A stretch of DNA of 64,000 nt. Source: Sphingosinicella humi (GTDB lineage Bacteria; Pseudomonadota; Alphaproteobacteria; Sphingomonadales; Sphingomonadaceae). Location: assembly GCF_003129465.1 (NCBI RefSeq), contig NZ_QFFF01000002.1, positions 124,001-188,000 of the forward strand, given 5' to 3'. Below are positions 1-64,000 of the stretch, piece by piece (position 1 is the first letter of the stretch; each line of letters begins with the position of its first letter). Below the pieces are notes generated by a model. That model was not told where the DNA came from and did no database searches. It saw only the letters and a list, made by a program, of their open reading frames with translations. The translations under genes and the position numbers were made by a program.

Positions 1-55
1 GTCGGCCGCTACCAGCGCCAATTTCCGCACGCTGTTCGCCAAGGCGGCGGCGTGA
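1..55 (+). CDS. 3' end of a TatD-family DNase-like gene (partial)
   Basis: Frame 2 reads SAATSANFRTLFAKAAA and then stops at TGA (53-55). The ending T-x-A-N-F-x-x-L-F resembles the usual C-terminus of TatD-type metal-dependent hydrolases, and a tatD gene often precedes a PhnP-like hydrolase in sphingomonads. Only 17 residues are visible, so the assignment rests on this tail and on gene order. Its stop overlaps the GTG start of the next gene (GTGA), which suggests translational coupling. Confidence 0.5.
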   Translation, partial: SAATSANFRTLFAKAAA

Positions 56-816
56 AGCTCCGAATCCTCGGCTGCGGCACTTCCTCAGGCGTTCCCAGGA
101 TCGGCAATGATTGGGGCCGCTGCGACCCCAGGGAACCGAAGAACCGCCGCCGACGCGTCTCTATTCTGATCGAGCGGGCGGAAACGCGCATCCTCGTCGA
201 CACGAGCCCGGATCTGCGCGAACAACTGCTCGACGCCGACGTCGCCGATCTCGATGCGGTGATCTGGACCCACGATCATGCCGATCATTGTCACGGCATC
301 GACGATCTGCGGCAGGTCTTCCATGCGCGAGGCGCGCCCATTCCCGGCTATGCCCGCGCCGATACGCTGGCGACGCTCGAAAACCGCTTCGGCTATGCGC
401 TTGAAGGCAATGATGGTTATCCCTCGGTCGTCGATGCTGCGCTGCTTCCGGACGCGTTAGCGATCGGCGCCATACAAGTGCGGGTCGTGGACCAGCCGCA
501 CGGGTCGATCTCATCGGCAGGACTCCGCTTCGACGCCGGCGGGAGGTCGATTGGATATTCTACGGACTTCAATGTCTTAACCGGCGACATGGCCACGCTG
601 TTCAAAGGCGTCGACGTGTGGATCGTCGATGCACTCCGCCGCCATCCGCACCCGACCCACCCGCATCTCCAGCAGGCGCTCGACTGGATCGATGCGGTTC
701 AGCCGGGCCGCGCCATATTGACGCATATGGACAACAGCATGGACTATGCCGAGCTGATGGCGGAACTCCCGCAGGGTGTGGAGCCGGGCTATGACGGGCT
801 CGAGGCGGAATTGTGA
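52..816 (+). CDS. MBL-fold metallo-hydrolase, PhnP-like
   Basis: 254 residues from a GTG start. The metallo-beta-lactamase signature THDHADHCHG lies at residues 73-82, with the metal ligands H74, H76, D78 and H79, and a later GRAILTHMDNSMDY supplies another histidine. The N-terminal ILGCGTSSGVPR is typical of the PhnP / tRNase-Z-like branch. Family members hydrolyse cyclic phosphodiesters; PhnP acts on a cyclic phosphate in phosphonate breakdown, but no phn gene is present here, so the physiological substrate is unknown. It overlaps the preceding TatD-like gene by 4 nt and the next gene by 4 nt, so the three are probably one transcript. Confidence 0.85.
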   Translation: MKLRILGCGTSSGVPRIGNDWGRCDPREPKNRRRRVSILIERAETRILVDTSPDLREQLLDADVADLDAVIWTHDHADHCHGIDDLRQVFHARGAPIPGYARADTLATLENRFGYALEGNDGYPSVVDAALLPDALAIGAIQVRVVDQPHGSISSAGLRFDAGGRSIGYSTDFNVLTGDMATLFKGVDVWIVDALRRHPHPTHPHLQQALDWIDAVQPGRAILTHMDNSMDYAELMAELPQGVEPGYDGLEAEL

Positions 817-1412
817 ACGACGGAGATCAAGCCGCTAATTTCATTTATCTTCTGGGTGTGCTGGTACTTGTCGGCAGCGCCCTCATGGTGCGGCGCATCC
901 CGATCCGACAGGGTCTCAAGATGGGCCTCGCATGGGTCCTCATCTTCCTGGCCATCTTCGTCGTCTTCGCGCTGCGGAGCGACTTCGCCGCTTTAGGCGA
1001 CCGCCTCATGCAGTCGGCGCAGGGGCCGGCGACGCCGGTGCAGCAAGGCGAGACGCTGCGTGTCCGCCAGGCCATGGACGGCCATTTCTGGGTCGACGCC
1101 GAACTCAATGGCGAGACGGTCCGCTTCCTGGTCGACAGCGGCGCCACCACCACGAGCCTGTCCACGGCGACCGCGCGGCGAGCCGGCATCGAGCCCAGCG
1201 GCGGCTTTCCCGCCATCGTCCAGACCGCCAACGGCACCGTCGCCGTTCAGCGCGGCCGCGCCGATCGGATCCAGGTAGGCTCGATCGTCCGCGAAGGTCT
1301 GGCCGTCCACATCTCGGACGGCTTCGGCGACACCAATGTCCTCGGCATGAATTTCCTCTCGTCGCTTTCCGGCTGGGGCGTCGAGGACGGCTGGCTGATC
1401 TTGCGGCCATGA
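813..1412 (+). CDS. Membrane-anchored retropepsin-like aspartic protease (TIGR02281 type)
   Basis: 199 residues, GTG start overlapping the previous stop. Two hydrophobic segments (about residues 10-27 and 36-53) anchor the N-terminus. The rest is a single-lobe aspartic protease fold with the catalytic triplet in FLVDSGATTTSLS (D108-S109-G110). A second lobe is missing, as in retroviral-type proteases that work as dimers. Members of this bacterial clan-AA family are common in Alphaproteobacteria, and few have known substrates. Topology predicts a periplasmic catalytic domain. Confidence 0.8.
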   Translation: MNDGDQAANFIYLLGVLVLVGSALMVRRIPIRQGLKMGLAWVLIFLAIFVVFALRSDFAALGDRLMQSAQGPATPVQQGETLRVRQAMDGHFWVDAELNGETVRFLVDSGATTTSLSTATARRAGIEPSGGFPAIVQTANGTVAVQRGRADRIQVGSIVREGLAVHISDGFGDTNVLGMNFLSSLSGWGVEDGWLILRP

Positions 1413-1455
1413 GCCGGGGGAGCGAAAGCCCATCTCCTTGGCTCTATCTGTATTT

Positions 1456-1470
1456 TACATAATGTATATT
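1456..1470 (+). promoter_or_regulatory. AT-rich palindrome and possible -10 element upstream of mazG
   Basis: TACAT-A-ATGTA (1456-1466) is a perfect 5-bp inverted repeat with a one-base centre. It runs into TATATT (1465-1470), 13 bases before the mazG ATG. The island is strikingly AT-rich for this GC-rich genome. It could be an operator overlapping a -10 box that gives a very short leader. No convincing -35 at standard spacing was found. Confidence 0.35.
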
Positions 1471-1483
1471 ATCGGACTTAAAG

Positions 1484-2248
1484 ATGACCCAGACTGAAGG
1501 GGCCCCACACGCCTCCCTCGACGATCTCGTCGCCGTCATGCGCCGGCTTCGCGACCCGGAGACCGGATGCGAATGGGACCGCGTCCAGACGTTCGAGACG
1601 ATCGCTCCCTATACGATCGAGGAAGCCTATGAAGTCGCCGATGCGATCCGCCGTAGCGACATGGCGGACCTCAAGGACGAGCTTGGGGATCTCCAGCTCC
1701 AGGTCGTCTATCACGCCCGCATCGCCGAGGAACTCGGCGCCTTCGACATCGATGACGTCATGGCGTCGATCACCGCCAAGATGATCCGCCGCCACCCGCA
1801 CATCTTCGGCGATCAGGCGGAAAGCCCCGGCTGGGAAGCCTTGAAGGCCGAGGAACGCGGCCGGCACGAGGACAAGAGCGCGCTCGCCCATGTCGCCCAG
1901 GCGTTGCCGGCGCTGAAGCGCGCCGACAAGCTTCAGAAGCGCGCCGCCCGCGTCGGCTTCGACTGGCCGGATGCCAGCGGCCCGCGCGCGAAGATCATCG
2001 AGGAGCTGGCGGAGATCGACGCCGCGACCTCAGACGAAGAACGCGCGGCGGAGGTGGGCGACCTTCTATTTTCCGTGGTCAATTATGCCCGGCATCTCGG
2101 CGTCGATCCCGAGACCGCCTTGCGCGAGGCCGCGAACCGCTTCGAAACGCGCTTCCGGAAAGTGGAAGAGATATCGGACAAGCCCTTGTCCGACATGGAT
2201 ATCGATGGGCTCGAAGCGCTCTGGCAGACGGCGAAGCGCGCGCTTTGA
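1484..2248 (+). CDS. mazG: Nucleoside triphosphate pyrophosphohydrolase MazG
   Basis: 254 residues. Two MazG all-alpha NTP-PPase repeats are visible. The first carries CEWDRVQTFETIAPYTIEEA (residues 29-48) and the metal-binding E46, E47, E50, E66 and D69. The second lies in the C-terminal half (KRAARVGFDWP, then EEL-EIDAA and VGDLLFSVVNYAR). MazG hydrolyses NTPs to NMP plus pyrophosphate, cleaning the pool and lowering ppGpp in E. coli. There is no obvious strong ribosome-binding site, only AAAG just ahead of the ATG. It is convergent with hflX. Confidence 0.93.
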   Translation: MTQTEGAPHASLDDLVAVMRRLRDPETGCEWDRVQTFETIAPYTIEEAYEVADAIRRSDMADLKDELGDLQLQVVYHARIAEELGAFDIDDVMASITAKMIRRHPHIFGDQAESPGWEALKAEERGRHEDKSALAHVAQALPALKRADKLQKRAARVGFDWPDASGPRAKIIEELAEIDAATSDEERAAEVGDLLFSVVNYARHLGVDPETALREAANRFETRFRKVEEISDKPLSDMDIDGLEALWQTAKRAL

Positions 2249-2257
2249 TCAAACTGC

Positions 2258-2332
2258 GTCATTGCGAACGAAGCGAAGCAATCCAGCCCTGCGCAGACTG
2301 GATGGCTTCGTCGCCATGCTCCTCGCAATGAT
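2258..2332. repeat. Palindromic intergenic repeat, CATTGCGA family, copy 1
   Basis: An imperfect inverted repeat beginning GTCATTGCGA and ending CGCAATGAT, with inner arms GAAGCAATCCAG and CTGGATGGCTTC. It fills the gap between the convergent mazG and hflX genes. A second copy with the same architecture lies at 36588-36662. Such elements are widespread in sphingomonad chromosomes; this one could also act as a bidirectional transcription stop. Confidence 0.85.
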
Positions 2333-2340
2333 GGCAGGCT

Positions 2341-3651
2341 CTACAGCAGCGCCCGATGTTGCGCGCGGAAGCGTGCCCAGGCGGCATCGGAAATCCGCAC
2401 TTCTAACTCCGTCTCAAGTCCTTCCGCACGCTGCTTGAGCACTTCGCCATTGGCGTGAAGCCAGGCAATGGCGTTGCCCGCCGATACGGGAAGGGTGACG
2501 CTATGGACGTGGGTTCCCTCGCGCAGACGGTCGGCGGCGCAGCGGACGAGGGCGTCCACCCCTTCCCCGCTGAGCGCCGAAAGGGTGACGACGTCCTCCT
2601 TCCGTGCTGCCTCCGCGCGCACGCGCTCAGCCTCCTCCTCGGCAAGGGCATCGATCTTGTTCCAGGCTTCGATCAGGGGCGCACTCCCCTCTCCTGCCGC
2701 ACCGATCTCCTCCAGCACCCGCTCGACATCGACCCGCTGCGCTTCCGTGTCTGGATGGGAAATGTCACGGACGTGGATGATGAGGTCGGCCGAGACGACC
2801 TCCTCGAGCGTGGCCCGGAAAGCGGCGACGAGCTGGGTTGGCAGGTCGGAGATGAAGCCGACCGTATCCGAGAGGATGGCCTTTTCGATCCCCGGCATCG
2901 CCACCTCGCGCATGGTCGGATCGAGCGTGGCGAACAGCAGGTTTTCGGCCATGACGTCGGCGCGAGTCAGCCGGTTGAACAGGGTCGATTTGCCGGCATT
3001 GGTGTAGCCGACCAGCGCGATCACCGGCCACGGCGCCTTCTGCCGCCGCGCCCGGTGGAGCGCGCGGGTGCGGGTCACCTGGTCCAGATCCTTCCGGATT
3101 TTGGCCATGCGGTCGCGGATCATGCGCCTATCGGCTTCGATCTGGGTTTCACCGGGTCCGCCGAGGAAGCCGAAGCCGCCGCGCTGGCGCTCGAGATGGG
3201 TCCAGGACCGGACCAGGCGGCCCGCCTGATAGTCGAGATGGGCGAGCTCGACCTGGAGCCGTCCCTCGGCCGTGGCGGCACGCTCGCCGAAGATCTCGAG
3301 GATGAGGCCGGTGCGGTCGATCACCTTGGCCTTGGTCGCGCCTTCCAGATTCTTCTGCTGGATCGGCGTCACCGCCGCGTCGACGATGATCAGCTCCGCC
3401 TCGGCCTGCTCGGCGGCGTCGGCGATGGCCTGCACCTGGCCGGACCCGAACAGGGTGCCGGGCTTGGGCGCGCGCACCTTGAAGGCGAGCTTCTCGGCGA
3501 CGACGACCCCGATGGCCTCGGCAAGGCCGGCGGCCTCCTCCAGGCGCGCGTCGGTGTCGCGCCCGCCACCGTCGCTCCCCAGCTGGGGAAGCGCGATGAC
3601 GGCGCGTGCGCCGCGGGCTAGGTCGTCAGTATCGCGATCGAAAACGCTCAG
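2341..3651 (-). CDS. hflX: GTPase HflX, probable CTG start
   Basis: Ribosome-associated GTPase that rescues or splits stalled 70S ribosomes. The N-terminal HflX domain includes GTLFGSGQV, then a helical linker with [13 protein letters not shown], then the G domain with GYTNAGKST (P loop), DTVGFI (G3) and NKID (G4). The first canonical start in frame, a GTG at 3475-3477, would cut off the conserved beginning of the N-terminal domain ([12 protein letters not shown]...[10 protein letters not shown]). The frame stays open to a CTG at 3649-3651 that overlaps the hfq stop as CTGA, where an ATGA overlap would be expected. This gives 436 residues, the usual family size. The CTG start is inferred; function is not in doubt. 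Confidence 0.9.
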
Positions 3652-4145
3652 GCGCCGGTCTCCTCCTCGTCAGCCTCTACAAAGCTCACGGGGTTCTCCG
3701 GTTGCACGGTCGAGATGGCATGTTTGTAGACGAGCTGCGACTGGCCCTCGCGCTGGAGCAGCATGCAGAACAGGTCGAAGGCCGCGATCTCGCCTTGGAG
3801 CATGACGCCGTTCACCAGGAACATGGTAACCGGCTCGCCCGAGCGGCGGACGGCGCCCAAAAAGACTTCCTGGAGGAGCGTCGGCTTCTTCTTCTCCATC
3901 TGCTCGGCAAAGGCGCGCTCGATGTCCGCGAGGTCGATCGGGTGCGACGGCATGATCGTCGAGATGGCATGCTTGTAGATGAGCTGCGCCTGCCCGTCGC
4001 GGCGGAGCAACACCGAGAAGTTATCGAACCAGGTGATGATGCCCTGGAGCTTCACGCCCTTGACCAGGAACATGGTGACCGGCGTCTTGGACCGCCTGAG
4101 GCTGTTCAGAAACATGTCCTGGAGGTTGTTGACCTTTTCGGCCAT
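3648..4145 (-). CDS. hfq: Tandem-domain RNA chaperone Hfq
   Basis: 165 residues holding two complete Hfq/Sm domains in one chain. Domain 1 (about 6-70) has [27 protein letters not shown] and YKHAIST. Domain 2 (about 88-150) has [28 protein letters not shown] and YKHAIST. A charged linker of roughly 20 residues joins them. Ordinary Hfq is one domain of about 80 residues forming a hexamer; three of these chains could build the same ring with alternating faces. Domain 2 has E for the D next to the proximal-face Q, and M for K in the VKLQG strand, so the halves are not equivalent. RBS AAGGAG lies upstream. hfq overlaps hflX by 4 nt. Confidence 0.95.
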
Positions 4146-4183
4146 CGCCCGCTCTCCTTATTGGCATGCAAGCCGCACGCATG

Positions 4184-4212
4184 GCCGCAGCACCCCTAGT
4201 TAGAGGTGCGGC
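4184..4212 (-). terminator. Stem-loop between ntrX and hfq
   Basis: GCCGCA pairs with TGCGGC around an inner CCcCTA/TAGaGG stem, with a small bulge on one side. It sits in the 110-nt gap after ntrX and before hfq. No uridine run follows on the minus strand, so it may attenuate or stabilise rather than terminate fully. Confidence 0.35.
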
Positions 4213-4255
4213 TCTGCTCTTCAATAGCATGGCCGCGAGAATCCCGCCATCGGCG

Positions 4256-5641
4256 CTATTCGCCGCCCTCGCCCCTGTCGCCGATGCCGAGCGCCTTCAA
4301 TTTGCGGTGCAGTGCCGAGCGCTCCATGCCGATGAAGCTCGCCGTTCTCGAGATATTCCCCGAGAAGCGGCGGATCTGGACCCTCAGATACTCGCGCTCG
4401 AACGTCTCGCGCGCTTCCCGGAGCGGCGTGCCCATGATCGCCTTCACCGCCTCGCCCGGCGCCAGCGACGCCTGCTCGTTCAGGATCTCGGGCGGCAGCA
4501 TGTCGATCTCGATGCAGCCGACCCGTGAACCGGGGGCGAGGATGATGGTGCGCTCGATGACGTTGCGCAGCTGGCGAACGTTGCCCGGCCAGTCATAGGC
4601 CTGGAGCGCGGCGATGGCATCGTCGGAAAGGCTCGGCGTCGCCAACCGCTGCTCGGCGGCATAGCGGGCGACGAAATGGGCGACGAGCTCGGGTATGTCC
4701 TCGCGCCGTTCCGATAGCGCCGGCAGGTGCACGGGAACGACGTTCAGCCGATAGAAGAGGTCCTCCCGGAAGCGGCCCTCGGCGATCTCGTCGGAAAGCT
4801 GGCGCGCCGTCGAAGAGACGACCCGCATGTCGACCTTCACCATGCGCTGCCCGCCGACGCGGGTGAAGCTCTGGTCGGTGAGGACGCGGAGGATCTTGGC
4901 CTGGGCCGGCATCGGCATGTCGGCGATCTCGTCGAGGAACAAGGTGCCGCCATGGGCCTGCTCCAGAAGGCCGGGCCGGGCCAGCTCGCCGCCCTCCTCG
5001 ACGCCGAACAGCTCCTCCTCCACCCGTTCGGGCGTCATCCGCGCCGCGCTGACGACGATGAAGGGCGCGTTGGCCCGCGGGCTCCAATTGTGGAGCAGCC
5101 GTGCCGCCACTTCCTTGCCGACGCCGGCGGGGCCGGTGATCAGCACCCGGCTCCCGGTCCCCGCCACACGCTTCAGGGTAGCGCGCACCGAATTGATGGC
5201 GACGCTCGAGCCTGTGAGCTCCGTCTCCTGGCCGATCTGCGCGCGGAGCGTCTCGTTTTCGCGGCGAAGCCGCTCGGTCTCGGTGGCGCGCTCGACGAGG
5301 TGGAGAAGATGCCCGGCCTCAAACGGCTTTTCGATGAAGTCGACGGCACCTTGGCGAATGGCGGCCACGGCGGTGTCGAGATTGCCATGCCCGGAGATCA
5401 TCAGCACCGGCAGGGTCGGGTCGCGCCGCTTGATCTCGTCGAGCAGCTGCAACCCGTCGAGCTTGGAACCCTGCAGCCAGACGTCGAGCAGCACCAGCGA
5501 GGGTCGCCGGTCGGCGAGAGCGGCCAGCGCCTCCGTGCTGTTGCCGGCGGTACGCGTCTCATAGCCTTCGTCCTCGAGCACTCCCGAGACGAGTTCGCGG
5601 ATGTCCTGTTCGTCGTCGACGACGAGAATGTCTAACGCCAT
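4256..5641 (-). CDS. ntrX: Response regulator NtrX, without GAFTGA loop
   Basis: 461 residues: receiver domain (phospho-acceptor D53, LLDVWL), AAA+ domain with Walker A GPAGVGKE (170-177) and Walker [14 protein letters not shown] (about 231-243), and a C-terminal Fis-type helix-turn-helix ([20 protein letters not shown]). The region that in NtrC carries the sigma-54-contacting GAFTGA reads [19 protein letters not shown], so that loop is absent. NtrX is the partner of NtrY in nitrogen and redox-linked control in Alphaproteobacteria. Without GAFTGA it should act as a DNA-binding regulator rather than a sigma-54 activator (inference). It follows ntrY by 4 nt. Confidence 0.9.
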
Positions 5642-5645
5642 GTCC

Positions 5646-7895
5646 TCAACCGTTCACTGCCGTGTCTTCCGTGTGGATAGTGCCCCCTCCCCCTAGCCGA
5701 GCCAGCGTCTCGGCATCGAAGACCAGTCGCACCAGCGTGCCGCCCTGCGCCCGGTCCTCGAACTCGATCGAACCGAAATGCTCCTCGACGATCTTCTTGA
5801 CGATGGCGAGACCGAGCCCGGTGCCCTTCGCCCGCGTCGTCATATAGGGTTCGGTGAGGCGCCCCCGGTCGGCCGGAAGACCGATGCCGGTGTCGCTGAT
5901 ATCGATGCAGACGCGCCCGTCTCCCTCGCGGATCGTCATGGCGATGCAGTCCGTGCCGCCATTGCCGCCTTCCTCATGTTTCTGCTGGATCGCCTCGACG
6001 CCGTTCTTGACGATATTGGTGAGCGCCTGGCCGAGCTGGCGGCGGTCGCAAGTGAGTATCGGCGACGGCTCGGGCGCCTCGAACGTGAAGCGGATGTCGG
6101 GATGCGCCACCTCGTGCAGGAACAACGCCTGCCGCGCCACGTCGACGATCGCTTCGTCGCGGAAGACCGGCTTGGGCATGCGCGCGAACGAGGAGAATTC
6201 GTCGACCATGCGCCGCAGGTCTCCGACCTGGCGCACGATCGTCCCCGTCAGTCGCTCGAAGGTCGACGCGTCCGACGTGACTTCGCCGCCATAACGCCGC
6301 TGCAGCCGCTCGGCGGCGAGCTGAATGGGCGTCAGCGGATTCTTGATTTCATGCGCGATGCGGCGCGCCACGTCAGACCAGGCCGCGCGCCGCTGGTCGA
6401 GAAGCTGCTCGGTGATGTCGTCGAAGGTGAGCACATGCCCGCCCTCCACCTTCACCCGCTTGACGGCGAGGGTGCGGGGTTCGCCGCCGGAGGAGAATTG
6501 GATGATGTCCTCGCGCTCTTCGCTGTCGAGCTGCCTGTCGAGCTCGGGCGCCAGGTCGGCCAGCTTCTGACCCACCGCGCCCTCGTTGCCCGTCTTGAGG
6601 AGTGCCTCGGCCGAGCTGTTGATGAGGCTCACCCGCCGTTCGCTATCGACCGAGATCACGCCCGCGGTGACTCCCGACAGCACCGCCTCGATAAAGGCGC
6701 GGCGATTGTCGAGCTGGCTGTTGGCGGAGACAAGCGCGCCGGTCTGCGCCTCGAGCCGCTCGGTCATGCGGTTGAAGGCGTTGCCGAGCGTCGAGACCTC
6801 GTCGTTCACCCGGGAGTTGGGGACCCGGGCCGAAAGGTCGCCTGCCGTCACTCGCCGCGCCGCGTTCACCAGCTGCCCAACCGGCCGCACCAGACGATCG
6901 GCCAGCGTGAGCGCGATCCAGATGGAAAGCGCGACGATCAGCAGCGAAACCAGCAGCAGCGCCGCATTGAATCGGAACTGGAGCGTGCGCGAACGCTCGA
7001 ACAACGCATCATAATCCTGCAGCACCGCCCGGCTGCGATTGAGCTGCTCGACCATCTTGGGATCGAACACCCGCGCGGCGTAGAGATAGGTGTCGTTCCC
7101 GAGCGGAAAGCGCGTGACGGCGCCGATGCGATCATCGCCCCTCACAGCGACCGTATCTCCGCCCTGCCGGAGCTGCCGGAGAATCTCCGGCCTCACCGCC
7201 TCGTTGAGGGAACGCTCATAAGGGTTGACGAGGGCGAGGGTTTGGACGCCGCTCTCCTCCGACACGCGCATCAGCACCGCCTCGGAAAGATTGCGGTAGA
7301 AGACCTGGCCGACGAAATATTCGGCGAATTCGGGGCTGTCGATCGGCTGTTCGCTGAGGAACAGCGCGAGGTCCCCGCCCATGGTCCGGGTCTCGTTGCT
7401 GACGCGCTCGATTTCGCTGTCGTAGCCGGCCTGCGCGATCGCATAGGCGTTTTCGAGCATCCCTCGCGCGCGGTCGGAGAACCAGAATTCGGTTCCGCTC
7501 TGGAAAAGCAGAGATGCGAAGATGACGACGAGAAGCGTCGGCACGCTGGCGATGACCGAGAACAGCGCGACGAGGCGGACGTGGAGCCGCCCCCTGCCCC
7601 CCACCTGGGATCGCGCGGCGCGGCCCATCGCCACCCGACGCGCCACCAGCACCATCAGCGCCGTGGCCGGAACGAGGTTGGCGACGAGAAGCATCGCCAC
7701 CATCGGCGGCGTGAGCAACGACTGGGGCGAGCCCTGCCGGGTGACGATGAAGTAGCTGGCCACGGCCATGACGATCAGCGCCAGAACGGTCGCGATCTCG
7801 ATCAGCGGCACGAAGCGGCTGCGGCGCAGCGCCACGGAAAGATGCCGCCGCCAGCGCGGCCGAGTTTCGGGAGCTATCGACACTTCAGCGTTCAC
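5646..7895 (-). CDS. ntrY: Sensor histidine kinase NtrY
   Basis: 749 residues. Several N-terminal membrane segments enclose a periplasmic or extracellular region, followed by HAMP (ADRLVRPVGQLVNAARR), a PAS domain (VLSGVTAGVISVDSERRVSL), HisKA with phospho-acceptor H515 in ARRIAHEIKNPLTP, and an HATPase domain (N box NIVKNGVEAI, DTGIGLP, TGLGLAIVKKI). This is the usual NtrY architecture. The sensor feeds NtrX, encoded 4 nt downstream. No separate ntrBC pair is present in the window, although dusB, their usual neighbour, lies just upstream. Confidence 0.92.
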   Translation of the reverse strand: MNAEVSIAPETRPRWRRHLSVALRRSRFVPLIEIATVLALIVMAVASYFIVTRQGSPQSLLTPPMVAMLLVANLVPATALMVLVARRVAMGRAARSQVGGRGRLHVRLVALFSVIASVPTLLVVIFASLLFQSGTEFWFSDRARGMLENAYAIAQAGYDSEIERVSNETRTMGGDLALFLSEQPIDSPEFAEYFVGQVFYRNLSEAVLMRVSEESGVQTLALVNPYERSLNEAVRPEILRQLRQGGDTVAVRGDDRIGAVTRFPLGNDTYLYAARVFDPKMVEQLNRSRAVLQDYDALFERSRTLQFRFNAALLLVSLLIVALSIWIALTLADRLVRPVGQLVNAARRVTAGDLSARVPNSRVNDEVSTLGNAFNRMTERLEAQTGALVSANSQLDNRRAFIEAVLSGVTAGVISVDSERRVSLINSSAEALLKTGNEGAVGQKLADLAPELDRQLDSEEREDIIQFSSGGEPRTLAVKRVKVEGGHVLTFDDITEQLLDQRRAAWSDVARRIAHEIKNPLTPIQLAAERLQRRYGGEVTSDASTFERLTGTIVRQVGDLRRMVDEFSSFARMPKPVFRDEAIVDVARQALFLHEVAHPDIRFTFEAPEPSPILTCDRRQLGQALTNIVKNGVEAIQQKHEEGGNGGTDCIAMTIREGDGRVCIDISDTGIGLPADRGRLTEPYMTTRAKGTGLGLAIVKKIVEEHFGSIEFEDRAQGGTLVRLVFDAETLARLGGGGTIHTEDTAVNG

Positions 7896-7974
7896 GTGGC
7901 GTGTCTACCACAAGATTGTGACCCAAAGAACACAGTTTCAACGTCGGCTTGGCGCGCCGGAGGGGGTATTCGGC

Positions 7975-8973
7975 TCAGGCGGCGGCCCTTGTCAGCCACG
8001 GCGCGTAAAAGTCGCGGAGCATCGCGGTCGCCCGCTTGGGATCGGGCTCCTTGTTGAACGCGTTGCGGAACTCGGCCGAACCCGGCAGGCCCTTGGTGTA
8101 CCAGCCGATATGCTTGCGCGCGCAGTTGGCGCCGATCTCCGGACCATAATGATCCAGCATCGCCTCATACTGCTCCATGATGACGCAGAACTGCTCGTCG
8201 ATGCTCGGGTCGGGCAGCCGCTCGCCGGTCTTCAGCCAGCGCATGACCTGGCCGAGCAGCCACGGCTTGCCATAGGCGCCGCGCCCGATCATCACGCCGT
8301 CGGCGCCGGACTGGTCGAGCGCCGTCTCGACATCGTCGATCGAGTTGATGTCGCCATTGACGATGACCGGCACCGACACCGCTTCCTTCACCTGGCGGAC
8401 GAAGCGCCAATCGGCCGTACCCTTGTAGAGCTGGCAGCGGGTGCGGCCGTGGATGGTGATCATCCTGACGCCCAGATCCTCGGCGATCCGCGCGAGCTCC
8501 GGGGCGTTGAGACTGTCATGGTCCCAGCCCATCCGCATCTTGAGCGTCACCGGGACGGACACCGCTTTCACTGTCGCTTCAATGAGTTCAGCTGCGAGCT
8601 TTACATCGCGCATCAATGCGGATCCGGCCCAGCCATTGACAACCTTGCGGACCGGACAGCCCATATTGATGTCGATGATCGCGGCGCCGCGGTCTTCGTT
8701 GAGCTTGGCCGCCTCGCCCATTTCGCGCGGCGTGCAGCCGACAAGCTGCATCGACACCGGATCCTCGATCGGGTCCCAGGCGGCCTTCTGGATCGACTGG
8801 CGCGTCTCGCGGATCGCGGCCTGGCTCGCGATCATCTCCGTCACCGTCAGCCCCGCACCGTAGCGCTTGACGACCCGCCGGAACGGCCGGTCGGTGACGC
8901 CCGTCATCGGCGCCAGGATGACCGGCGCATCGACGCGGACGGGGCCGATCGAGATGGGTGCAAGACGGGACAT
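7975..8973 (-). CDS. dusB: tRNA-dihydrouridine synthase DusB (NifR3)
   Basis: FMN-dependent enzyme that reduces uridine to dihydrouridine in the tRNA D-loop. Recognised by [13 protein letters not shown] near the N-terminus, the catalytic cysteine in [12 protein letters not shown], the substrate region [14 protein letters not shown], and [11 protein letters not shown] near the end of the barrel. ATG at 8973 ([10 protein letters not shown]) is preferred; a TTG at 9012 would add 13 residues with no family similarity. dusB heads the ntr-hfq cluster in many Alphaproteobacteria. It is divergent from ispDF. Confidence 0.92.
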
Positions 8974-9037
8974 TGGGGCCAAGCCCTTAGTGGTTAAGGC
9001 GCTGGCCGGCAAGGTTTCGCTGGGCTAGGGGGCGGCC

Positions 9038-10204
9038 ATGAACATGGAGGGCAAGATTGCCGCGCTGGTCGTGGCGGCGGGGAGCGGCAGCCGGGTCGGC
9101 GGAGAGCTGCCGAAGCAATATCGCCGAGTCGCCGGGAGGTCCCTGCTCGCCCATGCGATCGATCGTCTCGGCGACGAACGCATAGACATGGTCCAGGTCG
9201 TCATCGGCGAGGGTCAGGAGGCGCTGTTCCGCGAGACGGTGGGGGACCGTTCCCTCTCCTCTCCGGTGCTCGGCGGCGCGACCCGCCAGCAGTCGGTGCG
9301 AAACGGCTTGGAAGCGCTCGCCGCGCGAGGCGATGTCGGGGCCGTGCTGATCCACGATGCCGCGCGCCCGTTTCTTCCGGCCGAGGTGATCGACCGTCTG
9401 ATCGAAGCCCTCGACGCGGCCGATGGGGCGGTGCCGGTGCTTCCCGTGGTGGACAGCCTCGCCGAGAGGACGGAAATGTTGGGGGCCGCTGTGCCGCGTG
9501 AGGGCCTCGTGCGCGTCCAGACCCCGCAAGCCTTCCGCTTCGACGCAATCCTCGAGGCGCATCGGCAATGGCAGGGAGCATCGGATGCCACGGACGACGC
9601 CCAGGTGGCGCGGGCGGCAGGATTTGAGATTGCCGTGGTAGCGGGCAGTCGGAGCCTCGAAAAACTGACCTATGAAGAGGATTTCATGCGTGCAGAGCAA
9701 CGCCTCTCCGCTACCCTGATAAGCCGCACGGGGCTCGGATTCGACGTCCATCGCTTCGACGAAGGCGAGGAGCTCTGGCTGGGCGGATTGCTGATACCGC
9801 ACGACAAGGGCCTTTCCGGCCATAGCGACGCCGACGTGGTCCTCCATGCGCTCACCGACGCACTGCTCGGCGCGATCGGCGAAGGCGATATCGGCCAGCA
9901 TTTTCCGCCGAGCGACCCGCAATGGCGCGGCGCCCCCTCGTCCCGCTTCCTGGATCATGCCCGCGCGCTGATCGACGGGCGCGGCGGCCGTATCGACCAT
10001 GTCGACATCACCGTCATCTGCGAGCAGCCCAAGATCGGCCCGCATCGGGACGCCATGCGGCGGTCCGTCGCGGACTTGTTGCGGCTGCCCCTCGCGAGGG
10101 TTAGCATCAAGGCCACGACGACCGAGCGGCTCGGCTTCACCGGGCGCGGCGAAGGCATAGCAGCGCAGGCGGTCGCCACAGTAAGAGTTCCGGAGGAAGC
10201 ATGA
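9038..10204 (+). CDS. ispDF: Bifunctional IspD/IspF isoprenoid enzyme
   Basis: 388 residues. The N-terminal part (about 1-225) is 2-C-methyl-D-erythritol 4-phosphate cytidylyltransferase ([18 protein letters not shown]). The C-terminal part is 2-C-methyl-D-erythritol 2,4-cyclodiphosphate synthase ([12 protein letters not shown], then [19 protein letters not shown] and [10 protein letters not shown]). The two act two steps apart in the MEP pathway to IPP and DMAPP; IspE acts between them. The fusion is common in Alphaproteobacteria. It overlaps pncC by 4 nt (ATGA). Confidence 0.95.
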
Positions 10205-10770
10205 CTCCACCCCCCGCCGATCAGCCCGCTGCCGCACCGCTGGCCACCCGAGAGTTCGTCCTGCCCGCCGAGCTCGTAGACGCCGCCCGCGCGGTGATCG
10301 ATGCCAATCGCGCCAAGGGCAAGAAGATCGTCGTCGCGGAAAGCTGCACGGGCGGCCTGGTGACCGCAGCTCTGACGGAGATTCCGGGCTCATCCGACGT
10401 CTTCCAGGCCGGCTTCGTCACCTATTCGGACGAAGCTAAGATGGACATGCTGAGCGTCAGCCTCGACGTGCTCGAGACGTTCGGCGCCGTGTCCATCGCG
10501 GTCGCCTGGGCGATGGCCCAGGGAGCGCTGGAGCATTCCAGCGCCGATACCGCCGTGGCGATCACGGGCGTCGCAGGGCCGCAGGGCGGCAGCGACAGGA
10601 AGCCGGTCGGGACGGTGGTGTTCGCCAGGGCCCGGCGCGGCGCCGATCCGAAAGAGATCGTCGCGGATCTCAAGGAATTCGGCGATCTCGGCCGTGGCGG
10701 CGTGCGCCTTCAGGCCGCGCTCTGCGCCCTCGACCTGCTCATGCCGGTGGCGGACGACGCGTCGCCGTAA
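10201..10770 (+). CDS. pncC: CinA-family nicotinamide-nucleotide amidohydrolase (PncC type)
   Basis: 189 residues, a stand-alone CinA C-terminal domain. The motif [20 protein letters not shown] contains the nucleophilic serine. [20 protein letters not shown] is also conserved. The family deamidates NMN to nicotinic acid mononucleotide in pyridine-nucleotide salvage. It is co-transcribed with ispDF. About 20 residues at the N-terminus are extra and of low complexity. Its 3' end overlaps the convergent COQ10-like gene by 61 nt. Confidence 0.88.
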
Positions 10771-11192
10771 AGCGCGTGCGCGCGCTCCTCGAAGGCGGCG
10801 ATCATCCGCCGCAGGGCGCGGTCGAACATTTGGCCGGCGATCGTCTCGAAGATGCGGGACTTGAAGGCGAAGTCGACGCAAAAGTCGATGTCCGTCCCGC
10901 CTTTGCCGTCGGGGGTGAACTCCCAGTCATTCTTCAGATATTTCAGCGGACCCTCGACGTAATCGACGGTGATGTGACGCGGCCGCTGCTTCTCGACGCG
11001 GGAGGTGAAGGTCTCCTTCAGCGAACGGAACCCGACGACGAGGTCGGCGATCATGAGCGTGTCGCTGTTCGAGCGGATCCGAGTCGCCGCGACCCAGGGA
11101 AGGAATTCCTGATAGCGGCCGACATCGGCCACGAGGTCGAACATTTCCTCCGGGCTGTAGGGCAGGTTCCGCTTCTCGCTGTGCCTCGGCAT
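10710..11192 (-). CDS. RatA/COQ10-like START-domain protein
   Basis: 160 residues from the ATG at 11190-11192, directly after the lipA stop. EKRNLPYSPEEMFDLVADV and YQEFLPW are typical of the COQ10/RatA family, and a polyketide-cyclase/START fold runs to about residue 140 (MFDRALRRMIAAFEERA). Eukaryotic relatives bind ubiquinone; E. coli RatA was reported as a ribosome-association inhibitor. A coenzyme-Q chaperone role is the likelier one here (inference). The last 20 codons lie antisense to pncC. Confidence 0.85.
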   Translation of the reverse strand: MPRHSEKRNLPYSPEEMFDLVADVGRYQEFLPWVAATRIRSNSDTLMIADLVVGFRSLKETFTSRVEKQRPRHITVDYVEGPLKYLKNDWEFTPDGKGGTDIDFCVDFAFKSRIFETIAGQMFDRALRRMIAAFEERAHALYGDASSATGMSRSRAQSAA

Positions 11193-11193
11193 G

Positions 11194-12114
11194 TCAGGCT
11201 TTCGCCAGCCGCGCCTCACGCGCCGCGCGCATCTTCTGGAAGTCGTCGCCGGCATGGTAGCTGGAGCGGGTGAGAGGGCTCGCCGCCACCAGCAGGAAGC
11301 CCTTCGCCCGGGCGATCGCCGCATAGGCGTTGAACGTCTGCGGGGTGACGAACTCCGCCACCTTGGCATGGCGCGGCGTCGGCTGGAGATACTGGCCCAT
11401 GGTGAGGAAATCGATGTCGGCCGAGCGCATGTCGTCCATCACCTGGTGGACCTCCAGCCGCTCCTCGCCGAGTCCGACCATGACACCGGACTTGGTGAAG
11501 ATACGCGGATCGTGGCGCTTCACGCCCTCCAGCAGGCGCAGCGAGGCATAATAGCGCGCGCCGGGCCGGATCGTCGGATAGAGCCGCGGCACCGTCTCGA
11601 GGTTGTGGTTGTAGACGTCGGGGCCCGCTTCGATGATCGCCTCGACGGCCGCGTCCGCCTTGTTGCGGAAGTCGGGGGTCAGAATTTCGATCGTCGTCGA
11701 CGGCGTATTCCGGCGCAGCGCCTGGATGACCTTCACGAACTGGCCGGCGCCGCCGTCGGGAAGGTCATCGCGGTCCACCGAGGTGACGACGATATGTTCG
11801 AGGCCCAGCTCTGCCGCGGCGACCGCCACATGCTCCGGCTCCAGCGGGTCCACCGGACGCGGCATGCCGGTCTTCACGTTGCAGAAGGCGCAGGCCCTCG
11901 TGCAGGTGTCGCCGAGGATCATCACCGTCGCGTGCTTCTTGGTCCAGCACTCACCGATATTCGGACAGGCCGCCTCCTCGCACACGGTGGCGAGGTTGAG
12001 CCGCCGCATCAATTTCTTGGTTTCGGCGAAGCCGGCGCTGGTCGGCGCCTTGACGCGAATCCAGTCGGGCTTGCGCTGTTTCGGGCTCGGTGTCGGGGCG
12101 AGGGCTTCGGTCAT
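11194..12114 (-). CDS. lipA: Lipoyl synthase LipA
   Basis: 306 residues from ATG 12112-12114 ([20 protein letters not shown]). Radical-SAM enzyme inserting two sulfurs into octanoyl groups on E2-type lipoyl domains. The auxiliary iron-sulfur cysteines are in [12 protein letters not shown] and the radical-SAM CxxxCxxC is CTRACAFC. The product serves the lipoyl domain of the PdhB encoded at about 29-30 kb. An upstream in-frame ATG at 12192 would add 26 unconserved residues. It is followed after one base by the COQ10-like gene, so the two form an operon. Confidence 0.95.
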
Positions 12115-12203
12115 GCTGGCCAGATAGCGATGTCTCGGGTGACTTGCCACCCCTCCCCACTTGCGTTTAGGCGGCAGTCGATTGCATTTCATGGAGACGA
12201 CCC

Positions 12204-12845
12204 GTGGCTCATTTTCCCGAAGCCCTTCTCACCGGCTATCATCGCTTTCGGGAGACGGGCTGGAAACATGAGCGAGGGCGCTGGGCGGAGCTCGCCGACG
12301 GGCAGAGCCCGAAGGTGATGGTGATCGCCTGCTCCGACAGCCGCGCCGATCCCGCAACAATCTTCGATACCGCGCCCGGCGAGATCTTCGCCGTGCGCAA
12401 CGTCGCCAATCTCGTGCCGCCCCTGGAGCTGGGCGGCGGGCGCCATGGCGTCTCGGCCGCACTGGAATTCGCCGTCACCATCCTCGAGGTGGAGGAGATC
12501 GTCGTCATGGGCCACGGCCGCTGCGGCGGCTGCCACGCGGCGATCACCCAATCGTTCAAAGGCTGCGAGCCGGGCGCCGGCGGATTCATCGCCCACTGGA
12601 TCGACTTGCTGGATGAGGCCCGCGAGCGAGTCGTCGCCGAACATGGCGAGGAGGACGAGCGCTCCATCCTTCGCGCCATGGAACATGAAACGGTGAAGGT
12701 GAGCCTCGCCAACCTGCGCACCTTCCCCTGCATCCGGGAGCGGGAGGCAAAGGGGCGCCTCACCTTGCACGGTGCCTGGTTCGCCATCGCCACCGGCGAG
12801 CTACACCTGCTCGACCAGGCGGCCGGCACTTTCGCTCCGGCCTGA
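12204..12845 (+). CDS. Beta-class carbonic anhydrase
   Basis: 213 residues, GTG start with GGAGA seven bases upstream. Zinc ligands are recognisable in the CSDSRADP motif (Cys, Asp) and in [12 protein letters not shown] (His, Cys). The enzyme interconverts CO2 and bicarbonate. This supplies bicarbonate for carboxylases and for carbamoyl-phosphate synthesis, whose genes are at 37.9-42.8 kb. It is divergent from lipA, with about 90 bases between them. Confidence 0.93.
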
Positions 12846-12864
12846 AGCGCGAAGGAAGACCACC

Positions 12865-13578
12865 ATGCCGAGTCGCGACGCCGCGCCCACCGCCAACATC
12901 GCCTTGCTGATCGACGCCGACAATGCGTCGCCCGACTCGCTCGATCCGGTGCTGACGGTGCTGGCCGAGCTCGGTACGGTGAATATCCGCCGCGCCTATG
13001 GCAACTGGCAGAAGGCCGGCCTCAAGGGCTGGGGCGGCATCGTCCACCGCCACGCGATCGAGCCGCAGCAGCAGTTCGACGTCACCAAGGGCAAGAGCGC
13101 CACCGACATGAAGATGACGATCGACGCCATGGACCTGCTCTATCGCGGCCATGTCGACGGCTTCGGGATCATGTCGAGCGACAGCGATTTCATGCCGCTC
13201 GCCATGCGCATCCGCCAGGACGGCCTCCCCGTCTATGGCTTCGGCACCGCCAAGACGCCTGAATCCTTCCGCCAGGCCTGCACCCGCTTCATCGACGTCG
13301 GCGCCTTGGTCGAGACGGACCGGGCCGGGCCCGAGGAAGCCCGCAAGGCGGTCGACGAGGACCTGCTGGAATTGCTGGTCGACGCCTATAATGCGGTGAA
13401 GCGGGACGAGCGCGGATTCGCCAGCCTCCGCGCCGTGGGCCAGCGGGCCGGCAACCGCTCCTCCTTCGACGCCCGCAATTACGGCTATTCGCGTCTGTCG
13501 GAGCTGATCGAGGCGGTGCCCAACTTCGTCACCGAGAAGCGCGAAGGGGGCGCCGTCTACATCAAGCGCGTGCGCTAG
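12865..13578 (+). CDS. NYN (LabA-type) PIN-like nuclease with C-terminal LOTUS domain
   Basis: 237 residues from ATG 12865 (MPSRDAAPTANIALLIDADN), with GAAGGA upstream. The N-terminal NYN domain has the acidic clusters LLIDADN, GKSATDMKMTIDAMD and MSSDSDFMPLAM. These match the metal-binding aspartates of PIN-like RNases. After a helical linker, residues 160-237 (YNAVKRDERGFASLRAVGQR, RLSELIEAVPNF) form an OST-HTH/LOTUS winged helix, a presumed RNA-binding module. Predicted role: RNA-guided or structured-RNA cleavage or silencing (inference). It follows the carbonic anhydrase by 19 nt. Confidence 0.85.
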   Translation: MPSRDAAPTANIALLIDADNASPDSLDPVLTVLAELGTVNIRRAYGNWQKAGLKGWGGIVHRHAIEPQQQFDVTKGKSATDMKMTIDAMDLLYRGHVDGFGIMSSDSDFMPLAMRIRQDGLPVYGFGTAKTPESFRQACTRFIDVGALVETDRAGPEEARKAVDEDLLELLVDAYNAVKRDERGFASLRAVGQRAGNRSSFDARNYGYSRLSELIEAVPNFVTEKREGGAVYIKRVR

Positions 13579-13586
13579 CCTCGGGG

Positions 13587-13814
13587 TTACGGGCTGACGG
13601 GCTGCTCGTCGTCGTTATCCGACGCGATGAGGACCACGTTGATCAGGGCCGCGGCGGCAATGGCGCCCAGCATGATGAAGATGTCCGATCGCATCCCGCC
13701 CTGGCCCGGCAGCCGGACGCCGGAGGTGGGAGCGCTTTCCGTCTGGGCGACGGCCGGAACGGTCTGAACCGCGAGGGCGGCGGCGGCCAGCAGGGCCGGG
13801 ACTTTGGACAGCAC
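13587..13814 (-). CDS. Small exported protein with acidic PVSP tail
   Basis: About 75 residues. The N-terminus is a signal peptide (VLSKVPALLAAAALAVQTVP, cleavage after AVAQ). A second hydrophobic segment, IFIMLGAIAAAALINVVLIA, is followed by the tail SDNDDEQPVSP. The GTG at 13814 has GAGG eight bases upstream; a GTG at 13823 is also possible. It should sit in the inner membrane with a very short acidic C-terminus. Function unknown. The same tail type ends the protein at 48548-48808. It is convergent with the NYN gene. Confidence 0.7.
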   Translation of the reverse strand: MLSKVPALLAAAALAVQTVPAVAQTESAPTSGVRLPGQGGMRSDIFIMLGAIAAAALINVVLIASDNDDEQPVSP

Positions 13815-13872
13815 GATACTCACCTCATCTTGAGCCTTTCCGGAGTCGGTGCACCGGAAGGCCGAACCAGTC

Positions 13873-13906
13873 AAGAAAGCGCCGCGCCGTTTCGGCGGAG
13901 CGGCGC
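13873..13906 (-). terminator. Rho-independent terminator of ettA
   Basis: On the minus strand GCGCCGC...GCGGCGC and inner CCG/CGG arms form a GC-rich hairpin around a short loop, followed at once by TTTCTT. It starts 7 nt after the ettA stop. Confidence 0.75.
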
Positions 13907-13912
13907 CCCCGC

Positions 13913-15592
13913 CTATCGTGTCAGCTTCTTGTAGGTCATGCGGTGCGGGCGGTCGGCCTCGTCGCCGAGGCGGCGGCGCTTGTCTTCCTCATAGGCCTCG
14001 AAATTGCCCTCGAACCACTCGACATGACTGTCGCCCTCGAACGCCAGGATGTGGGTGGCGAGGCGATCGAGAAAGAAGCGGTCGTGGCTGATGACCACGG
14101 CGCAGCCGGCGAAATTCTCCAGCGCCTCTTCCAGCGCGCGCAACGTCTCGACGTCGAGGTCGTTGGTCGGCTCGTCGAGGAGCAGGACGTTGCCGCCCTC
14201 CTTCAGCATCTTGGCCATATGGACTCGGTTGCGCTCGCCGCCCGAAAGCTGGCCGACCTTCTTTTGCTGGTCGGGGCCCTTGAAGTTGAAGGCGCCGACA
14301 TAGGCCCGCGTCGCCACTTCATGCTTGCCGAGTTTGAAGATATCGAGACCGCCCGAGACTTCCTCCCAGACATTCTTCTTCGCGTCGAGCGCGTCGCGGC
14401 TCTGGTCGACATAGCCGAGATGCACGGTGTCGCCGACCTCGATCGAGCCGGAGTCCGGCTGCTCCTGGCCTGTGATGAGCTTGAACAATGTCGTCTTGCC
14501 GGCGCCGTTGGGACCGATGACCCCAACGATGCCGCCCGGCGGGAGGCTGAAGGTGAGATCCTCGAACAGCAGCTTATCGCCATAGGCCTTGGTCAGCCCT
14601 TTGGCCTCGATCACCTTGCCGCCTAGGCGCTCCGGCACCTGGATGAGGATCTGCGCCTTGCCCGGAGTGCGATTCTCCTGCGCCTCGACCAGCTCGTCGA
14701 ACGCCCTGATACGGGCCTTGGACTTGGCCTGGCGCGCCTTGGGCGAGCGCCGGATCCATTCGAGCTCGTCGGCGATCGCCTTCTGCTTGCCGGCCTCCTC
14801 GCGCTCCTCCTGCTCAAGGCGTTTCGCCTTCTTTTCCAGATAGGTGGAGTAGTTTCCTTCGTAGACGAAGTAACGTCCGCGATCCAATTCCAGGATCCAG
14901 TTGACGACATTGTCCAGGAAATAGCGGTCGTGGGTGACGAGGATGACGTTGCCCGGATAATCGACCAGATGCTTTTCCAGCCACTGCACGCTCTCCGCGT
15001 CGAGATGGTTGGTCGGTTCGTCGAGCAGCAGGATTTCGGGCTTCTCCAGCAGCAGACGGCAGAGCGCCACGCGCCGCCTTTCGCCGCCCGAGAGATTGTC
15101 GACGGGGCTGTCGCCCGGCGGACAGCGGAGCGCGTCCATCGCGATCTCGAGCTGGTTGTCGAGCGTCCAGCCATCGACCGCGTCGATCTTCTCCTGAAGC
15201 TCGCCCATCTCGGTCATCAGCGCATCGAAATCCGCATCGGCGGGCGGGTCGGCCATCAGCGTCGAGATCTCGTTGAAGCGATCGACAAGGTCCGCCACCG
15301 GGCGGACGCCGTCCATCACATTCTCCTTGACGGTCTTGGCGGGGTCGAGGTGCGGCTCCTGCTCCAGATAACCCACCCGGATGCCTTCGCCGGGCCAGGC
15401 TTCGCCCGAGAATTCCTTGTCGCGCCCGGCCATGATCTTCATCAAGGTCGATTTGCCCGAGCCGTTGGGGCCGACGATGCCGATCTTCGCATCCGGATAG
15501 AATTGCAGATGGATGTTGTTGAGGATGGGCTTGGGCGCGCCCGGGAACGACTTGGTCATGCCTTTCATGACGAAACTATACTGTGCAGCCAT
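13913..15592 (-). CDS. ettA: ABC-F protein EttA, energy-dependent translational throttle
   Basis: 559 residues, two ABC ATPase cassettes and no membrane domain. Cassette 1: GPNGSGKST, LSGGERRRV, LLLDEPTNHLD. Cassette 2: GPNGAGKTT, LSGGERNRV, LLLDEPTNDLD. The arm-type insertion in cassette 1 and the linker (QEEREEAGKQKAIADELEW) are typical of EttA. It binds the ribosomal E site and gates the first elongation cycles according to energy charge. Monocistronic, with a clear terminator. Confidence 0.95.
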   Translation of the reverse strand: MAAQYSFVMKGMTKSFPGAPKPILNNIHLQFYPDAKIGIVGPNGSGKSTLMKIMAGRDKEFSGEAWPGEGIRVGYLEQEPHLDPAKTVKENVMDGVRPVADLVDRFNEISTLMADPPADADFDALMTEMGELQEKIDAVDGWTLDNQLEIAMDALRCPPGDSPVDNLSGGERRRVALCRLLLEKPEILLLDEPTNHLDAESVQWLEKHLVDYPGNVILVTHDRYFLDNVVNWILELDRGRYFVYEGNYSTYLEKKAKRLEQEEREEAGKQKAIADELEWIRRSPKARQAKSKARIRAFDELVEAQENRTPGKAQILIQVPERLGGKVIEAKGLTKAYGDKLLFEDLTFSLPPGGIVGVIGPNGAGKTTLFKLITGQEQPDSGSIEVGDTVHLGYVDQSRDALDAKKNVWEEVSGGLDIFKLGKHEVATRAYVGAFNFKGPDQQKKVGQLSGGERNRVHMAKMLKEGGNVLLLDEPTNDLDVETLRALEEALENFAGCAVVISHDRFFLDRLATHILAFEGDSHVEWFEGNFEAYEEDKRRRLGDEADRPHRMTYKKLTR

Positions 15593-15769
15593 GGCGGCGC
15601 TTTCTCCGGATTCCTGTGTGGCGGGAAGTTGGCCGCTAGTTAGTGCGCGAGGCGCCGCTTGGCAAACGCCGCGTCACCGTTGCCGGCGGACCACGATAAG
15701 CGCCGCTTATGATGGCTCGATCCAATTCGTGCTTTCGCCTCCGTGACGATCTGGCTAGGCATGGCGCCC

Positions 15770-17167
15770 ATGAAAACGTCTCTGCTTGCCGCCGCCGCCC
15801 TTCCTCTTCTCACCCTCTCAACCCCCCTCCCCGCCCTGGCCCAGATGGCGCCGGCAGAAGTGGAGCGCCTTCGGGACGCCGCGCTGAAGGACGACATCGC
15901 CTGGGATATCGCCGAGGGCCTCACCACGGAGATCGGCCCGCGCCTCGCCGGCACGGAGGCCGAAGCCCGCGCCCGGCAGTGGGCGGTGGCGAAGCTGAAG
16001 TCGCTCGGCTTCCAGAACGTCCGTATCGAAGAGTTCACCATGCCGACCTGGGTGCGCGGCGAGGAGCATGCCGAGATCGTCGGCCGCTTCGCCCAGCCGA
16101 TGCATGTCGCGGCCTTGGGCGAGAGCGGCGCCACGCCGCCGGAAGGCATCACCGCCGAGGTCGTCGGGTTCGAGAGTGTCGACGCCCTCCGGGCCGCGCC
16201 CGCAGGCAGCCTCAAGGGCAAGATCGCCTTCATCAGCCATGACATGAAGCCGACGCAGGACGGCTCCGGCTACGGCTTCGCCGGCCCCGCCCGCTGGGTC
16301 GGCCCCTCGATCGCCGCCGAGAAGGGCGCGGTCGCCGCCGTGATCCGCTCGGTCGGCACCGACTATCACCGCAACCCCCATACCGGCGGCACCAACTGGG
16401 CCGAGGGCGTGAAGCCGATTCCGGCCGGGGCACTGTCCCTTCCCGACGCGGAGAATCTGGCGCGGATGCTGGAGCGAGGCGGGCCGATCACGATGAAGCT
16501 GGTGCTGACGCCGAAGTGGATCGGCGAGCAGACGTCCGGCAACGTAGTCGCGGAAGTCCCCGGCACCGATCCTGACGCGGGCGTGGTGGCGATCGGCGGC
16601 CATCTCGACAGCTGGGATCTCGCCACCGGCGCCTTCGACAATGCCGCCGGCGTTGCCATCACCGCCGCGGCCGCCAAGCGGATCATGGAAGCCGGCCCGC
16701 CCCGCCGCACCATCCGCCTCATCTGGTTCGGCGCCGAGGAAGTAGGCGTGCTGGGCGGCAGTGCCTATTTCGAGCGGCACAAGAATGACGGCGGTGTCGT
16801 CTTCGTCTCCGAATCCGATTTCGGGGCCGACCGCATCTGGAAGATGGATTGCACGATGGCCGAGACCGCCAAGGCGATCTGCGACCGCGTCGCCGGCTAT
16901 GTAGCGCCGCTCGGTATCATGAAAGGCCGTGACCCCGCTGGCGCCGGCGCCGACCTTGGCGCCTGGGCCCGCGCCGGCACTGCCGCCATCGACCTCAATC
17001 AGGACGGCACCCGCTATTTCGCCTTCCACCACACGCCCGACGACACGCTCGACAAGATCGACCGCGAGCAGCTGCGGCAGAATGTCGCCGCCTGGACGGC
17101 GATGCTGGCGGTAGTCGCCAACGCGCCGGAGGCGATCGGTCCGGTGAAGAGGGAGGCTGCGCAATAA
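15770..17167 (+). CDS. Secreted M28-family metallopeptidase
   Basis: 465 residues from ATG 15770. Signal peptide MKTSLLAAAALPLLTLSTPL, cut after ALAQ. An inserted PA-like region (about 115-250) precedes the di-zinc peptidase domain. Likely metal ligands: H278 in GGHLDSWD, D in AFDNAAG, E in FGAEEVG (with the general-base Glu before it), D in SESDFG and H in FAFHHTPDD. This resembles carboxypeptidase Q-like periplasmic aminopeptidases. ATG 15743 and 15761 are in frame but precede the natural signal peptide. Confidence 0.88.
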   Translation: MKTSLLAAAALPLLTLSTPLPALAQMAPAEVERLRDAALKDDIAWDIAEGLTTEIGPRLAGTEAEARARQWAVAKLKSLGFQNVRIEEFTMPTWVRGEEHAEIVGRFAQPMHVAALGESGATPPEGITAEVVGFESVDALRAAPAGSLKGKIAFISHDMKPTQDGSGYGFAGPARWVGPSIAAEKGAVAAVIRSVGTDYHRNPHTGGTNWAEGVKPIPAGALSLPDAENLARMLERGGPITMKLVLTPKWIGEQTSGNVVAEVPGTDPDAGVVAIGGHLDSWDLATGAFDNAAGVAITAAAAKRIMEAGPPRRTIRLIWFGAEEVGVLGGSAYFERHKNDGGVVFVSESDFGADRIWKMDCTMAETAKAICDRVAGYVAPLGIMKGRDPAGAGADLGAWARAGTAAIDLNQDGTRYFAFHHTPDDTLDKIDREQLRQNVAAWTAMLAVVANAPEAIGPVKREAAQ

Positions 17168-17225
17168 GCCTCGCTGGCTCAGCCTCTGAACAGGATCGTC
17201 CCCCGGACGACCCTAGTTCAGAGGC

Positions 17226-17581
<356 letters not shown>

Positions 17582-17656
17582 TGGTGGGCCCGGAGGGATT
17601 CGAACCCCCAACCTAGCCGTTATGAGCGGCCGGCTCTACCGTTGAGCTACAGGCCC
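17582..17656 (-). tRNA. tRNA-Ile2 (anticodon CAT, lysidine type)
   Basis: 75 nt including CCA (17582-17584). Minus-strand start GGGCCTGTAGCTCAACGG, anticodon loop CTCATAA, T-arm GGTTCGAATCC. A CAT anticodon could mean methionine, but acceptor pairs C4-G69 and C5-G68 match the TilS recognition pattern of tRNA-Ile2. So lysidine modification and AUA decoding is the better call; elongator Met is the alternative. Confidence 0.85.
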
Positions 17657-17677
17657 TTCACCTTGCGCCGCCGACGC

Positions 17678-17707
17678 CGATAGCTGAGCGCGAGGAGGAT
17701 TGGCAAG
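17678..17707 (-). promoter_or_regulatory. Candidate sigma-70 promoter of tRNA-Ile2
   Basis: On the minus strand CTTGCC, 18 bases, CTATCG, resembling the alphaproteobacterial CTTGAC / CTATAT pattern. The -10 ends about 21 bases ahead of the tRNA 5' end. Confidence 0.45.
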
Positions 17708-17737
17708 CGAGACGCGGCCCCGATTGGGCGGAAGCCC

Positions 17738-19375
17738 TTAGGCCGTCGACCGCTCTGCTGCCTCCGCCGCCGGCAGGTAAAGCGAGAAGCGGTCCTGCCC
17801 GATCAGCAGAGCGCCGCCGGTCGCCTCGGCGAGGTTGCGCACCAGGCGCAGCGCGAAGCCGAGGCCCAGCGCCGGCGCCCCCGGCCAGTCACCCTCGGGA
17901 CTGTAGCCCGGGTCGAGCAAGGCCTCCTCGTCCAGCCCGCCGATGGCCTGCGGCCTGTCGATCGACAGGCACAGCATGCGGCCGGCGCCCAGCTCGTCAA
18001 GCTCCAGGGTCGCGGCGATGGTTTCCCCTTCCCGGGCGAGGCCGATAGTCGCGGCGAGCAGGCGCGCGAACATGCGCTCGGCCGCACCGAGCTCCACCCG
18101 CGCCGGCGGCAGGTCCGCGGCGATCCGGATCGCGATGCGGGCGTGGCGCTGGCTCGCGACCTTTTCGTAGGCGTCGTGGAGGCGGCATAGCAGCGCGACC
18201 ACATCGACCGCGCTTTCGTCCAGCGTCAGCCGGCGGGTTTCGATCCGCGCCGCGGTGTCGAGATCGTCCACCGCCGAGAGGAGCCGGCTTGCCTGCTCCA
18301 TGATCTCGCCGGCGCGCGTTCGATAACTTGCCGCCGCCGGCCCCATATATTGGCCGTCGATCATCTCCGCGAACCCGACGATGGCATTGAGCGGGGTGCG
18401 AAGCTCATGGATCAGCTGGCGAAGCGAGTCCGCCGGCAGGTTGCTGCCGAACACGCCCCCCGCGCCTTCGCTCTCCGCACGGGCGACCTCGTCGAGCCGG
18501 GGCCGGCGAGCGTTGCCGCGATAGCCGAGGAAGCTGCCGCTGAGCGGATCGAAGAAGGGCACGCCCGAGATTCGCCAGTCGCCCGACGCCGGGCCGGCGC
18601 CGGCGACGCTGAAGCGGGCGTCGCGAAAGGGGGAGCGCTTCTCGAACGCGCCGGCGGCCTGACCATCGACCCCGAACTGACCCTGTTCGACGATGCTGGC
18701 GATCGATTGCCCGACCAGCGGGCCGCGCGGCGCGTCCTCGACCCAGATGATGACCCCGTCCGTGCCGGTCTCCCAGCGGAAGGCTTCCAGCGCGGCGCCC
18801 TCAGGCATTTCGCCGTGCGGCGCCGTCTCGCCGCGCGTCTTCCGAAAGGCCTCGATGCGAGCGACCAGGTCGCGGATCTGGGCCTCGCCTTCCTCGGCCG
18901 CCGGGTTGACGGGCGGTTCGTGCGTGGCGGCGACCGCGCCGGGGATGACGAAGTCGCTGGGACCGAAGCTGTTCAGCGCCCGCCCGATGTCCGGATGGAG
19001 ATCGCGGCGATGACGCAGCAACGCCCGCGCCGTCGGCGTAAGCTGTGGCAAGAGGCCGAGCCATTGCTCCACTTCCAGCCTGGCGCCGGCGGCCAGCGGT
19101 GCCACCACCGACGCCTGATCCCGGGCGAAGAAGGCGAACAGGTCGGGCGCGATCCTGCGGCCGGCGAGCGCACGGGCGATGTCGCGGCGGGTGGCGGGGG
19201 CGATGGTGTCGCGATGGGCTTCGAGCCAGGCAAAGGCCGTGCTCGCCGAAGCGTCGCCTTCATCCGCTCGCCTCTGGGCGAGAAGATCGACGAGCTGGCG
19301 CCACTTGGCGTCGCGCGCGGCCGCCGTGGTCGCGGGAAGCTCCATCACGGTCGCGATCCTGTCGTCGAAGCGCAC
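17738..19375 (-). CDS. Histidine-kinase-like protein with degenerate ATP-binding domain
   Basis: 545 residues, GTG start. The N-terminal half is mostly helical and unrecognised; a PAS-like segment follows (TGTDGVIIWVEDAPRGPLVG, VSGVPFFDPLSGSFLGYRG). HisKA is clear: LRQLIHELRTPLNAIVGFAE with the phospho-acceptor His. The HATPase part is eroded: the N box reads RLLAATIGLARE with no Asn, no DxGxG is evident, and only a G2-like ALGLGFALRLVRNLAEATGG remains. It may be a pseudokinase or need a partner. No response regulator is adjacent. No membrane segments were seen, so probably cytosolic. Confidence 0.8.
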   Translation of the reverse strand: MRFDDRIATVMELPATTAAARDAKWRQLVDLLAQRRADEGDASASTAFAWLEAHRDTIAPATRRDIARALAGRRIAPDLFAFFARDQASVVAPLAAGARLEVEQWLGLLPQLTPTARALLRHRRDLHPDIGRALNSFGPSDFVIPGAVAATHEPPVNPAAEEGEAQIRDLVARIEAFRKTRGETAPHGEMPEGAALEAFRWETGTDGVIIWVEDAPRGPLVGQSIASIVEQGQFGVDGQAAGAFEKRSPFRDARFSVAGAGPASGDWRISGVPFFDPLSGSFLGYRGNARRPRLDEVARAESEGAGGVFGSNLPADSLRQLIHELRTPLNAIVGFAEMIDGQYMGPAAASYRTRAGEIMEQASRLLSAVDDLDTAARIETRRLTLDESAVDVVALLCRLHDAYEKVASQRHARIAIRIAADLPPARVELGAAERMFARLLAATIGLAREGETIAATLELDELGAGRMLCLSIDRPQAIGGLDEEALLDPGYSPEGDWPGAPALGLGFALRLVRNLAEATGGALLIGQDRFSLYLPAAEAAERSTA

Positions 19376-19505
19376 GCCTTCTTCCCCGATCCGCGCGAAG
19401 CCGGGCCTCTCCGGTGTCTCGCCATGACCAGAATAAGCGCAAGCGCCGAGGCGCGGAAGGCGGCAATCCGGGCCCGTCGCAATATGGGACGGCGGGCCCG
19501 CGACG

Positions 19506-19536
19506 AAAAAAGGGGCGCCGGCAATGCCGACGCCCC
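19506..19536 (-). terminator. Rho-independent terminator of the TPR gene
   Basis: GGGGCG-CGGC paired with GCCG-CGCCCC around AAT/ATT, one mismatch, followed on the minus strand by six T residues (19506-19511). It lies 25 nt after the stop of the TPR gene and separates it from the histidine-kinase gene. Confidence 0.85.
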
Positions 19537-19560
19537 TTCCTTACCTTAAAACCTTGAGGA

Positions 19561-20793
19561 TCAGGCCTTCTGACCGAGCCAGAGCAGCCAGTAACCCGCC
19601 AGGTCGGCGCGCGGCCCCGTCACCGCCTTGAACGCGGCTTCGGCCTCGGCCTTCTGGCCCGCCAGCCCCAGCGCCATGCCGAGGCGGGTGTTGGCGATAT
19701 TGGCGTCGATGGAGCCCTTCTCGAGCGCGGCGCGATACAGCGCCGCCGCCTTGGCATAGTCGCCATAGCCATAATAGGCGTCGCCGGTGGCGAGGGCGAG
19801 CTTGCCGTCGGCACTGGCCATCGCCTTCTTCTCGAGGCCCGGCAGCGACGCACGATCCTGCTCAACCTTGCTCGAAGCGGAGGCAAGCAGGTCCTTGAAC
19901 GCCGGCTGGGTGGCGTTGATCGCCTTGGCGGCGACGCCCGCGTCGATCACGGCCTTGGCTTCACCGGGCAGACCCTTGGTATTGGCGGCTTCGGCGAGCT
20001 CGTAATAGTCGCGCTCGCCGTTGAGCGCGTTGGCCGCGCGCATCAGGCGCATAAGGTCGAGATTGGCATCGCCCGTCGGGTTCCTCATCTCGCGGAAGAT
20101 CATCAACCCGTCCCGCCAGTTCTGGGCCGTCGGATAGGCGGCGATGAGCTCGCGGGTGAGTTCGATGGCCTTGGGCGACTTCGCCTCATAGGCGAGCGCG
20201 AGCGCCTGCTTGTAGAGGCCTTCGGGCGGCGTCTCGCCGGCAGCCTCGGCGGCCTGCAGCCTCTGCTCGACCAGGGCCGCGGCTTCCGCCGGATTGCCCT
20301 GCTGCGACAGGGCGGCGGCGAGGTTGGTCATCGCATCCTTGTTGTCGGGCTGGAGCTGGAGGAGCTGCTTGAACGCCTGCGCGGCCTTGGCATAGTCGCC
20401 CTTGTTGTAGGCGATCGCGCCGAGGTTCGAATAGAGGGTCGGAAGCTCCGCCTGGGTCGCGCCGCCGCTCTGGATCATCGCCTCGATCGCCGCCAGCTTG
20501 CCGTCCTCATTGTTGGTCTGGATGGCGTTGTTCAGCTGGAACTGGGCGATGACGTAGCGGTCGTCATTGTTCTGGGCGGCGGCCTGCGCGGCCGCAAGCG
20601 CCGTCTGGAAAGCCGCCTGATCGCCGGCCTGCGCCGCCTTCTGAAGCTCGGCGAGCGACGGACGGGCCTTCTCGCTGAAGTTGAACTTGCGCTCCTTGGC
20701 CTCCTCCTGGGCGGCCTGGGCAGGCGCGGCAGCGATCGACACGCCGCCAAGGGCGAGCGCGATGCCGAGCGCGAGGGTGGAAGTGAATTTCAT
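19561..20793 (-). CDS. Secreted TPR-repeat protein A
   Basis: 410 residues. Signal peptide MKFTSTLALGIALALGGVSI, cut after AQAA. The mature part is rich in TPR motifs, for example TLYSNLGAIAYNKGDYAKAAQAFKQL and a C-terminal copy around YGYGDYAKAAALYRAAL. It ends LAGYWLLWLGQKA. It is paralogous to the gene upstream (20833-22053), with near-identical C-terminal repeats (ANTRLGMALGLAGQKAEAEA). TPR proteins are scaffolds; the partner is unknown and the location should be periplasmic. Confidence 0.85.
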   Translation of the reverse strand: MKFTSTLALGIALALGGVSIAAAPAQAAQEEAKERKFNFSEKARPSLAELQKAAQAGDQAAFQTALAAAQAAAQNNDDRYVIAQFQLNNAIQTNNEDGKLAAIEAMIQSGGATQAELPTLYSNLGAIAYNKGDYAKAAQAFKQLLQLQPDNKDAMTNLAAALSQQGNPAEAAALVEQRLQAAEAAGETPPEGLYKQALALAYEAKSPKAIELTRELIAAYPTAQNWRDGLMIFREMRNPTGDANLDLMRLMRAANALNGERDYYELAEAANTKGLPGEAKAVIDAGVAAKAINATQPAFKDLLASASSKVEQDRASLPGLEKKAMASADGKLALATGDAYYGYGDYAKAAALYRAALEKGSIDANIANTRLGMALGLAGQKAEAEAAFKAVTGPRADLAGYWLLWLGQKA

Positions 20794-20832
20794 AGCTGTC
20801 GTCTCCTGTGGGATGCGTTTTCTTTAGCGAGG

Positions 20833-22053
20833 TCAGCCGCGCTGGGCGAGCCAGAGAAGCCAGAGGGCCGCCAAATCCGCCCGCGTGCCGGTGACGGCGC
20901 GTAGAGCGGTCTCGGCCTCCACCTTCTGGCCGGCGAGGCCGAGGGCCATGCCGAGCCTGGTATTGGCGACGTTCGGGTCGACGGAGCCTTTTTGCAGGGC
21001 GGCGCGATACAGGGCCGACGCCTTGGCATAATCACCATGGCCGAAATAGGCGTCCGCGGCGGTCATCGCGGCAGCGCCGGTGGCGGCCGACGTCGCCTTC
21101 GTTTCAAGTCCCGCCAGCGCCGAGGAAGCAGTCGTCGCCTTCTTGGCCGCGGCGAGCAGCTCCTTGGTCCTGGCTTCGGACGCGTCGACCATCTTCGCCG
21201 CCACGCCCTCGTCGAGCACGGCCTTCGCTTCCGCGCCGAAGCCGGCGGCGGTCAGCGCTTCGGCCAGCGCATAATAATCCCGCTCGCCGGCCAGCCCCTT
21301 GGTGTTGCGCAGCAGCCGCAACAGGTCGACGGTCGCGGCCGGGTCGAGCTGTCCCAAATCGCGGCGCACCAGCAGGACGTCGCGCCAGTTCTCAGGGGTC
21401 GGATAAGCGGCGATGAGGCCGCGGCTGAAGTCAAGGCTCTCGGCCACCATCCGCGCGTCGAAGGCGTGCTTCAACCCGCGCAGATACCAGGCTTCCGGCA
21501 CCGGACGATTGGCCGCCTGCTGGAGCTTGATGGCATTGGCGATCAGCGGAATCGTCTCGGGCACCTTGTCGCGGGCCGTCTTGGCCTGGGCGAGTGCGAG
21601 GAAGGCTTCCGGATCGTTGGGCGCGGCCTGCGTCCAGCGCGCGAAGGAGGCTTCCGCATCCTCATATTCGCCGGCGCTCATCGCCAGCGCGCCCTGGCTC
21701 TTCAAGAGCTGCGGCAGCGATGCCGCCGGCGCCGCCCCGCTCCCGATCATCGCATCGATGGCGGTCTTCTGAAGGCCGTAATTCTTGGTTTCGAGACCGA
21801 GGCGAAGCTGAAGCGAGGAGGCAAGGTAGCGGCTGTAGCCGGAACGGGCGGCCTGCTGCGCCGTCGCCAGCGCGCTGGTCGCTGCGGCATAGTCCTTGGT
21901 TTCAAGCGCCGTCTTCAGCGCCTGGAGAGCTGTGCGCTCCTGTTCGTTGAGGACGATTTCCGCTTGTTCCTGGGCAAGGCCCGGCGAAGTAGCGGCGATC
22001 GCGCCTGCCAGAGCCAGCGCCAGGCCGAGCGCGGCCCCCGAAACCAATTTCAT
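20833..22053 (-). CDS. Secreted TPR-repeat protein B
   Basis: 406 residues from ATG 22051-22053, signal peptide MKLVSGAALGLALALAGAIA. The mature domain has TPR-like helices (GDYAKASALYRAALQKGSVD) and a C-terminus LAALWLLWLAQRG that matches the downstream paralogue. An in-frame upstream ATG at 22131 would put 26 polar residues before the signal peptide and is unlikely. The two genes lie 39 nt apart and form a tandem duplication, probably one operon ending at the 19506-19536 terminator. Confidence 0.83.
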   Translation of the reverse strand: MKLVSGAALGLALALAGAIAATSPGLAQEQAEIVLNEQERTALQALKTALETKDYAAATSALATAQQAARSGYSRYLASSLQLRLGLETKNYGLQKTAIDAMIGSGAAPAASLPQLLKSQGALAMSAGEYEDAEASFARWTQAAPNDPEAFLALAQAKTARDKVPETIPLIANAIKLQQAANRPVPEAWYLRGLKHAFDARMVAESLDFSRGLIAAYPTPENWRDVLLVRRDLGQLDPAATVDLLRLLRNTKGLAGERDYYALAEALTAAGFGAEAKAVLDEGVAAKMVDASEARTKELLAAAKKATTASSALAGLETKATSAATGAAAMTAADAYFGHGDYAKASALYRAALQKGSVDPNVANTRLGMALGLAGQKVEAETALRAVTGTRADLAALWLLWLAQRG

Positions 22054-22254
22054 GGAAATCCTGACCCTCTTGTTGCGAGCCGTCTCGAGCGGCCGTTCTT
22101 TGCGGAAACGCGTGCTTCTATCGCCATTCACCCGCCCTTTCTAGCCAAGTTTCCGTGAACGGGGCTTGAACCGCAACTGACGGCACTCAAACGATAAATC
22201 CGCCGTGCCGACAGTGGTTTGACCGCCCCGCCCCGCCCGGCTAACGCCGCTGCC

Positions 22255-23013
22255 ATGCTCGCCATCATATCACCGGCCAAATCGCTGGATTACAAGCGCC
22301 CTTTTCCTCCGATCGCCGCGACCCGCCCCGAATTCGAGGCGGACGCGGCTAGCCTGGCCCAGGCCGCGGCCAAGCTCTCGGCCAACAAGCTCCAGTCGCT
22401 GATGGGCATTTCCGACCAGCTCGCCAAGCTCAACGTCGATCGCTTCCGCGGATTTGGCGAGGCGCCGAGCCGGCCCGCCATTCACGCCTTCACCGGTGAC
22501 GTCTATATGGGGTTTGAGGTGAAGAGCCTCGACGAGGCGGCGCTGTTTTTCGCCCAGGATCACCTGCGCATCCTCTCCGGCCTCTACGGCCTGCTCCGCC
22601 CGCTGGACGAGATTCGTCCCTACCGGCTGGAGATGGGCACGCGCTGGGCGCCGGGGCGGGCGAAGACCCTCTACGCCTGGTGGGGGAACCGGATCGCCCA
22701 GCGCCTCGATCGGGAACTGGAGGAAAGCGGCAGCCGCACGATCGTCAATCTCGCGAGCAAGGAATATTGGCACGCCGTCGACGGCCGGCTCCCCGCCGAC
22801 ACCCGGGTGATTGAGATCGATTTTCGCGAGCAGGGTCCGAACGGCCTCCGCTTCAACAGCTTCGCCGCCAAGCGCGCCCGCGGCATGATGGCCCGCTACA
22901 TCTGCGAGCATCGCCTCTCCGATCCGGAAGCGCTGAAGAGCTTCGACAGCGACGGCTATGCCTATGATCCCGACAACAGCGACGCGCATCGCTGGCGCTT
23001 CAGCCGCGCCTGA
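22255..23013 (+). CDS. yaaA: Peroxide stress protein YaaA (DUF328)
   Basis: 252 residues from ATG 22255 (MLAIISPAKSLDYKRPF). Family hallmarks: SPAKSLD at the N-terminus, FTGDVYMGF, LRILSGLYGLLRPLDEI, YRLEMGTRW, and NLASKEYW. In E. coli the protein limits free iron and DNA damage during peroxide stress and has DNA-binding ability. It is followed by a strong GC stem-loop, then gyrA. Confidence 0.93.
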   Translation: MLAIISPAKSLDYKRPFPPIAATRPEFEADAASLAQAAAKLSANKLQSLMGISDQLAKLNVDRFRGFGEAPSRPAIHAFTGDVYMGFEVKSLDEAALFFAQDHLRILSGLYGLLRPLDEIRPYRLEMGTRWAPGRAKTLYAWWGNRIAQRLDRELEESGSRTIVNLASKEYWHAVDGRLPADTRVIEIDFREQGPNGLRFNSFAAKRARGMMARYICEHRLSDPEALKSFDSDGYAYDPDNSDAHRWRFSRA

Positions 23014-23014
23014 G

Positions 23015-23045
23015 CCCTCGCGCGCGTGTGCGCGCACGCGCGGGG
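23015..23045. terminator. GC stem-loop and alternating purine-pyrimidine tract after yaaA
   Basis: The arms GCGCGTG and CACGCGC, extended by an outer CCC/GGG, form a hairpin directly after the yaaA stop. The 24 bases 23019-23042 alternate strictly pyrimidine-purine, a sequence class that can adopt Z-DNA under negative supercoiling. No T-run follows. Confidence 0.55.
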
Positions 23046-23131
23046 TGGCGCTGGCCCGATCCATCGGCTAGAGCGGTTCCACCTCCACTGCGCGTGAAGC
23101 GCGTCTATCGTCACAGACACAGGAATTGATA

Positions 23132-25888
23132 GTGGCCAGCGTACCGCCGTCCATCGAAAACAGCGACATCACCCCCGTCTCCATCGTCGAGGAGATGAAG
23201 ACCAGCTACCTCGACTATGCCATGTCGGTGATCGTCGCCCGCGCCCTTCCCGACGTGCGCGACGGCCTGAAGCCGGTCCACCGCCGCATCCTCTACGCCG
23301 CCCAGGAAGCGGGCTTCGTCGCCGGCCGCCCCTATCGCAAATCGGCCCGCCTGGTCGGTGAAGTGATGGGTAAATATCACCCGCACGGCGACGCCTCGAT
23401 CTACGATGCCTTGGCCCGCATGACCCAGGATTGGTCGATGCGCGTGCCGCTGATCGACGGCCAGGGCAATTTCGGATCGATGGACCCCGATCCGCCGGCG
23501 GCGATGCGTTACACCGAGGCCCGCCTCGCCCGCGTCGCCAACGCGCTGCTCGACGACATCGACAAGGACACGGTCGACTTCCAGCCGAACTATGACGCTT
23601 CGGAAAGCGAGCCGCAGGTCCTCCCTGCCCGCTTCCCCAACATCCTCGTCAACGGCGCCGGCGGCATCGCCGTCGGCATGGCGACCAACATCCCCCCGCA
23701 CAATCTCGGCGAGGTTCTGGCGGCCTGCAAAGCGTATATCGAGAACCCCGCCATCACCGTCGACGAGCTGATCGAGATCGTCCCCGGCCCCGATTTCCCG
23801 ACCGGCCCGCTCATCCTCGGCCAGGCCGGCGCGCGCAGCGCCTATCACACCGGCCGCGGCTCGATCATGATGCGCTCGCGCCATGTGATCGAGGAAGGCC
23901 GCGGCGACCGCCGATCGATCGTGCTGACCGCCATACCCTTCCAGGTCGGCAAGTCGGGTCTCGTCGAAAAGATCGCCGAGGCCGCCAAGGACAAGCGCAT
24001 CGAGGGCGTCTCCGACATTCGCGACGAATCGAGCCGCGAGGGCGTCCGCGTCGTCATCGACCTGAAGCGCGACGCCACCCCCGAAGTGGTGCTGAACCAG
24101 CTCTGGCGCCACACGCCGGCCCAATCGAGCTTCCCGGCCAACATGCTCGCCATCCGCGGCGGCCGCCCGGAGACCTTGAACCTCCGCCACATCATCGAAG
24201 CCTTCGTCCGCTTCCGCGAGGAGGTCATCACCCGCCGCTCCAAGTTCGAGCTCGCCAAGGCCCGCGACCGCGCCCACATCTTGCTCGGCCTCGTCATCGC
24301 CGTCACCAACCTCGACGAAGTGGTGCGCCTCATCCGCGCTTCCGCCTCGCCGGCCGAGGCGCGCGCCTCCCTCCTCGCTCGCGAATGGCCGATCGCCGAG
24401 ATCGCGCCCTATATCGCGTTGGTCGAGGCGGTCGAGCATGAGGTTGAAGGCACCAGCTACACGCTCAGCGACGCCCAGGTGCGCGCCATTCTCGAGCTCC
24501 GCCTCCACCGCCTGACCGCTCTCGGCCGCGACGAGATCGCCGGCGAGCTTCGCGAGCTCGCCACGTCGATCGGCGAGTTGCTCGACATTCTCGGCGACCG
24601 CGCCAAGCTCTATGGCGTGATGCGCGAGGAGTTCGACGAGATCGAGGCCGCCTACGCGACGCCGCGCCTTACCGAAATAGCGCCCGCGGCCGACGGCATT
24701 GACGACGAGGATCTGATCGAGCGCGAGGACATGGTCGTGACCGTGACCATGCAGGGCTATATCAAGCGCACCACCCTCGACACCTTCCGCGCCCAGGCGC
24801 GTGGCGGCAAGGGCCGCGCCGGCATGGCGACCAAGGAAGAGGACGCCGTTACCAACCTGTTCGTGACGAGCACCCACACGCCCGTCCTGTTCTTCTCCAC
24901 CCATGGCAAGGTCTACCGCCTCAAGGTCTGGCGCCTGCCCGAGGGCGGCCCGGCGACGCGCGGGCGGCCGCTCGTCAACCTCCTGCCGCTGGCCGAAGGC
25001 GAGACCATCTCGACCGTCCTCCCCCTGCCGGAGGATGAGACCGAATGGGGCAAGCTCCACGTCATGTTCGCGACCGCCAAGGGCTCGGTCCGCCGCAACA
25101 GCATGGACGCCTTCACCAACGTGCCTTCGAACGGCAAGATCGCCATGAAGTTCGAAGGCGAGGACGAGGATGATTGCCTGATCGGCGTCGCCCTGCTCGG
25201 CGACGAGGACGACGTCCTCCTCGCCACCCGCCAGGGCAAGGCGATCCGCTTCGCCGGCGACGACGTCCGCGCGTTCCAGAGCCGCGCCTCCACCGGCGTG
25301 CGCGGTATTCGTCTTGCCACGGGCGACAAGGTGATCTCGCTCTCCATTCTCCATCGGGGCGGCATGCGGAACCAGGAGGAGCGCGAGGATTATCTGCGCT
25401 TCGCACCCTGGAAGGCCGAGAAGGAAGGCTCGCCGCAGATGACATCGGAACGCTTCGCCGAGCTGCAGGGCCGCGAGCAGTTTATCCTGACGGTCTGCGC
25501 CAACGGCTATGGCAAGCTCTCGTCGGCCTATGAATATCGCCGCACGGGGCGCGGCGGCCAGGGCATTACCAATATCGACAATATCGCCCGCAACGGACCC
25601 GTCGTGGCGAGCTTCCCCGCCATACCGGGCGATCAGCTCATGCTGGTCACCGATCAGGCCAAGCTCATCCGGATGGGTCTCGATTCGCTGCGCGTCATCG
25701 GCCGCAACAGCGCCGGCGTCCGCCTGTTCAACGTCGCCGACAACGAGCATGTCGTTTCCGCCGCCCGTATCGAGGAGAGCGACGAAGAGGCCGAAGCGGT
25801 GGTCGACGTCGAAGACGAGGCACTTCAGGCGAGCGATGCCGTGATCGGCACGGAGCCCGAGAATGGCGGGAGCGGCGAGGAGGCCTGA
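23132..25888 (+). CDS. gyrA: DNA gyrase subunit A
   Basis: 918 residues. The GTG at 23132 sits seven bases after AGGA; a TTG at 23126 is too close to it. The catalytic tyrosine is Y127 in AMRYTEARL. The QRDR reads [20 protein letters not shown], placing Ala at the position of E. coli Ser83, while Asp87 is kept. The C-terminal beta-pinwheel carries a GyrA box, QARGGKG, which marks gyrase rather than ParC. It ends in an acidic tail. GyrA with GyrB (not in the window) introduces negative supercoils. Confidence 0.96.
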
Positions 25889-25895
25889 CGCGCCC

Positions 25896-26378
25896 ATGCT
25901 GATCCGCCGGGCAGCACCGGGCGACGAGGCCGCGCTCTGGGCGATCCTCGCGCCCGTCATCCGCGCCGGCGACACCTATGTCTTGCCGCGCGACATGGGC
26001 GAGATCGAAGCTCTGACCTATTGGTTGGGGCAGGATCGCGAGACCTTCGTCGCCGAGGCCGACGGCCGCATTCTCGGGACTTATTATCTTCGCGCCAACC
26101 AGCCCGGCGGCGGTGCCCATGTCGCCAATGCCGGCTACATGACAGCGCCGGAAGCCCGGGGACGCGGCATCGCCAGCGCGCTCTGCGCCCATTCCCTCGA
26201 TCGGGCGCGGGAGCGGGGCTTCACCGCCATGCAATTCAATTTCGTGGTCGCGACCAACACGGGCGCCATCCGGCTGTGGAAACGGCACGGCTTCGAAGAG
26301 GTCGGCCGCCTTCCCGGCGCCTTCATCCACCCCACCGAAGGGCCGACCGACGCCCTCGTTCTGTTCCGGACATTGTGA
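25896..26378 (+). CDS. GNAT-family N-acetyltransferase
   Basis: 160 residues from ATG 25896 ([18 protein letters not shown]), 7 nt after the gyrA stop. The acetyl-CoA pyrophosphate-binding motif is in [20 protein letters not shown], and a typical motif B follows ([20 protein letters not shown]). The acceptor is unknown; relatives act on small amines or protein N-termini. It is probably co-transcribed with gyrA. Confidence 0.87.
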
Positions 26379-26421
26379 CCAACGCTCGCATCGCAGGCGG
26401 CGAGCCGCTATCTGGCCGGCC

Positions 26422-27735
26422 ATGACGTATCAGGTTCACATCATTGGCGGCGGACTCGCAGGCTCCGAAGCCGCGTGGCAGCTCGCCCAGGCAGGCATGA
26501 AGGTTCGATTGTCCGAGATGCGGGGATCGGGCGAGATGACGCCGGCGCACCAGACGGACGGGCTGGCGGAGCTCGTCTGCTCGAACAGCTTCCGCTCCGA
26601 CGACGCCGAGAACAACGCCGTCGGGCTGCTGCACGCGGAGATGCGGGCGCTGAATTCGCTGATCATGACGGCGGCCGATGCACACAAGGTGCCGGCGGGC
26701 TCGGCTTTGGCGGTCGACCGGGATCAGTTCTCGGCCCAGGTCACCGAGATACTGCGCAATCATCCCAACATCGAGATCGTGCGCGAGCGGATCGATACCC
26801 TCCCCGCCTCCGGGCTCGCCATCGTCGCCACCGGGCCGCTGACGGCGGCGAAGTTGGCCGAATCGATCGGCGCGGCGACGGGCAGCGACTCACTCGCCTT
26901 CTTCGATGCCATTGCCCCGATCGTGCACCGCGACAGCATCGACATGGACATCTGCTGGATGGCCTCGCGGTGGGACAAGGGCGACAAGGATTATATCAAC
27001 TGCCCGATGAGCAAGGAGCAGTATCTCGCCTTCCACCAGGGCCTGCTTGACGGCGAGAAGACCGAATTCCGCGATTGGGAGAAGGACACGCCCTATTTCG
27101 AGGGCTGCATGCCGATCGAGGTGATGGCCGAGCGCGGCGTCGACACGCTCCGCTACGGCCCGATGAAGCCCGTAGGCCTCGATGACCCGAAGACGGGCCG
27201 CTGGCCCTATGCCGTCGTCCAGCTCCGCCAGGATAATGCGCTCGGTACCCTGTGGAACATGGTCGGTTTCCAGACCAAATTGAAATTTGCCGAGCAGGTG
27301 CGGCTGTTTCGCACCATTCCGGGTCTGGAGAATGCCGAGTTCGCGCGGTTGGGCGGGCTCCACCGCAACACCTTCATCAACTCGCCGCAGCTGCTCGACG
27401 GCCAGCTCCGTCTCAGGAAGGCGCCGCATATCCGCTTCGCCGGCCAGATCACCGGCTGCGAAGGCTATGTCGAATCCGCCGCCATCGGCCTCCTCGCCGG
27501 CCGCTTCGCCGCCGCCGAAGCGCAGGGCACCGCGATCGAGTCACCCCCGCCCACGACCGCTCTCGGCGCCCTCCTCGGCCACATCACCGGCGGCGCCGAG
27601 GCCGAGAACTATCAACCGATGAACGTCAATTTCGGCCTCTTCCCACCCATCGAGGGCAAGGTGAAGAAAAAGGACCGCAAGAGCGCTTATACCGGCCGTG
27701 CCCGCGAGGCACTGAGCGAGTGGATGGCGCAGTAA
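26422..27735 (+). CDS. trmFO: TrmFO, folate/FAD-dependent tRNA m5U54 methyltransferase
   Basis: 437 residues. FAD-binding N-terminus [18 protein letters not shown]. TrmFO-specific blocks include [53 protein letters not shown]-like [11 protein letters not shown], and NVNFGLFPP. It transfers a methylene group from 5,10-methylene-THF to U54 in the tRNA T-loop, reduced by FADH2. TrmFO replaces the SAM-dependent TrmA in Alphaproteobacteria. Confidence 0.95.
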
Positions 27736-27736
27736 T

Positions 27737-27763
27737 CCTCCGTACGCTGAAAGCGTGGGGAGG
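27737..27763. terminator. Stem-loop between convergent trmFO and EF-hand genes
   Basis: CCTCC-gt-ACGCT, loop GAA, AGCGT-gg-GGAGG. It lies in the 31-nt gap between the two stops and could serve both strands. No T-run is present on either side. Confidence 0.5.
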
Positions 27764-27766
27764 GCA

Positions 27767-28201
27767 TCAGCACTCGCACTTCGGCCTGGGCTTGCTCTTT
27801 CTGCGTGTCGTCAGGAACTCGGCGGCATTGAGGGTTCCCGACTTGTCTGCATCCGCTTTGGCGAACTTCTCGGAGGTGGCGATCGCCCATTCGTCGAAAT
27901 CGAGGCGATTGTCGCCGTTGGTGTCGAGCCGCTCCCAGGCGCTACGGCGGCTGTTCATCATTTCGGCGCGGGTGATGATGCCGTCTTCATTGTCGTCGTA
28001 GCGGGCGAAACGGCGTTCCTCGCGCGACTTTTCGGGCGCCGCGGGCGGGGTAGCGGGCTTTCGCGGGGGCGCCATCAGCAACGACGGTGCGGCGGGCGGT
28101 GGCGGTATGGGATCGTCGGCGTCGGCGGCGCCCGTCCAGGCGACTATGCCCGCGGTCACGAGTAGCAAGGCCGAAACGGCCCCGGCCACAAAGCGAAGCA
28201 T
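27767..28201 (-). CDS. Secreted or membrane-anchored EF-hand protein
   Basis: 144 residues. An N-terminal hydrophobic segment (MLRFVAGAVSALLLVTAGIV) acts as signal or anchor. A proline-rich stretch (DDPIPPPPAAP) leads to three EF-hand-like loops: DDNEDGIITRAE, DTNGDNRLDFDE and DADKSGTLNAAE. Calcium binding is expected from the loop residues. It ends in KPRPKCEC, giving a Cys-x-Cys C-terminus. Function unknown; such calvin-like proteins are frequent in sphingomonads. Confidence 0.8.
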   Translation of the reverse strand: MLRFVAGAVSALLLVTAGIVAWTGAADADDPIPPPPAAPSLLMAPPRKPATPPAAPEKSREERRFARYDDNEDGIITRAEMMNSRRSAWERLDTNGDNRLDFDEWAIATSEKFAKADADKSGTLNAAEFLTTRRKSKPRPKCEC

Positions 28202-28244
28202 CTCCCCTCCCCCTCGCCGTAGTGGAAGGGAAGCTAACCGAAAA

Positions 28245-28898
28245 TCAGCGGCCCGTGAACCGGTGCCTCAGCATGCGCATCATCCGCCCCGGCGAGCCTT
28301 GCGGCTCAAGCCGACCACGGCCATGCTCGACGTCGCGGCGGGCGAGCGCCCAAAGCATGCCGAGGGGCCGCAACGCCGCCCGCCACCGATGATCGCTGAC
28401 TTCAAGCCGTCCCGCCCTTTCGAGCGCGGCCGTCGCGTCCGGTTCTCCGCTGTGCCGGGCGAGATCCGCCAGGGCCCAGATCTCTCCGCTGCGCTCCACT
28501 GCCTCGTTCGCCAGCCCGCCCAGAAGCTCGGCGGAGTAGCGGAAGAGCACGCGCCCGCGCGCCGCGTAACGGTCGAGATCGGTCGGCGAAAGCGGATCCG
28601 GGCTGAGCAGCACAGCCCAACCTTGCTCCAGGTCCGAAAGCGCCGCTCCGGAAATGATCGGCACGACATGTTCGGCGAGGGTCTGCAGAACCGGCTCGGC
28701 GGGCGCCTTTTCCCGGTCGAGCTTCTCAAGCGCCTCGCGCCACCAGGCGAGCTTGATCTGGCTAATCAGCGGTTCCCGCCCCCCGGCGAGCACCGCCCCC
28801 AGCGCCGCGTCGAGCCGCCAAAGCGCCTCGACCGGCGCCCGGCGCTTGGCCGGGACATAGGACAGGGCAAGGGTGCGGTCCGGATCGAGCGGCGTCAT
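28245..28898 (-). CDS. Squalene/phytoene-synthase-like protein, probably non-catalytic
   Basis: 217 residues from ATG 28896-28898 (MTPLDPDRTLALSYVP). The fold is recognisable from LALSYVPAKRRAPVEALWRL and QIKLAWWREALEKL, as in the squalene/phytoene synthase superfamily. It is shorter than a true synthase (about 290-350). The Asp-rich motif expected near WRLDAALGAVL is not a DxxxD, and the second Asp motif is absent. It resembles the NDUFAF6-like branch, linked to respiratory complex I assembly in mitochondria, rather than carotenoid synthesis. A role is inferred only by family resemblance. Confidence 0.7.
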   Translation of the reverse strand: MTPLDPDRTLALSYVPAKRRAPVEALWRLDAALGAVLAGGREPLISQIKLAWWREALEKLDREKAPAEPVLQTLAEHVVPIISGAALSDLEQGWAVLLSPDPLSPTDLDRYAARGRVLFRYSAELLGGLANEAVERSGEIWALADLARHSGEPDATAALERAGRLEVSDHRWRAALRPLGMLWALARRDVEHGRGRLEPQGSPGRMMRMLRHRFTGR

Positions 28899-28923
28899 GC
28901 CGTCACCACGCCGTGCCAACAAC

Positions 28924-29040
28924 CGTCATCCGGGCGGGAGCCGGGATCCAAAAACCCGGCCTCGGCCATTTCGGTGACGACGTCATCGCCTCACCCATCC
29001 GCTCGGTGTTCTTGGCTCCCGGCTTTCGCCGGGATGACTT
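28924..29040. repeat. Palindromic repeat, CGTCATCC...GCCGGGA family, copy 1
   Basis: The left arm CGTCATCCGGGCGGGAGCCG and the right arm TTGGCTCCCGGCTTTCGCCG are inverted relative to each other, some 60 bases apart. They fill the gap between pdhB and the squalene-synthase-like gene. A related half-copy is at 31629-31725. Confidence 0.75.
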
Positions 29041-29051
29041 GATTTCAAAGG

Positions 29052-30452
29052 TCAGCGGTAGCAGACCTTCTTGGCCGCCGCGACGACGTCCTCCACTTTC
29101 ACCAGCGCCAGCTTTTCCAGGTTCGCGGCATAGGGAAGCGGCACGTCGACATTCGTCACGCGCAGCACCGGCGCGTCGAGGTCGTCGAACCCCTCCTCCA
29201 TGGCGATCGCCGCGATCTCGGCCGAGATGGAGCAGGTCGGCCAGCCTTCCTCGACGCAGACGATGCGGTTGGTCTTGGCGAGGCTCTTCAGCACCGTCTC
29301 CCGGTCGAGCGGGCGAAGCGTGCGCAGGTCCACGACCTCGGCCTCGATCCCTTCCTCGGCGAGCTTGCCGGCGGCATCCAGGGCGACGCCGACACCGATC
29401 GAATAGCTGACGAAGGTCACGTCCTTGCCCTCGCGCGCGATCCGAGCCTTGCCGATGGGAAGGACATAATCGTCGAGCTTCGGCACGTCGAAGCTCTGGC
29501 CGTACATCAGCTCATTCTCGAGGAAGACGACAGGGTCTTCGGAGCGGATAGCGGCCTTCATCAGGCCTTTGGCATCCGCGGCCGAATAAGGCGCGATCAC
29601 CACCAACCCCGGCACGTGCGCGTACCAGGCGGCGAAATTCTGGCTGTGCTGGGCGGCGACGCGGGCGGCCGCACCATTGGGGCCGCGGAATACGATCGGG
29701 ATCCGCATCTGGCCGCCGGACATATAGTTGGTCTTGGCGGCCGAATTGATGATGTGATCGATCGCCTGCATGGCAAAGTTGAAGGTCATGAACTCGACGA
29801 TGGGCCTGAGCCCTCCCATCGCGGCCCCGGTGCCGACCCCGGCAAAGCCATATTCGGTGATCGGCGTGTCGATGACGCGGCGGTCGCCGAACTCTTCGAG
29901 CAAGCCCTGCGTGACCTTGTACGCGCCCTGATATTCGGCGACTTCCTCGCCCATCACGAAGACGCGGTCGTCCGTCCGCATTTCCTCCGCCATGGCGTCG
30001 CGGAGCGCCTCGCGGACGGTCATGCGCACCATTTCGGTGCCTTCCGGCACTTCGGGGTCGCGGATTTCAGCCTTCTCGACCGACGCGACGAGATTGCGAG
30101 CGCCGGTCTCCATTTTCGTGGGCTCGCCGGATTCGGGCGCGGGTGCCTCTTCCTGGACGGCCTTCGGCTCCGGCTTAGCCGGCGCCTCGGCCGCGGCAGA
30201 GGCGTCTTCGCCCTCGCCGGCGAGAACCGCGATCACGGTTCCGACCTTCACCTCGTCGGTCCCTTCGGGAATAAGGATCTTGGCGACCGTGCCTTCGTCC
30301 ACCGCCTCGAACTCCATCGTCGCCTTGTCCGTCTCTATCTCGGCGAGAATGTCGCCGGAGGACACCGTGTCGCCCTCCTTCACCAGCCACTTGGCGAGGG
30401 TCCCCTCCTCCATCGTCGGGGAAAGGGCGGGCATCTTGATCTCAATGGTCAT
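29052..30452 (-). CDS. pdhB: Pyruvate dehydrogenase E1 beta subunit with N-terminal lipoyl domain
   Basis: 466 residues. Residues 1-80 are a lipoyl domain with the lipoylated Lys in [11 protein letters not shown]. An Ala/Pro/Glu-rich linker leads to the transketolase-type E1-beta domain ([58 protein letters not shown]). The lipoyl extension on E1-beta is known from alphaproteobacterial PDH complexes. With PdhA and E2/E3 (elsewhere) it converts pyruvate to acetyl-CoA. Its ATG overlaps the pdhA stop by 1 nt. Confidence 0.95.
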
Positions 30453-31525
30453 CAGTAGCTCTCGACCAGAACGTCAGTGTAAAGCTCGGAAGGATCGGGC
30501 TCGGGCGACTGCTCGGCGAAGTCGGCCGACTCGGCGACGATGGCGCGGATGTCCTTGTCGATGCTCTTGAGCTCGTCCTCGGACACGCCCGCTTTCTCCA
30601 GCTCGCGCTTCAGCGCCTCAATCGGATCGGACTTGTCGCGCACCGCCTGAACCTCCTCGCGCGAGCGATATTTGGCCGGGTCCGACATGGAGTGACCGCG
30701 ATAGCGATAGGTCTTGAGCTCCAGCAGGATGGGTCCCTTGCCGCTGCGCACCCATTCGAGTGCCGTCGTGGCAGCGCCGCGCACTTCGAGCACGTCCATG
30801 CCGTCGACCTGCAGGCCTGGAATGCGGAAGGATTCGCCGCGCTTGTAGAGCTGGTCCTCGGCACTGGCGCGGTTGACGCTGGTGCCCATGGCATATTGGT
30901 TGTTTTCGATCACGAAGATGATCGGCAGGGCCCAGAGCGAAGCCATGTTGAACGCCTCGTAGACCTGGCCTTGGTTGGCTGCGCCGTCGCCGAAATAAGC
31001 CAGGCAGACGCCGCCATCGCCGGCATATTTATGCTTGAAGGCGAGGCCTGCCCCCAACGGCACCTGAGCGCCGACGATGCCGTGACCGCCGTAGAATTTA
31101 TGCTCGACGCTGAACATGTGCATCGAGCCGCCCTTGCCCTTCGAAATGCCGGCCTCGCGCCCGGTGAGCTCGGCCATGATCACCTTGGGATCGATGCCGT
31201 AAGCGAGCATGTGACCATGGTCGCGATAGCCGGTGATTACCGAATCCTTGCTGAAATCCATGGCCGACTGGAGTCCGACGGCGACGGCCTCCTGGCCGAT
31301 GTAGAGGTGGCAGAAGCCGCCGATGAGGCCGAGACCGTAAAGCTGCCCGGCGCGCTCCTCGAAGCGGCGGATGAGCAGCATCTGGCGGTAATATTCCAGC
31401 ATCTCGGCCTTATCCGCCTTATGCCGCTTGGGCTCGGGCGGACGCGGCCGGTTGGGCGTGGGCGGCGGCGAGGCCGTAGCGTCCTTCTCCGGACTTGAGC
31501 GCTTCGACGATGCTGCCTTGGCCAC
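30452..31525 (-). CDS. pdhA: Pyruvate dehydrogenase E1 alpha subunit
   Basis: 357 residues. The Ala/Pro-rich N-terminal tail (about 35 residues) precedes the ThDP-binding E1-alpha domain. Signatures: [40 protein letters not shown], the ThDP motif region [20 protein letters not shown] (GDG...N), and the phosphorylation-loop-like [18 protein letters not shown]. It is transcribed with pdhB. The REP-like sequence at 31629-31725 separates it from ftsB. Confidence 0.95.
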
Positions 31526-31628
31526 TTCTTCGGCCCCTTTCCAAGCTGCTAATGACGTGACGCGGGCTCTATGGCCGCAAACGTTCAGGGGCGCAACATG
31601 GGGCCAACCCTGTCATGCCAATGACCCG

Positions 31629-31725
31629 TCGTCATTCCCGGCGAACGCCGGAATTCAGGACCATCGCCCGAGCCAAAGAAGGACAGCTCGGCTTCATGCG
31701 ACCCCGGATCAAGTCCGAAGTGACA
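31629..31725. repeat. Degenerate repeat of the CGTCATTCCCGGCGAA family
   Basis: CGTCATTCCCGGCGAACGCC is a clear half-unit matching the repeat at 28924-29040, followed by ACCCCGGATCAAGTCCGAAG near 31700, another common repeat module. It occupies most of the 204-base gap between ftsB and pdhA. No gene was seen in that gap. Confidence 0.6.
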
Positions 31726-31729
31726 AAGC

Positions 31730-32047
31730 CTATTCCGGAATCTGGATGATGACTTCGTCGGGCCGGACGACGCCGAGCTGGCGCCGCACCATCTCGTCGG
31801 CGAGGTCGGGATCGGCGCTCTTGGGATCGAGCAGTTCCGCCCGATGGGCGAGCCGCGCCCGCTCCTCCTGGAGCCGGGCCAGGACGACGCTCTTCTCTTC
31901 CTTCACCCGGCGATAGTCGCCCCACGCGAGGACGCCGTTCGATCCGACCACGGCATAGCCGAGGAAGTTGGCGATGATGAGCACCGCCAGCGCCGGCAGC
32001 GCCGCCCGCTTGATCAATTCGATTGTGGTTCGCGTCCCCGTGCTCAC
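31730..32047 (-). CDS. ftsB: FtsB/DivIC-type septum formation initiator
   Basis: 105 residues from GTG 32047. A short cytoplasmic start (STGTRTTIELIKR) is followed by one transmembrane helix (AALPALAVLIIANFLGYAVV). A coiled coil comes next (DYRRVKEEKSVVLARLQEER), then MVRRQLGVVRPDEVII, the typical DivIC ending. FtsB joins FtsL and FtsQ in the divisome. Position between eno and pdhA is conserved, as in many Proteobacteria where ftsB follows eno. Confidence 0.88.
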   Translation of the reverse strand: MSTGTRTTIELIKRAALPALAVLIIANFLGYAVVGSNGVLAWGDYRRVKEEKSVVLARLQEERARLAHRAELLDPKSADPDLADEMVRRQLGVVRPDEVIIQIPE

Positions 32048-32079
32048 AGGGTTAACAGAATCAGTAAAACGTCCCGGAA

Positions 32080-33366
<1,287 letters not shown>

Positions 33367-33453
33367 TTATACGGCCCCTGTTTCGGTCTATGATGGCTGG
33401 CAGGCCGCGTCTATCGGCGCGACCCAGGAGAAGCAACTTTCGATCTCACCGGC

Positions 33454-33479
33454 GGAACGGAAGCCGGGCCGAGCGAGTT
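33454..33479 (+). promoter_or_regulatory. EcfG-like general-stress promoter before the 33.5-35.5 kb operon
   Basis: GGAAC (33454-33458), 17 bases, AGTT (33476-33479). The alphaproteobacterial general stress sigma EcfG recognises GGAAC-N16/17-CGTT; one base differs. The site lies 47 bases before the operon's first ATG, leaving a plausible leader with GGAGGA. Confidence 0.5.
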
Positions 33480-33526
33480 TTCGAGATCGAGGAACGGGCC
33501 CACCCCTTAAGTCTGGAGGAAACCAA

Positions 33527-34174
33527 ATGCCCCCGCGCAACCCTGAACTTCCCGAAGGAACCGACCACATCATCAACGGCGCGATGGAAAGGGGCGCGGG
33601 CACCAGCGCGAGCACCGGATCCAGCGGCGGATTCGTCGGCAGCGGCCAGGCCGACGACACCGGCGGCACCACCGGCACCAAGCGCGATAAGGCCGTGGCC
33701 CAGATCAAGGAACGATCGGCCGCCCTTCGCGACCAGGCGAGCGGCAAGGCCCGAGAATATGCGGTGGACGGCAAGACCCGCGCCGCCGACGCGCTGGGCG
33801 AGTTCTCGCGGGCGGTGAGCGAATCCGCCCAGTCGATCGACGAGAGGCTTGGCGCCGAATATGGCGACTATGCCCGCCGCGCGGCCGACGCCGTTTCGGG
33901 CTTTGCCGATACGCTTCGCAGCAAGGATGTCGACGAGCTGATCGACGACGCCCGGGCCATCGTCCGCAAGAGCCCGGTGATCGCCATCGGCACCGCCGCC
34001 GCGGTGGGCTTCGCGCTGGCGCGGCTGATCAAGTCCGGCATGGCCGAGGGCCAGAGCGGCGAGACCACCACTCCGCCCGCCATCGGGCAGTCGCCGACCG
34101 GCACCACCAGCACGGGCACCACCAGCACGACAACGGCAGGTGACACGACCACGACCGACGGCGCGGGTATCTGA
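33527..34174 (+). CDS. Low-complexity, membrane-anchored YqjD/ElaB-like protein
   Basis: 215 residues from ATG 33527 with GGAGGA at 33515. A Gly/Ser/Thr-rich start (GAGTSASTGSSGGFVGSGQA) is followed by helical, Ala/Lys/Asp-rich amphipathic sequence (AALRDQASGKAREYAVDGKT). A single hydrophobic helix (SPVIAIGTAAAVGFALARLI) comes next, as in YqjD/ElaB-type proteins, then a Thr/Ser/Gly-rich C-terminal tail. YqjD anchors ribosomes to the membrane in E. coli; that role is only a possible analogy. First of four co-directional genes. Confidence 0.75.
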   Translation: MPPRNPELPEGTDHIINGAMERGAGTSASTGSSGGFVGSGQADDTGGTTGTKRDKAVAQIKERSAALRDQASGKAREYAVDGKTRAADALGEFSRAVSESAQSIDERLGAEYGDYARRAADAVSGFADTLRSKDVDELIDDARAIVRKSPVIAIGTAAAVGFALARLIKSGMAEGQSGETTTPPAIGQSPTGTTSTGTTSTTTAGDTTTTDGAGI

Positions 34175-34176
34175 TC

Positions 34177-34560
34177 TTGCACGGACGCATCGAACGACCT
34201 GACGACGATTCGCTCGGCGATCTGATCCAGCAGCTCGTCGAGGATGGGCGGAACGTAGCCGCGGCGGAAGTCAGGCTCTACAAGCAGATCGCGCTCTACC
34301 GGATCGGCAAGGCGCGGACCGGGGCGATCGCGCTCGCGGCCGGCGGCTTCCTCGCCTTTGCGGGCCTGATCGCCGCGCTGGTCGGTCTGGTGATGGGGCT
34401 CGCCGTCCTGATCGGCCCGGTGGCGGCCGGCCTCGTGGTCCTGGCGGCTACTGGCGCCATCGCTTTCCTGCTCGTCCGCTTCGGCCTCGGAAAGATGGCG
34501 GCGCTGTCGGGCGACGCCGAGGAGAAGGCGGCGATCAGCGCCGGGGAGCGCAACCCATGA
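34177..34560 (+). CDS. Phage-holin-superfamily 6 / YqjE-like membrane protein
   Basis: 127 residues from TTG 34177, two bases after the previous stop. After a charged N-terminus (LGDLIQQLVEDGRNVAAAEV) come two membrane helices (AIALAAGGFLAFAGLIAALV and VAAGLVVLAATGAIAFLLVR). The family (formerly DUF1469) is not a true holin and co-occurs with YqjD-like genes. It overlaps the next gene by 4 nt. Confidence 0.8.
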   Translation: MHGRIERPDDDSLGDLIQQLVEDGRNVAAAEVRLYKQIALYRIGKARTGAIALAAGGFLAFAGLIAALVGLVMGLAVLIGPVAAGLVVLAATGAIAFLLVRFGLGKMAALSGDAEEKAAISAGERNP

Positions 34561-34952
34561 CGCCCGAGGCCAATCGGATCGAACAGGCCAAGCGTGCGGC
34601 GGAGCAGGCGCGGCGGCAATTTGCCTCCACGGCGGGCGCCGTCCAGCACCGGCTGAAACCGGCCAACCTGATGAGCAGCGCTTGGGACGGCGTGCGCGAG
34701 AAGGGCGGCGAAATGGCGGACGGAGCCATCGAGACGGTGAAGGGACGGCCGATCGCCGCGTCCGGCATCCTCGCCGGCATCGTCCTGTTCCTCGCCCGCG
34801 AGCCGCTCTGGCGCCTCGCCTCCGGCTTCTTCCGGCAGGACGAGGAAGAGGAGGCCGGCATCATCCGGGCCGATCTCGATCATCACGACCAGGAATATGA
34901 CCTCACCGCCCCCCTGGTGAAAAGGTCCAAGAAGGAAGGAGTGACTGTATGA
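34557..34952 (+). CDS. DUF3618-like membrane-associated protein
   Basis: 131 residues. Begins with an amphipathic helix (IEQAKRAAEQARRQFASTAG), then RLKPANLMSSAWDGVREKG as in DUF3618 proteins. One hydrophobic stretch (RPIAASGILAGIVLFLAREP) follows, and the C-terminus is acidic. Function unknown. It overlaps both neighbours by 4 nt, so the four genes are translationally coupled. Confidence 0.7.
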   Translation: MTPEANRIEQAKRAAEQARRQFASTAGAVQHRLKPANLMSSAWDGVREKGGEMADGAIETVKGRPIAASGILAGIVLFLAREPLWRLASGFFRQDEEEEAGIIRADLDHHDQEYDLTAPLVKRSKKEGVTV

Positions 34953-35458
34953 CGACGACGGATATGGATCGCGATACCGACACCGGCAGGAACGGCCGCA
35001 TGTCCGCCGCCAAGGACAGGGTGCGTGAAAGGACGAGCGCCGCCCGCGAGCGCGCCGGCGACGCCTATAGCAGCGCCCGCGAACGCGCCAGCCAGGCTTA
35101 TGGCAGCGCTCGCGAGAACGCCTCCTATGCCCGCCAGCGCACTGCTCAGGGCATCGATGCCAATCCCGCTGCCGCGCTCATCGGCGGCCTCGCGCTGGGC
35201 GCCCTCATCGGCGCCATCCTGCCGAGAACGCGCCGCGAGGAGGAGCTGTTCGGCGACTATGGCCGGCGTGTGAACGAGCGGGCCCGTGAGGCGGCGCTGG
35301 CGGCACGCGATGCCGGCACCAGCAAGCTCGACGAGCTCGGTTTCAACCGCGAGACCGCCAAGCAGAAGCTGGACGAGCTCACCAGCAGCGCCGGCGAGGC
35401 CGCGCGCAGCTCGGCTACTGCCGCCAAGCAGACGCTGAAGCGGACGCCCACTCAATAA
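34949..35458 (+). CDS. LEA-like amphipathic-repeat membrane protein (YqjD/DUF883-like)
   Basis: 169 residues. The first half is made of 11-residue-like helical repeats (RVRERTSAARERAGDAYSSA, RERASQAYGSARENASYARQ), resembling late-embryogenesis-abundant proteins. A single hydrophobic helix, AAALIGGLALGALIGAILPR, is the DUF883/YqjD hallmark. A second charged helical region follows. Such proteins are induced in stationary phase or by desiccation in other bacteria; this fits the EcfG-like promoter upstream. Confidence 0.75.
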   Translation: MTTTDMDRDTDTGRNGRMSAAKDRVRERTSAARERAGDAYSSARERASQAYGSARENASYARQRTAQGIDANPAAALIGGLALGALIGAILPRTRREEELFGDYGRRVNERAREAALAARDAGTSKLDELGFNRETAKQKLDELTSSAGEAARSSATAAKQTLKRTPTQ

Positions 35459-35503
35459 GGCGTCTCCAACCGCCCTCGCTCGTCCGGAAGTGATGGGATT
35501 TCC

Positions 35504-35529
35504 GGAACTTGCGGGGGCGTTTGCGCGTC
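35504..35529 (+). promoter_or_regulatory. EcfG-like promoter before the mlaC-like gene
   Basis: GGAAC (35504-35508), 17 bases, CGTC (35526-35529), one base from the GGAAC-N17-CGTT consensus. It lies 41 bases ahead of the ATG, with GGAGGA at 35553. Confidence 0.45.
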
Positions 35530-35570
35530 GTTCGCGAAATCGCCGAACCTTTGGAGGAGAACCTGTCTTG

Positions 35571-36146
35571 ATGCGTTCCGTTATCGTCGCCGCTATCCTC
35601 GCGGGCTCGTCCATCGCCGCCGTTCCCGCTACCGCCCAGGTGAGCAACCAGGATCCGGGCAAATTCGTCCAGAGCCTCGCGACGACCGGCTTCGGCGTCC
35701 TCAAGGGCGACAAGGGGACCGCCCGGGGCAAGTTCCGTTCGCTCCTCGCCCAGCATTTCGCCGTCGACGCGATCGGCGACCGGCTGATCCGCCGCTGGCG
35801 GCCCAAGATCAGCGATGTGCAGTACAAGGCCTATAAGACGGCCTTTCCCGACTTCATCGTCGGCACCTATGCCGATCGGCTCTACGATTATTCTGACGCC
35901 GACATAAAGGTCGTGCGCGTGCAGAACCAGGGCAACAGCGCCGCCGTCCTGACCCAGGTCACCCGCCCCGGTGCGCGGCCGGTGAACGCCATCTGGGCGC
36001 TTGCCAAGGTCGGTGGCGGCTACAAGGTCACGAACCTCACGGTGGGCGGGGTCAACATCGCCGTGGCGCAGGAAGCGGACTTCAACAGCTACGTCCAGCG
36101 CAACGGCTTCGATGCGCTGGTCAACTTCATGGAGAAGCGGGGCTGA
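35571..36146 (+). CDS. MlaC/Ttg2D-like periplasmic phospholipid-binding protein
   Basis: 191 residues from ATG 35571. Signal peptide MRSVIVAAILAGSSIAAVPA, cut after ATAQ. The domain matches MlaC in YKAYKTAFPDFIVGTYADRL and the sheet-rich C-terminal half (GGGYKVTNLTVGGVNIAVAQ). MlaC shuttles phospholipid between the outer-membrane Mla complex and the MlaFEDB transporter. No mlaFED genes adjoin, so this is a stand-alone paralogue or part of a scattered system. Confidence 0.83.
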   Translation: MRSVIVAAILAGSSIAAVPATAQVSNQDPGKFVQSLATTGFGVLKGDKGTARGKFRSLLAQHFAVDAIGDRLIRRWRPKISDVQYKAYKTAFPDFIVGTYADRLYDYSDADIKVVRVQNQGNSAAVLTQVTRPGARPVNAIWALAKVGGGYKVTNLTVGGVNIAVAQEADFNSYVQRNGFDALVNFMEKRG

Positions 36147-36188
36147 CGACCGTCCGCTCGGGTGAACACATCTGAGGTGAACTTCATT

Positions 36189-36265
36189 CGTTCGTCCCGA
36201 GCGAAGTCGAGGGGCGTTGGCACGGAGTCATCACGTACGCCCCTCGACTACGCTCGGGACGAACG
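36189..36265. repeat. GTTCGTCCCGAGCG palindrome, copy 1
   Basis: The left arm starts CGTTCGTCCCGAGCGAAGTC and the right arm ends GACTACGCTCGGGACGAACG, each about 27 bases and separated by some 22 bases. It lies between the mlaC-like and DUF4170 genes. Five copies of this family occur in the window. Confidence 0.9.
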
Positions 36266-36348
36266 ATCGGGCAGGTGGCAATCGCCCCTCTTGCTTCAGC
36301 GCCTTGGCGTGTTAGGCGGACGCCAACTTTCACGTTCGAGGTAACCTC

Positions 36349-36576
36349 ATGAGCAAGCTCCATCTCGTCTTCGGCGGCCGCGTCAAGGACCCGCAGGGTC
36401 TCGACTTCGTCGACCTCCCCTCGGTGCACCTGGTCGGCCTCTTCCCCGACTATGCCAGCGCCCTCGACGCCTGGCGCGCCAATGCGCAGCGCACCGTCGA
36501 CGATGCCGAGATGAAATATGTCGTCGTCCACCTCCACCGCCTGATGGAGCCGGAGCTCGACCAGAAGAAGGCCTAG
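36349..36576 (+). CDS. DUF4170 family small protein
   Basis: 75 residues. LHLVFGGRVKDPQGLDFVDL and HLVGLFPDYASALDAWRANA are the conserved blocks, ending VVHLHRLMEPELD. This is a small alphaproteobacterial family with a YciI-like ferredoxin fold and no known activity. It lies between two repeat elements. Confidence 0.83.
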   Translation: MSKLHLVFGGRVKDPQGLDFVDLPSVHLVGLFPDYASALDAWRANAQRTVDDAEMKYVVVHLHRLMEPELDQKKA

Positions 36577-36587
36577 GCGCCGGTCGC

Positions 36588-36662
36588 GTCATTGCGAGCG
36601 CCGCGAGGCAATCCAGCGGCGCGGGGCTGGATTGCCGCGTCGCTCCGCTCCTCGCAATGACG
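36588..36662. repeat. Palindromic intergenic repeat, CATTGCGA family, copy 2
   Basis: Same design as 2258-2332: GTCATTGCGAGCG ... GGCAATCCAG ... CTGGATTGCC ... CGCAATGACG. It fills the gap between the convergent DUF4170 and rhomboid genes and ends directly before the rhomboid stop. Confidence 0.88.
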
Positions 36663-36663
36663 G

Positions 36664-37305
36664 CTATGCGCCCCGATACCTCAGCAGCAAAAGCGGCTTC
36701 GCCAGCAGCAGCCCGGCGATGAAGCCGCCGATATGGGCGGCGATGGCGATGCGGGCGCCGGCGGTTTCGAAGGTGAAGCCGATGATCAGTTGCAGCCCCA
36801 CCCAGGCCACCGCCAGCCACAGCGCATTGAGCCACAGCGCCAAGGTCGGGTTGGCCACCTTCACCCGATTGCGGCCGAACATCATCGAATAGGCGCCGAG
36901 CACCGCCGAGATCGCCCCGCTGGCGCCGACCATCGGCGTCCGGTCGAAGGGATCCACCGCATAATGCGCCGCCGCCGCCGCATAGGCGCCGACGACATAG
37001 AGAATGGCGAGCTGCCGCCCGCCGATGATCGTCTCGACCGAGCGGCCGCAGAAGAGGTGGATAAGGAGGTTGAAGCCGAGATGGATGATCCCGGCATGGA
37101 CCAGCGTCGCCGTCAGCGGCGTCAGGAAGACCGGGGTCAGCCCCTCATCGCCGGTGACGCCGGTCACGCGTACCGGGATGAAGCCGCCCCAGATCGCCGC
37201 GAGGTCGCCGGCGCCGGTCAGCGTCGCCGCCAGCCAGGCAAAGGCCGTCACGGCCGCGATGGCGAGCGTGACCCTCGCTAGTTGCCAGCTTTCCGGCGGT
37301 CGCAC
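36664..37305 (-). CDS. Rhomboid-family intramembrane serine protease
   Basis: 213 residues, six predicted membrane helices. The oxyanion region HLGFNLLIHLFCGR and the nucleophile motif MVGASGAISAVLGAY (GASG serine) are present, as is the C-terminal catalytic histidine in IAAHIGGFIAGLL. All catalytic parts are intact. It cleaves membrane proteins within or near the bilayer; substrates unknown. It is followed (upstream on this strand) by greA with 2 nt between. Confidence 0.9.
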   Translation of the reverse strand: MRPPESWQLARVTLAIAAVTAFAWLAATLTGAGDLAAIWGGFIPVRVTGVTGDEGLTPVFLTPLTATLVHAGIIHLGFNLLIHLFCGRSVETIIGGRQLAILYVVGAYAAAAAHYAVDPFDRTPMVGASGAISAVLGAYSMMFGRNRVKVANPTLALWLNALWLAVAWVGLQLIIGFTFETAGARIAIAAHIGGFIAGLLLAKPLLLLRYRGA

Positions 37306-37307
37306 CG

Positions 37308-37787
37308 TCAGATGAACTCGATCTTCTCGATCTCGTAATATTTGTCGCCCGACGGGGTCGTCACTTCGACCTCGTCGCCGACCTGGCGGCCGATGAGCGC
37401 GCGGCCCAGGGGCGAGGAATAGCTGATGCGGCCGACCTTCGCGTCCGCCTCGGTCTGGCCGACGATCTGGTATTTCACCGGCTTGTCGTTTTCATCGACG
37501 AGGTGAACGGTCGCGCCGAACACGACCTTGTCGCCGGAAAGCGTCGTGGGATCGATCACCATCGCGCGGCTGAGGCGGTCCTCGATATCGGCGATGGTCG
37601 CCTCGATCTGGCCCTGCCGCTCCTTGGCCGCATGGTATTCCGCATTTTCCGACAAGTCGCCGTGGGCGCGCGCCTCCTCGATCGCGTCGATGATCGCCGG
37701 CCGCTCGACCAATTTCAGGTGACGCACCTCGGTCTGAAGCTTTTCATAACCTTCGGCCAGCATCGGCATCTTGTCGACGGTCGCCAT
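37308..37787 (-). CDS. greA: Transcription elongation factor GreA
   Basis: 159 residues from ATG 37785-37787. N-terminal coiled coil [20 protein letters not shown], tip acidic residues in [21 protein letters not shown]-terminal FKBP-like domain ([20 protein letters not shown]). GreA stimulates cleavage of backtracked RNA in RNA polymerase. Downstream of carB in the same direction, with 77 bases between. Confidence 0.96.
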
Positions 37788-37864
37788 AACAACGCCTTTC
37801 GTAAAACTGGTTTCAGCCGTCTTTTCTTGAAAAGACCGCCTGACTTTAACGCAAATTGTCAGGA

Positions 37865-41226
<3,362 letters not shown>

Positions 41227-41227
<1 letters not shown>

Positions 41228-41526
41228 TATTGAATGGCCTCATTGCCAACAAAGCCCAACTCAAAGCCGGCATCGCCAACCTTACCGATGAAGCAATCGA
41301 TTTTTTGATAGGCGGCATCAGGGGTCGGCCGTATCCCGACCGTCTGTTTGTCAAACATTTGCCAAGTCATCTCATTGCGGGCGAGCCCGCATTCCTCCCT
41401 TGCCTTAACGAGAAAAGCTTGTGAATCGATCGGAATCGACGGCTTACCGCAGCTTACTAGAACGACTGAGGCTGTCAGGCTCAACGCGCTCGCCACGAAG
41501 TGCCTAGGTTCGATTTGCCCCATCAT
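41227..41526 (-). CDS. Small putative lipoprotein embedded between carA and carB
   Basis: 99 residues. Signal peptide with lipobox LVSC ([20 protein letters not shown], then VVLVSCG). The mature part is short, with three further cysteines or cysteine-like positions (EECGL, IDCFIG), and no known domain was recognised. It overlaps carA by 4 nt (ATGA) and carB by 1 nt. Base composition is visibly lower in GC than its neighbours, which suggests a recent arrival. It should be an envelope lipoprotein of unknown function. Confidence 0.7.
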
Positions 41527-42815
41527 TTTCTGAGCTGCTTCACAAACTTCTCGAACAAATACGCGCTATCCTGCGGCCCCGGGCTCGCCTCCGGGTGATA
41601 TTGCACCGAAAACGCCGGCCGGTCCGTCAGTTCCAGCCCCGCGAGGCTCCCGTCGAACAGCGAGATATGCGTCGGCCGCGCATTGTCCGGCAGGCTTTCG
41701 GTCTCCACCGCGAAGCCGTGATTCATGCTGGTGATCTCCACCCGCCCGTCCGACAGCCGCTTCACCGGATGGTTGGCGCCGCGATGGCCCTGGTGCATCT
41801 TGGACGTCCTGGCGCCGACGGCGAGGCCGAGCATCTGGTGGCCGAGGCAGATGCCGAAGAGCGGCTTTCCGGTCTCCAGCATCTGCCGGATCACCGGCAC
41901 CGCATATTCGCCCGTCGCGGCCGGATCGCCGGGACCGTTCGAGAGGAAGAAGCCGTCCGGCTCGTGCGCCATCACCTCCTCAAAGGTGGCGGTGGCGGGA
42001 AGCACCGTCACCCGCGCTCCGGCGTTGGCCAGATTGCGGAAGATGTTGCGCTTGGAGCCATAATCGATCGCGACAACGTGGGGGCGGGGGTCGTGATCGT
42101 CTGGATCGACGCTCGTGGTACGCTCCTCGACTTCGCTCGGGACGAACGGAGTCTTTTGACCTCCATCGGCCTCACCTCGGCCAGCTTGGCTTCCACCCAC
42201 CTCGTTCGTCCCGAGCGAAGTCGAGGGGCGCTCCTCATACCCCTGCCCCAAGCGCCACAGTCGCTGGGACCAGCGATACATCTGCCGGCACGAAACCTCC
42301 TTGGCGAGGTCCATCCCCTCCAGCCCCGGCCATTCGCGCGCCCTTTGCAGCAACGCCTCGACATCGAACTCGCCCGCAGCATTATGCGCGATCACCCCGT
42401 TCGGCGCTCCGCCCACGCGTATCTTCCGCGTCAGCGCCCGCGTATCGACGCCCGACAGCCCGATCCGCCCGTTCGCCTTCATCCAGGCGTCGAAACCCTG
42501 CACCGCCCGGAAATTGCTAGACGCCGTCACGTCCTCGCGCACCACGCAGCCCAGGGCGAAGGGATTGTCCGCCTCCAGATCCTCGTAGTTGGCGCCGACA
42601 TTGCCGATATGCGGGAAAGTGAAGGTGACGATCTGCGCCGCATAGGACGGATCGGTCATGATCTCCTGATAGCCGGTCATCGCGGTGTTGAAGCACACCT
42701 CGCCGACGGCCTCGCCTTCGGCGCCGAAACCGTGGCCCCAGATGACGCTTCCATCGGCTAACACCAATACGCCCGTCGCTCCTGAGGGCGTGGGCGTGTG
42801 TTTGGCGTCGGCCAT
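41523..42815 (-). CDS. carA: Carbamoyl-phosphate synthase small subunit, with translated repeat insertion
   Basis: 430 residues. The N-terminal domain (residues 1-190; FNTAMTGYQEIMTDPSYAAQ, SGVDTRALTR) and the C-terminal class-I glutamine amidotransferase (GPGDPAATGEYAVPVI, nucleophile Cys in LFGICLGHQML, His-x-Glu in YHPEASPGP) are intact. Between them, residues about 195-234 are unlike CarA: ERPSTSLGTNEVG and TPFVPSEVEERTT are translations of a palindromic repeat. The protein is about 40 residues longer than expected for that reason. CarA supplies ammonia from glutamine to CarB. Confidence 0.95.
   Translation of the reverse strand: MADAKHTPTPSGATGVLVLADGSVIWGHGFGAEGEAVGEVCFNTAMTGYQEIMTDPSYAAQIVTFTFPHIGNVGANYEDLEADNPFALGCVVREDVTASSNFRAVQGFDAWMKANGRIGLSGVDTRALTRKIRVGGAPNGVIAHNAAGEFDVEALLQRAREWPGLEGMDLAKEVSCRQMYRWSQRLWRLGQGYEERPSTSLGTNEVGGSQAGRGEADGGQKTPFVPSEVEERTTSVDPDDHDPRPHVVAIDYGSKRNIFRNLANAGARVTVLPATATFEEVMAHEPDGFFLSNGPGDPAATGEYAVPVIRQMLETGKPLFGICLGHQMLGLAVGARTSKMHQGHRGANHPVKRLSDGRVEITSMNHGFAVETESLPDNARPTHISLFDGSLAGLELTDRPAFSVQYHPEASPGPQDSAYLFEKFVKQLRK
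42121..42233. repeat. GTTCGTCCCGAGCG palindrome inside carA, copy 2
   Basis: The arms TTCGCTCGGGACGAACG (42132-42148 region) and CGTTCGTCCCGAGCGAAGTC (from 42203) are inverted relative to each other, about 54 bases apart. The element is translated in frame with carA. Confidence 0.9.
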
Positions 42816-42959
42816 CTGGCGGGCACTCCTTGGGGTTTGATCTGGCGATGTTGCTAAGTCTCACCCGCTAGAGGCCGGGGCGGTGAGCGTCAATCTATTA
42901 AAACGGAAAGCCGGGCGCTATCGTGCACCCTTTCCGGTGAAATCCGAAAAGAGAGTGAC

Positions 42960-43415
42960 ATGATTCGCGATCGTCTGAAGGCGGCGCTGGTGACGGCCAT
43001 GAAGGCCGGCGACAAGCCCCGCACCGCCACAATCCGCCTCATCCAGTCGGCCCTCAAGAACCGCGACATCGAGCTTCGCGGCAGCGACACGGCGCCCGAC
43101 GACGACGCGCTAGTGACGGAAGTGCTGCAGAAGATGATCAAGCAGCGGCGCGAATCGATCACCATGTACGAACAAGGCGGACGACCGGAGCTGGCCGAGG
43201 CCGAGACGGCGGAAGTGGCGGTCATCGAGGAATTCCTCCCCGCCCAGATGAGCGACGAGGAAGCGAACGCCGCCATCGACACGATCATCGCCGAAACCGG
43301 CGCCGGATCGGTCAAGGACATGGGCAAGGTCATGGCCGTCCTCAAGGAACGCCACGCCAGCGAGCTGGACATGAGCAAGGCCAGCGGCATGGTGAAGGCG
43401 CGGCTGCAGGGATAG
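42960..43415 (+). CDS. GatB/YqeY domain-containing protein
   Basis: 151 residues. RDRLKAALVTAMKAGDKPRT, TIRLIQSALKNRDIELRG, VLQKMIKQRRESITMYEQGG and EEFLPAQMSDEEANAAI define a free-standing YqeY protein, related to the tail domain of GatB. It may help tRNA-dependent amidation, but this is unproven. It is divergent from carA and lies upstream of the GIY-YIG-dnaG-rpoD group. Confidence 0.9.
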   Translation: MIRDRLKAALVTAMKAGDKPRTATIRLIQSALKNRDIELRGSDTAPDDDALVTEVLQKMIKQRRESITMYEQGGRPELAEAETAEVAVIEEFLPAQMSDEEANAAIDTIIAETGAGSVKDMGKVMAVLKERHASELDMSKASGMVKARLQG

Positions 43416-43440
43416 GTTGCAGAGGTAATCTCAGGGACCT

Positions 43441-43491
43441 CGTTCGTCCCGAGCGAAGGCTCTCCTGAGCGAAGCCGAAGGGTCGAGGGGC
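43441..43491. repeat. GTTCGTCCCGAGCG repeat, variant copy 3
   Basis: Starts CGTTCGTCCCGAGCGAAG, is interrupted by GCTCTCCTGAGCGAAGCCGA, and resumes AGGGTCGAGGGG. It is a single long arm or extended variant rather than a complete palindrome. It lies between yqeY and the GIY-YIG gene. Confidence 0.75.
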
Positions 43492-43506
43492 ACGGGCACG
43501 GCATCG

Positions 43507-43926
43507 ATGCAGTTCTGGGTCTATATCCTCCGCTGCCGCGATGGCTCCTATTACACCGGCCACACGGACGACCTGGAGAAGCGTCTCTGGGAGCATCGGG
43601 AAGGCCTGGCATCGGACTGGACGAAGCGGAGGCGACCGGTGGAGCTCGTCTGGTGCGACTGGACCGGCGAGCGTTACGACGCTCTGGCGTTCGAGCGGCG
43701 GGTGAAGAACTGGTCCCGAGCCAAGAAGCAAGCGCTAATCGCCGGTGACTGGGAGCGGGTCGGATATTTTGCCCGACCGCCTCACGAGCGCCCCTCGACG
43801 ACGCTCGGGACGAACGGATTGGATGTCTCGCGCATAGGTCCCTCAACGTCTGAGCCAGCACCAACCTCGTTCGTGCCGAGCGAAGTCGAGGCGCGCCCCT
43901 CAGCGTCCGTCAAGAACACACCATGA
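43507..43926 (+). CDS. GIY-YIG nuclease superfamily protein, C-terminus extended by a repeat
   Basis: 139 residues. The first ~92 are a UPF0213-type GIY-YIG domain: WVYILRCRDGSYYTGHT, the arginine in EKRLWEH, and ALAFERRVKNWSRAKKQALI. Such proteins normally end near residue 90-95. Here residues 94 to ~132 (ERPSTTLGTN and SFVPSEVEAR) are translated from a palindromic repeat, and the frame then stops at TGA, overlapping the dnaG ATG by 4 nt. Substrate and role of the nuclease are unknown. Confidence 0.8.
   Translation: MQFWVYILRCRDGSYYTGHTDDLEKRLWEHREGLASDWTKRRRPVELVWCDWTGERYDALAFERRVKNWSRAKKQALIAGDWERVGYFARPPHERPSTTLGTNGLDVSRIGPSTSEPAPTSFVPSEVEARPSASVKNTP
43788..43896. repeat. GTTCGTCCCGAGCG palindrome in the 3' end of the GIY-YIG gene, copy 4
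   Basis: Right-arm type sequence GACGCTCGGGACGAACG (ending 43816) followed by left-arm type CGTTCGTGCCGAGCGAAGTC from 43868. It is the same arrangement and the same reading frame as the copy in carA. Confidence 0.9.
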
Positions 43927-45770
43927 GCCTCTCCCCTGCCTTCCTCGACGAGCTGCGCGCCCGAACCCACCTCTCGTCCCTCATCCAGAAGCAGCTGAAG
44001 CTCACCCGCGCCGGCCGCGAGTTCAAGGCGTGCTGCCCCTTCCACAACGAGAAGACCCCCAGCTTCTACGTCAATGACGAGAAGGGCTTCTATCACTGCT
44101 TCGGTTGCCAGGCCCATGGCGACGCCATTTCCTGGCTGACCGATGCCCAGGGCCTCACCTTCATGGACGCCGTGAAGGAGCTGGCCGACGCGGCGGGCAT
44201 GGAAGTGCCCGCGCCCGACCCGCGTGCCCAGGCGAAGGCGGAGCGTGCGGCCGGGCTCTACGAGGTGATGGAGGCGGCCGCCCGCTGGTTCACCGAACAG
44301 CTGGAGGGCGTCGAAGGTGGTCCGGCCCGCGCCTATCTCGACCAGCGCGGCATCGACGCGGCGACGCGGCGCAAATTCGGCTTCGGCTTTGCGCCCGACG
44401 CGCGCCTCCGGCTGAAAGGCGCGCTCAAGGCCTTCGGCAACGACAAGCTGGTCGAGGCCGGCCTGCTGATCGCCCCGGACGAGGGCAAGGAGCCCTACGA
44501 TCGCTTCAGGGGCCGACTCACCTTCCCGATCCGCGACGCCCGCGGCCGCTGCATCGCCTTCAGCGCCCGCATTCTCGGCCCCGGCGAGCCCAAATATCTG
44601 AACTCGCCCGACACACCGCTGTTCGACAAGGGCCGCACCCTCTTCAACATCGACAAGGCCGGCCCCGCGAGCCGGTCCGCCGGCCGCGTTATCGTCGTCG
44701 AAGGCCAGATGGACGTGATAGCCCTCGATCGGGCCGGGATTGGCGAGAGCATCGCTCCCCTCGGCACTGCCCTAACAGAAGCGCAGCTCGGCCTCCTCTG
44801 GCGCCTCAGCCCCTCTCCCATCCTCTGCTTCGACGGCGATGCGGCGGGGCAAAAGGCGTCGGTGCGTGCCGCCCTTCGTGCCCTGCCCCATGTCGGCCCG
44901 GGCCGCTCCCTAGGCTTCGTCACCATGCCCGCCGGACAGGACCCGGACGACCTGCTCCGCGCCAAGGGCCGTACGGCGCTGGAAGAGCTGCTCGAAAAGC
45001 CCGAATCCCTGGTCGACCGGCTCTGGCGCCACGAAAGCACCGCCGAGCCGCTCGCCACGCCCGAGCAGCGCGCCGGGCTCAAGCGCCGCCTCCTTGACCA
45101 TGTCTCCGCGATCGGCGATCCGGACGTGCGCGACCAGTATCGTCATGAGCTGCTGGAGCGCTTCAACACCCTCACCCGCCCCAGGCGCGAGCCATGGACC
45201 CCGCGCCAACCGTGGAAGGGGGGCGGCAAGTTCGTGCCGCAACGCCCCACGTCGCCGCGCGCCCGGGCGGTCGCGAGCGGCGGTCTCGATCCTCAATGGA
45301 GCCACGCCGTCCTCCACGGCCTGCTGCGTTTTCCCGAGGTCATTGCGGGCCATATTCAGGAGATCGCCGCCCTTCCGCTGGCGGAAAAAGCGGCCGTCCA
45401 GCTTCGCTCGACGCTGCTCGACGCGGCGCTCGTGCACGGCGAGCTTGATCAGGAGGCGCTTAATACCATATTGGCCCAGACAGGCGCGGCTGCTCTCATC
45501 GAGGGGCTGCACTTAAGACAAGGTTTGGCCTTTTCCTTTATCCGACGTGACGCCGACCCGGAACGTGCTCGCCGCGATCTCGTTCTGGTCATCGAAACTT
45601 TGGCGGCACGGCCTGGACTGGACGCCGCCTATGAAGCGGCGACCGCCCGGTTGAAGGAAAAGTTCGATGAAGTGGCGTTCGACGAGCAGAAACGGCTCCG
45701 GGCGGCACGCGAGGATGCGGACAGGAAGCTTGCCACGCTGATGATGGGCGAAGGCGGCGGTACAGATTAA
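43923..45770 (+). CDS. dnaG: DNA primase
   Basis: 615 residues. CHC2 zinc finger CCPFHNEKTPSF ... FYHCFGCQAHGD, catalytic TOPRIM core (VIVVEGQMDVIALDRAG, ILCFDGDAAGQKA), and a C-terminal helicase-binding region. It makes RNA primers for replication. Its ATG overlaps the stop of the GIY-YIG gene, and rpoD follows by 9 nt. This is the classic dnaG-rpoD part of the macromolecular-synthesis operon. Confidence 0.96.
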   Translation: MSLSPAFLDELRARTHLSSLIQKQLKLTRAGREFKACCPFHNEKTPSFYVNDEKGFYHCFGCQAHGDAISWLTDAQGLTFMDAVKELADAAGMEVPAPDPRAQAKAERAAGLYEVMEAAARWFTEQLEGVEGGPARAYLDQRGIDAATRRKFGFGFAPDARLRLKGALKAFGNDKLVEAGLLIAPDEGKEPYDRFRGRLTFPIRDARGRCIAFSARILGPGEPKYLNSPDTPLFDKGRTLFNIDKAGPASRSAGRVIVVEGQMDVIALDRAGIGESIAPLGTALTEAQLGLLWRLSPSPILCFDGDAAGQKASVRAALRALPHVGPGRSLGFVTMPAGQDPDDLLRAKGRTALEELLEKPESLVDRLWRHESTAEPLATPEQRAGLKRRLLDHVSAIGDPDVRDQYRHELLERFNTLTRPRREPWTPRQPWKGGGKFVPQRPTSPRARAVASGGLDPQWSHAVLHGLLRFPEVIAGHIQEIAALPLAEKAAVQLRSTLLDAALVHGELDQEALNTILAQTGAAALIEGLHLRQGLAFSFIRRDADPERARRDLVLVIETLAARPGLDAAYEAATARLKEKFDEVAFDEQKRLRAAREDADRKLATLMMGEGGGTD

Positions 45771-45779
45771 GGCGTGCGA

Positions 45780-47795
<2,016 letters not shown>

Positions 47796-47799
47796 CAAG

Positions 47800-47899
47800 C
47801 GCCCGAGCGTAGCGACGCCGGCTGCAGGGCAGCCGCCGGAGCAGCGCGAAGAGAGCGCGCAGTCCGGCCGACGGGTCAGCAAAGCTGAGCCCGATCGAC
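47800..47899 (+). ncRNA. Structured 3' region of rpoD with consecutive stem-loops
   Basis: No coding signal. Three stem-loops follow one another: GGCTGC/GCAGCC, GCGCG/CGCGC around AAGAGA, and GGGTCAGC/GCTGAGCCC with one bulge around AAA. They precede a proper terminator at 47900. This might be a stable 3'-UTR or an RNA released from it. Classification as an RNA gene is tentative. Confidence 0.4.
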
Positions 47900-47932
47900 G
47901 TCACGGGATTCACTCCCGTGACGGCCTTTTCT
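47900..47932 (+). terminator. Rho-independent terminator of the dnaG-rpoD transcript
   Basis: GTCACGGGA, loop TTCAC, TCCCGTGAC: a perfect 9-bp stem, followed by GGCC and TTTTCT. Confidence 0.9.
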
Positions 47933-47965
47933 CGTTGCGTGAACACCGCGAACTGACCCCCACCT

Positions 47966-48042
47966 CGTTCGTCCCGAGCGTAGTCGAGGGGCGCCCGTGA
48001 TGAGTCAGTGCCAGCGCCCCTCGACTACGCTCGGGACGAACG
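47966..48042. repeat. GTTCGTCCCGAGCG palindrome, copy 5
   Basis: Left arm starts CGTTCGTCCCGAGCGTAGTC; right arm ends GACTACGCTCGGGACGAACG, about 20 bases apart. It stands between the rpoD terminator and the pspC-like gene's regulatory region. Confidence 0.92.
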
Positions 48043-48072
48043 GATGTGTGCACTAGTGAAATTTCCCAACAA

Positions 48073-48092
48073 GTGGTGGCGTATCTCACCAC
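48073..48092 (+). promoter_or_regulatory. Candidate activator site upstream of the sigma-54 promoter
   Basis: GTGGTG, 8 bases, CACCAC: a perfect 6-bp inverted repeat about 100 bases ahead of the predicted transcription start, the usual distance for a bacterial enhancer-binding protein such as PspF. Confidence 0.4.
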
Positions 48093-48154
48093 ATTTGCGG
48101 CTACGCCAAACGCTTGCTGCGACCAACCCTCTGAAATCCGGCCACTTCCCCCAT

Positions 48155-48170
48155 TTGGCACGGCTCCTGC
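48155..48170 (+). promoter_or_regulatory. Sigma-54 (-24/-12) promoter for the pspC-like gene
   Basis: TTGGCACG (48155-48162) and CTGC (48167-48170). The invariant GG (48157-48158) and GC (48169-48170) are separated by 10 bases, as required, and only one base departs from TTGGCACG-N4-TTGC. The ATG lies 35 bases downstream, with AAGGAG at 48194. Confidence 0.65.
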
Positions 48171-48205
48171 TCTGCATCGGGCAACCAACCCGAAAGGAGC
48201 CAAAC

Positions 48206-48487
48206 ATGCCGACCGCCCAGCCTTCCCTCTTCGCCCGCGACGACACTTTCTTCGGCGTATGCCAGGCGATCGGCGACGATCTCGGTTTCAACCCCAACTG
48301 GCTCCGACTGGCGCTTCCGCTGCTGCTCTTCCTCAACCCGACCCTGACCCTCGTCGGCTATGCGGCGGCCGGAATGATCGTGTTCGTTTCCCGCTGGTTC
48401 TTCCCGGAGCCGCGCGTGGCTGCCGAAGCCATTGCAGACCCCGCGCCGGTCGAGGCCGAGCAGGATTGGGTGCAGTTGGCGGCGTAA
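48206..48487 (+). CDS. PspC-domain envelope stress protein
   Basis: 93 residues from ATG 48206. A PspC domain spans most of it: DDTFFGVCQAIGDDLGFNPN, then a helical hydrophobic segment (RLALPLLLFLNPTLTLVGYA, AGMIVFVSRWFF). An acidic C-terminal tail follows. PspC proteins sense envelope or secretin stress in the phage-shock response. No pspA or pspB adjoins; the sigma-54-type promoter makes a Psp-like regulation likely (inference). Confidence 0.85.
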   Translation: MPTAQPSLFARDDTFFGVCQAIGDDLGFNPNWLRLALPLLLFLNPTLTLVGYAAAGMIVFVSRWFFPEPRVAAEAIADPAPVEAEQDWVQLAA

Positions 48488-48511
48488 GCTCCCGCGGAAG
48501 GTCCGAGGGTA

Positions 48512-48538
48512 CGGCCCCGGCGCCACGCGCCGGGGCCG
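48512..48538. terminator. Perfect 12-bp stem-loop between convergent genes
   Basis: CGGCCCCGGCGC, loop CAC, GCGCCGGGGCCG. It lies between the pspC-like stop and the stop of the small PVSP gene and could serve both strands. No T-run on either side. Confidence 0.65.
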
Positions 48539-48547
48539 CCCCCCGGT

Positions 48548-48808
48548 TCAGGGGCTGACCGGCGTCTCGTCGTCGTGATTGTGAAGCAGATGGCCCCAAC
48601 CCTTGCCATTGCCGCGGGGCACGTCAGAGCCATGGCCCACCTGGGGGAAGGCTTTTTGCATGGCGATCAGAATACCGCGAGGCACCTCGCCCCGCTCGGC
48701 GGCAGCCTTGCCGGGCTTCGGCCCCGGTCCCTTCTGGGCAAGGGCTGGCGTGGCACCCATGGCCGTGATCGCGGCCGCGCACAGGAACATCCTCGTTACG
48801 CTTCGCAT
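48548..48808 (-). CDS. Small exported protein with PVSP tail
   Basis: 86 residues from ATG 48806-48808, with GGAGAG upstream. Signal peptide MRSVTRMFLCAAAITAMGAT, cut after ALAQ. The mature part is basic and Gly/Pro-rich (KGPGPKPGKAAAERGEVPRG) and ends HNHDDETPVSP. Apart from that tail, no homology was recognised. Likely periplasmic. See the protein at 13587-13814 for a second example of the tail. Confidence 0.72.
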   Translation of the reverse strand: MRSVTRMFLCAAAITAMGATPALAQKGPGPKPGKAAAERGEVPRGILIAMQKAFPQVGHGSDVPRGNGKGWGHLLHNHDDETPVSP

Positions 48809-49132
48809 ACAGACTCTCCTTTTCGACAAGCCGCCAGCTTCCCCCACGAACATCGGGGGTATCATGACGGCAGGCGCACAAAGAGCGACAGGACGGCGGT
48901 ATCCAGCGATAAGCGGCAGCCCGACCCTAATCGACGATATGGCACCGGTGCTGTTCGAATTCGGAGACGAACAGAGACGCGCGTGGGGACTCGTGGAGCA
49001 CCGGTCGCCCGGAGCAGAGTTTTCCACAGTTTTCGGTGTGCCTAACGCTTCATAAACCGCATTTTTACGCCAATCGGTTTAGGTAAATCAGCGACAAGCC
49101 GTTACTCGGTTTGTCAATTCGGGAGGGCCAGC
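48809..49132. other. Divergent intergenic region, 324 bases
   Basis: No gene seen. It includes a small CCCC...GGGG hairpin near 48842, TTTTCCACAG near 49020 (one base from a DnaA-box-like core), an AT-rich stretch, and the stem-loop 49093-49115. It must hold the promoters of both flanking genes. Confidence 0.6.
49093..49115 (+). promoter_or_regulatory. Leader stem-loop ahead of the 49133 gene
   Basis: GACAAGCCG, loop TTACT, CGGTTTGTC: a 9-bp stem with one G-U pair, ending six bases before the GGGAGG ribosome-binding site. It could mask or control translation initiation, or be an operator. Confidence 0.45.
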
Positions 49133-49804
49133 ATGGCTTCAGCATCGGTCGGACTTGCACGGAGCCCGCGCGCCGGCGAGCTGCTGCTGTCCTCAGCCGC
49201 TGCCCAGGGCAGCGCCGCCCATGCCTACCTTACGTCCGAAGACCTGCTGTCCGGTCGCGAGGCCCCGCGCAATCTCGCCGATGCCGTGCATTTCCTGGCG
49301 GCGCTTCACGGCCGCTATCCGGGCGTGGTCGATCATGCCGCCAACCGTTGCGTCGATCCCTTGGTGCGCGGCTGGTTCAACGACGCCACCTACAGTTTCG
49401 CCGCCGAGCGGGCCTATCTCGCCCGCCTCGCCGTCGCCGCCGGACCGCTTCCGAGTACGCCGGGCGCCGCCGACAGCGCCGGCGCCGTGCTCGGCCAGCG
49501 CCACGCCCTGGAGATGCTGTCCCAATCGGAGCGCAATGGCTGCGCCGTGGGCGCGGCTTTGGCGGTGGTGCTTGATTGGAGCGCGATCCGCAGCGTGCTC
49601 GATGCCGCCGGCCGCCGCTTCGGAGTCGACGCACCGGCCTGGCCGTTCGCCGATGCCACGGCGATTGCGGACCTCGCCGACGGTTTCGCCGCCACCCCTT
49701 CCCTGCAGCGGGCCCTGCTCTTCGGCGCCGAGCAGGTCGTGATCCAGCATTTCGGCCTTTGGGACCTGCTAGAAGCGAGAGGCCAGGCGCGCGCCGCCGT
49801 CTGA
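49133..49804 (+). CDS. Uncharacterised conserved protein (possibly DUF6975 family)
   Basis: 223 residues, start with GGGAGG at 49121. Mostly helical; conserved-looking blocks are NLADAVHFLAALHGRYPGVV, ERAYLARLAVAAGPLPSTPG, and ALEMLSQSERNGCAVGAALA. No signal peptide or catalytic motif was seen. It resembles a hypothetical family I associate with sphingomonads, but I cannot verify the family number. It precedes the MoxR ATPase by 38 nt. Confidence 0.6.
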   Translation: MASASVGLARSPRAGELLLSSAAAQGSAAHAYLTSEDLLSGREAPRNLADAVHFLAALHGRYPGVVDHAANRCVDPLVRGWFNDATYSFAAERAYLARLAVAAGPLPSTPGAADSAGAVLGQRHALEMLSQSERNGCAVGAALAVVLDWSAIRSVLDAAGRRFGVDAPAWPFADATAIADLADGFAATPSLQRALLFGAEQVVIQHFGLWDLLEARGQARAAV

Positions 49805-49842
49805 TCATTGCGCCCGCCAGCGGCCTCGCCTATGCGCGGGCC

Positions 49843-50685
49843 ATGCGTTTCGAAGGCACTAAAAGCTATGTCGCGACCGAGGACCTCAAGGTCGCGGTGA
49901 ACGCGGCGGTGGCGCTCCGCCGTCCCCTCCTGGTCAAGGGCGAACCCGGCACGGGCAAAACCGTCCTCGCCCACGAAATCGCCGCGGCCGTCGGCGCGCC
50001 GCTCATCGAATGGCACGTCAAGTCGACCACCAAGGCCCATCAGGGGCTCTACGAATATGACGCGGTAGCGCGGCTCCGCGACGGCCAGCTCGGCGACGAA
50101 CGGGTCCACGACATTTCCAACTACATCAAGCGCGGCAAGCTGTGGGAGGCGTTCACCTCGCCCAAGCTGCCGGTGCTGCTGATCGACGAGATCGACAAGG
50201 CCGACATCGAATTCCCGAACGATCTCCTCCAGGAGCTCGATCGGATGGAGTTCCACGTCTACGAGACCGGCGAGACGGTGAAGGCCACGGAGCGTCCGAT
50301 CGTCGTCATCACCTCGAACAACGAGAAGGAGCTCCCGGACGCGTTCCTCCGCCGCTGCTTCTTCCACTACATCGCCTTTCCGGATCGCCAGACCATGCAG
50401 GCGATCGTCGACGTGCACTTCCCGGGCATCCAGAAAATGCTGGTGCAAAAGGCGATGGACATTTTCTACGAGGTGCGGGAGGTGCCGGGGCTCAAGAAGA
50501 AGCCGTCGACCAGCGAACTGATCGACTGGCTGAAGCTGCTGCTCCACGAGGACATGCCGCTCGACATCCTCCAGTCGCGCGATCCCAAGAGCGCGATCCC
50601 GCCGCTTCACGGTGCGCTGCTCAAGAACGAGGCCGACGTGATGCTGTTCGAGCGACTGGCCTTCATGAGCCGTCGCGGCGCTTAA
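49843..50685 (+). CDS. MoxR-family AAA+ ATPase
   Basis: 280 residues from ATG 49843. Walker A GEPGTGKT, Walker B LPVLLIDEIDKAD, sensor 1 VITSNNEKELPDAFLRRCFF. MoxR-type ATPases help maturation of metal or cofactor proteins and usually work with a VWA-domain partner. None is next to it here, so the partner is missing or encoded elsewhere. It is closest to the CoxD-like branch in appearance (inference). Confidence 0.88.
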   Translation: MRFEGTKSYVATEDLKVAVNAAVALRRPLLVKGEPGTGKTVLAHEIAAAVGAPLIEWHVKSTTKAHQGLYEYDAVARLRDGQLGDERVHDISNYIKRGKLWEAFTSPKLPVLLIDEIDKADIEFPNDLLQELDRMEFHVYETGETVKATERPIVVITSNNEKELPDAFLRRCFFHYIAFPDRQTMQAIVDVHFPGIQKMLVQKAMDIFYEVREVPGLKKKPSTSELIDWLKLLLHEDMPLDILQSRDPKSAIPPLHGALLKNEADVMLFERLAFMSRRGA

Positions 50686-50764
50686 GCGTCCAGCACGACA
50701 GCACGGATTGCTCTATAATGGGCAGGCTTGCTACGTCCTCGCCTCCAATAGCGGGAGCATGGGT

Positions 50765-51511
50765 ATGAGTTGGGCGCGGGTTTCGGCAAAGGTTCACAAG
50801 TGGCTGGCGCTGCTGATGGCGATCCAGATCCTCTTCTGGTTCGTCAGCGGTCTCTTCTTCGCGATCGCGCCGATCGAGACGGTGCGCAGCGAGCATCGTA
50901 TCGCCCAACTGCCGGTCCAACCCGTCTCCCTCGATGCCGCCGCCGCCGGGCTGGCTCGAGTGGCGGCGTCCGGAGCCGCCGGCGCGGACAAGATCGAGCT
51001 GCGCAGCCTGATGGGCGAACCGGTCGCCTTGATCACCAGCGGCGAGCAGCGTCCCCGCCTCTATGATCTTTCGACCGGGCAGCGGATCTCGCCCATCCCC
51101 GCCTCCATGGCCGTCGCCATCGCCGAGCGCGATCATGACGGGGACGAGCGGGCGGCGCGCGTCTCGGAGGTGACCGAGAACACCACCGAATATCGCGGCT
51201 CCCTCCCCGCCTGGCGGATCGACTTCGAGGACGGCGCCAGCCGCGCCCTCTATGTCGCGGCGGACACCGGCGCGGTGACGGCGCGGCGATCAACCCTGTG
51301 GCGGACGTTCGACTTCCTCTGGGCGCTCCACATCATGGACTTCAAGAACCACGAGGATTTCAACACGCCGCTGCTCATCATCTCGACCGCGCTGGCACTG
51401 ATCGTAATCATCACCGGAATTATCATGTTCCCGAGCCGCTTCGGCTACCACGGCTGGCGCAAGCGACGGCTGGCACGGCGGGAGGCCAAGGCAGCGGAGG
51501 CTGGGGCATAG
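50765..51511 (+). CDS. PepSY-domain membrane protein
   Basis: 248 residues from ATG 50765, with GGGAG seven bases upstream (ATG 50759 is too close). Membrane helices lie near residues 13-33 (LALLMAIQILFWFVSGLFFA) and 203-222 (TPLLIISTALALIVIITGII). A periplasmic PepSY-like domain lies between them (PAWRIDFEDGASRALYVAAD). The helical start VHKWLALLMAIQILFWF is typical of PepSY-associated TM proteins found with iron or copper loci. No partner is known. Confidence 0.78.
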   Translation: MSWARVSAKVHKWLALLMAIQILFWFVSGLFFAIAPIETVRSEHRIAQLPVQPVSLDAAAAGLARVAASGAAGADKIELRSLMGEPVALITSGEQRPRLYDLSTGQRISPIPASMAVAIAERDHDGDERAARVSEVTENTTEYRGSLPAWRIDFEDGASRALYVAADTGAVTARRSTLWRTFDFLWALHIMDFKNHEDFNTPLLIISTALALIVIITGIIMFPSRFGYHGWRKRRLARREAKAAEAGA

Positions 51512-51557
51512 TCGTCACCCCGAACTTTCAGGGTCCATGTTTCCAGTTCGCAACGCA

Positions 51558-52040
51558 TCAGTAGCGTTCCAGGATGCGCTGCATCTGCGCGATCTCGCGC
51601 TCCTGTGCCGCGACGATGTCCCGGCACAGGTCGGCAATCTCCCGGTCGTTGATCGACGCCCGCTCGCACATCAGGATCGCGCCCGAATGGTGCGGGATCA
51701 TCGATTTCAGGAACTCCTCGTTGCCGATGCCGCCTTGGGCGCGCATGGCCCAGAAGCTGCCTGCGAACACCAAAACCGCGACCGCGACGACGGCAACGTT
51801 GAGCGGCCGGGAGGGAAACATCGAACGCATCGTCAGCATCATGATGGGCGCCATCGGCGTCACCATCATCAGTGTCATCCAGAGCGTGTTATTATTGGGA
51901 TAGAAGTGATCGAGCGAGGCGATCATCGTGTACATGACGAGATACATGATGATGAAATGGGCCGCCATTTCGACGCCGAGCCCGCCATAGTGACCTTTCA
52001 CCGCCTGCCTCGCGTCCTTGTGGCCTGCATGCTCCTGCAT
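51558..52040 (-). CDS. DUF305-type membrane protein, copper-cluster associated
   Basis: 160 residues from ATG 52038-52040. Three hydrophobic stretches (MAAHFIIMYLVMYTMIASLD, LMMVTPMAPIMMLTM, VAVVAVAVLVFAGSFWAM), then the DUF305 block EEFLKSMIPHHSGAILMCER and REIADLCRDIVAAQEREIAQ. Met- and His-rich segments (HHSGAILMC) suggest metal contact. The HPHHSGA-type motif is often found beside cop genes. Same strand as the copper cluster that follows. Confidence 0.75.
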   Translation of the reverse strand: MQEHAGHKDARQAVKGHYGGLGVEMAAHFIIMYLVMYTMIASLDHFYPNNNTLWMTLMMVTPMAPIMMLTMRSMFPSRPLNVAVVAVAVLVFAGSFWAMRAQGGIGNEEFLKSMIPHHSGAILMCERASINDREIADLCRDIVAAQEREIAQMQRILERY

Positions 52041-52180
52041 CGATCCCTCCTCAGTGGCGACGACGGTGCGCGTGAACGACGGCGGCACGGGTGCTGCCCC
52101 GCCCATCAGCCGCCATGGTCCGCAAGGCTCCCGGGCGAGGGGCCTAACCCGCCGGCCCCGGCACCCCGTTCACAATCGAC

Positions 52181-52792
52181 TTACCACGCCAGGTGATCGA
52201 CACCGTGGATCAGGGCGCCGCCATGCCAGCCCTGGACGAGAATCGCGGCTGTCATCACAACGAGGACCGCAAGCATCGCGTTCCCGCGCACATGGCTCGG
52301 CCGGGCCAGGACCCACGCGACCAGTCCCAGGCCGCCGACGCCGATGGCGGTGCCGAGCCAGCGATGGACCGTCATGATCTGATCCCGGTCCCAGAGCGAC
52401 CAACCGCCGTCGAGCCACCCGAGCAGCATCGCGACAGGTGCGGTTAGGCCGCCGGCGAGGATGAGGAAACGTGTCGCCTCGTCGAAGCCGGCACGCCTAC
52501 GACCGATGACAGCGGTGAACAGCGCCGCCGGCAGGAAGGCGAGCGGGAAATGGACGACCGACGGATGCAGTCGGCCAAGCCAGTCGAGCAGCCTCTCGAA
52601 GGCGGACGAAGACGGCGCCTCCGTTTCCTCCGGCTGCGTCACTGCCGGAGCGGTCGCGACGGAGGCATTCCCTGGCTCTGCAGCCGGCGTTTCGACAGCC
52701 TCATTTCGCTCGTGCCCCTTGTGCGCATGAGCCGGGACGACAGGCCCGGCGGACAGGATCAGCAGCAAGGGAATCGCGAACGCGCGGCGCAT
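52181..52792 (-). CDS. DUF2231-like membrane protein with signal peptide
   Basis: 203 residues from ATG 52790-52792. Signal peptide MRRAFAIPLLLILSAGPVVP, cut after AHA. A His-rich start (HAHKGHERNE) and a low-complexity linker lead to a four-helix membrane domain (RLHPSVVHFPLAFLPAALFT, LILAGGLTAPVAMLLGWLDG, HRWLGTAIGVGGLGLVAWVL), like DUF2231. The ATG overlaps the copB stop by 1 nt, so it is in the copper operon. Confidence 0.75.
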   Translation of the reverse strand: MRRAFAIPLLLILSAGPVVPAHAHKGHERNEAVETPAAEPGNASVATAPAVTQPEETEAPSSSAFERLLDWLGRLHPSVVHFPLAFLPAALFTAVIGRRRAGFDEATRFLILAGGLTAPVAMLLGWLDGGWSLWDRDQIMTVHRWLGTAIGVGGLGLVAWVLARPSHVRGNAMLAVLVVMTAAILVQGWHGGALIHGVDHLAW

Positions 52793-53853
52793 CAGAACCA
52801 ACCCCTGAGTCCGATCAGGAAGGCCCATCCTCCGACATCCTCGCCCGCGGCGCGCGCGAAATCGGCGGTGTCGCCGAGTTTCCGCTCATATTCGACGCCG
52901 ACGTAGGGGGCGAATTCGGGGACGAATTCGTAGCGGAGGCGGAGGCCCGCCTCGATGGACGAGAGACCCGATCCGATGCCGAGCTCCGGCACGTCCTGGG
53001 CGGCGAGGTCGAACTCGACCGCGGGCTGGAGGATCAGCTTCTGCGTGATGCGCTGGTCGTATTCGGCCTCGAAGCGAGCGGTGACGTCGCCCTTGTTCGA
53101 GAGGAAGAGCTGGCCGTCGACCTCGAACCAATAAGGGGCGAGGCCCTGGATGCCGAGGACAAGGTACGTGCGCTCCGGATCAGGCTGGAAGTCGTGGCGG
53201 ACGCCGGCCTGGAGGTTGAACCAGGGATCGATGGCGCGGCTGTAGAGGAACTGCACTTCGGCCTGTTCGGGAACATCGCCGAAGGCCCCCTCGCCTTCGC
53301 TCTTGAACCAGATCTTGTGATAGTCGCCGCCGTACCAGCCCTGGCCGTCCCACTGATAGCCGTCGCGCCCCTCCTGCGCCCGATATTCGAGCCGGTCGAT
53401 CAGCAGCGTGCCGGTGGTGAAGCCGCCATGCGCGTCGATCAGCGCGTCCTCGCGCTTGCGGAGGAATAGCTCCCGGTCCCAGACCGTCGTGCCGGCATGC
53501 TCCGGCCCTCGGAGGGCTTCGGGCGGCGGCGGAGCGACGGGCGGCGCCTCTTCCGCCGCCATGCCCGGCATGGCGTGTCCCGCATGCGGGTCCGCCTGCG
53601 CGGGCATTGCATGGCCAGCGTGAGGATCCGTCTGCTCAGGCATGACGTGGCCCGCATGAGGGTCAGCCTCAGGCTGTTCCAGCGCCATATGGCCGGCGTG
53701 CGGGTCGGCAGTCTCCTCAGGAGAAGGCATTTGATGGCCGGCATGCGGGTCCTGCTCGGGTGCGGGCGGCGCGCCATGGCCGGCATGTTGAGCCAGTGCC
53801 CCCGAGGAGAGGGCGAGCGCGGAAACGCCGAGGGCGATCAGGAAGGGCTTCAT
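52792..53853 (-). CDS. copB: Copper resistance protein CopB (outer membrane)
   Basis: 353 residues from ATG 53851-53853, with GGAG upstream. Signal peptide MKPFLIALGVSALALSSGAL, cut after AQ. Residues 23-94 are a metal-binding repeat: one QHAGH and five DPHAGH units separated by short acidic or Met-rich spacers. The remainder is a beta-barrel with the CopB block WYGGDYHKIWFKSEGEGAFG and FDLAAQDVPELGIGSGLSSI, ending in an aromatic residue. It sequesters copper at the cell surface. It overlaps copA by 4 nt. Confidence 0.93.
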   Translation of the reverse strand: MKPFLIALGVSALALSSGALAQHAGHGAPPAPEQDPHAGHQMPSPEETADPHAGHMALEQPEADPHAGHVMPEQTDPHAGHAMPAQADPHAGHAMPGMAAEEAPPVAPPPPEALRGPEHAGTTVWDRELFLRKREDALIDAHGGFTTGTLLIDRLEYRAQEGRDGYQWDGQGWYGGDYHKIWFKSEGEGAFGDVPEQAEVQFLYSRAIDPWFNLQAGVRHDFQPDPERTYLVLGIQGLAPYWFEVDGQLFLSNKGDVTARFEAEYDQRITQKLILQPAVEFDLAAQDVPELGIGSGLSSIEAGLRLRYEFVPEFAPYVGVEYERKLGDTADFARAAGEDVGGWAFLIGLRGWF

Positions 53854-55625
53854 GCCGACTCTCCTCCATCGTCCATCGGTCGGACCTTCACCACGTTCAT
53901 CATCCCGGCGTGCATGTGGTAGAGGAGGTGGCAGTGGAAAGCCCAATCACCCGGGGCGTCCGCGGTGAGGTCGAAGCTCGCCTTGCCGCCCGGCATCACG
54001 TTCACCGTGTGCTTCACCGGATGGCCGTGCGGCATCCCCGTCACGACCTCGAAGAAATGACCGTGGATGTGGATGGGGTGGCTCATCATGCTGTTGTTGA
54101 TGAGGTTGACCCGCACGCGCTCGTTCCGGGCGAAGCGGATCGGCTCGGCCCCTTCGTTCAATTTCCGGCCGTCGAACGACCACATGAAGCGCTCCATGTT
54201 GCCGGTGAGGTGGATGTCGACGCTGCGAGTGGGCTCACGCTTGTCGTGGAAGGGCGTCAGCGGCGCGAGGTCGTGATAGGTGAGGACGCGGTGGGGCGCG
54301 TCCTCTAGACCCAGCGGCTTGTTGCCGGTGCGATCGACCGGCATCGGCGCGATCATATCGACACCGACGCCGACCTTGACGTCGGACGGGACGAGCGACT
54401 TGTCCCGCATGTCGTGGCCCATGCCACCACCGCCGGAGCCATGATCCATCCCCTGCATCGATCCGTGGCCCATCGCGGCGTGGTCCATCGCTCCCATGCC
54501 CATGTCCTTCATGCCGAGGACCGGCTTGGGGCGGAGCGGCGGCACCGGCGCCTGCATGCCCATGCGCGGTGCCAGGGTGGCGCGGCCCATGCCGGAGCGG
54601 TCGATCGATTCCGCCACCAGCGTGTAGGCCTTGTCCTCGGTGGGCGTGACGATGGCGTCATAGGTCTCGGCAACCGAAATCTGGAATTCGTCGGTCTCGA
54701 CGGGGCGGACATTCTGACCGTCGGCCTGCACCATGGTCATCGGCAGGCCCGGAATGCGGATGTTGAAGATCGACATCGCCGAGGCGTTGATGAAGCGCAG
54801 CCGCACCCGCTCGCCGGGGCGGAACAGCCCCGTCCAGTTTTCCGCCGGTCCATGGCCGTTGATGAGATAGGTGTAGGTCGAGCCCGTGACGTCGGCGATG
54901 TCGGTCGGATCCATCCGCATCCGGCCCCACATCAGCCGCTCGTCGAGCGGCATGTTGCGCGCGAGGTCGTCGCCGTCGCCGACGAGGCCGGCGAGCGTCT
55001 GCCGCTCCCGGTTGAAATAGCCGCCCTGCTTCTTGAGCTTGCCGAACAGCGAGTGCGGATGAAGGAAGGTCCAGTCGGACAGGACGATCACATGCTCCCG
55101 ATCGTAGGCGACCGGGTCCGGCTCGGCAGGATCGATGACGATCGGCCCGTAATGGCCGATCTGCTCCTGCAGCCCCGAATGGCTGTGATACCAGTAGGTA
55201 CCGTTCTGGACGATCGGGAATTCGTAGGTGAAGGTCGTCCTCGGCGGGATGCCGGGAAAGCTGATGCCCGGCACGCCGTCCATGTGGAACGGAAGGATGA
55301 AGCCGTGCCAGTGGATCGACGTGTCCTCATCGAGTGCGTTCTCGACGTGGATGCGGACATTCTGCCCTTCGCGAAGCCGAACGAGCGGCGCCGGGAGCAC
55401 GCCGTTCATCGTGATGGCATGACCGGTGCGGCCGCCGACGGTGAAGGGGCTGGCCGCGACCTTGAGATGAATGTCGTCGCCCGACAGGGTGGGCATTTGC
55501 GGGGCAAGGCCGGGACTCCCCGGTTGTGCCCAGGCGGGGAACAGGTTCGCCAGCCCCAGCCCAGCTCCGCCGAGCGCAGCGCCGCGCAGCATGCTGCGGC
55601 GGCTCATCGAAGAAAACTCGTTCAT
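53850..55625 (-). CDS. copA: Copper resistance multicopper oxidase CopA
   Basis: 591 residues, ATG 55623-55625 with AGGA eight bases upstream. Twin-arginine signal (MSRRSMLRGAALGGAGLGLA). The cupredoxin copper motifs are all present: HWHG, YWYHSHSG, HPIHIHGHFF, and HCHLLYHMHAGMM with the T1 Cys, His and Met. A Met- and His-rich insert (MDHAAMGHGSMQGMDHGSGG region) precedes the last domain. It oxidises Cu(I) in the periplasm. Confidence 0.95.
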   Translation of the reverse strand: MNEFSSMSRRSMLRGAALGGAGLGLANLFPAWAQPGSPGLAPQMPTLSGDDIHLKVAASPFTVGGRTGHAITMNGVLPAPLVRLREGQNVRIHVENALDEDTSIHWHGFILPFHMDGVPGISFPGIPPRTTFTYEFPIVQNGTYWYHSHSGLQEQIGHYGPIVIDPAEPDPVAYDREHVIVLSDWTFLHPHSLFGKLKKQGGYFNRERQTLAGLVGDGDDLARNMPLDERLMWGRMRMDPTDIADVTGSTYTYLINGHGPAENWTGLFRPGERVRLRFINASAMSIFNIRIPGLPMTMVQADGQNVRPVETDEFQISVAETYDAIVTPTEDKAYTLVAESIDRSGMGRATLAPRMGMQAPVPPLRPKPVLGMKDMGMGAMDHAAMGHGSMQGMDHGSGGGGMGHDMRDKSLVPSDVKVGVGVDMIAPMPVDRTGNKPLGLEDAPHRVLTYHDLAPLTPFHDKREPTRSVDIHLTGNMERFMWSFDGRKLNEGAEPIRFARNERVRVNLINNSMMSHPIHIHGHFFEVVTGMPHGHPVKHTVNVMPGGKASFDLTADAPGDWAFHCHLLYHMHAGMMNVVKVRPMDDGGESA

Positions 55626-55744
55626 TTACATAATCCTTGGACGCGTTCGACCGACGCGGGCCTGCCTTGTCGGCGCTGACACGGCGGCAGGCTCAAGCCC
55701 CCGCCAGGTGCGGGGCGGAGCGCCACGCCCCGCCCCAATTCGCG

Positions 55745-56035
55745 TCAATGCTTCATCTGATGGCCGGCATGGGCGTCATGCCCATCCTTCTGCTCGCCTT
55801 TCTGCTCGCCCTTGTCGGCGCAGCACTCCATGGCCTTGCCGTCGGCCATCTTGTCGCAGCAGTCCATCCGGCCGTTGCCGTCCGCATCCTTGCAGCAATC
55901 CATCTTGTGGCCTTCGTGCTGGCCCTTTTCGTCGCCCTCATGCTCGGCGGACTTGTGAGCGGCGTGCGGATCGGCGACCTGCGCGGCGGCGGGCATGGCG
56001 ATCGTCAGCGCGATCGCGGCAATGAGCATCTTCAT
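55745..56035 (-). CDS. Small Cys/His/Met-rich periplasmic protein
   Basis: 96 residues from ATG 56033-56035. Signal peptide MKMLIAAIALTIAMPAAAQV. The mature part has three Cys-Cys pairs (MDCCKDADGNGRMDCC and AMECC) and an EF-hand-like DADGNGRMD between the first two. His-rich ends (ADPHAAHKSAEHEGDEKGQH and DGHDAHAGHQMKH) frame it. It is a likely copper-binding protein or chaperone of the cop operon. No enzyme motif. Confidence 0.75.
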   Translation of the reverse strand: MKMLIAAIALTIAMPAAAQVADPHAAHKSAEHEGDEKGQHEGHKMDCCKDADGNGRMDCCDKMADGKAMECCADKGEQKGEQKDGHDAHAGHQMKH

Positions 56036-56073
56036 ATCTAAATCTCCTGAAAAGCGCTGGTGTTGGATTCGCT

Positions 56074-56391
56074 TCAGGAGATTCGGGGAGGCGGCGTCTC
56101 CGATTCGGGGTCGAGGCCGTCCGAGGTCGACGTCGCCGGAAAATGCAGCAGCGGCGCCGGAACAGTCATCTGCGGATCCAGTCGAGGCTCCACCGTCGGA
56201 ACCGCTGCGCACATGATCATGCAGTCGATGTCGAGACCCGGTTGCTTTTTCGAGGGGCCGTCCATGCCGGCGCAATGGCCCATCGCCGCCATGGTATCAT
56301 GCGGCATGGCCATGGCCGCGCCGCCGCCGACCATCGTCAACGGCGCCATAAGAACGGCCAGCGCGAGCAGAAGCTGGAACAGGCGCTTCAT
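56074..56391 (-). CDS. Small cop-cluster membrane or exported protein
   Basis: 105 residues from ATG 56389-56391. Signal-like MKRLFQLLLALAVLMAPLTM. Contains Met/His/Cys-rich segments (MPHDTMAAMGHCAGMDG, LDIDCMIMCAAVP). The C-terminal half is Pro-rich (TPPPRIS). It resembles small DUF2946-like proteins found at cop loci, but this is not certain. First gene of the minus-strand copper cluster; divergent from the HerA-like gene. Confidence 0.65.
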   Translation of the reverse strand: MKRLFQLLLALAVLMAPLTMVGGGAAMAMPHDTMAAMGHCAGMDGPSKKQPGLDIDCMIMCAAVPTVEPRLDPQMTVPAPLLHFPATSTSDGLDPESETPPPRIS

Positions 56392-56469
56392 GGCGTGACA
56401 GATAGGCTTCGCCCCCGCGGCTGGCAACAGCCCTTGCGGACCGACCGGGGTATCGGCCAAGAGCCCCAT

Positions 56470-57948
56470 GTGACTGTAAAGATAGACATGGGGGCCGACG
56501 GCTCGGGCGAGACCGTCGCGATGGACCTGGAAGAGCTGCTGGCGACTCGGCTGCTCGTCCAGGGCAATTCCGGATCGGGCAAATCGCACCTGCTGCGCCG
56601 CCTGCTGGAAGGGAGCGCCGGCCTCGTCCAGCAGGTGGTGATCGACCCGGAGGGCGATTTCGTCTCGCTCTCGGAGGCGTTCGGCCATGTCGCGATCGAG
56701 GCGGCGGACTATAGCTTCGCCGAGATCGCCCGGCTGGCGGCGCGGGTGCGGGAGCATCGCGCGTCGGTCGTGCTCAACCTCGAGGGGCTGGAGATGGAGG
56801 CGCAGATGCGCTGCGCGGCCACCTTCCTTTCCGCTCTGTTCGATGCGCCGCGCGACCAATGGTATCCGACGCTTGTGGTTGTCGACGAGGCCCAGGTCTT
56901 CGCGCCGGTAGCGGCGGGGGAGGTCTCCGACGAAGCGCGCCGCGCCTCATTGGGCGCCATGACCAACCTCATGTGCCGCGGCAGGAAACGCGGGCTGGCG
57001 GGCGTCATCGCCACCCAGCGGCTCGCCAAGCTCGCCAAGAACGTCGCCGCGGAAGCCTCCAATTTCCTGATGGGCCGCACCTTTCTCGACATCGACATGG
57101 CGCGCGCCGCCGACCTGCTCGGCATGGAGCGGCGCCAGGCGGAGGTGATCCGCGACCTGGAGCGCGGCCACTTCCTGGCGCTCGGGCCCGCCGTCTCGCG
57201 GCGGCCGGTGAAGGTCCGCATCGGCGAAGTGAAGACCGCCGCCCGCAACGCCAGCCCCAAGCTGATGCCGCTGCCCACCGCGGCGCCGGAGGAACTGGAA
57301 AGCCTGCTGCTCGCTCCCGTCGAGGAGGAAGAGCTGCCTCCCCCGCCGCCACCGCCTGCACCGGTCCCGGCGGAGGATCTTATCGGCGCGACGGTGCCCG
57401 TTCCGGTGGCCCCTTCGCTTCCGGTCCTTGCCGACGACGAGCAGGAGGCGATCGTTTGCCTCACCTTGAAGGAGCTGACCGAGGAGCCCGGCTCCGCATT
57501 CCAGCCCGTTCCGGCCCTTTACCAGGATTTCGTGGTCCGCTGCCGGATGCGGCAGCTGCCGGTGGCGCCGCTCGACCTCGCGGGCTTCCGCCGGCGGCTC
57601 GCCATGGCGCGCGCCGGCATATTGGATGCGGGCGACGAAGCCTGGGGATCGGCGCTCGCCATCGGCGCAGAACTGCCGGAGGATATGCTGGCGCCCTTCC
57701 TCCTGATCGTCCGCGCCGCGCGTGAGGGCATGCCTTGCCCCGCCGACGAAGCGCTGGCCGAGGCTTATGGCACCAACTCTCCGGCGCGGGTCCGCCGCCT
57801 CATCGGGTGGATGGAGGAGCAGCAGATCATCGCCTCGCGCATCGATCTCGCCGGCAAGCGGTCGATCGCTATCCCGCGCCTCGGCTGGACCACCGCGCCG
57901 GCCGCGCCGGAGACCGAGCAGCCATTGCGCGCCGCCGGGCGCGGCTGA
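56470..57948 (+). CDS. HerA/DUF853-like ATPase with C-terminal DNA- or protein-binding region
   Basis: 492 residues from GTG 56470 (an ATG at 56488 is an alternative). Walker A LLVQGNSGSGKSHL, Walker B VVVDEAQVFAP, and the arginine-rich CRGRKRGLAGVIATQRLAKL are typical of HerA-FtsK ATPases of the HerA-like branch. A long Pro/Glu linker (EEEELPPPPPPPAPVP) leads to a winged-helix-like tail (NSPARVRRLIGWMEEQQIIA). Usually linked to DNA end processing or phage defence; no NurA nuclease adjoins. It overlaps the next gene by 1 nt. Confidence 0.85.
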   Translation: MTVKIDMGADGSGETVAMDLEELLATRLLVQGNSGSGKSHLLRRLLEGSAGLVQQVVIDPEGDFVSLSEAFGHVAIEAADYSFAEIARLAARVREHRASVVLNLEGLEMEAQMRCAATFLSALFDAPRDQWYPTLVVVDEAQVFAPVAAGEVSDEARRASLGAMTNLMCRGRKRGLAGVIATQRLAKLAKNVAAEASNFLMGRTFLDIDMARAADLLGMERRQAEVIRDLERGHFLALGPAVSRRPVKVRIGEVKTAARNASPKLMPLPTAAPEELESLLLAPVEEEELPPPPPPPAPVPAEDLIGATVPVPVAPSLPVLADDEQEAIVCLTLKELTEEPGSAFQPVPALYQDFVVRCRMRQLPVAPLDLAGFRRRLAMARAGILDAGDEAWGSALAIGAELPEDMLAPFLLIVRAAREGMPCPADEALAEAYGTNSPARVRRLIGWMEEQQIIASRIDLAGKRSIAIPRLGWTTAPAAPETEQPLRAAGRG

Positions 57949-58907
57949 TGCGGATCGCCGTCGTCGGCGTCGGCGCCATCGGCGGCTGGGTGGCGACCCG
58001 GCTGGCGGAAGCGGGGCACGACGTCGCCGTGCTCGCCCGCGGCGCGACGTTGGAGGCGATACGGGCGAACGGGCTCGTCCTGCGCCGGGAAGGCGATGAA
58101 CGTAGCGCGCTCCTGGAAGCCTCCGACGATGCCGCCAGCCTTGGGCGGCGGGAGCTGGTCGTCTTCGCCGTCAAGGCCCCCGCGCTTGCCTCGGCGGCCG
58201 TGGCCGCACGGCCCCTCATCGACGGCGGGACGTCGATCGTGCCGATGCTGAACGGCGTTCCCTGGTGGTTCCTGGCCGATCAGGGCCGGGACCTCGATTC
58301 GGTCGATCCGGACGGCGTCATCGCGGGCGCGCTGCCGCTGGCCCAGGTGATCGGCTGCGTCGTCCACGCCAGCTGTTCCACCGACGCGCCCGGCGTGATC
58401 CGTCACATTGCCGGCAACGGCCTCATCTTCGGCGAACCCGCGGGCGGAGACAGCCTGCGCCTGACGGACCTCACTCAGCTTTTCGCCGAGGCCGGCTTCG
58501 CGGCCACGGCGAGCCCCCGCATCCAGAAGGACATCTGGTACAAGCTGTGGGGCAATATGACGATGAACCCCATCTCCGCCCTTACCGCCGCGACCTGCGA
58601 CCGGATCCTCGACGATGAGCTGGTCGAGGGCCTGGTCCTCAGCATCATGGCCGAGGCCCAGGAAATCGGAGCCCGCATCGGTTGCCCGATCGAAGAGAGC
58701 GGCCGCGACCGCATAGCGGTGACGCGGCGGCTGGGAGCGTTCAAGACGTCGATGCTGCAGGATGTGGAAGGCGGGCGGCCGATCGAGCTCGATGCCCTGC
58801 TCGGCGCCCCGCGGGAGATCGGCCGACGCGTCGGCGTCGAGACGCCGAACATGGACGCGCTGTTCGGCCTCGTTCGCCTGTTCGCGCGCGAGCGCGGGCT
58901 CTACTGA
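57948..58907 (+). CDS. Ketopantoate reductase-like (PanE/ApbA family) protein
   Basis: 319 residues. Rossmann motif VGVGAIGGWVATRLAEAGHD, middle region VPMLNGVPWW, and the C-terminal helical domain with DIWYKLWGNMTMNPISALTA, which carries the family lysine and asparagine. PanE makes pantoate from ketopantoate for CoA, but paralogues act on other 2-keto acids. It is co-transcribed with the HerA-like gene and ends 7 nt inside the convergent sigma gene. Confidence 0.85.
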   Translation: MRIAVVGVGAIGGWVATRLAEAGHDVAVLARGATLEAIRANGLVLRREGDERSALLEASDDAASLGRRELVVFAVKAPALASAAVAARPLIDGGTSIVPMLNGVPWWFLADQGRDLDSVDPDGVIAGALPLAQVIGCVVHASCSTDAPGVIRHIAGNGLIFGEPAGGDSLRLTDLTQLFAEAGFAATASPRIQKDIWYKLWGNMTMNPISALTAATCDRILDDELVEGLVLSIMAEAQEIGARIGCPIEESGRDRIAVTRRLGAFKTSMLQDVEGGRPIELDALLGAPREIGRRVGVETPNMDALFGLVRLFARERGLY

Positions 58908-59590
58908 CGATCGGCGCAGTAGGCGGCAAGCACCCGCTCGGTCATCGCCTCGCAATCCGCGCCGGCGAAGGGGAAGGCACCGGTGAGCGCGGACTTGAGT
59001 TCCGGCGCCAGCGCCTCGCTCAAGCGCCGGCGGGCGCGCAGGTGCCGCGTCTTGACGGTGGCGGCCGGGATGCCGAGCGTCTCCGCCGTCTCCTCGACGC
59101 TCAGCTCCTCCACCTCCCGCAGCACGAAGGCGAGGCGGAAATTCTCCGGCAGCCGGGCGATCGCCGCCTCCAGCAGTCCCCTGATCTGCTCGCGGGCCAA
59201 ATCGGCGCCGGGCGGCGTCTCGGTCATCGACCCGCGCATCAGCTTTTCCCTATAGTCGTCGAGCACCAGCGCGCCGTTGAGATGCGCCCGCCGCCTTTTT
59301 TCGGCGCGCCGCCGGCCCAGGGCCTCGTTGACCGCGATCCGGGTGAGCCAGGTGCTGAGCGAGGACCGCCCCTCGAAGGTCCCGATCGCCTCGAAGGCGC
59401 GGAGATAGGCGCTCTGCACGACATCCTCCGCTTCGAACCGGTCGCGAAGGATGCTCCAGGCGGCGCGGAAGAGACGCTGGTTGTTCCGGCCGGTGACGAG
59501 CCGGACGGCTTCCGGGTCGCGCGCGGCGATGCGCTCGGCGAGCGCGAGATCGTCGAGATTTTCATAGTCGAGCCTCGGCCTTGTCGCCAT
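58901..59590 (-). CDS. ECF sigma factor
   Basis: 229 residues. Region 2 (RLFRAAWSILRDRFEAEDVV, YLRAFEAIGTFEGRSSLSTW), region 4 (LAFVLREVEELSVEETAETL, ATVKTRHLRARRRL). A C-terminal extension of about 40 residues has two cysteines (GADCEAM, AAYCAD) and may sense signals or contact a partner. No anti-sigma gene adjoins. Target promoters cannot be read from the window. Confidence 0.87.
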   Translation of the reverse strand: MATRPRLDYENLDDLALAERIAARDPEAVRLVTGRNNQRLFRAAWSILRDRFEAEDVVQSAYLRAFEAIGTFEGRSSLSTWLTRIAVNEALGRRRAEKRRRAHLNGALVLDDYREKLMRGSMTETPPGADLAREQIRGLLEAAIARLPENFRLAFVLREVEELSVEETAETLGIPAATVKTRHLRARRRLSEALAPELKSALTGAFPFAGADCEAMTERVLAAYCADRQ

Positions 59591-59629
59591 CTCAGCCCCT
59601 CCTGTGCGCGGATTGGATGCCGAAGGGGC

Positions 59630-60292
59630 TCAGCGGTTCCCGAAAAATCCCCCGCTCCCGCCCCGACAGGGCAGCGAGGCCATGAGCTCGGCCCTGAGGG
59701 CGGCATCCTCCTTGAAATCGCCGAGCCAGCATTTGGTCACCATCGTCAGCCCATGCTGCCTTACACCACGCGTCGCCATGCAGCCATGGGCGGCCTCGAC
59801 CACCACGGCGACCCCGCGCGGCTGCAACGCCTCGTCCAGGGCCTCGGCAATCTGGTTGGTGAGCCGTTCCTGGAGTTGGAGCCGGCGAGCGAAAGCGTCG
59901 ACGAGCCGCGAGAGCTTGGAGATGCCGACGACGCGGCCGTCCGGGCGATAGGCGACATGCGCCTGGCCGATGATCGGCGCGAGATGGTGCTCGCAGGTGG
60001 AGACGACGGGAATGCCGGTGAGGAGGACGGTCTCGTCGTAACCGGCCGCCTCGCTGAACTGGGTGGCGAGCAGCCGCGCCGGATCGATCGCATAGCCGGC
60101 GAACCATTCCCGATAGGCCTTCGCCACGCGAGCGGGCGTATCGGCCAGCCCCTCGCGCGTCGGATCGTCTCCGGTCGCCGCGATCAGGATGCGCACCGCA
60201 TCCTCGATGCCGCGGGTCGCCGACCGCGCATGCAGCGGTATCACCTCGGACTCGGCGGAGGGACAGATCTCGTCATACTCGTACAATTCCAT
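59630..60292 (-). CDS. folE: GTP cyclohydrolase I
   Basis: 220 residues from ATG 60290-60292. Zn ligands in [12 protein letters not shown] (Cys, His) and HGCMATRGV (second Cys), with the catalytic regions [20 protein letters not shown] and MTRG-like conserved. Converts GTP to dihydroneopterin triphosphate, the first step to folate and queuosine precursors. Convergent or co-directional with the sigma factor, 39 nt apart. Confidence 0.94.
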
Positions 60293-60308
60293 GGGCAAGC
60301 TCCTCTCT

Positions 60309-60401
60309 CGCCCTTTTGGATGCCGGCTGGCCCTGTGCGTTCCCGCGGCGCCTCCCGATCGGGCCGGGAACCTCCCGCCCGGCGCGGCATCAAAAGGGCG
60401 T
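60309..60401. repeat. Long inverted repeat between folE and the DUF4142 gene
   Basis: Left arm CGCCCTTTTGgATGCCG (60309-60325), right arm CGGCATCAAAAGGGCG (60386-60401), one insertion apart. Inside are GTTCCCG and CGGGAAC, a second nested pair. It spans the divergent promoter gap and could form a cruciform or a pair of operators. Confidence 0.65.
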
Positions 60402-60423
60402 AACCGACAACCGGAGGGAAGAC

Positions 60424-60948
60424 ATGATCCGCTATACCGCCATTCTCGGAGCCGCCTTGCTCGTCTGCACGGTGCCCGCAACAGCCCAGGCCGCGCCGGC
60501 CGTCACCGACGCGCAGATCGCCCACATCGCCTACACGGCCGGACAGCTCGACATCGACGCGGCGAAGCAGGCGCTCGCCAAATCGAAGGACGCCGAAGTG
60601 CGCGCGTTCGCCGAATCGATGGTGCGCGATCATGAGGCGGTGAACGACAAGGCGCTGGCGCTGGTGAAGAAGCTCGGCGTCACGCCCGAAGCCAATCCCA
60701 CCAGCGAGGCGTTGACCGAGGCTGCCGCCGCCAAGAAGCAGAGCCTCGCCGCGCTGAGCGGGGATGCCTTCGACGAGGCCTATCTGAAAAATGAGGCCGC
60801 CTACCATGCGACGGTGAACAATGCGCTGGCCAGCACCCTCATTCCGGGCGCCAGCAATGCCGAGCTCAAGGCGCTGCTGGAAACCGGCCTTACCCTCTTC
60901 CGCGAGCATCAGGCCCATGCCGAGCAGCTCGCCGCCGGACGCGACTAG
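60424..60948 (+). CDS. DUF4142-domain secreted protein
   Basis: 174 residues. Signal peptide [20 protein letters not shown], cut after AQA. The DUF4142 helical domain has [40 protein letters not shown] and [12 protein letters not shown]. Such proteins have a ferritin-like helical fold with His/Glu residues; function is unknown. It precedes the cupredoxin gene by 3 nt. Confidence 0.85.
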
Positions 60949-60951
60949 GCG

Positions 60952-61299
60952 ATGGCGAGAGGGACCCTTCTCCTGATGGCGGCGGGCCTCGCCCTTCTCC
61001 CCCCGTCGTCAACCTTCGGCGCCGCCAGCATCGCCTACGCCGCGGCGCCGAAGGTCCACACCGTCGTCATGGACAAGATGAAGTTCGGCCCCGTTCCGAA
61101 GAATATCCGGGCCGGCGACACGATCCTGTGGGTCAACCGCGACATGTTTCGCCACACGGCGACGGCACGGGACAAGAGCTTCAACATCGACCTGCCGGCC
61201 GGCAAGAGCGGCAAGACGGTGATCCGCAAAAGCGGGAAGATCCCCTTCTACTGCATCTTTCATCCCGGGATGAAGGGGCAGCTGGTCGTCGCCAAATAA
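60952..61299 (+). CDS. Cupredoxin-like small copper protein
   Basis: 115 residues. Signal peptide followed by a plastocyanin-like domain: NIRAGDTILWVNRDMFRHTA with the first His ligand, and FYCIFHPGMKGQLVVAK with Cys, His and Met in the usual C-x-x-H-x-x-M spacing. A type-1 copper site is predicted. It carries electrons or copper in the periplasm, possibly for the DUF4142 partner (inference). Confidence 0.88.
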   Translation: MARGTLLLMAAGLALLPPSSTFGAASIAYAAAPKVHTVVMDKMKFGPVPKNIRAGDTILWVNRDMFRHTATARDKSFNIDLPAGKSGKTVIRKSGKIPFYCIFHPGMKGQLVVAK

Positions 61300-61359
61300 T
61301 GACAATCCCCGGAGGGCGTGCCAACGTTGCGGCGTTCACGTCTCCGGGGGATATTTTGA

Positions 61360-63477
61360 ATGACGTTCCTGACGCCCGCCCGCGCCGCCCTCGCCTGCGC
61401 CTTCCTTGCTACCACGCCCCTGGCCCAGGCGGCTCCGCCCGAGCCTCCGGTCGCCGCCAAGAAACCTCACGAGGTTCGCGCTCCCCACGGCGCCGTCAGC
61501 CAGGATGAGTATTACTGGCTCCGCGACGACACGCGCGAGGACCCTGAGATGCTGGCCTATCTGAAGGCCGAGAATGCCTATGCGGACGCGGTGCTGGCGC
61601 CCATCAAGCCGCTTCAGGAAAAACTCTACGAGGAGATTGTCGGCCGCATAAAGCAGGACGACAGCTCCGTCCCCTATCGCCTTCGCGGGTATCATTATTA
61701 TTCGCGGTTCGAAGAAGGGCAGAACTACCCCGTCATCGCTCGGCGCAAGGGCAGCATGGACGCGACGGAAGAGATACTGCTCGACCAGAACGCCATGGCC
61801 GAGGGCCACGGCTTCTTCCAGGTCTCCGACTGGGTAGTGAGCCCGGACAACAAGCTGCTCGCCTGGGCCGAGGATACCGTCGGTCGCCGCCAATATGTGC
61901 TGAAGGTCAAGAACCTCGAGACCGGCGAGATGCTCGCCGACGCCGTGACCAATATCGAGCCGAACATCGTCTGGGCCGACGACAACCGCACCCTCTTCTA
62001 TATCGACAAGGACCCAACCACCCTGCTCGGCAATCGGGTCAAGACGCACGTGCTGGGCACGCCCGCCAGCTCTGACAGGCTTGTCTATGAAGAGGCGGAC
62101 GACAGCTTCTACATGGGCATAAACCGGACCCGCGACGACGATTTCATCTGCATCTATGTCCAGAGCACGGTCAGCAGCGAGCAACGCTGCACCTCCGCCG
62201 AAACGCCGGGTGCATTCGCCGTGCTCGCGCCGCGCGAGCGCGACTTCGAATATCAGGCCGACCATCTCGGCGGCCGCTGGGTCATCCGCACCAATTGGGA
62301 CGCGCCGAACTATCGACTGATGACGCTTGCGGACGGGCACGCGCTTGGTGACCGCTCCGTCTGGAATGACATGGTGCCGCACAGCGCCGACGTGTTCATC
62401 GAAGGGTTCGAGCTGTTCGACGACGTTACGGCGATCGAGGAGCGCTCCGGCGGCGTGAAGCGCCTGCGCACCCTCGCCGCCGACGGGAAGAGCGAGTTCG
62501 TGGCTTCGGACGAACCGGCCTACGCAATGTCGCTCGCGAAAAATGCTGAACCGGACACCCAGTGGCTTCGCTACGAATATACGTCGCTCACCACGCCCGA
62601 CACCACTTACGAGGTCAACATGGTGACGGGCGAGCGCAAGCTCTTGAAGCGTCTGCCCGTGCTCGGCGGCTATGATCCCGCCAATTATGTGACCGAGCGG
62701 CTGTGGGCGCCGGCGCGCGACGGAACGAAAATCCCCGTCTCGATCGTCTACAAGAAGGGATTCAAGCCGGACGGCACCGCCGCGCTTCTTCAATATGGCT
62801 ATGGCAGCTACGGCTCATCGATGGATCCCGCCTTCGATTATGCGCGGGTCAGCCTGATCGACCGCGGCATGGCCTATGCGATTGCCCATGTTCGCGGCGG
62901 TCAGGAGATGGGCCGCGCCTGGTACGACGACGGTCATTTGATGAACAAGAAGAACAGCTTCACCGATTTCATCGACGTCACGCGCTATCTCGTCGGCCAA
63001 GGCTACGCCGCGAAAGATCGAGTCGCTGCAGCCGGCCGCCTGCTGATGGGTGCGATCGTCAACATGGCGCCCGAGGATTACAAGGTGATCGTCACCCATG
63101 TCCCCTTCGTCGACGTGGTCACGACGATGCTGGACGAGACGATCCCCCTCACCAGCAACGAGTGGGATGAATGGGGCGATCCGCGCGAGCCGGAGGCCTA
63201 TGCCTACATGCTGTCCTATTCGCCCTACGACAACGTCGAGGCGGAAGCCTATCCGGCCATGTTCGTCGGCACCGGCCTGTGGGACTCGCAGGTGCAATAT
63301 TTCGAGCCCGCCAAATGGGTCGCCCGCCTCCGCGAGCGCGGCACCGGAAGCGCGCCTCTGGTCTTCCGCACCAATATGGAGGCGGGGCACGGCGGCAAGT
63401 CCGGCCGCTTCAACAAATATCGCGAGGCGGCCGAATATTACGCCTTCATGCTGGACCAGCTGGGCGTGGCTCCCTGA
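61360..63477 (+). CDS. S9A prolyl oligopeptidase / oligopeptidase B-like protein lacking the catalytic serine
   Basis: 705 residues. Signal peptide MTFLTPARAALACAFLATTP. The N-terminal beta-propeller and C-terminal hydrolase domain are complete in length. The Asp (GTGLWDSQVQYFEPAKW) and His (EAGHGGKSGRF) are present. The nucleophile elbow, normally GGSAGGLLMG, reads VAAAGRLLMG at residues 555-564: the four residues around Ser are missing and the following Gly is Arg. The frame is otherwise intact, so it looks like an in-frame loss of the active serine. It may be a catalytically dead or binding protein. Confidence 0.87.
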   Translation: MTFLTPARAALACAFLATTPLAQAAPPEPPVAAKKPHEVRAPHGAVSQDEYYWLRDDTREDPEMLAYLKAENAYADAVLAPIKPLQEKLYEEIVGRIKQDDSSVPYRLRGYHYYSRFEEGQNYPVIARRKGSMDATEEILLDQNAMAEGHGFFQVSDWVVSPDNKLLAWAEDTVGRRQYVLKVKNLETGEMLADAVTNIEPNIVWADDNRTLFYIDKDPTTLLGNRVKTHVLGTPASSDRLVYEEADDSFYMGINRTRDDDFICIYVQSTVSSEQRCTSAETPGAFAVLAPRERDFEYQADHLGGRWVIRTNWDAPNYRLMTLADGHALGDRSVWNDMVPHSADVFIEGFELFDDVTAIEERSGGVKRLRTLAADGKSEFVASDEPAYAMSLAKNAEPDTQWLRYEYTSLTTPDTTYEVNMVTGERKLLKRLPVLGGYDPANYVTERLWAPARDGTKIPVSIVYKKGFKPDGTAALLQYGYGSYGSSMDPAFDYARVSLIDRGMAYAIAHVRGGQEMGRAWYDDGHLMNKKNSFTDFIDVTRYLVGQGYAAKDRVAAAGRLLMGAIVNMAPEDYKVIVTHVPFVDVVTTMLDETIPLTSNEWDEWGDPREPEAYAYMLSYSPYDNVEAEAYPAMFVGTGLWDSQVQYFEPAKWVARLRERGTGSAPLVFRTNMEAGHGGKSGRFNKYREAAEYYAFMLDQLGVAP

Positions 63478-63486
63478 GTCGGGGGC

Positions 63487-64000
63487 CTAACCCAGCGCCT
63501 TCTTCAACAGCTCGTTCACGACCTGAGGATTGCCCTTGCCGGCCATCGCCTTCATCGTCTGGCCGACGAAGAAGCCGAACAGCTTGTCCTTGCCTGAGCG
63601 ATACTCGGCGACCTTGTCGGCATTGGCGGCAAGCACCTCGGAGATCACCGCCTCGATGGCGCCGGTGTCGCTGGTCTGCTTGAGGCCGCGCTCGTCAACG
63701 ATCTTGGCGGGATCGTCACCCGTCTCCAGCATGATCTCGAAGACCTGCTTGGCAAGGGTGCCGGAGAGGGTGCCGTCGGCTACGAGGCTCAGGAGCTCCG
63801 CGCCCTGGGCGGGGGTGACGGGGCTTTCCTCGATCGTCTTTCCGAGGCGGTTGAGCGCCCCGAACAGATCGGAGATGAGCCAGTTGGACGCCGCCTTGGC
63901 GACTTGCGTTTCCGGACGCTCCTGCTTCAGCGCAGCTTCGGCGATCAGAGCCTCGAACCAGCGCGCCGTCTCGGCCTCGGCGGTGAGCACGGAGGCGTTG
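63487..64000 (-). CDS. gatB: Aspartyl/glutamyl-tRNA amidotransferase subunit B, 3' part (runs off the window)
   Basis: 171 codons of the C-terminal portion are visible and the frame is open to the window edge. ARWFEALIAEAALKQERPET, KAASNWLISDLFGALNRLGK and the GatB/YqeY tail (LSGTLAKQVFEIMLETGDDP, FFVGQTMKAMAGKGNPQVVN) identify GatB. It makes Gln-tRNA or Asn-tRNA with GatA and GatC. Reads leftwards and converges on the S9A gene, with a 9-nt gap. Confidence 0.95.
   Translation of the reverse strand, partial: NASVLTAEAETARWFEALIAEAALKQERPETQVAKAASNWLISDLFGALNRLGKTIEESPVTPAQGAELLSLVADGTLSGTLAKQVFEIMLETGDDPAKIVDERGLKQTSDTGAIEAVISEVLAANADKVAEYRSGKDKLFGFFVGQTMKAMAGKGNPQVVNELLKKALG

Follow-up and report, generated by a model that had tools for sequence, protein, structure and literature searches.

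An oligopeptidase-B-like S9A peptidase gene recorded without its catalytic serine in a single genome

Peptidases of the S9A family have a two-domain architecture, an N-terminal beta-propeller and a C-terminal alpha/beta-hydrolase domain, and a Ser-Asp-His catalytic triad. In the oligopeptidase B (OpB) of Serratia, D617 and H652 are the catalytic aspartate and histidine, and E576 binds the arginine or lysine at P1 (PMC9917282). Inactive S9 proteins are an already known kind, as exemplified by DPP10 (PMC4350108), and bacterial pseudo-proteases of other families, e.g. CspC and MamO, are already on record. A bacterial S9A pseudo-protease is reported in none of the matches listed in the literature searched, which comprised titles and abstract openings.

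The gene considered here occupies positions 61360..63477 (+) of the window, by which we mean the whole 64-kb stretch of DNA analysed. It encodes an S9A peptidase of 705 amino acids in an uninterrupted reading frame, free of frameshifts and internal stops, and both family domains match far above their Pfam cut-offs: the beta-propeller (PF02897) at residues 30–430 and the catalytic domain (PF00326) at residues 491–702. The closest solved structures are those of Serratia OpB. Because the protein scores below the cut-off of the OpB equivalog model NF007511 (NCBIfam; 688.9 bits vs. 1313, the scan covering the window protein), we call it 'OpB-like'. By eye, its N-terminal stretch looks like a Sec signal peptide, making export putative.

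The triad, in contrast to the domain architecture, is incomplete. Asp642 (63283..63285, +) aligns with the catalytic aspartate D617 of Serratia and His677 (63388..63390, +) with the catalytic histidine H652, but the serine is gone. Glu601 (63160..63162, +), in an invariant column, is the equivalent of E576, so that the glutamate expected of an OpB for binding P1 Arg/Lys is kept. The structure-based alignments behind these columns used 42 of 80 loci. If the deletion is real and recent, an annotation that looked at domains only would label this gene an active oligopeptidase, and such labels should then be read with caution.

The serine is missing from a shortened nucleophile elbow (residues 555–564; 63022..63051, +), delimited by structural and orthologue alignments, where the protein reads D-R-V-A-A-A-G-R-L-L-M-G, with V555 beginning at 63022 and G564 finishing at 63051. 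Aligned with Serratia OpB (PDB 7zjz), the window protein has a gap of exactly four residues, and Serratia position 532, the catalytic serine (alanine in the 7zjz mutant), falls inside it. The initial annotation had described an elbow cut from GGSAGGLLMG to AAAGRLLMG, with Asp and His still there and the remaining protein intact; the Serratia alignment, a 52-row orthologue alignment, the open frame and the normal constraint beyond the elbow (both described below) agree with it on all of this. It had also placed a clean 12-nt in-frame loss at about 63028–63033. The missing length is indeed 12 nt, in frame, but its exact place is ambiguous within 63028–63040, where two placements fit. In the first, the residue preceding the motif is lost together with G-G-S, and a neighbouring glycine has changed to arginine; in the second, S-A-G-G is lost immediately after G-R, which needs no unusual substitution. 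Since five orthologues (L081, L086, L089, L142 and L143) naturally have G-R-S-A-G-G, the second placement is slightly more economical. Whichever applies, there is not one Ser, Thr or Cys within residues 550–578, from which we strongly infer that catalysis by the normal mechanism is dead; cleavage after Arg or Lys is predicted to be absent.

Comparing orthologues, as the initial annotation had proposed, left the window standing alone. G-x-S-A-G-G was found at the aligned place in all 139 homologues read, taking one ORF per locus and leaving out identities below 35%; many further listed matches fall outside this elbow reading. The 139 amount to 138 distinct proteins (L090 and L146 are identical across their last 500 residues), include one paralogue from the window genome itself (L002), and leave out repeats of the window, G004 or G011 (L001, L055, L136–L138, L148–L150). 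Fifty-one of them, at least 56% identical, count as orthologues, every one with the motif, and when these are aligned with the window in 52 rows (each row at least 56% identical and spanning no fewer than 600 query residues; columns starting from window residue 29), the gap occurs in the window only. Two genomes of the same genus have a copy as well. That of G004, at 70% identity, has an intact elbow. The orthologue in G011 is divided between two contig ends (G011:C29 and G011:C246; loci L055/L137 and L136/L148), covering query residues 14–322 and 532–703; its N-terminal fragment is 66% identical and its C-terminal fragment, 73% identical over residues 532–703, carries G-x-S-A-G-G.

A pseudo-OpB clade was sought among relatives, in genomes of the genus and the family and in named contigs, and no serine-less elbow came up among the homologues read. 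Because the 139 homologues and the G011 fragment all carry the motif, we attribute the loss to one genome and not to a clade of pseudo-proteases. When the shortened elbow was searched for as a degenerate pattern at the DNA level, the window genome was likewise the single match among 397 genomes sampled from the family, but this test is weak because only 10 of the 397 (the window genome included, at E 1e-190) have an orthologue and both G004 and G011 lie outside the sample. The genome collections contain one genome per species, including one for the window species.

Beyond the elbow, the protein has kept the constraint of its relatives. At columns invariant in the 51 orthologues the window has five private changes, three of them in the elbow and the others R47S and T599S. 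With the elbow counted, the rows range from 0 to 11 such changes, and the window's five tie for third highest of the 52, which counts against a recent loss; the 11 compared orthologues with end branches of ∼0.3–0.55 have 0–5, the window's own end branch being 0.33. Pairwise dN/dS (NG86, own script) was 0.20–0.31 for seven pairs that include the window gene and 0.23–0.31 for six pairs of intact genes, values that are rough because dS between relatives is ∼0.7–1.2, a divergence that also sets no age for the deletion. Given that both the private changes and dN/dS resemble those of intact orthologues, the rest of the protein has evolved much like an active enzyme. Drift around the active site would be expected of a long-dead enzyme, and its absence here fits a recent loss. 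The constraint on the remainder fits a loss of recent date, or a mistake in the sequence record, better than an old non-catalytic role.

We favour, as somewhat probable, the reading that a redundant accessory OpB-like S9A gene has recently lost its function through an in-frame deletion. Under this reading the deletion would be present in the cell: 12 nt would have been deleted in frame in the window lineage, probably recently, and the catalytic serine removed with them. The product, although it should still fold, would then be unable to form an acyl-enzyme. The gene would be a loss-of-function allele that has taken the first step towards a pseudogene, and the genome may tolerate it because it keeps other S9 peptidases. 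Three full-length relatives, all with the serine, are found in the window genome at 28–42% identity, one of them OpB-like (42%) and two more distant (28–29%); a fifth match in the genome (L005) is partial, 26% identical, and outside the paralogue elbow reading. The gene is accessory, copies at least 66% identical being found in three of 26 genus genomes (the window genome, G004 and G011), some of the 26 being incomplete. In the tree, the window protein falls, with no resolved sister, within a supported group of 30 rows made up of Arenimonas-type, sphingomonad and Asticcacaulis sequences. The G004 copy belongs to a supported group of 20 rows from which the window protein is absent, a topology which hints that the two copies may have been acquired separately.

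As in a pseudogene, an essential residue is gone, in a single lineage, from a rare gene with paralogues left, but stops, frameshifts and relaxed constraint are lacking: the frame is open and constraint normal beyond the elbow. The want of a stop or frameshift counts against a recent loss, as it could equally be explained if a function were retained or if the real gene were intact. The sharing of a loss among orthologues that would mark a pseudoenzyme was seen in 0 of the 139 homologues (51 orthologues included; one genome per species).

Upstream of the oligopeptidase gene lies a cupredoxin-like small protein gene (60952..61299, +), with NCBIfam amicyanin/plastocyanin matches below cut-off, and downstream, in convergent orientation, the C-terminal part of a gatB-like gene (63487..64000, -), named by eye. 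In G001, of the same genus, relatives of these two genes lie 87 bp apart (L157, 1380–1560) with no oligopeptidase between them; an inverted repeat sits in that position. Nine cupredoxin loci besides that of the window were compared, and in the eight outside G001 there is no gatB relative within the stretch examined. The cupredoxin-like gene forms a pair with a DUF4142-like gene, also named by eye (60316–61299 together), and relatives of the pair adjoin in five genomes of the genus (G023, G020, G024, G001 and G022; loci L152, L153, L156, L157 and L158), and four of the stretches also contain a relative of a sigma factor close by. Directly upstream of the oligopeptidase start codon there is a GC-rich inverted repeat (61307–61349), followed by GATATTTTG. 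This repeat was considered as a candidate terminator, but the stretch folds no better than shuffles (z 0.51), and it was not among the matches of a terminator scan that required loops of 3–8 and a T run. A promoter scan of 60900–64000, limited to the sigma-70 consensus, found no site on the + strand.

The first alternative to a recent loss is that the 12 nt are absent from the assembly only, through a sequencing or consensus error in the GC-rich, repeat-like stretch of the elbow, a possibility that the initial annotation had raised as well. We think this unlikely. An otherwise constrained protein is what would be expected were the real gene intact, and the elbow codons of relatives run as GGC/GCC. 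Moreover, the 64-kb window contains no GCCGGC pairs 3–12 nt apart where 3.7 are expected, and GC-matched relatives have 40 such close pairs vs. 38.8 expected. The artefact of repeat collapse that this shortage suggested was not borne out genome-wide, however: across the complete assembly, 140 pairs are close and 166 are spaced 15–24 nt apart, and because the resulting ratio (0.84) lies within the range of 25 sister genomes (0.68–1.94; e.g. G004 363/448, G011 153/211), there is no systematic collapse of the GCCGGC repeat. This comparison concerns one hexamer and speaks against systematic collapse, not against a single local error. Also against an error are the change falling exactly in frame and the state of the assembly, which comprises four contigs and is 100% complete with 0.22% contamination.

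The second alternative, which we consider improbable, is a retained pseudo-protease, a dead oligopeptidase with a binding or scaffolding role like that of DPP6/DPP10 (S9B). A pseudo-protease is what the initial annotation had suggested; the loss of the nucleophile stands, but the non-catalytic role has gained no positive support and the loss recurs in none of the relatives read. In its favour are the full-length reading frame, conserved residues kept except for two, and a confident predicted fold. AlphaFold2 gave a mean pLDDT of 90.8 for the window protein and 93.7 for an intact relative (L058), the window model superimposes on Serratia OpB 7ywp with TM 0.93/0.97, and the strand preceding the elbow is alike in both models. 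The product should thus, to judge from these predictions, still fold into a beta-propeller and an alpha/beta-hydrolase domain, although models built from aligned intact relatives may make a protein look more stable than it is. Precedents exist within S9, an inactive protein with a known role in DPP10 (PMC4350108) and non-hydrolytic functions in PREPL (PMC11385081). On the other hand, the deletion shortens the predicted helix following the elbow (seven residues, 563–569, vs. 12, 535–546, in L058), and Asp, His and the S1 glutamate have not drifted, although a protein long without catalysis could do without them. The rarity of the gene is a further argument, and in the flanks examined, mostly 1.5–6 kb, none of the tested neighbours turned up next to orthologues at E 1e-6. 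Slightly less probable still is a version in which a putatively exported OpB, its nucleophile deleted and its P1 pocket kept, now serves as a peptide-binding or decoy protein. Finally, a peptidase still active through another nucleophile or a rebuilt elbow would account for the retained Asp, His and P1 glutamate but is most improbable, given the lack of Ser, Thr and Cys around the elbow and the PDB titles of the Serratia S532A structures, which call them catalytically non active.

Should the deletion be real and recent, as we favour, it would add one more case of a redundant accessory peptidase caught at the start of gene loss; about bacterial pseudo-proteases it would teach something new only if selection turns out to act on the dead protein. 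Set beside known systems, the protein is nearest to the OpB of Serratia proteamaculans (SpOpB; PDB 7ywp, S532A mutant 7zjz), with which it has in common the two-domain S9A fold, 47% identity in structural alignment, and the conserved Asp, His and P1-binding Glu; it differs in lacking the catalytic serine and three neighbouring residues and in its putative signal peptide, recognized by eye. The 51 intact orthologues (from Arenimonas, Lysobacter, Sphingomonas, Asticcacaulis and others, ∼56–72% identical) are of the same family and domain order and have nearly all invariant residues in common with the window protein, but all of them carry G-x-S-A-G-G and none is gapped there. DPP6 and DPP10, inactive S9B peptidases, resemble it in having an S9 fold without the catalytic serine. 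According to PMC4350108, however, their serine is substituted (by Asp or Gly) and the DPP10 elbow is unaltered, whereas the window protein has a deletion, found in one genome; and for DPP6 and DPP10 a role, the modulation of channels, is known.
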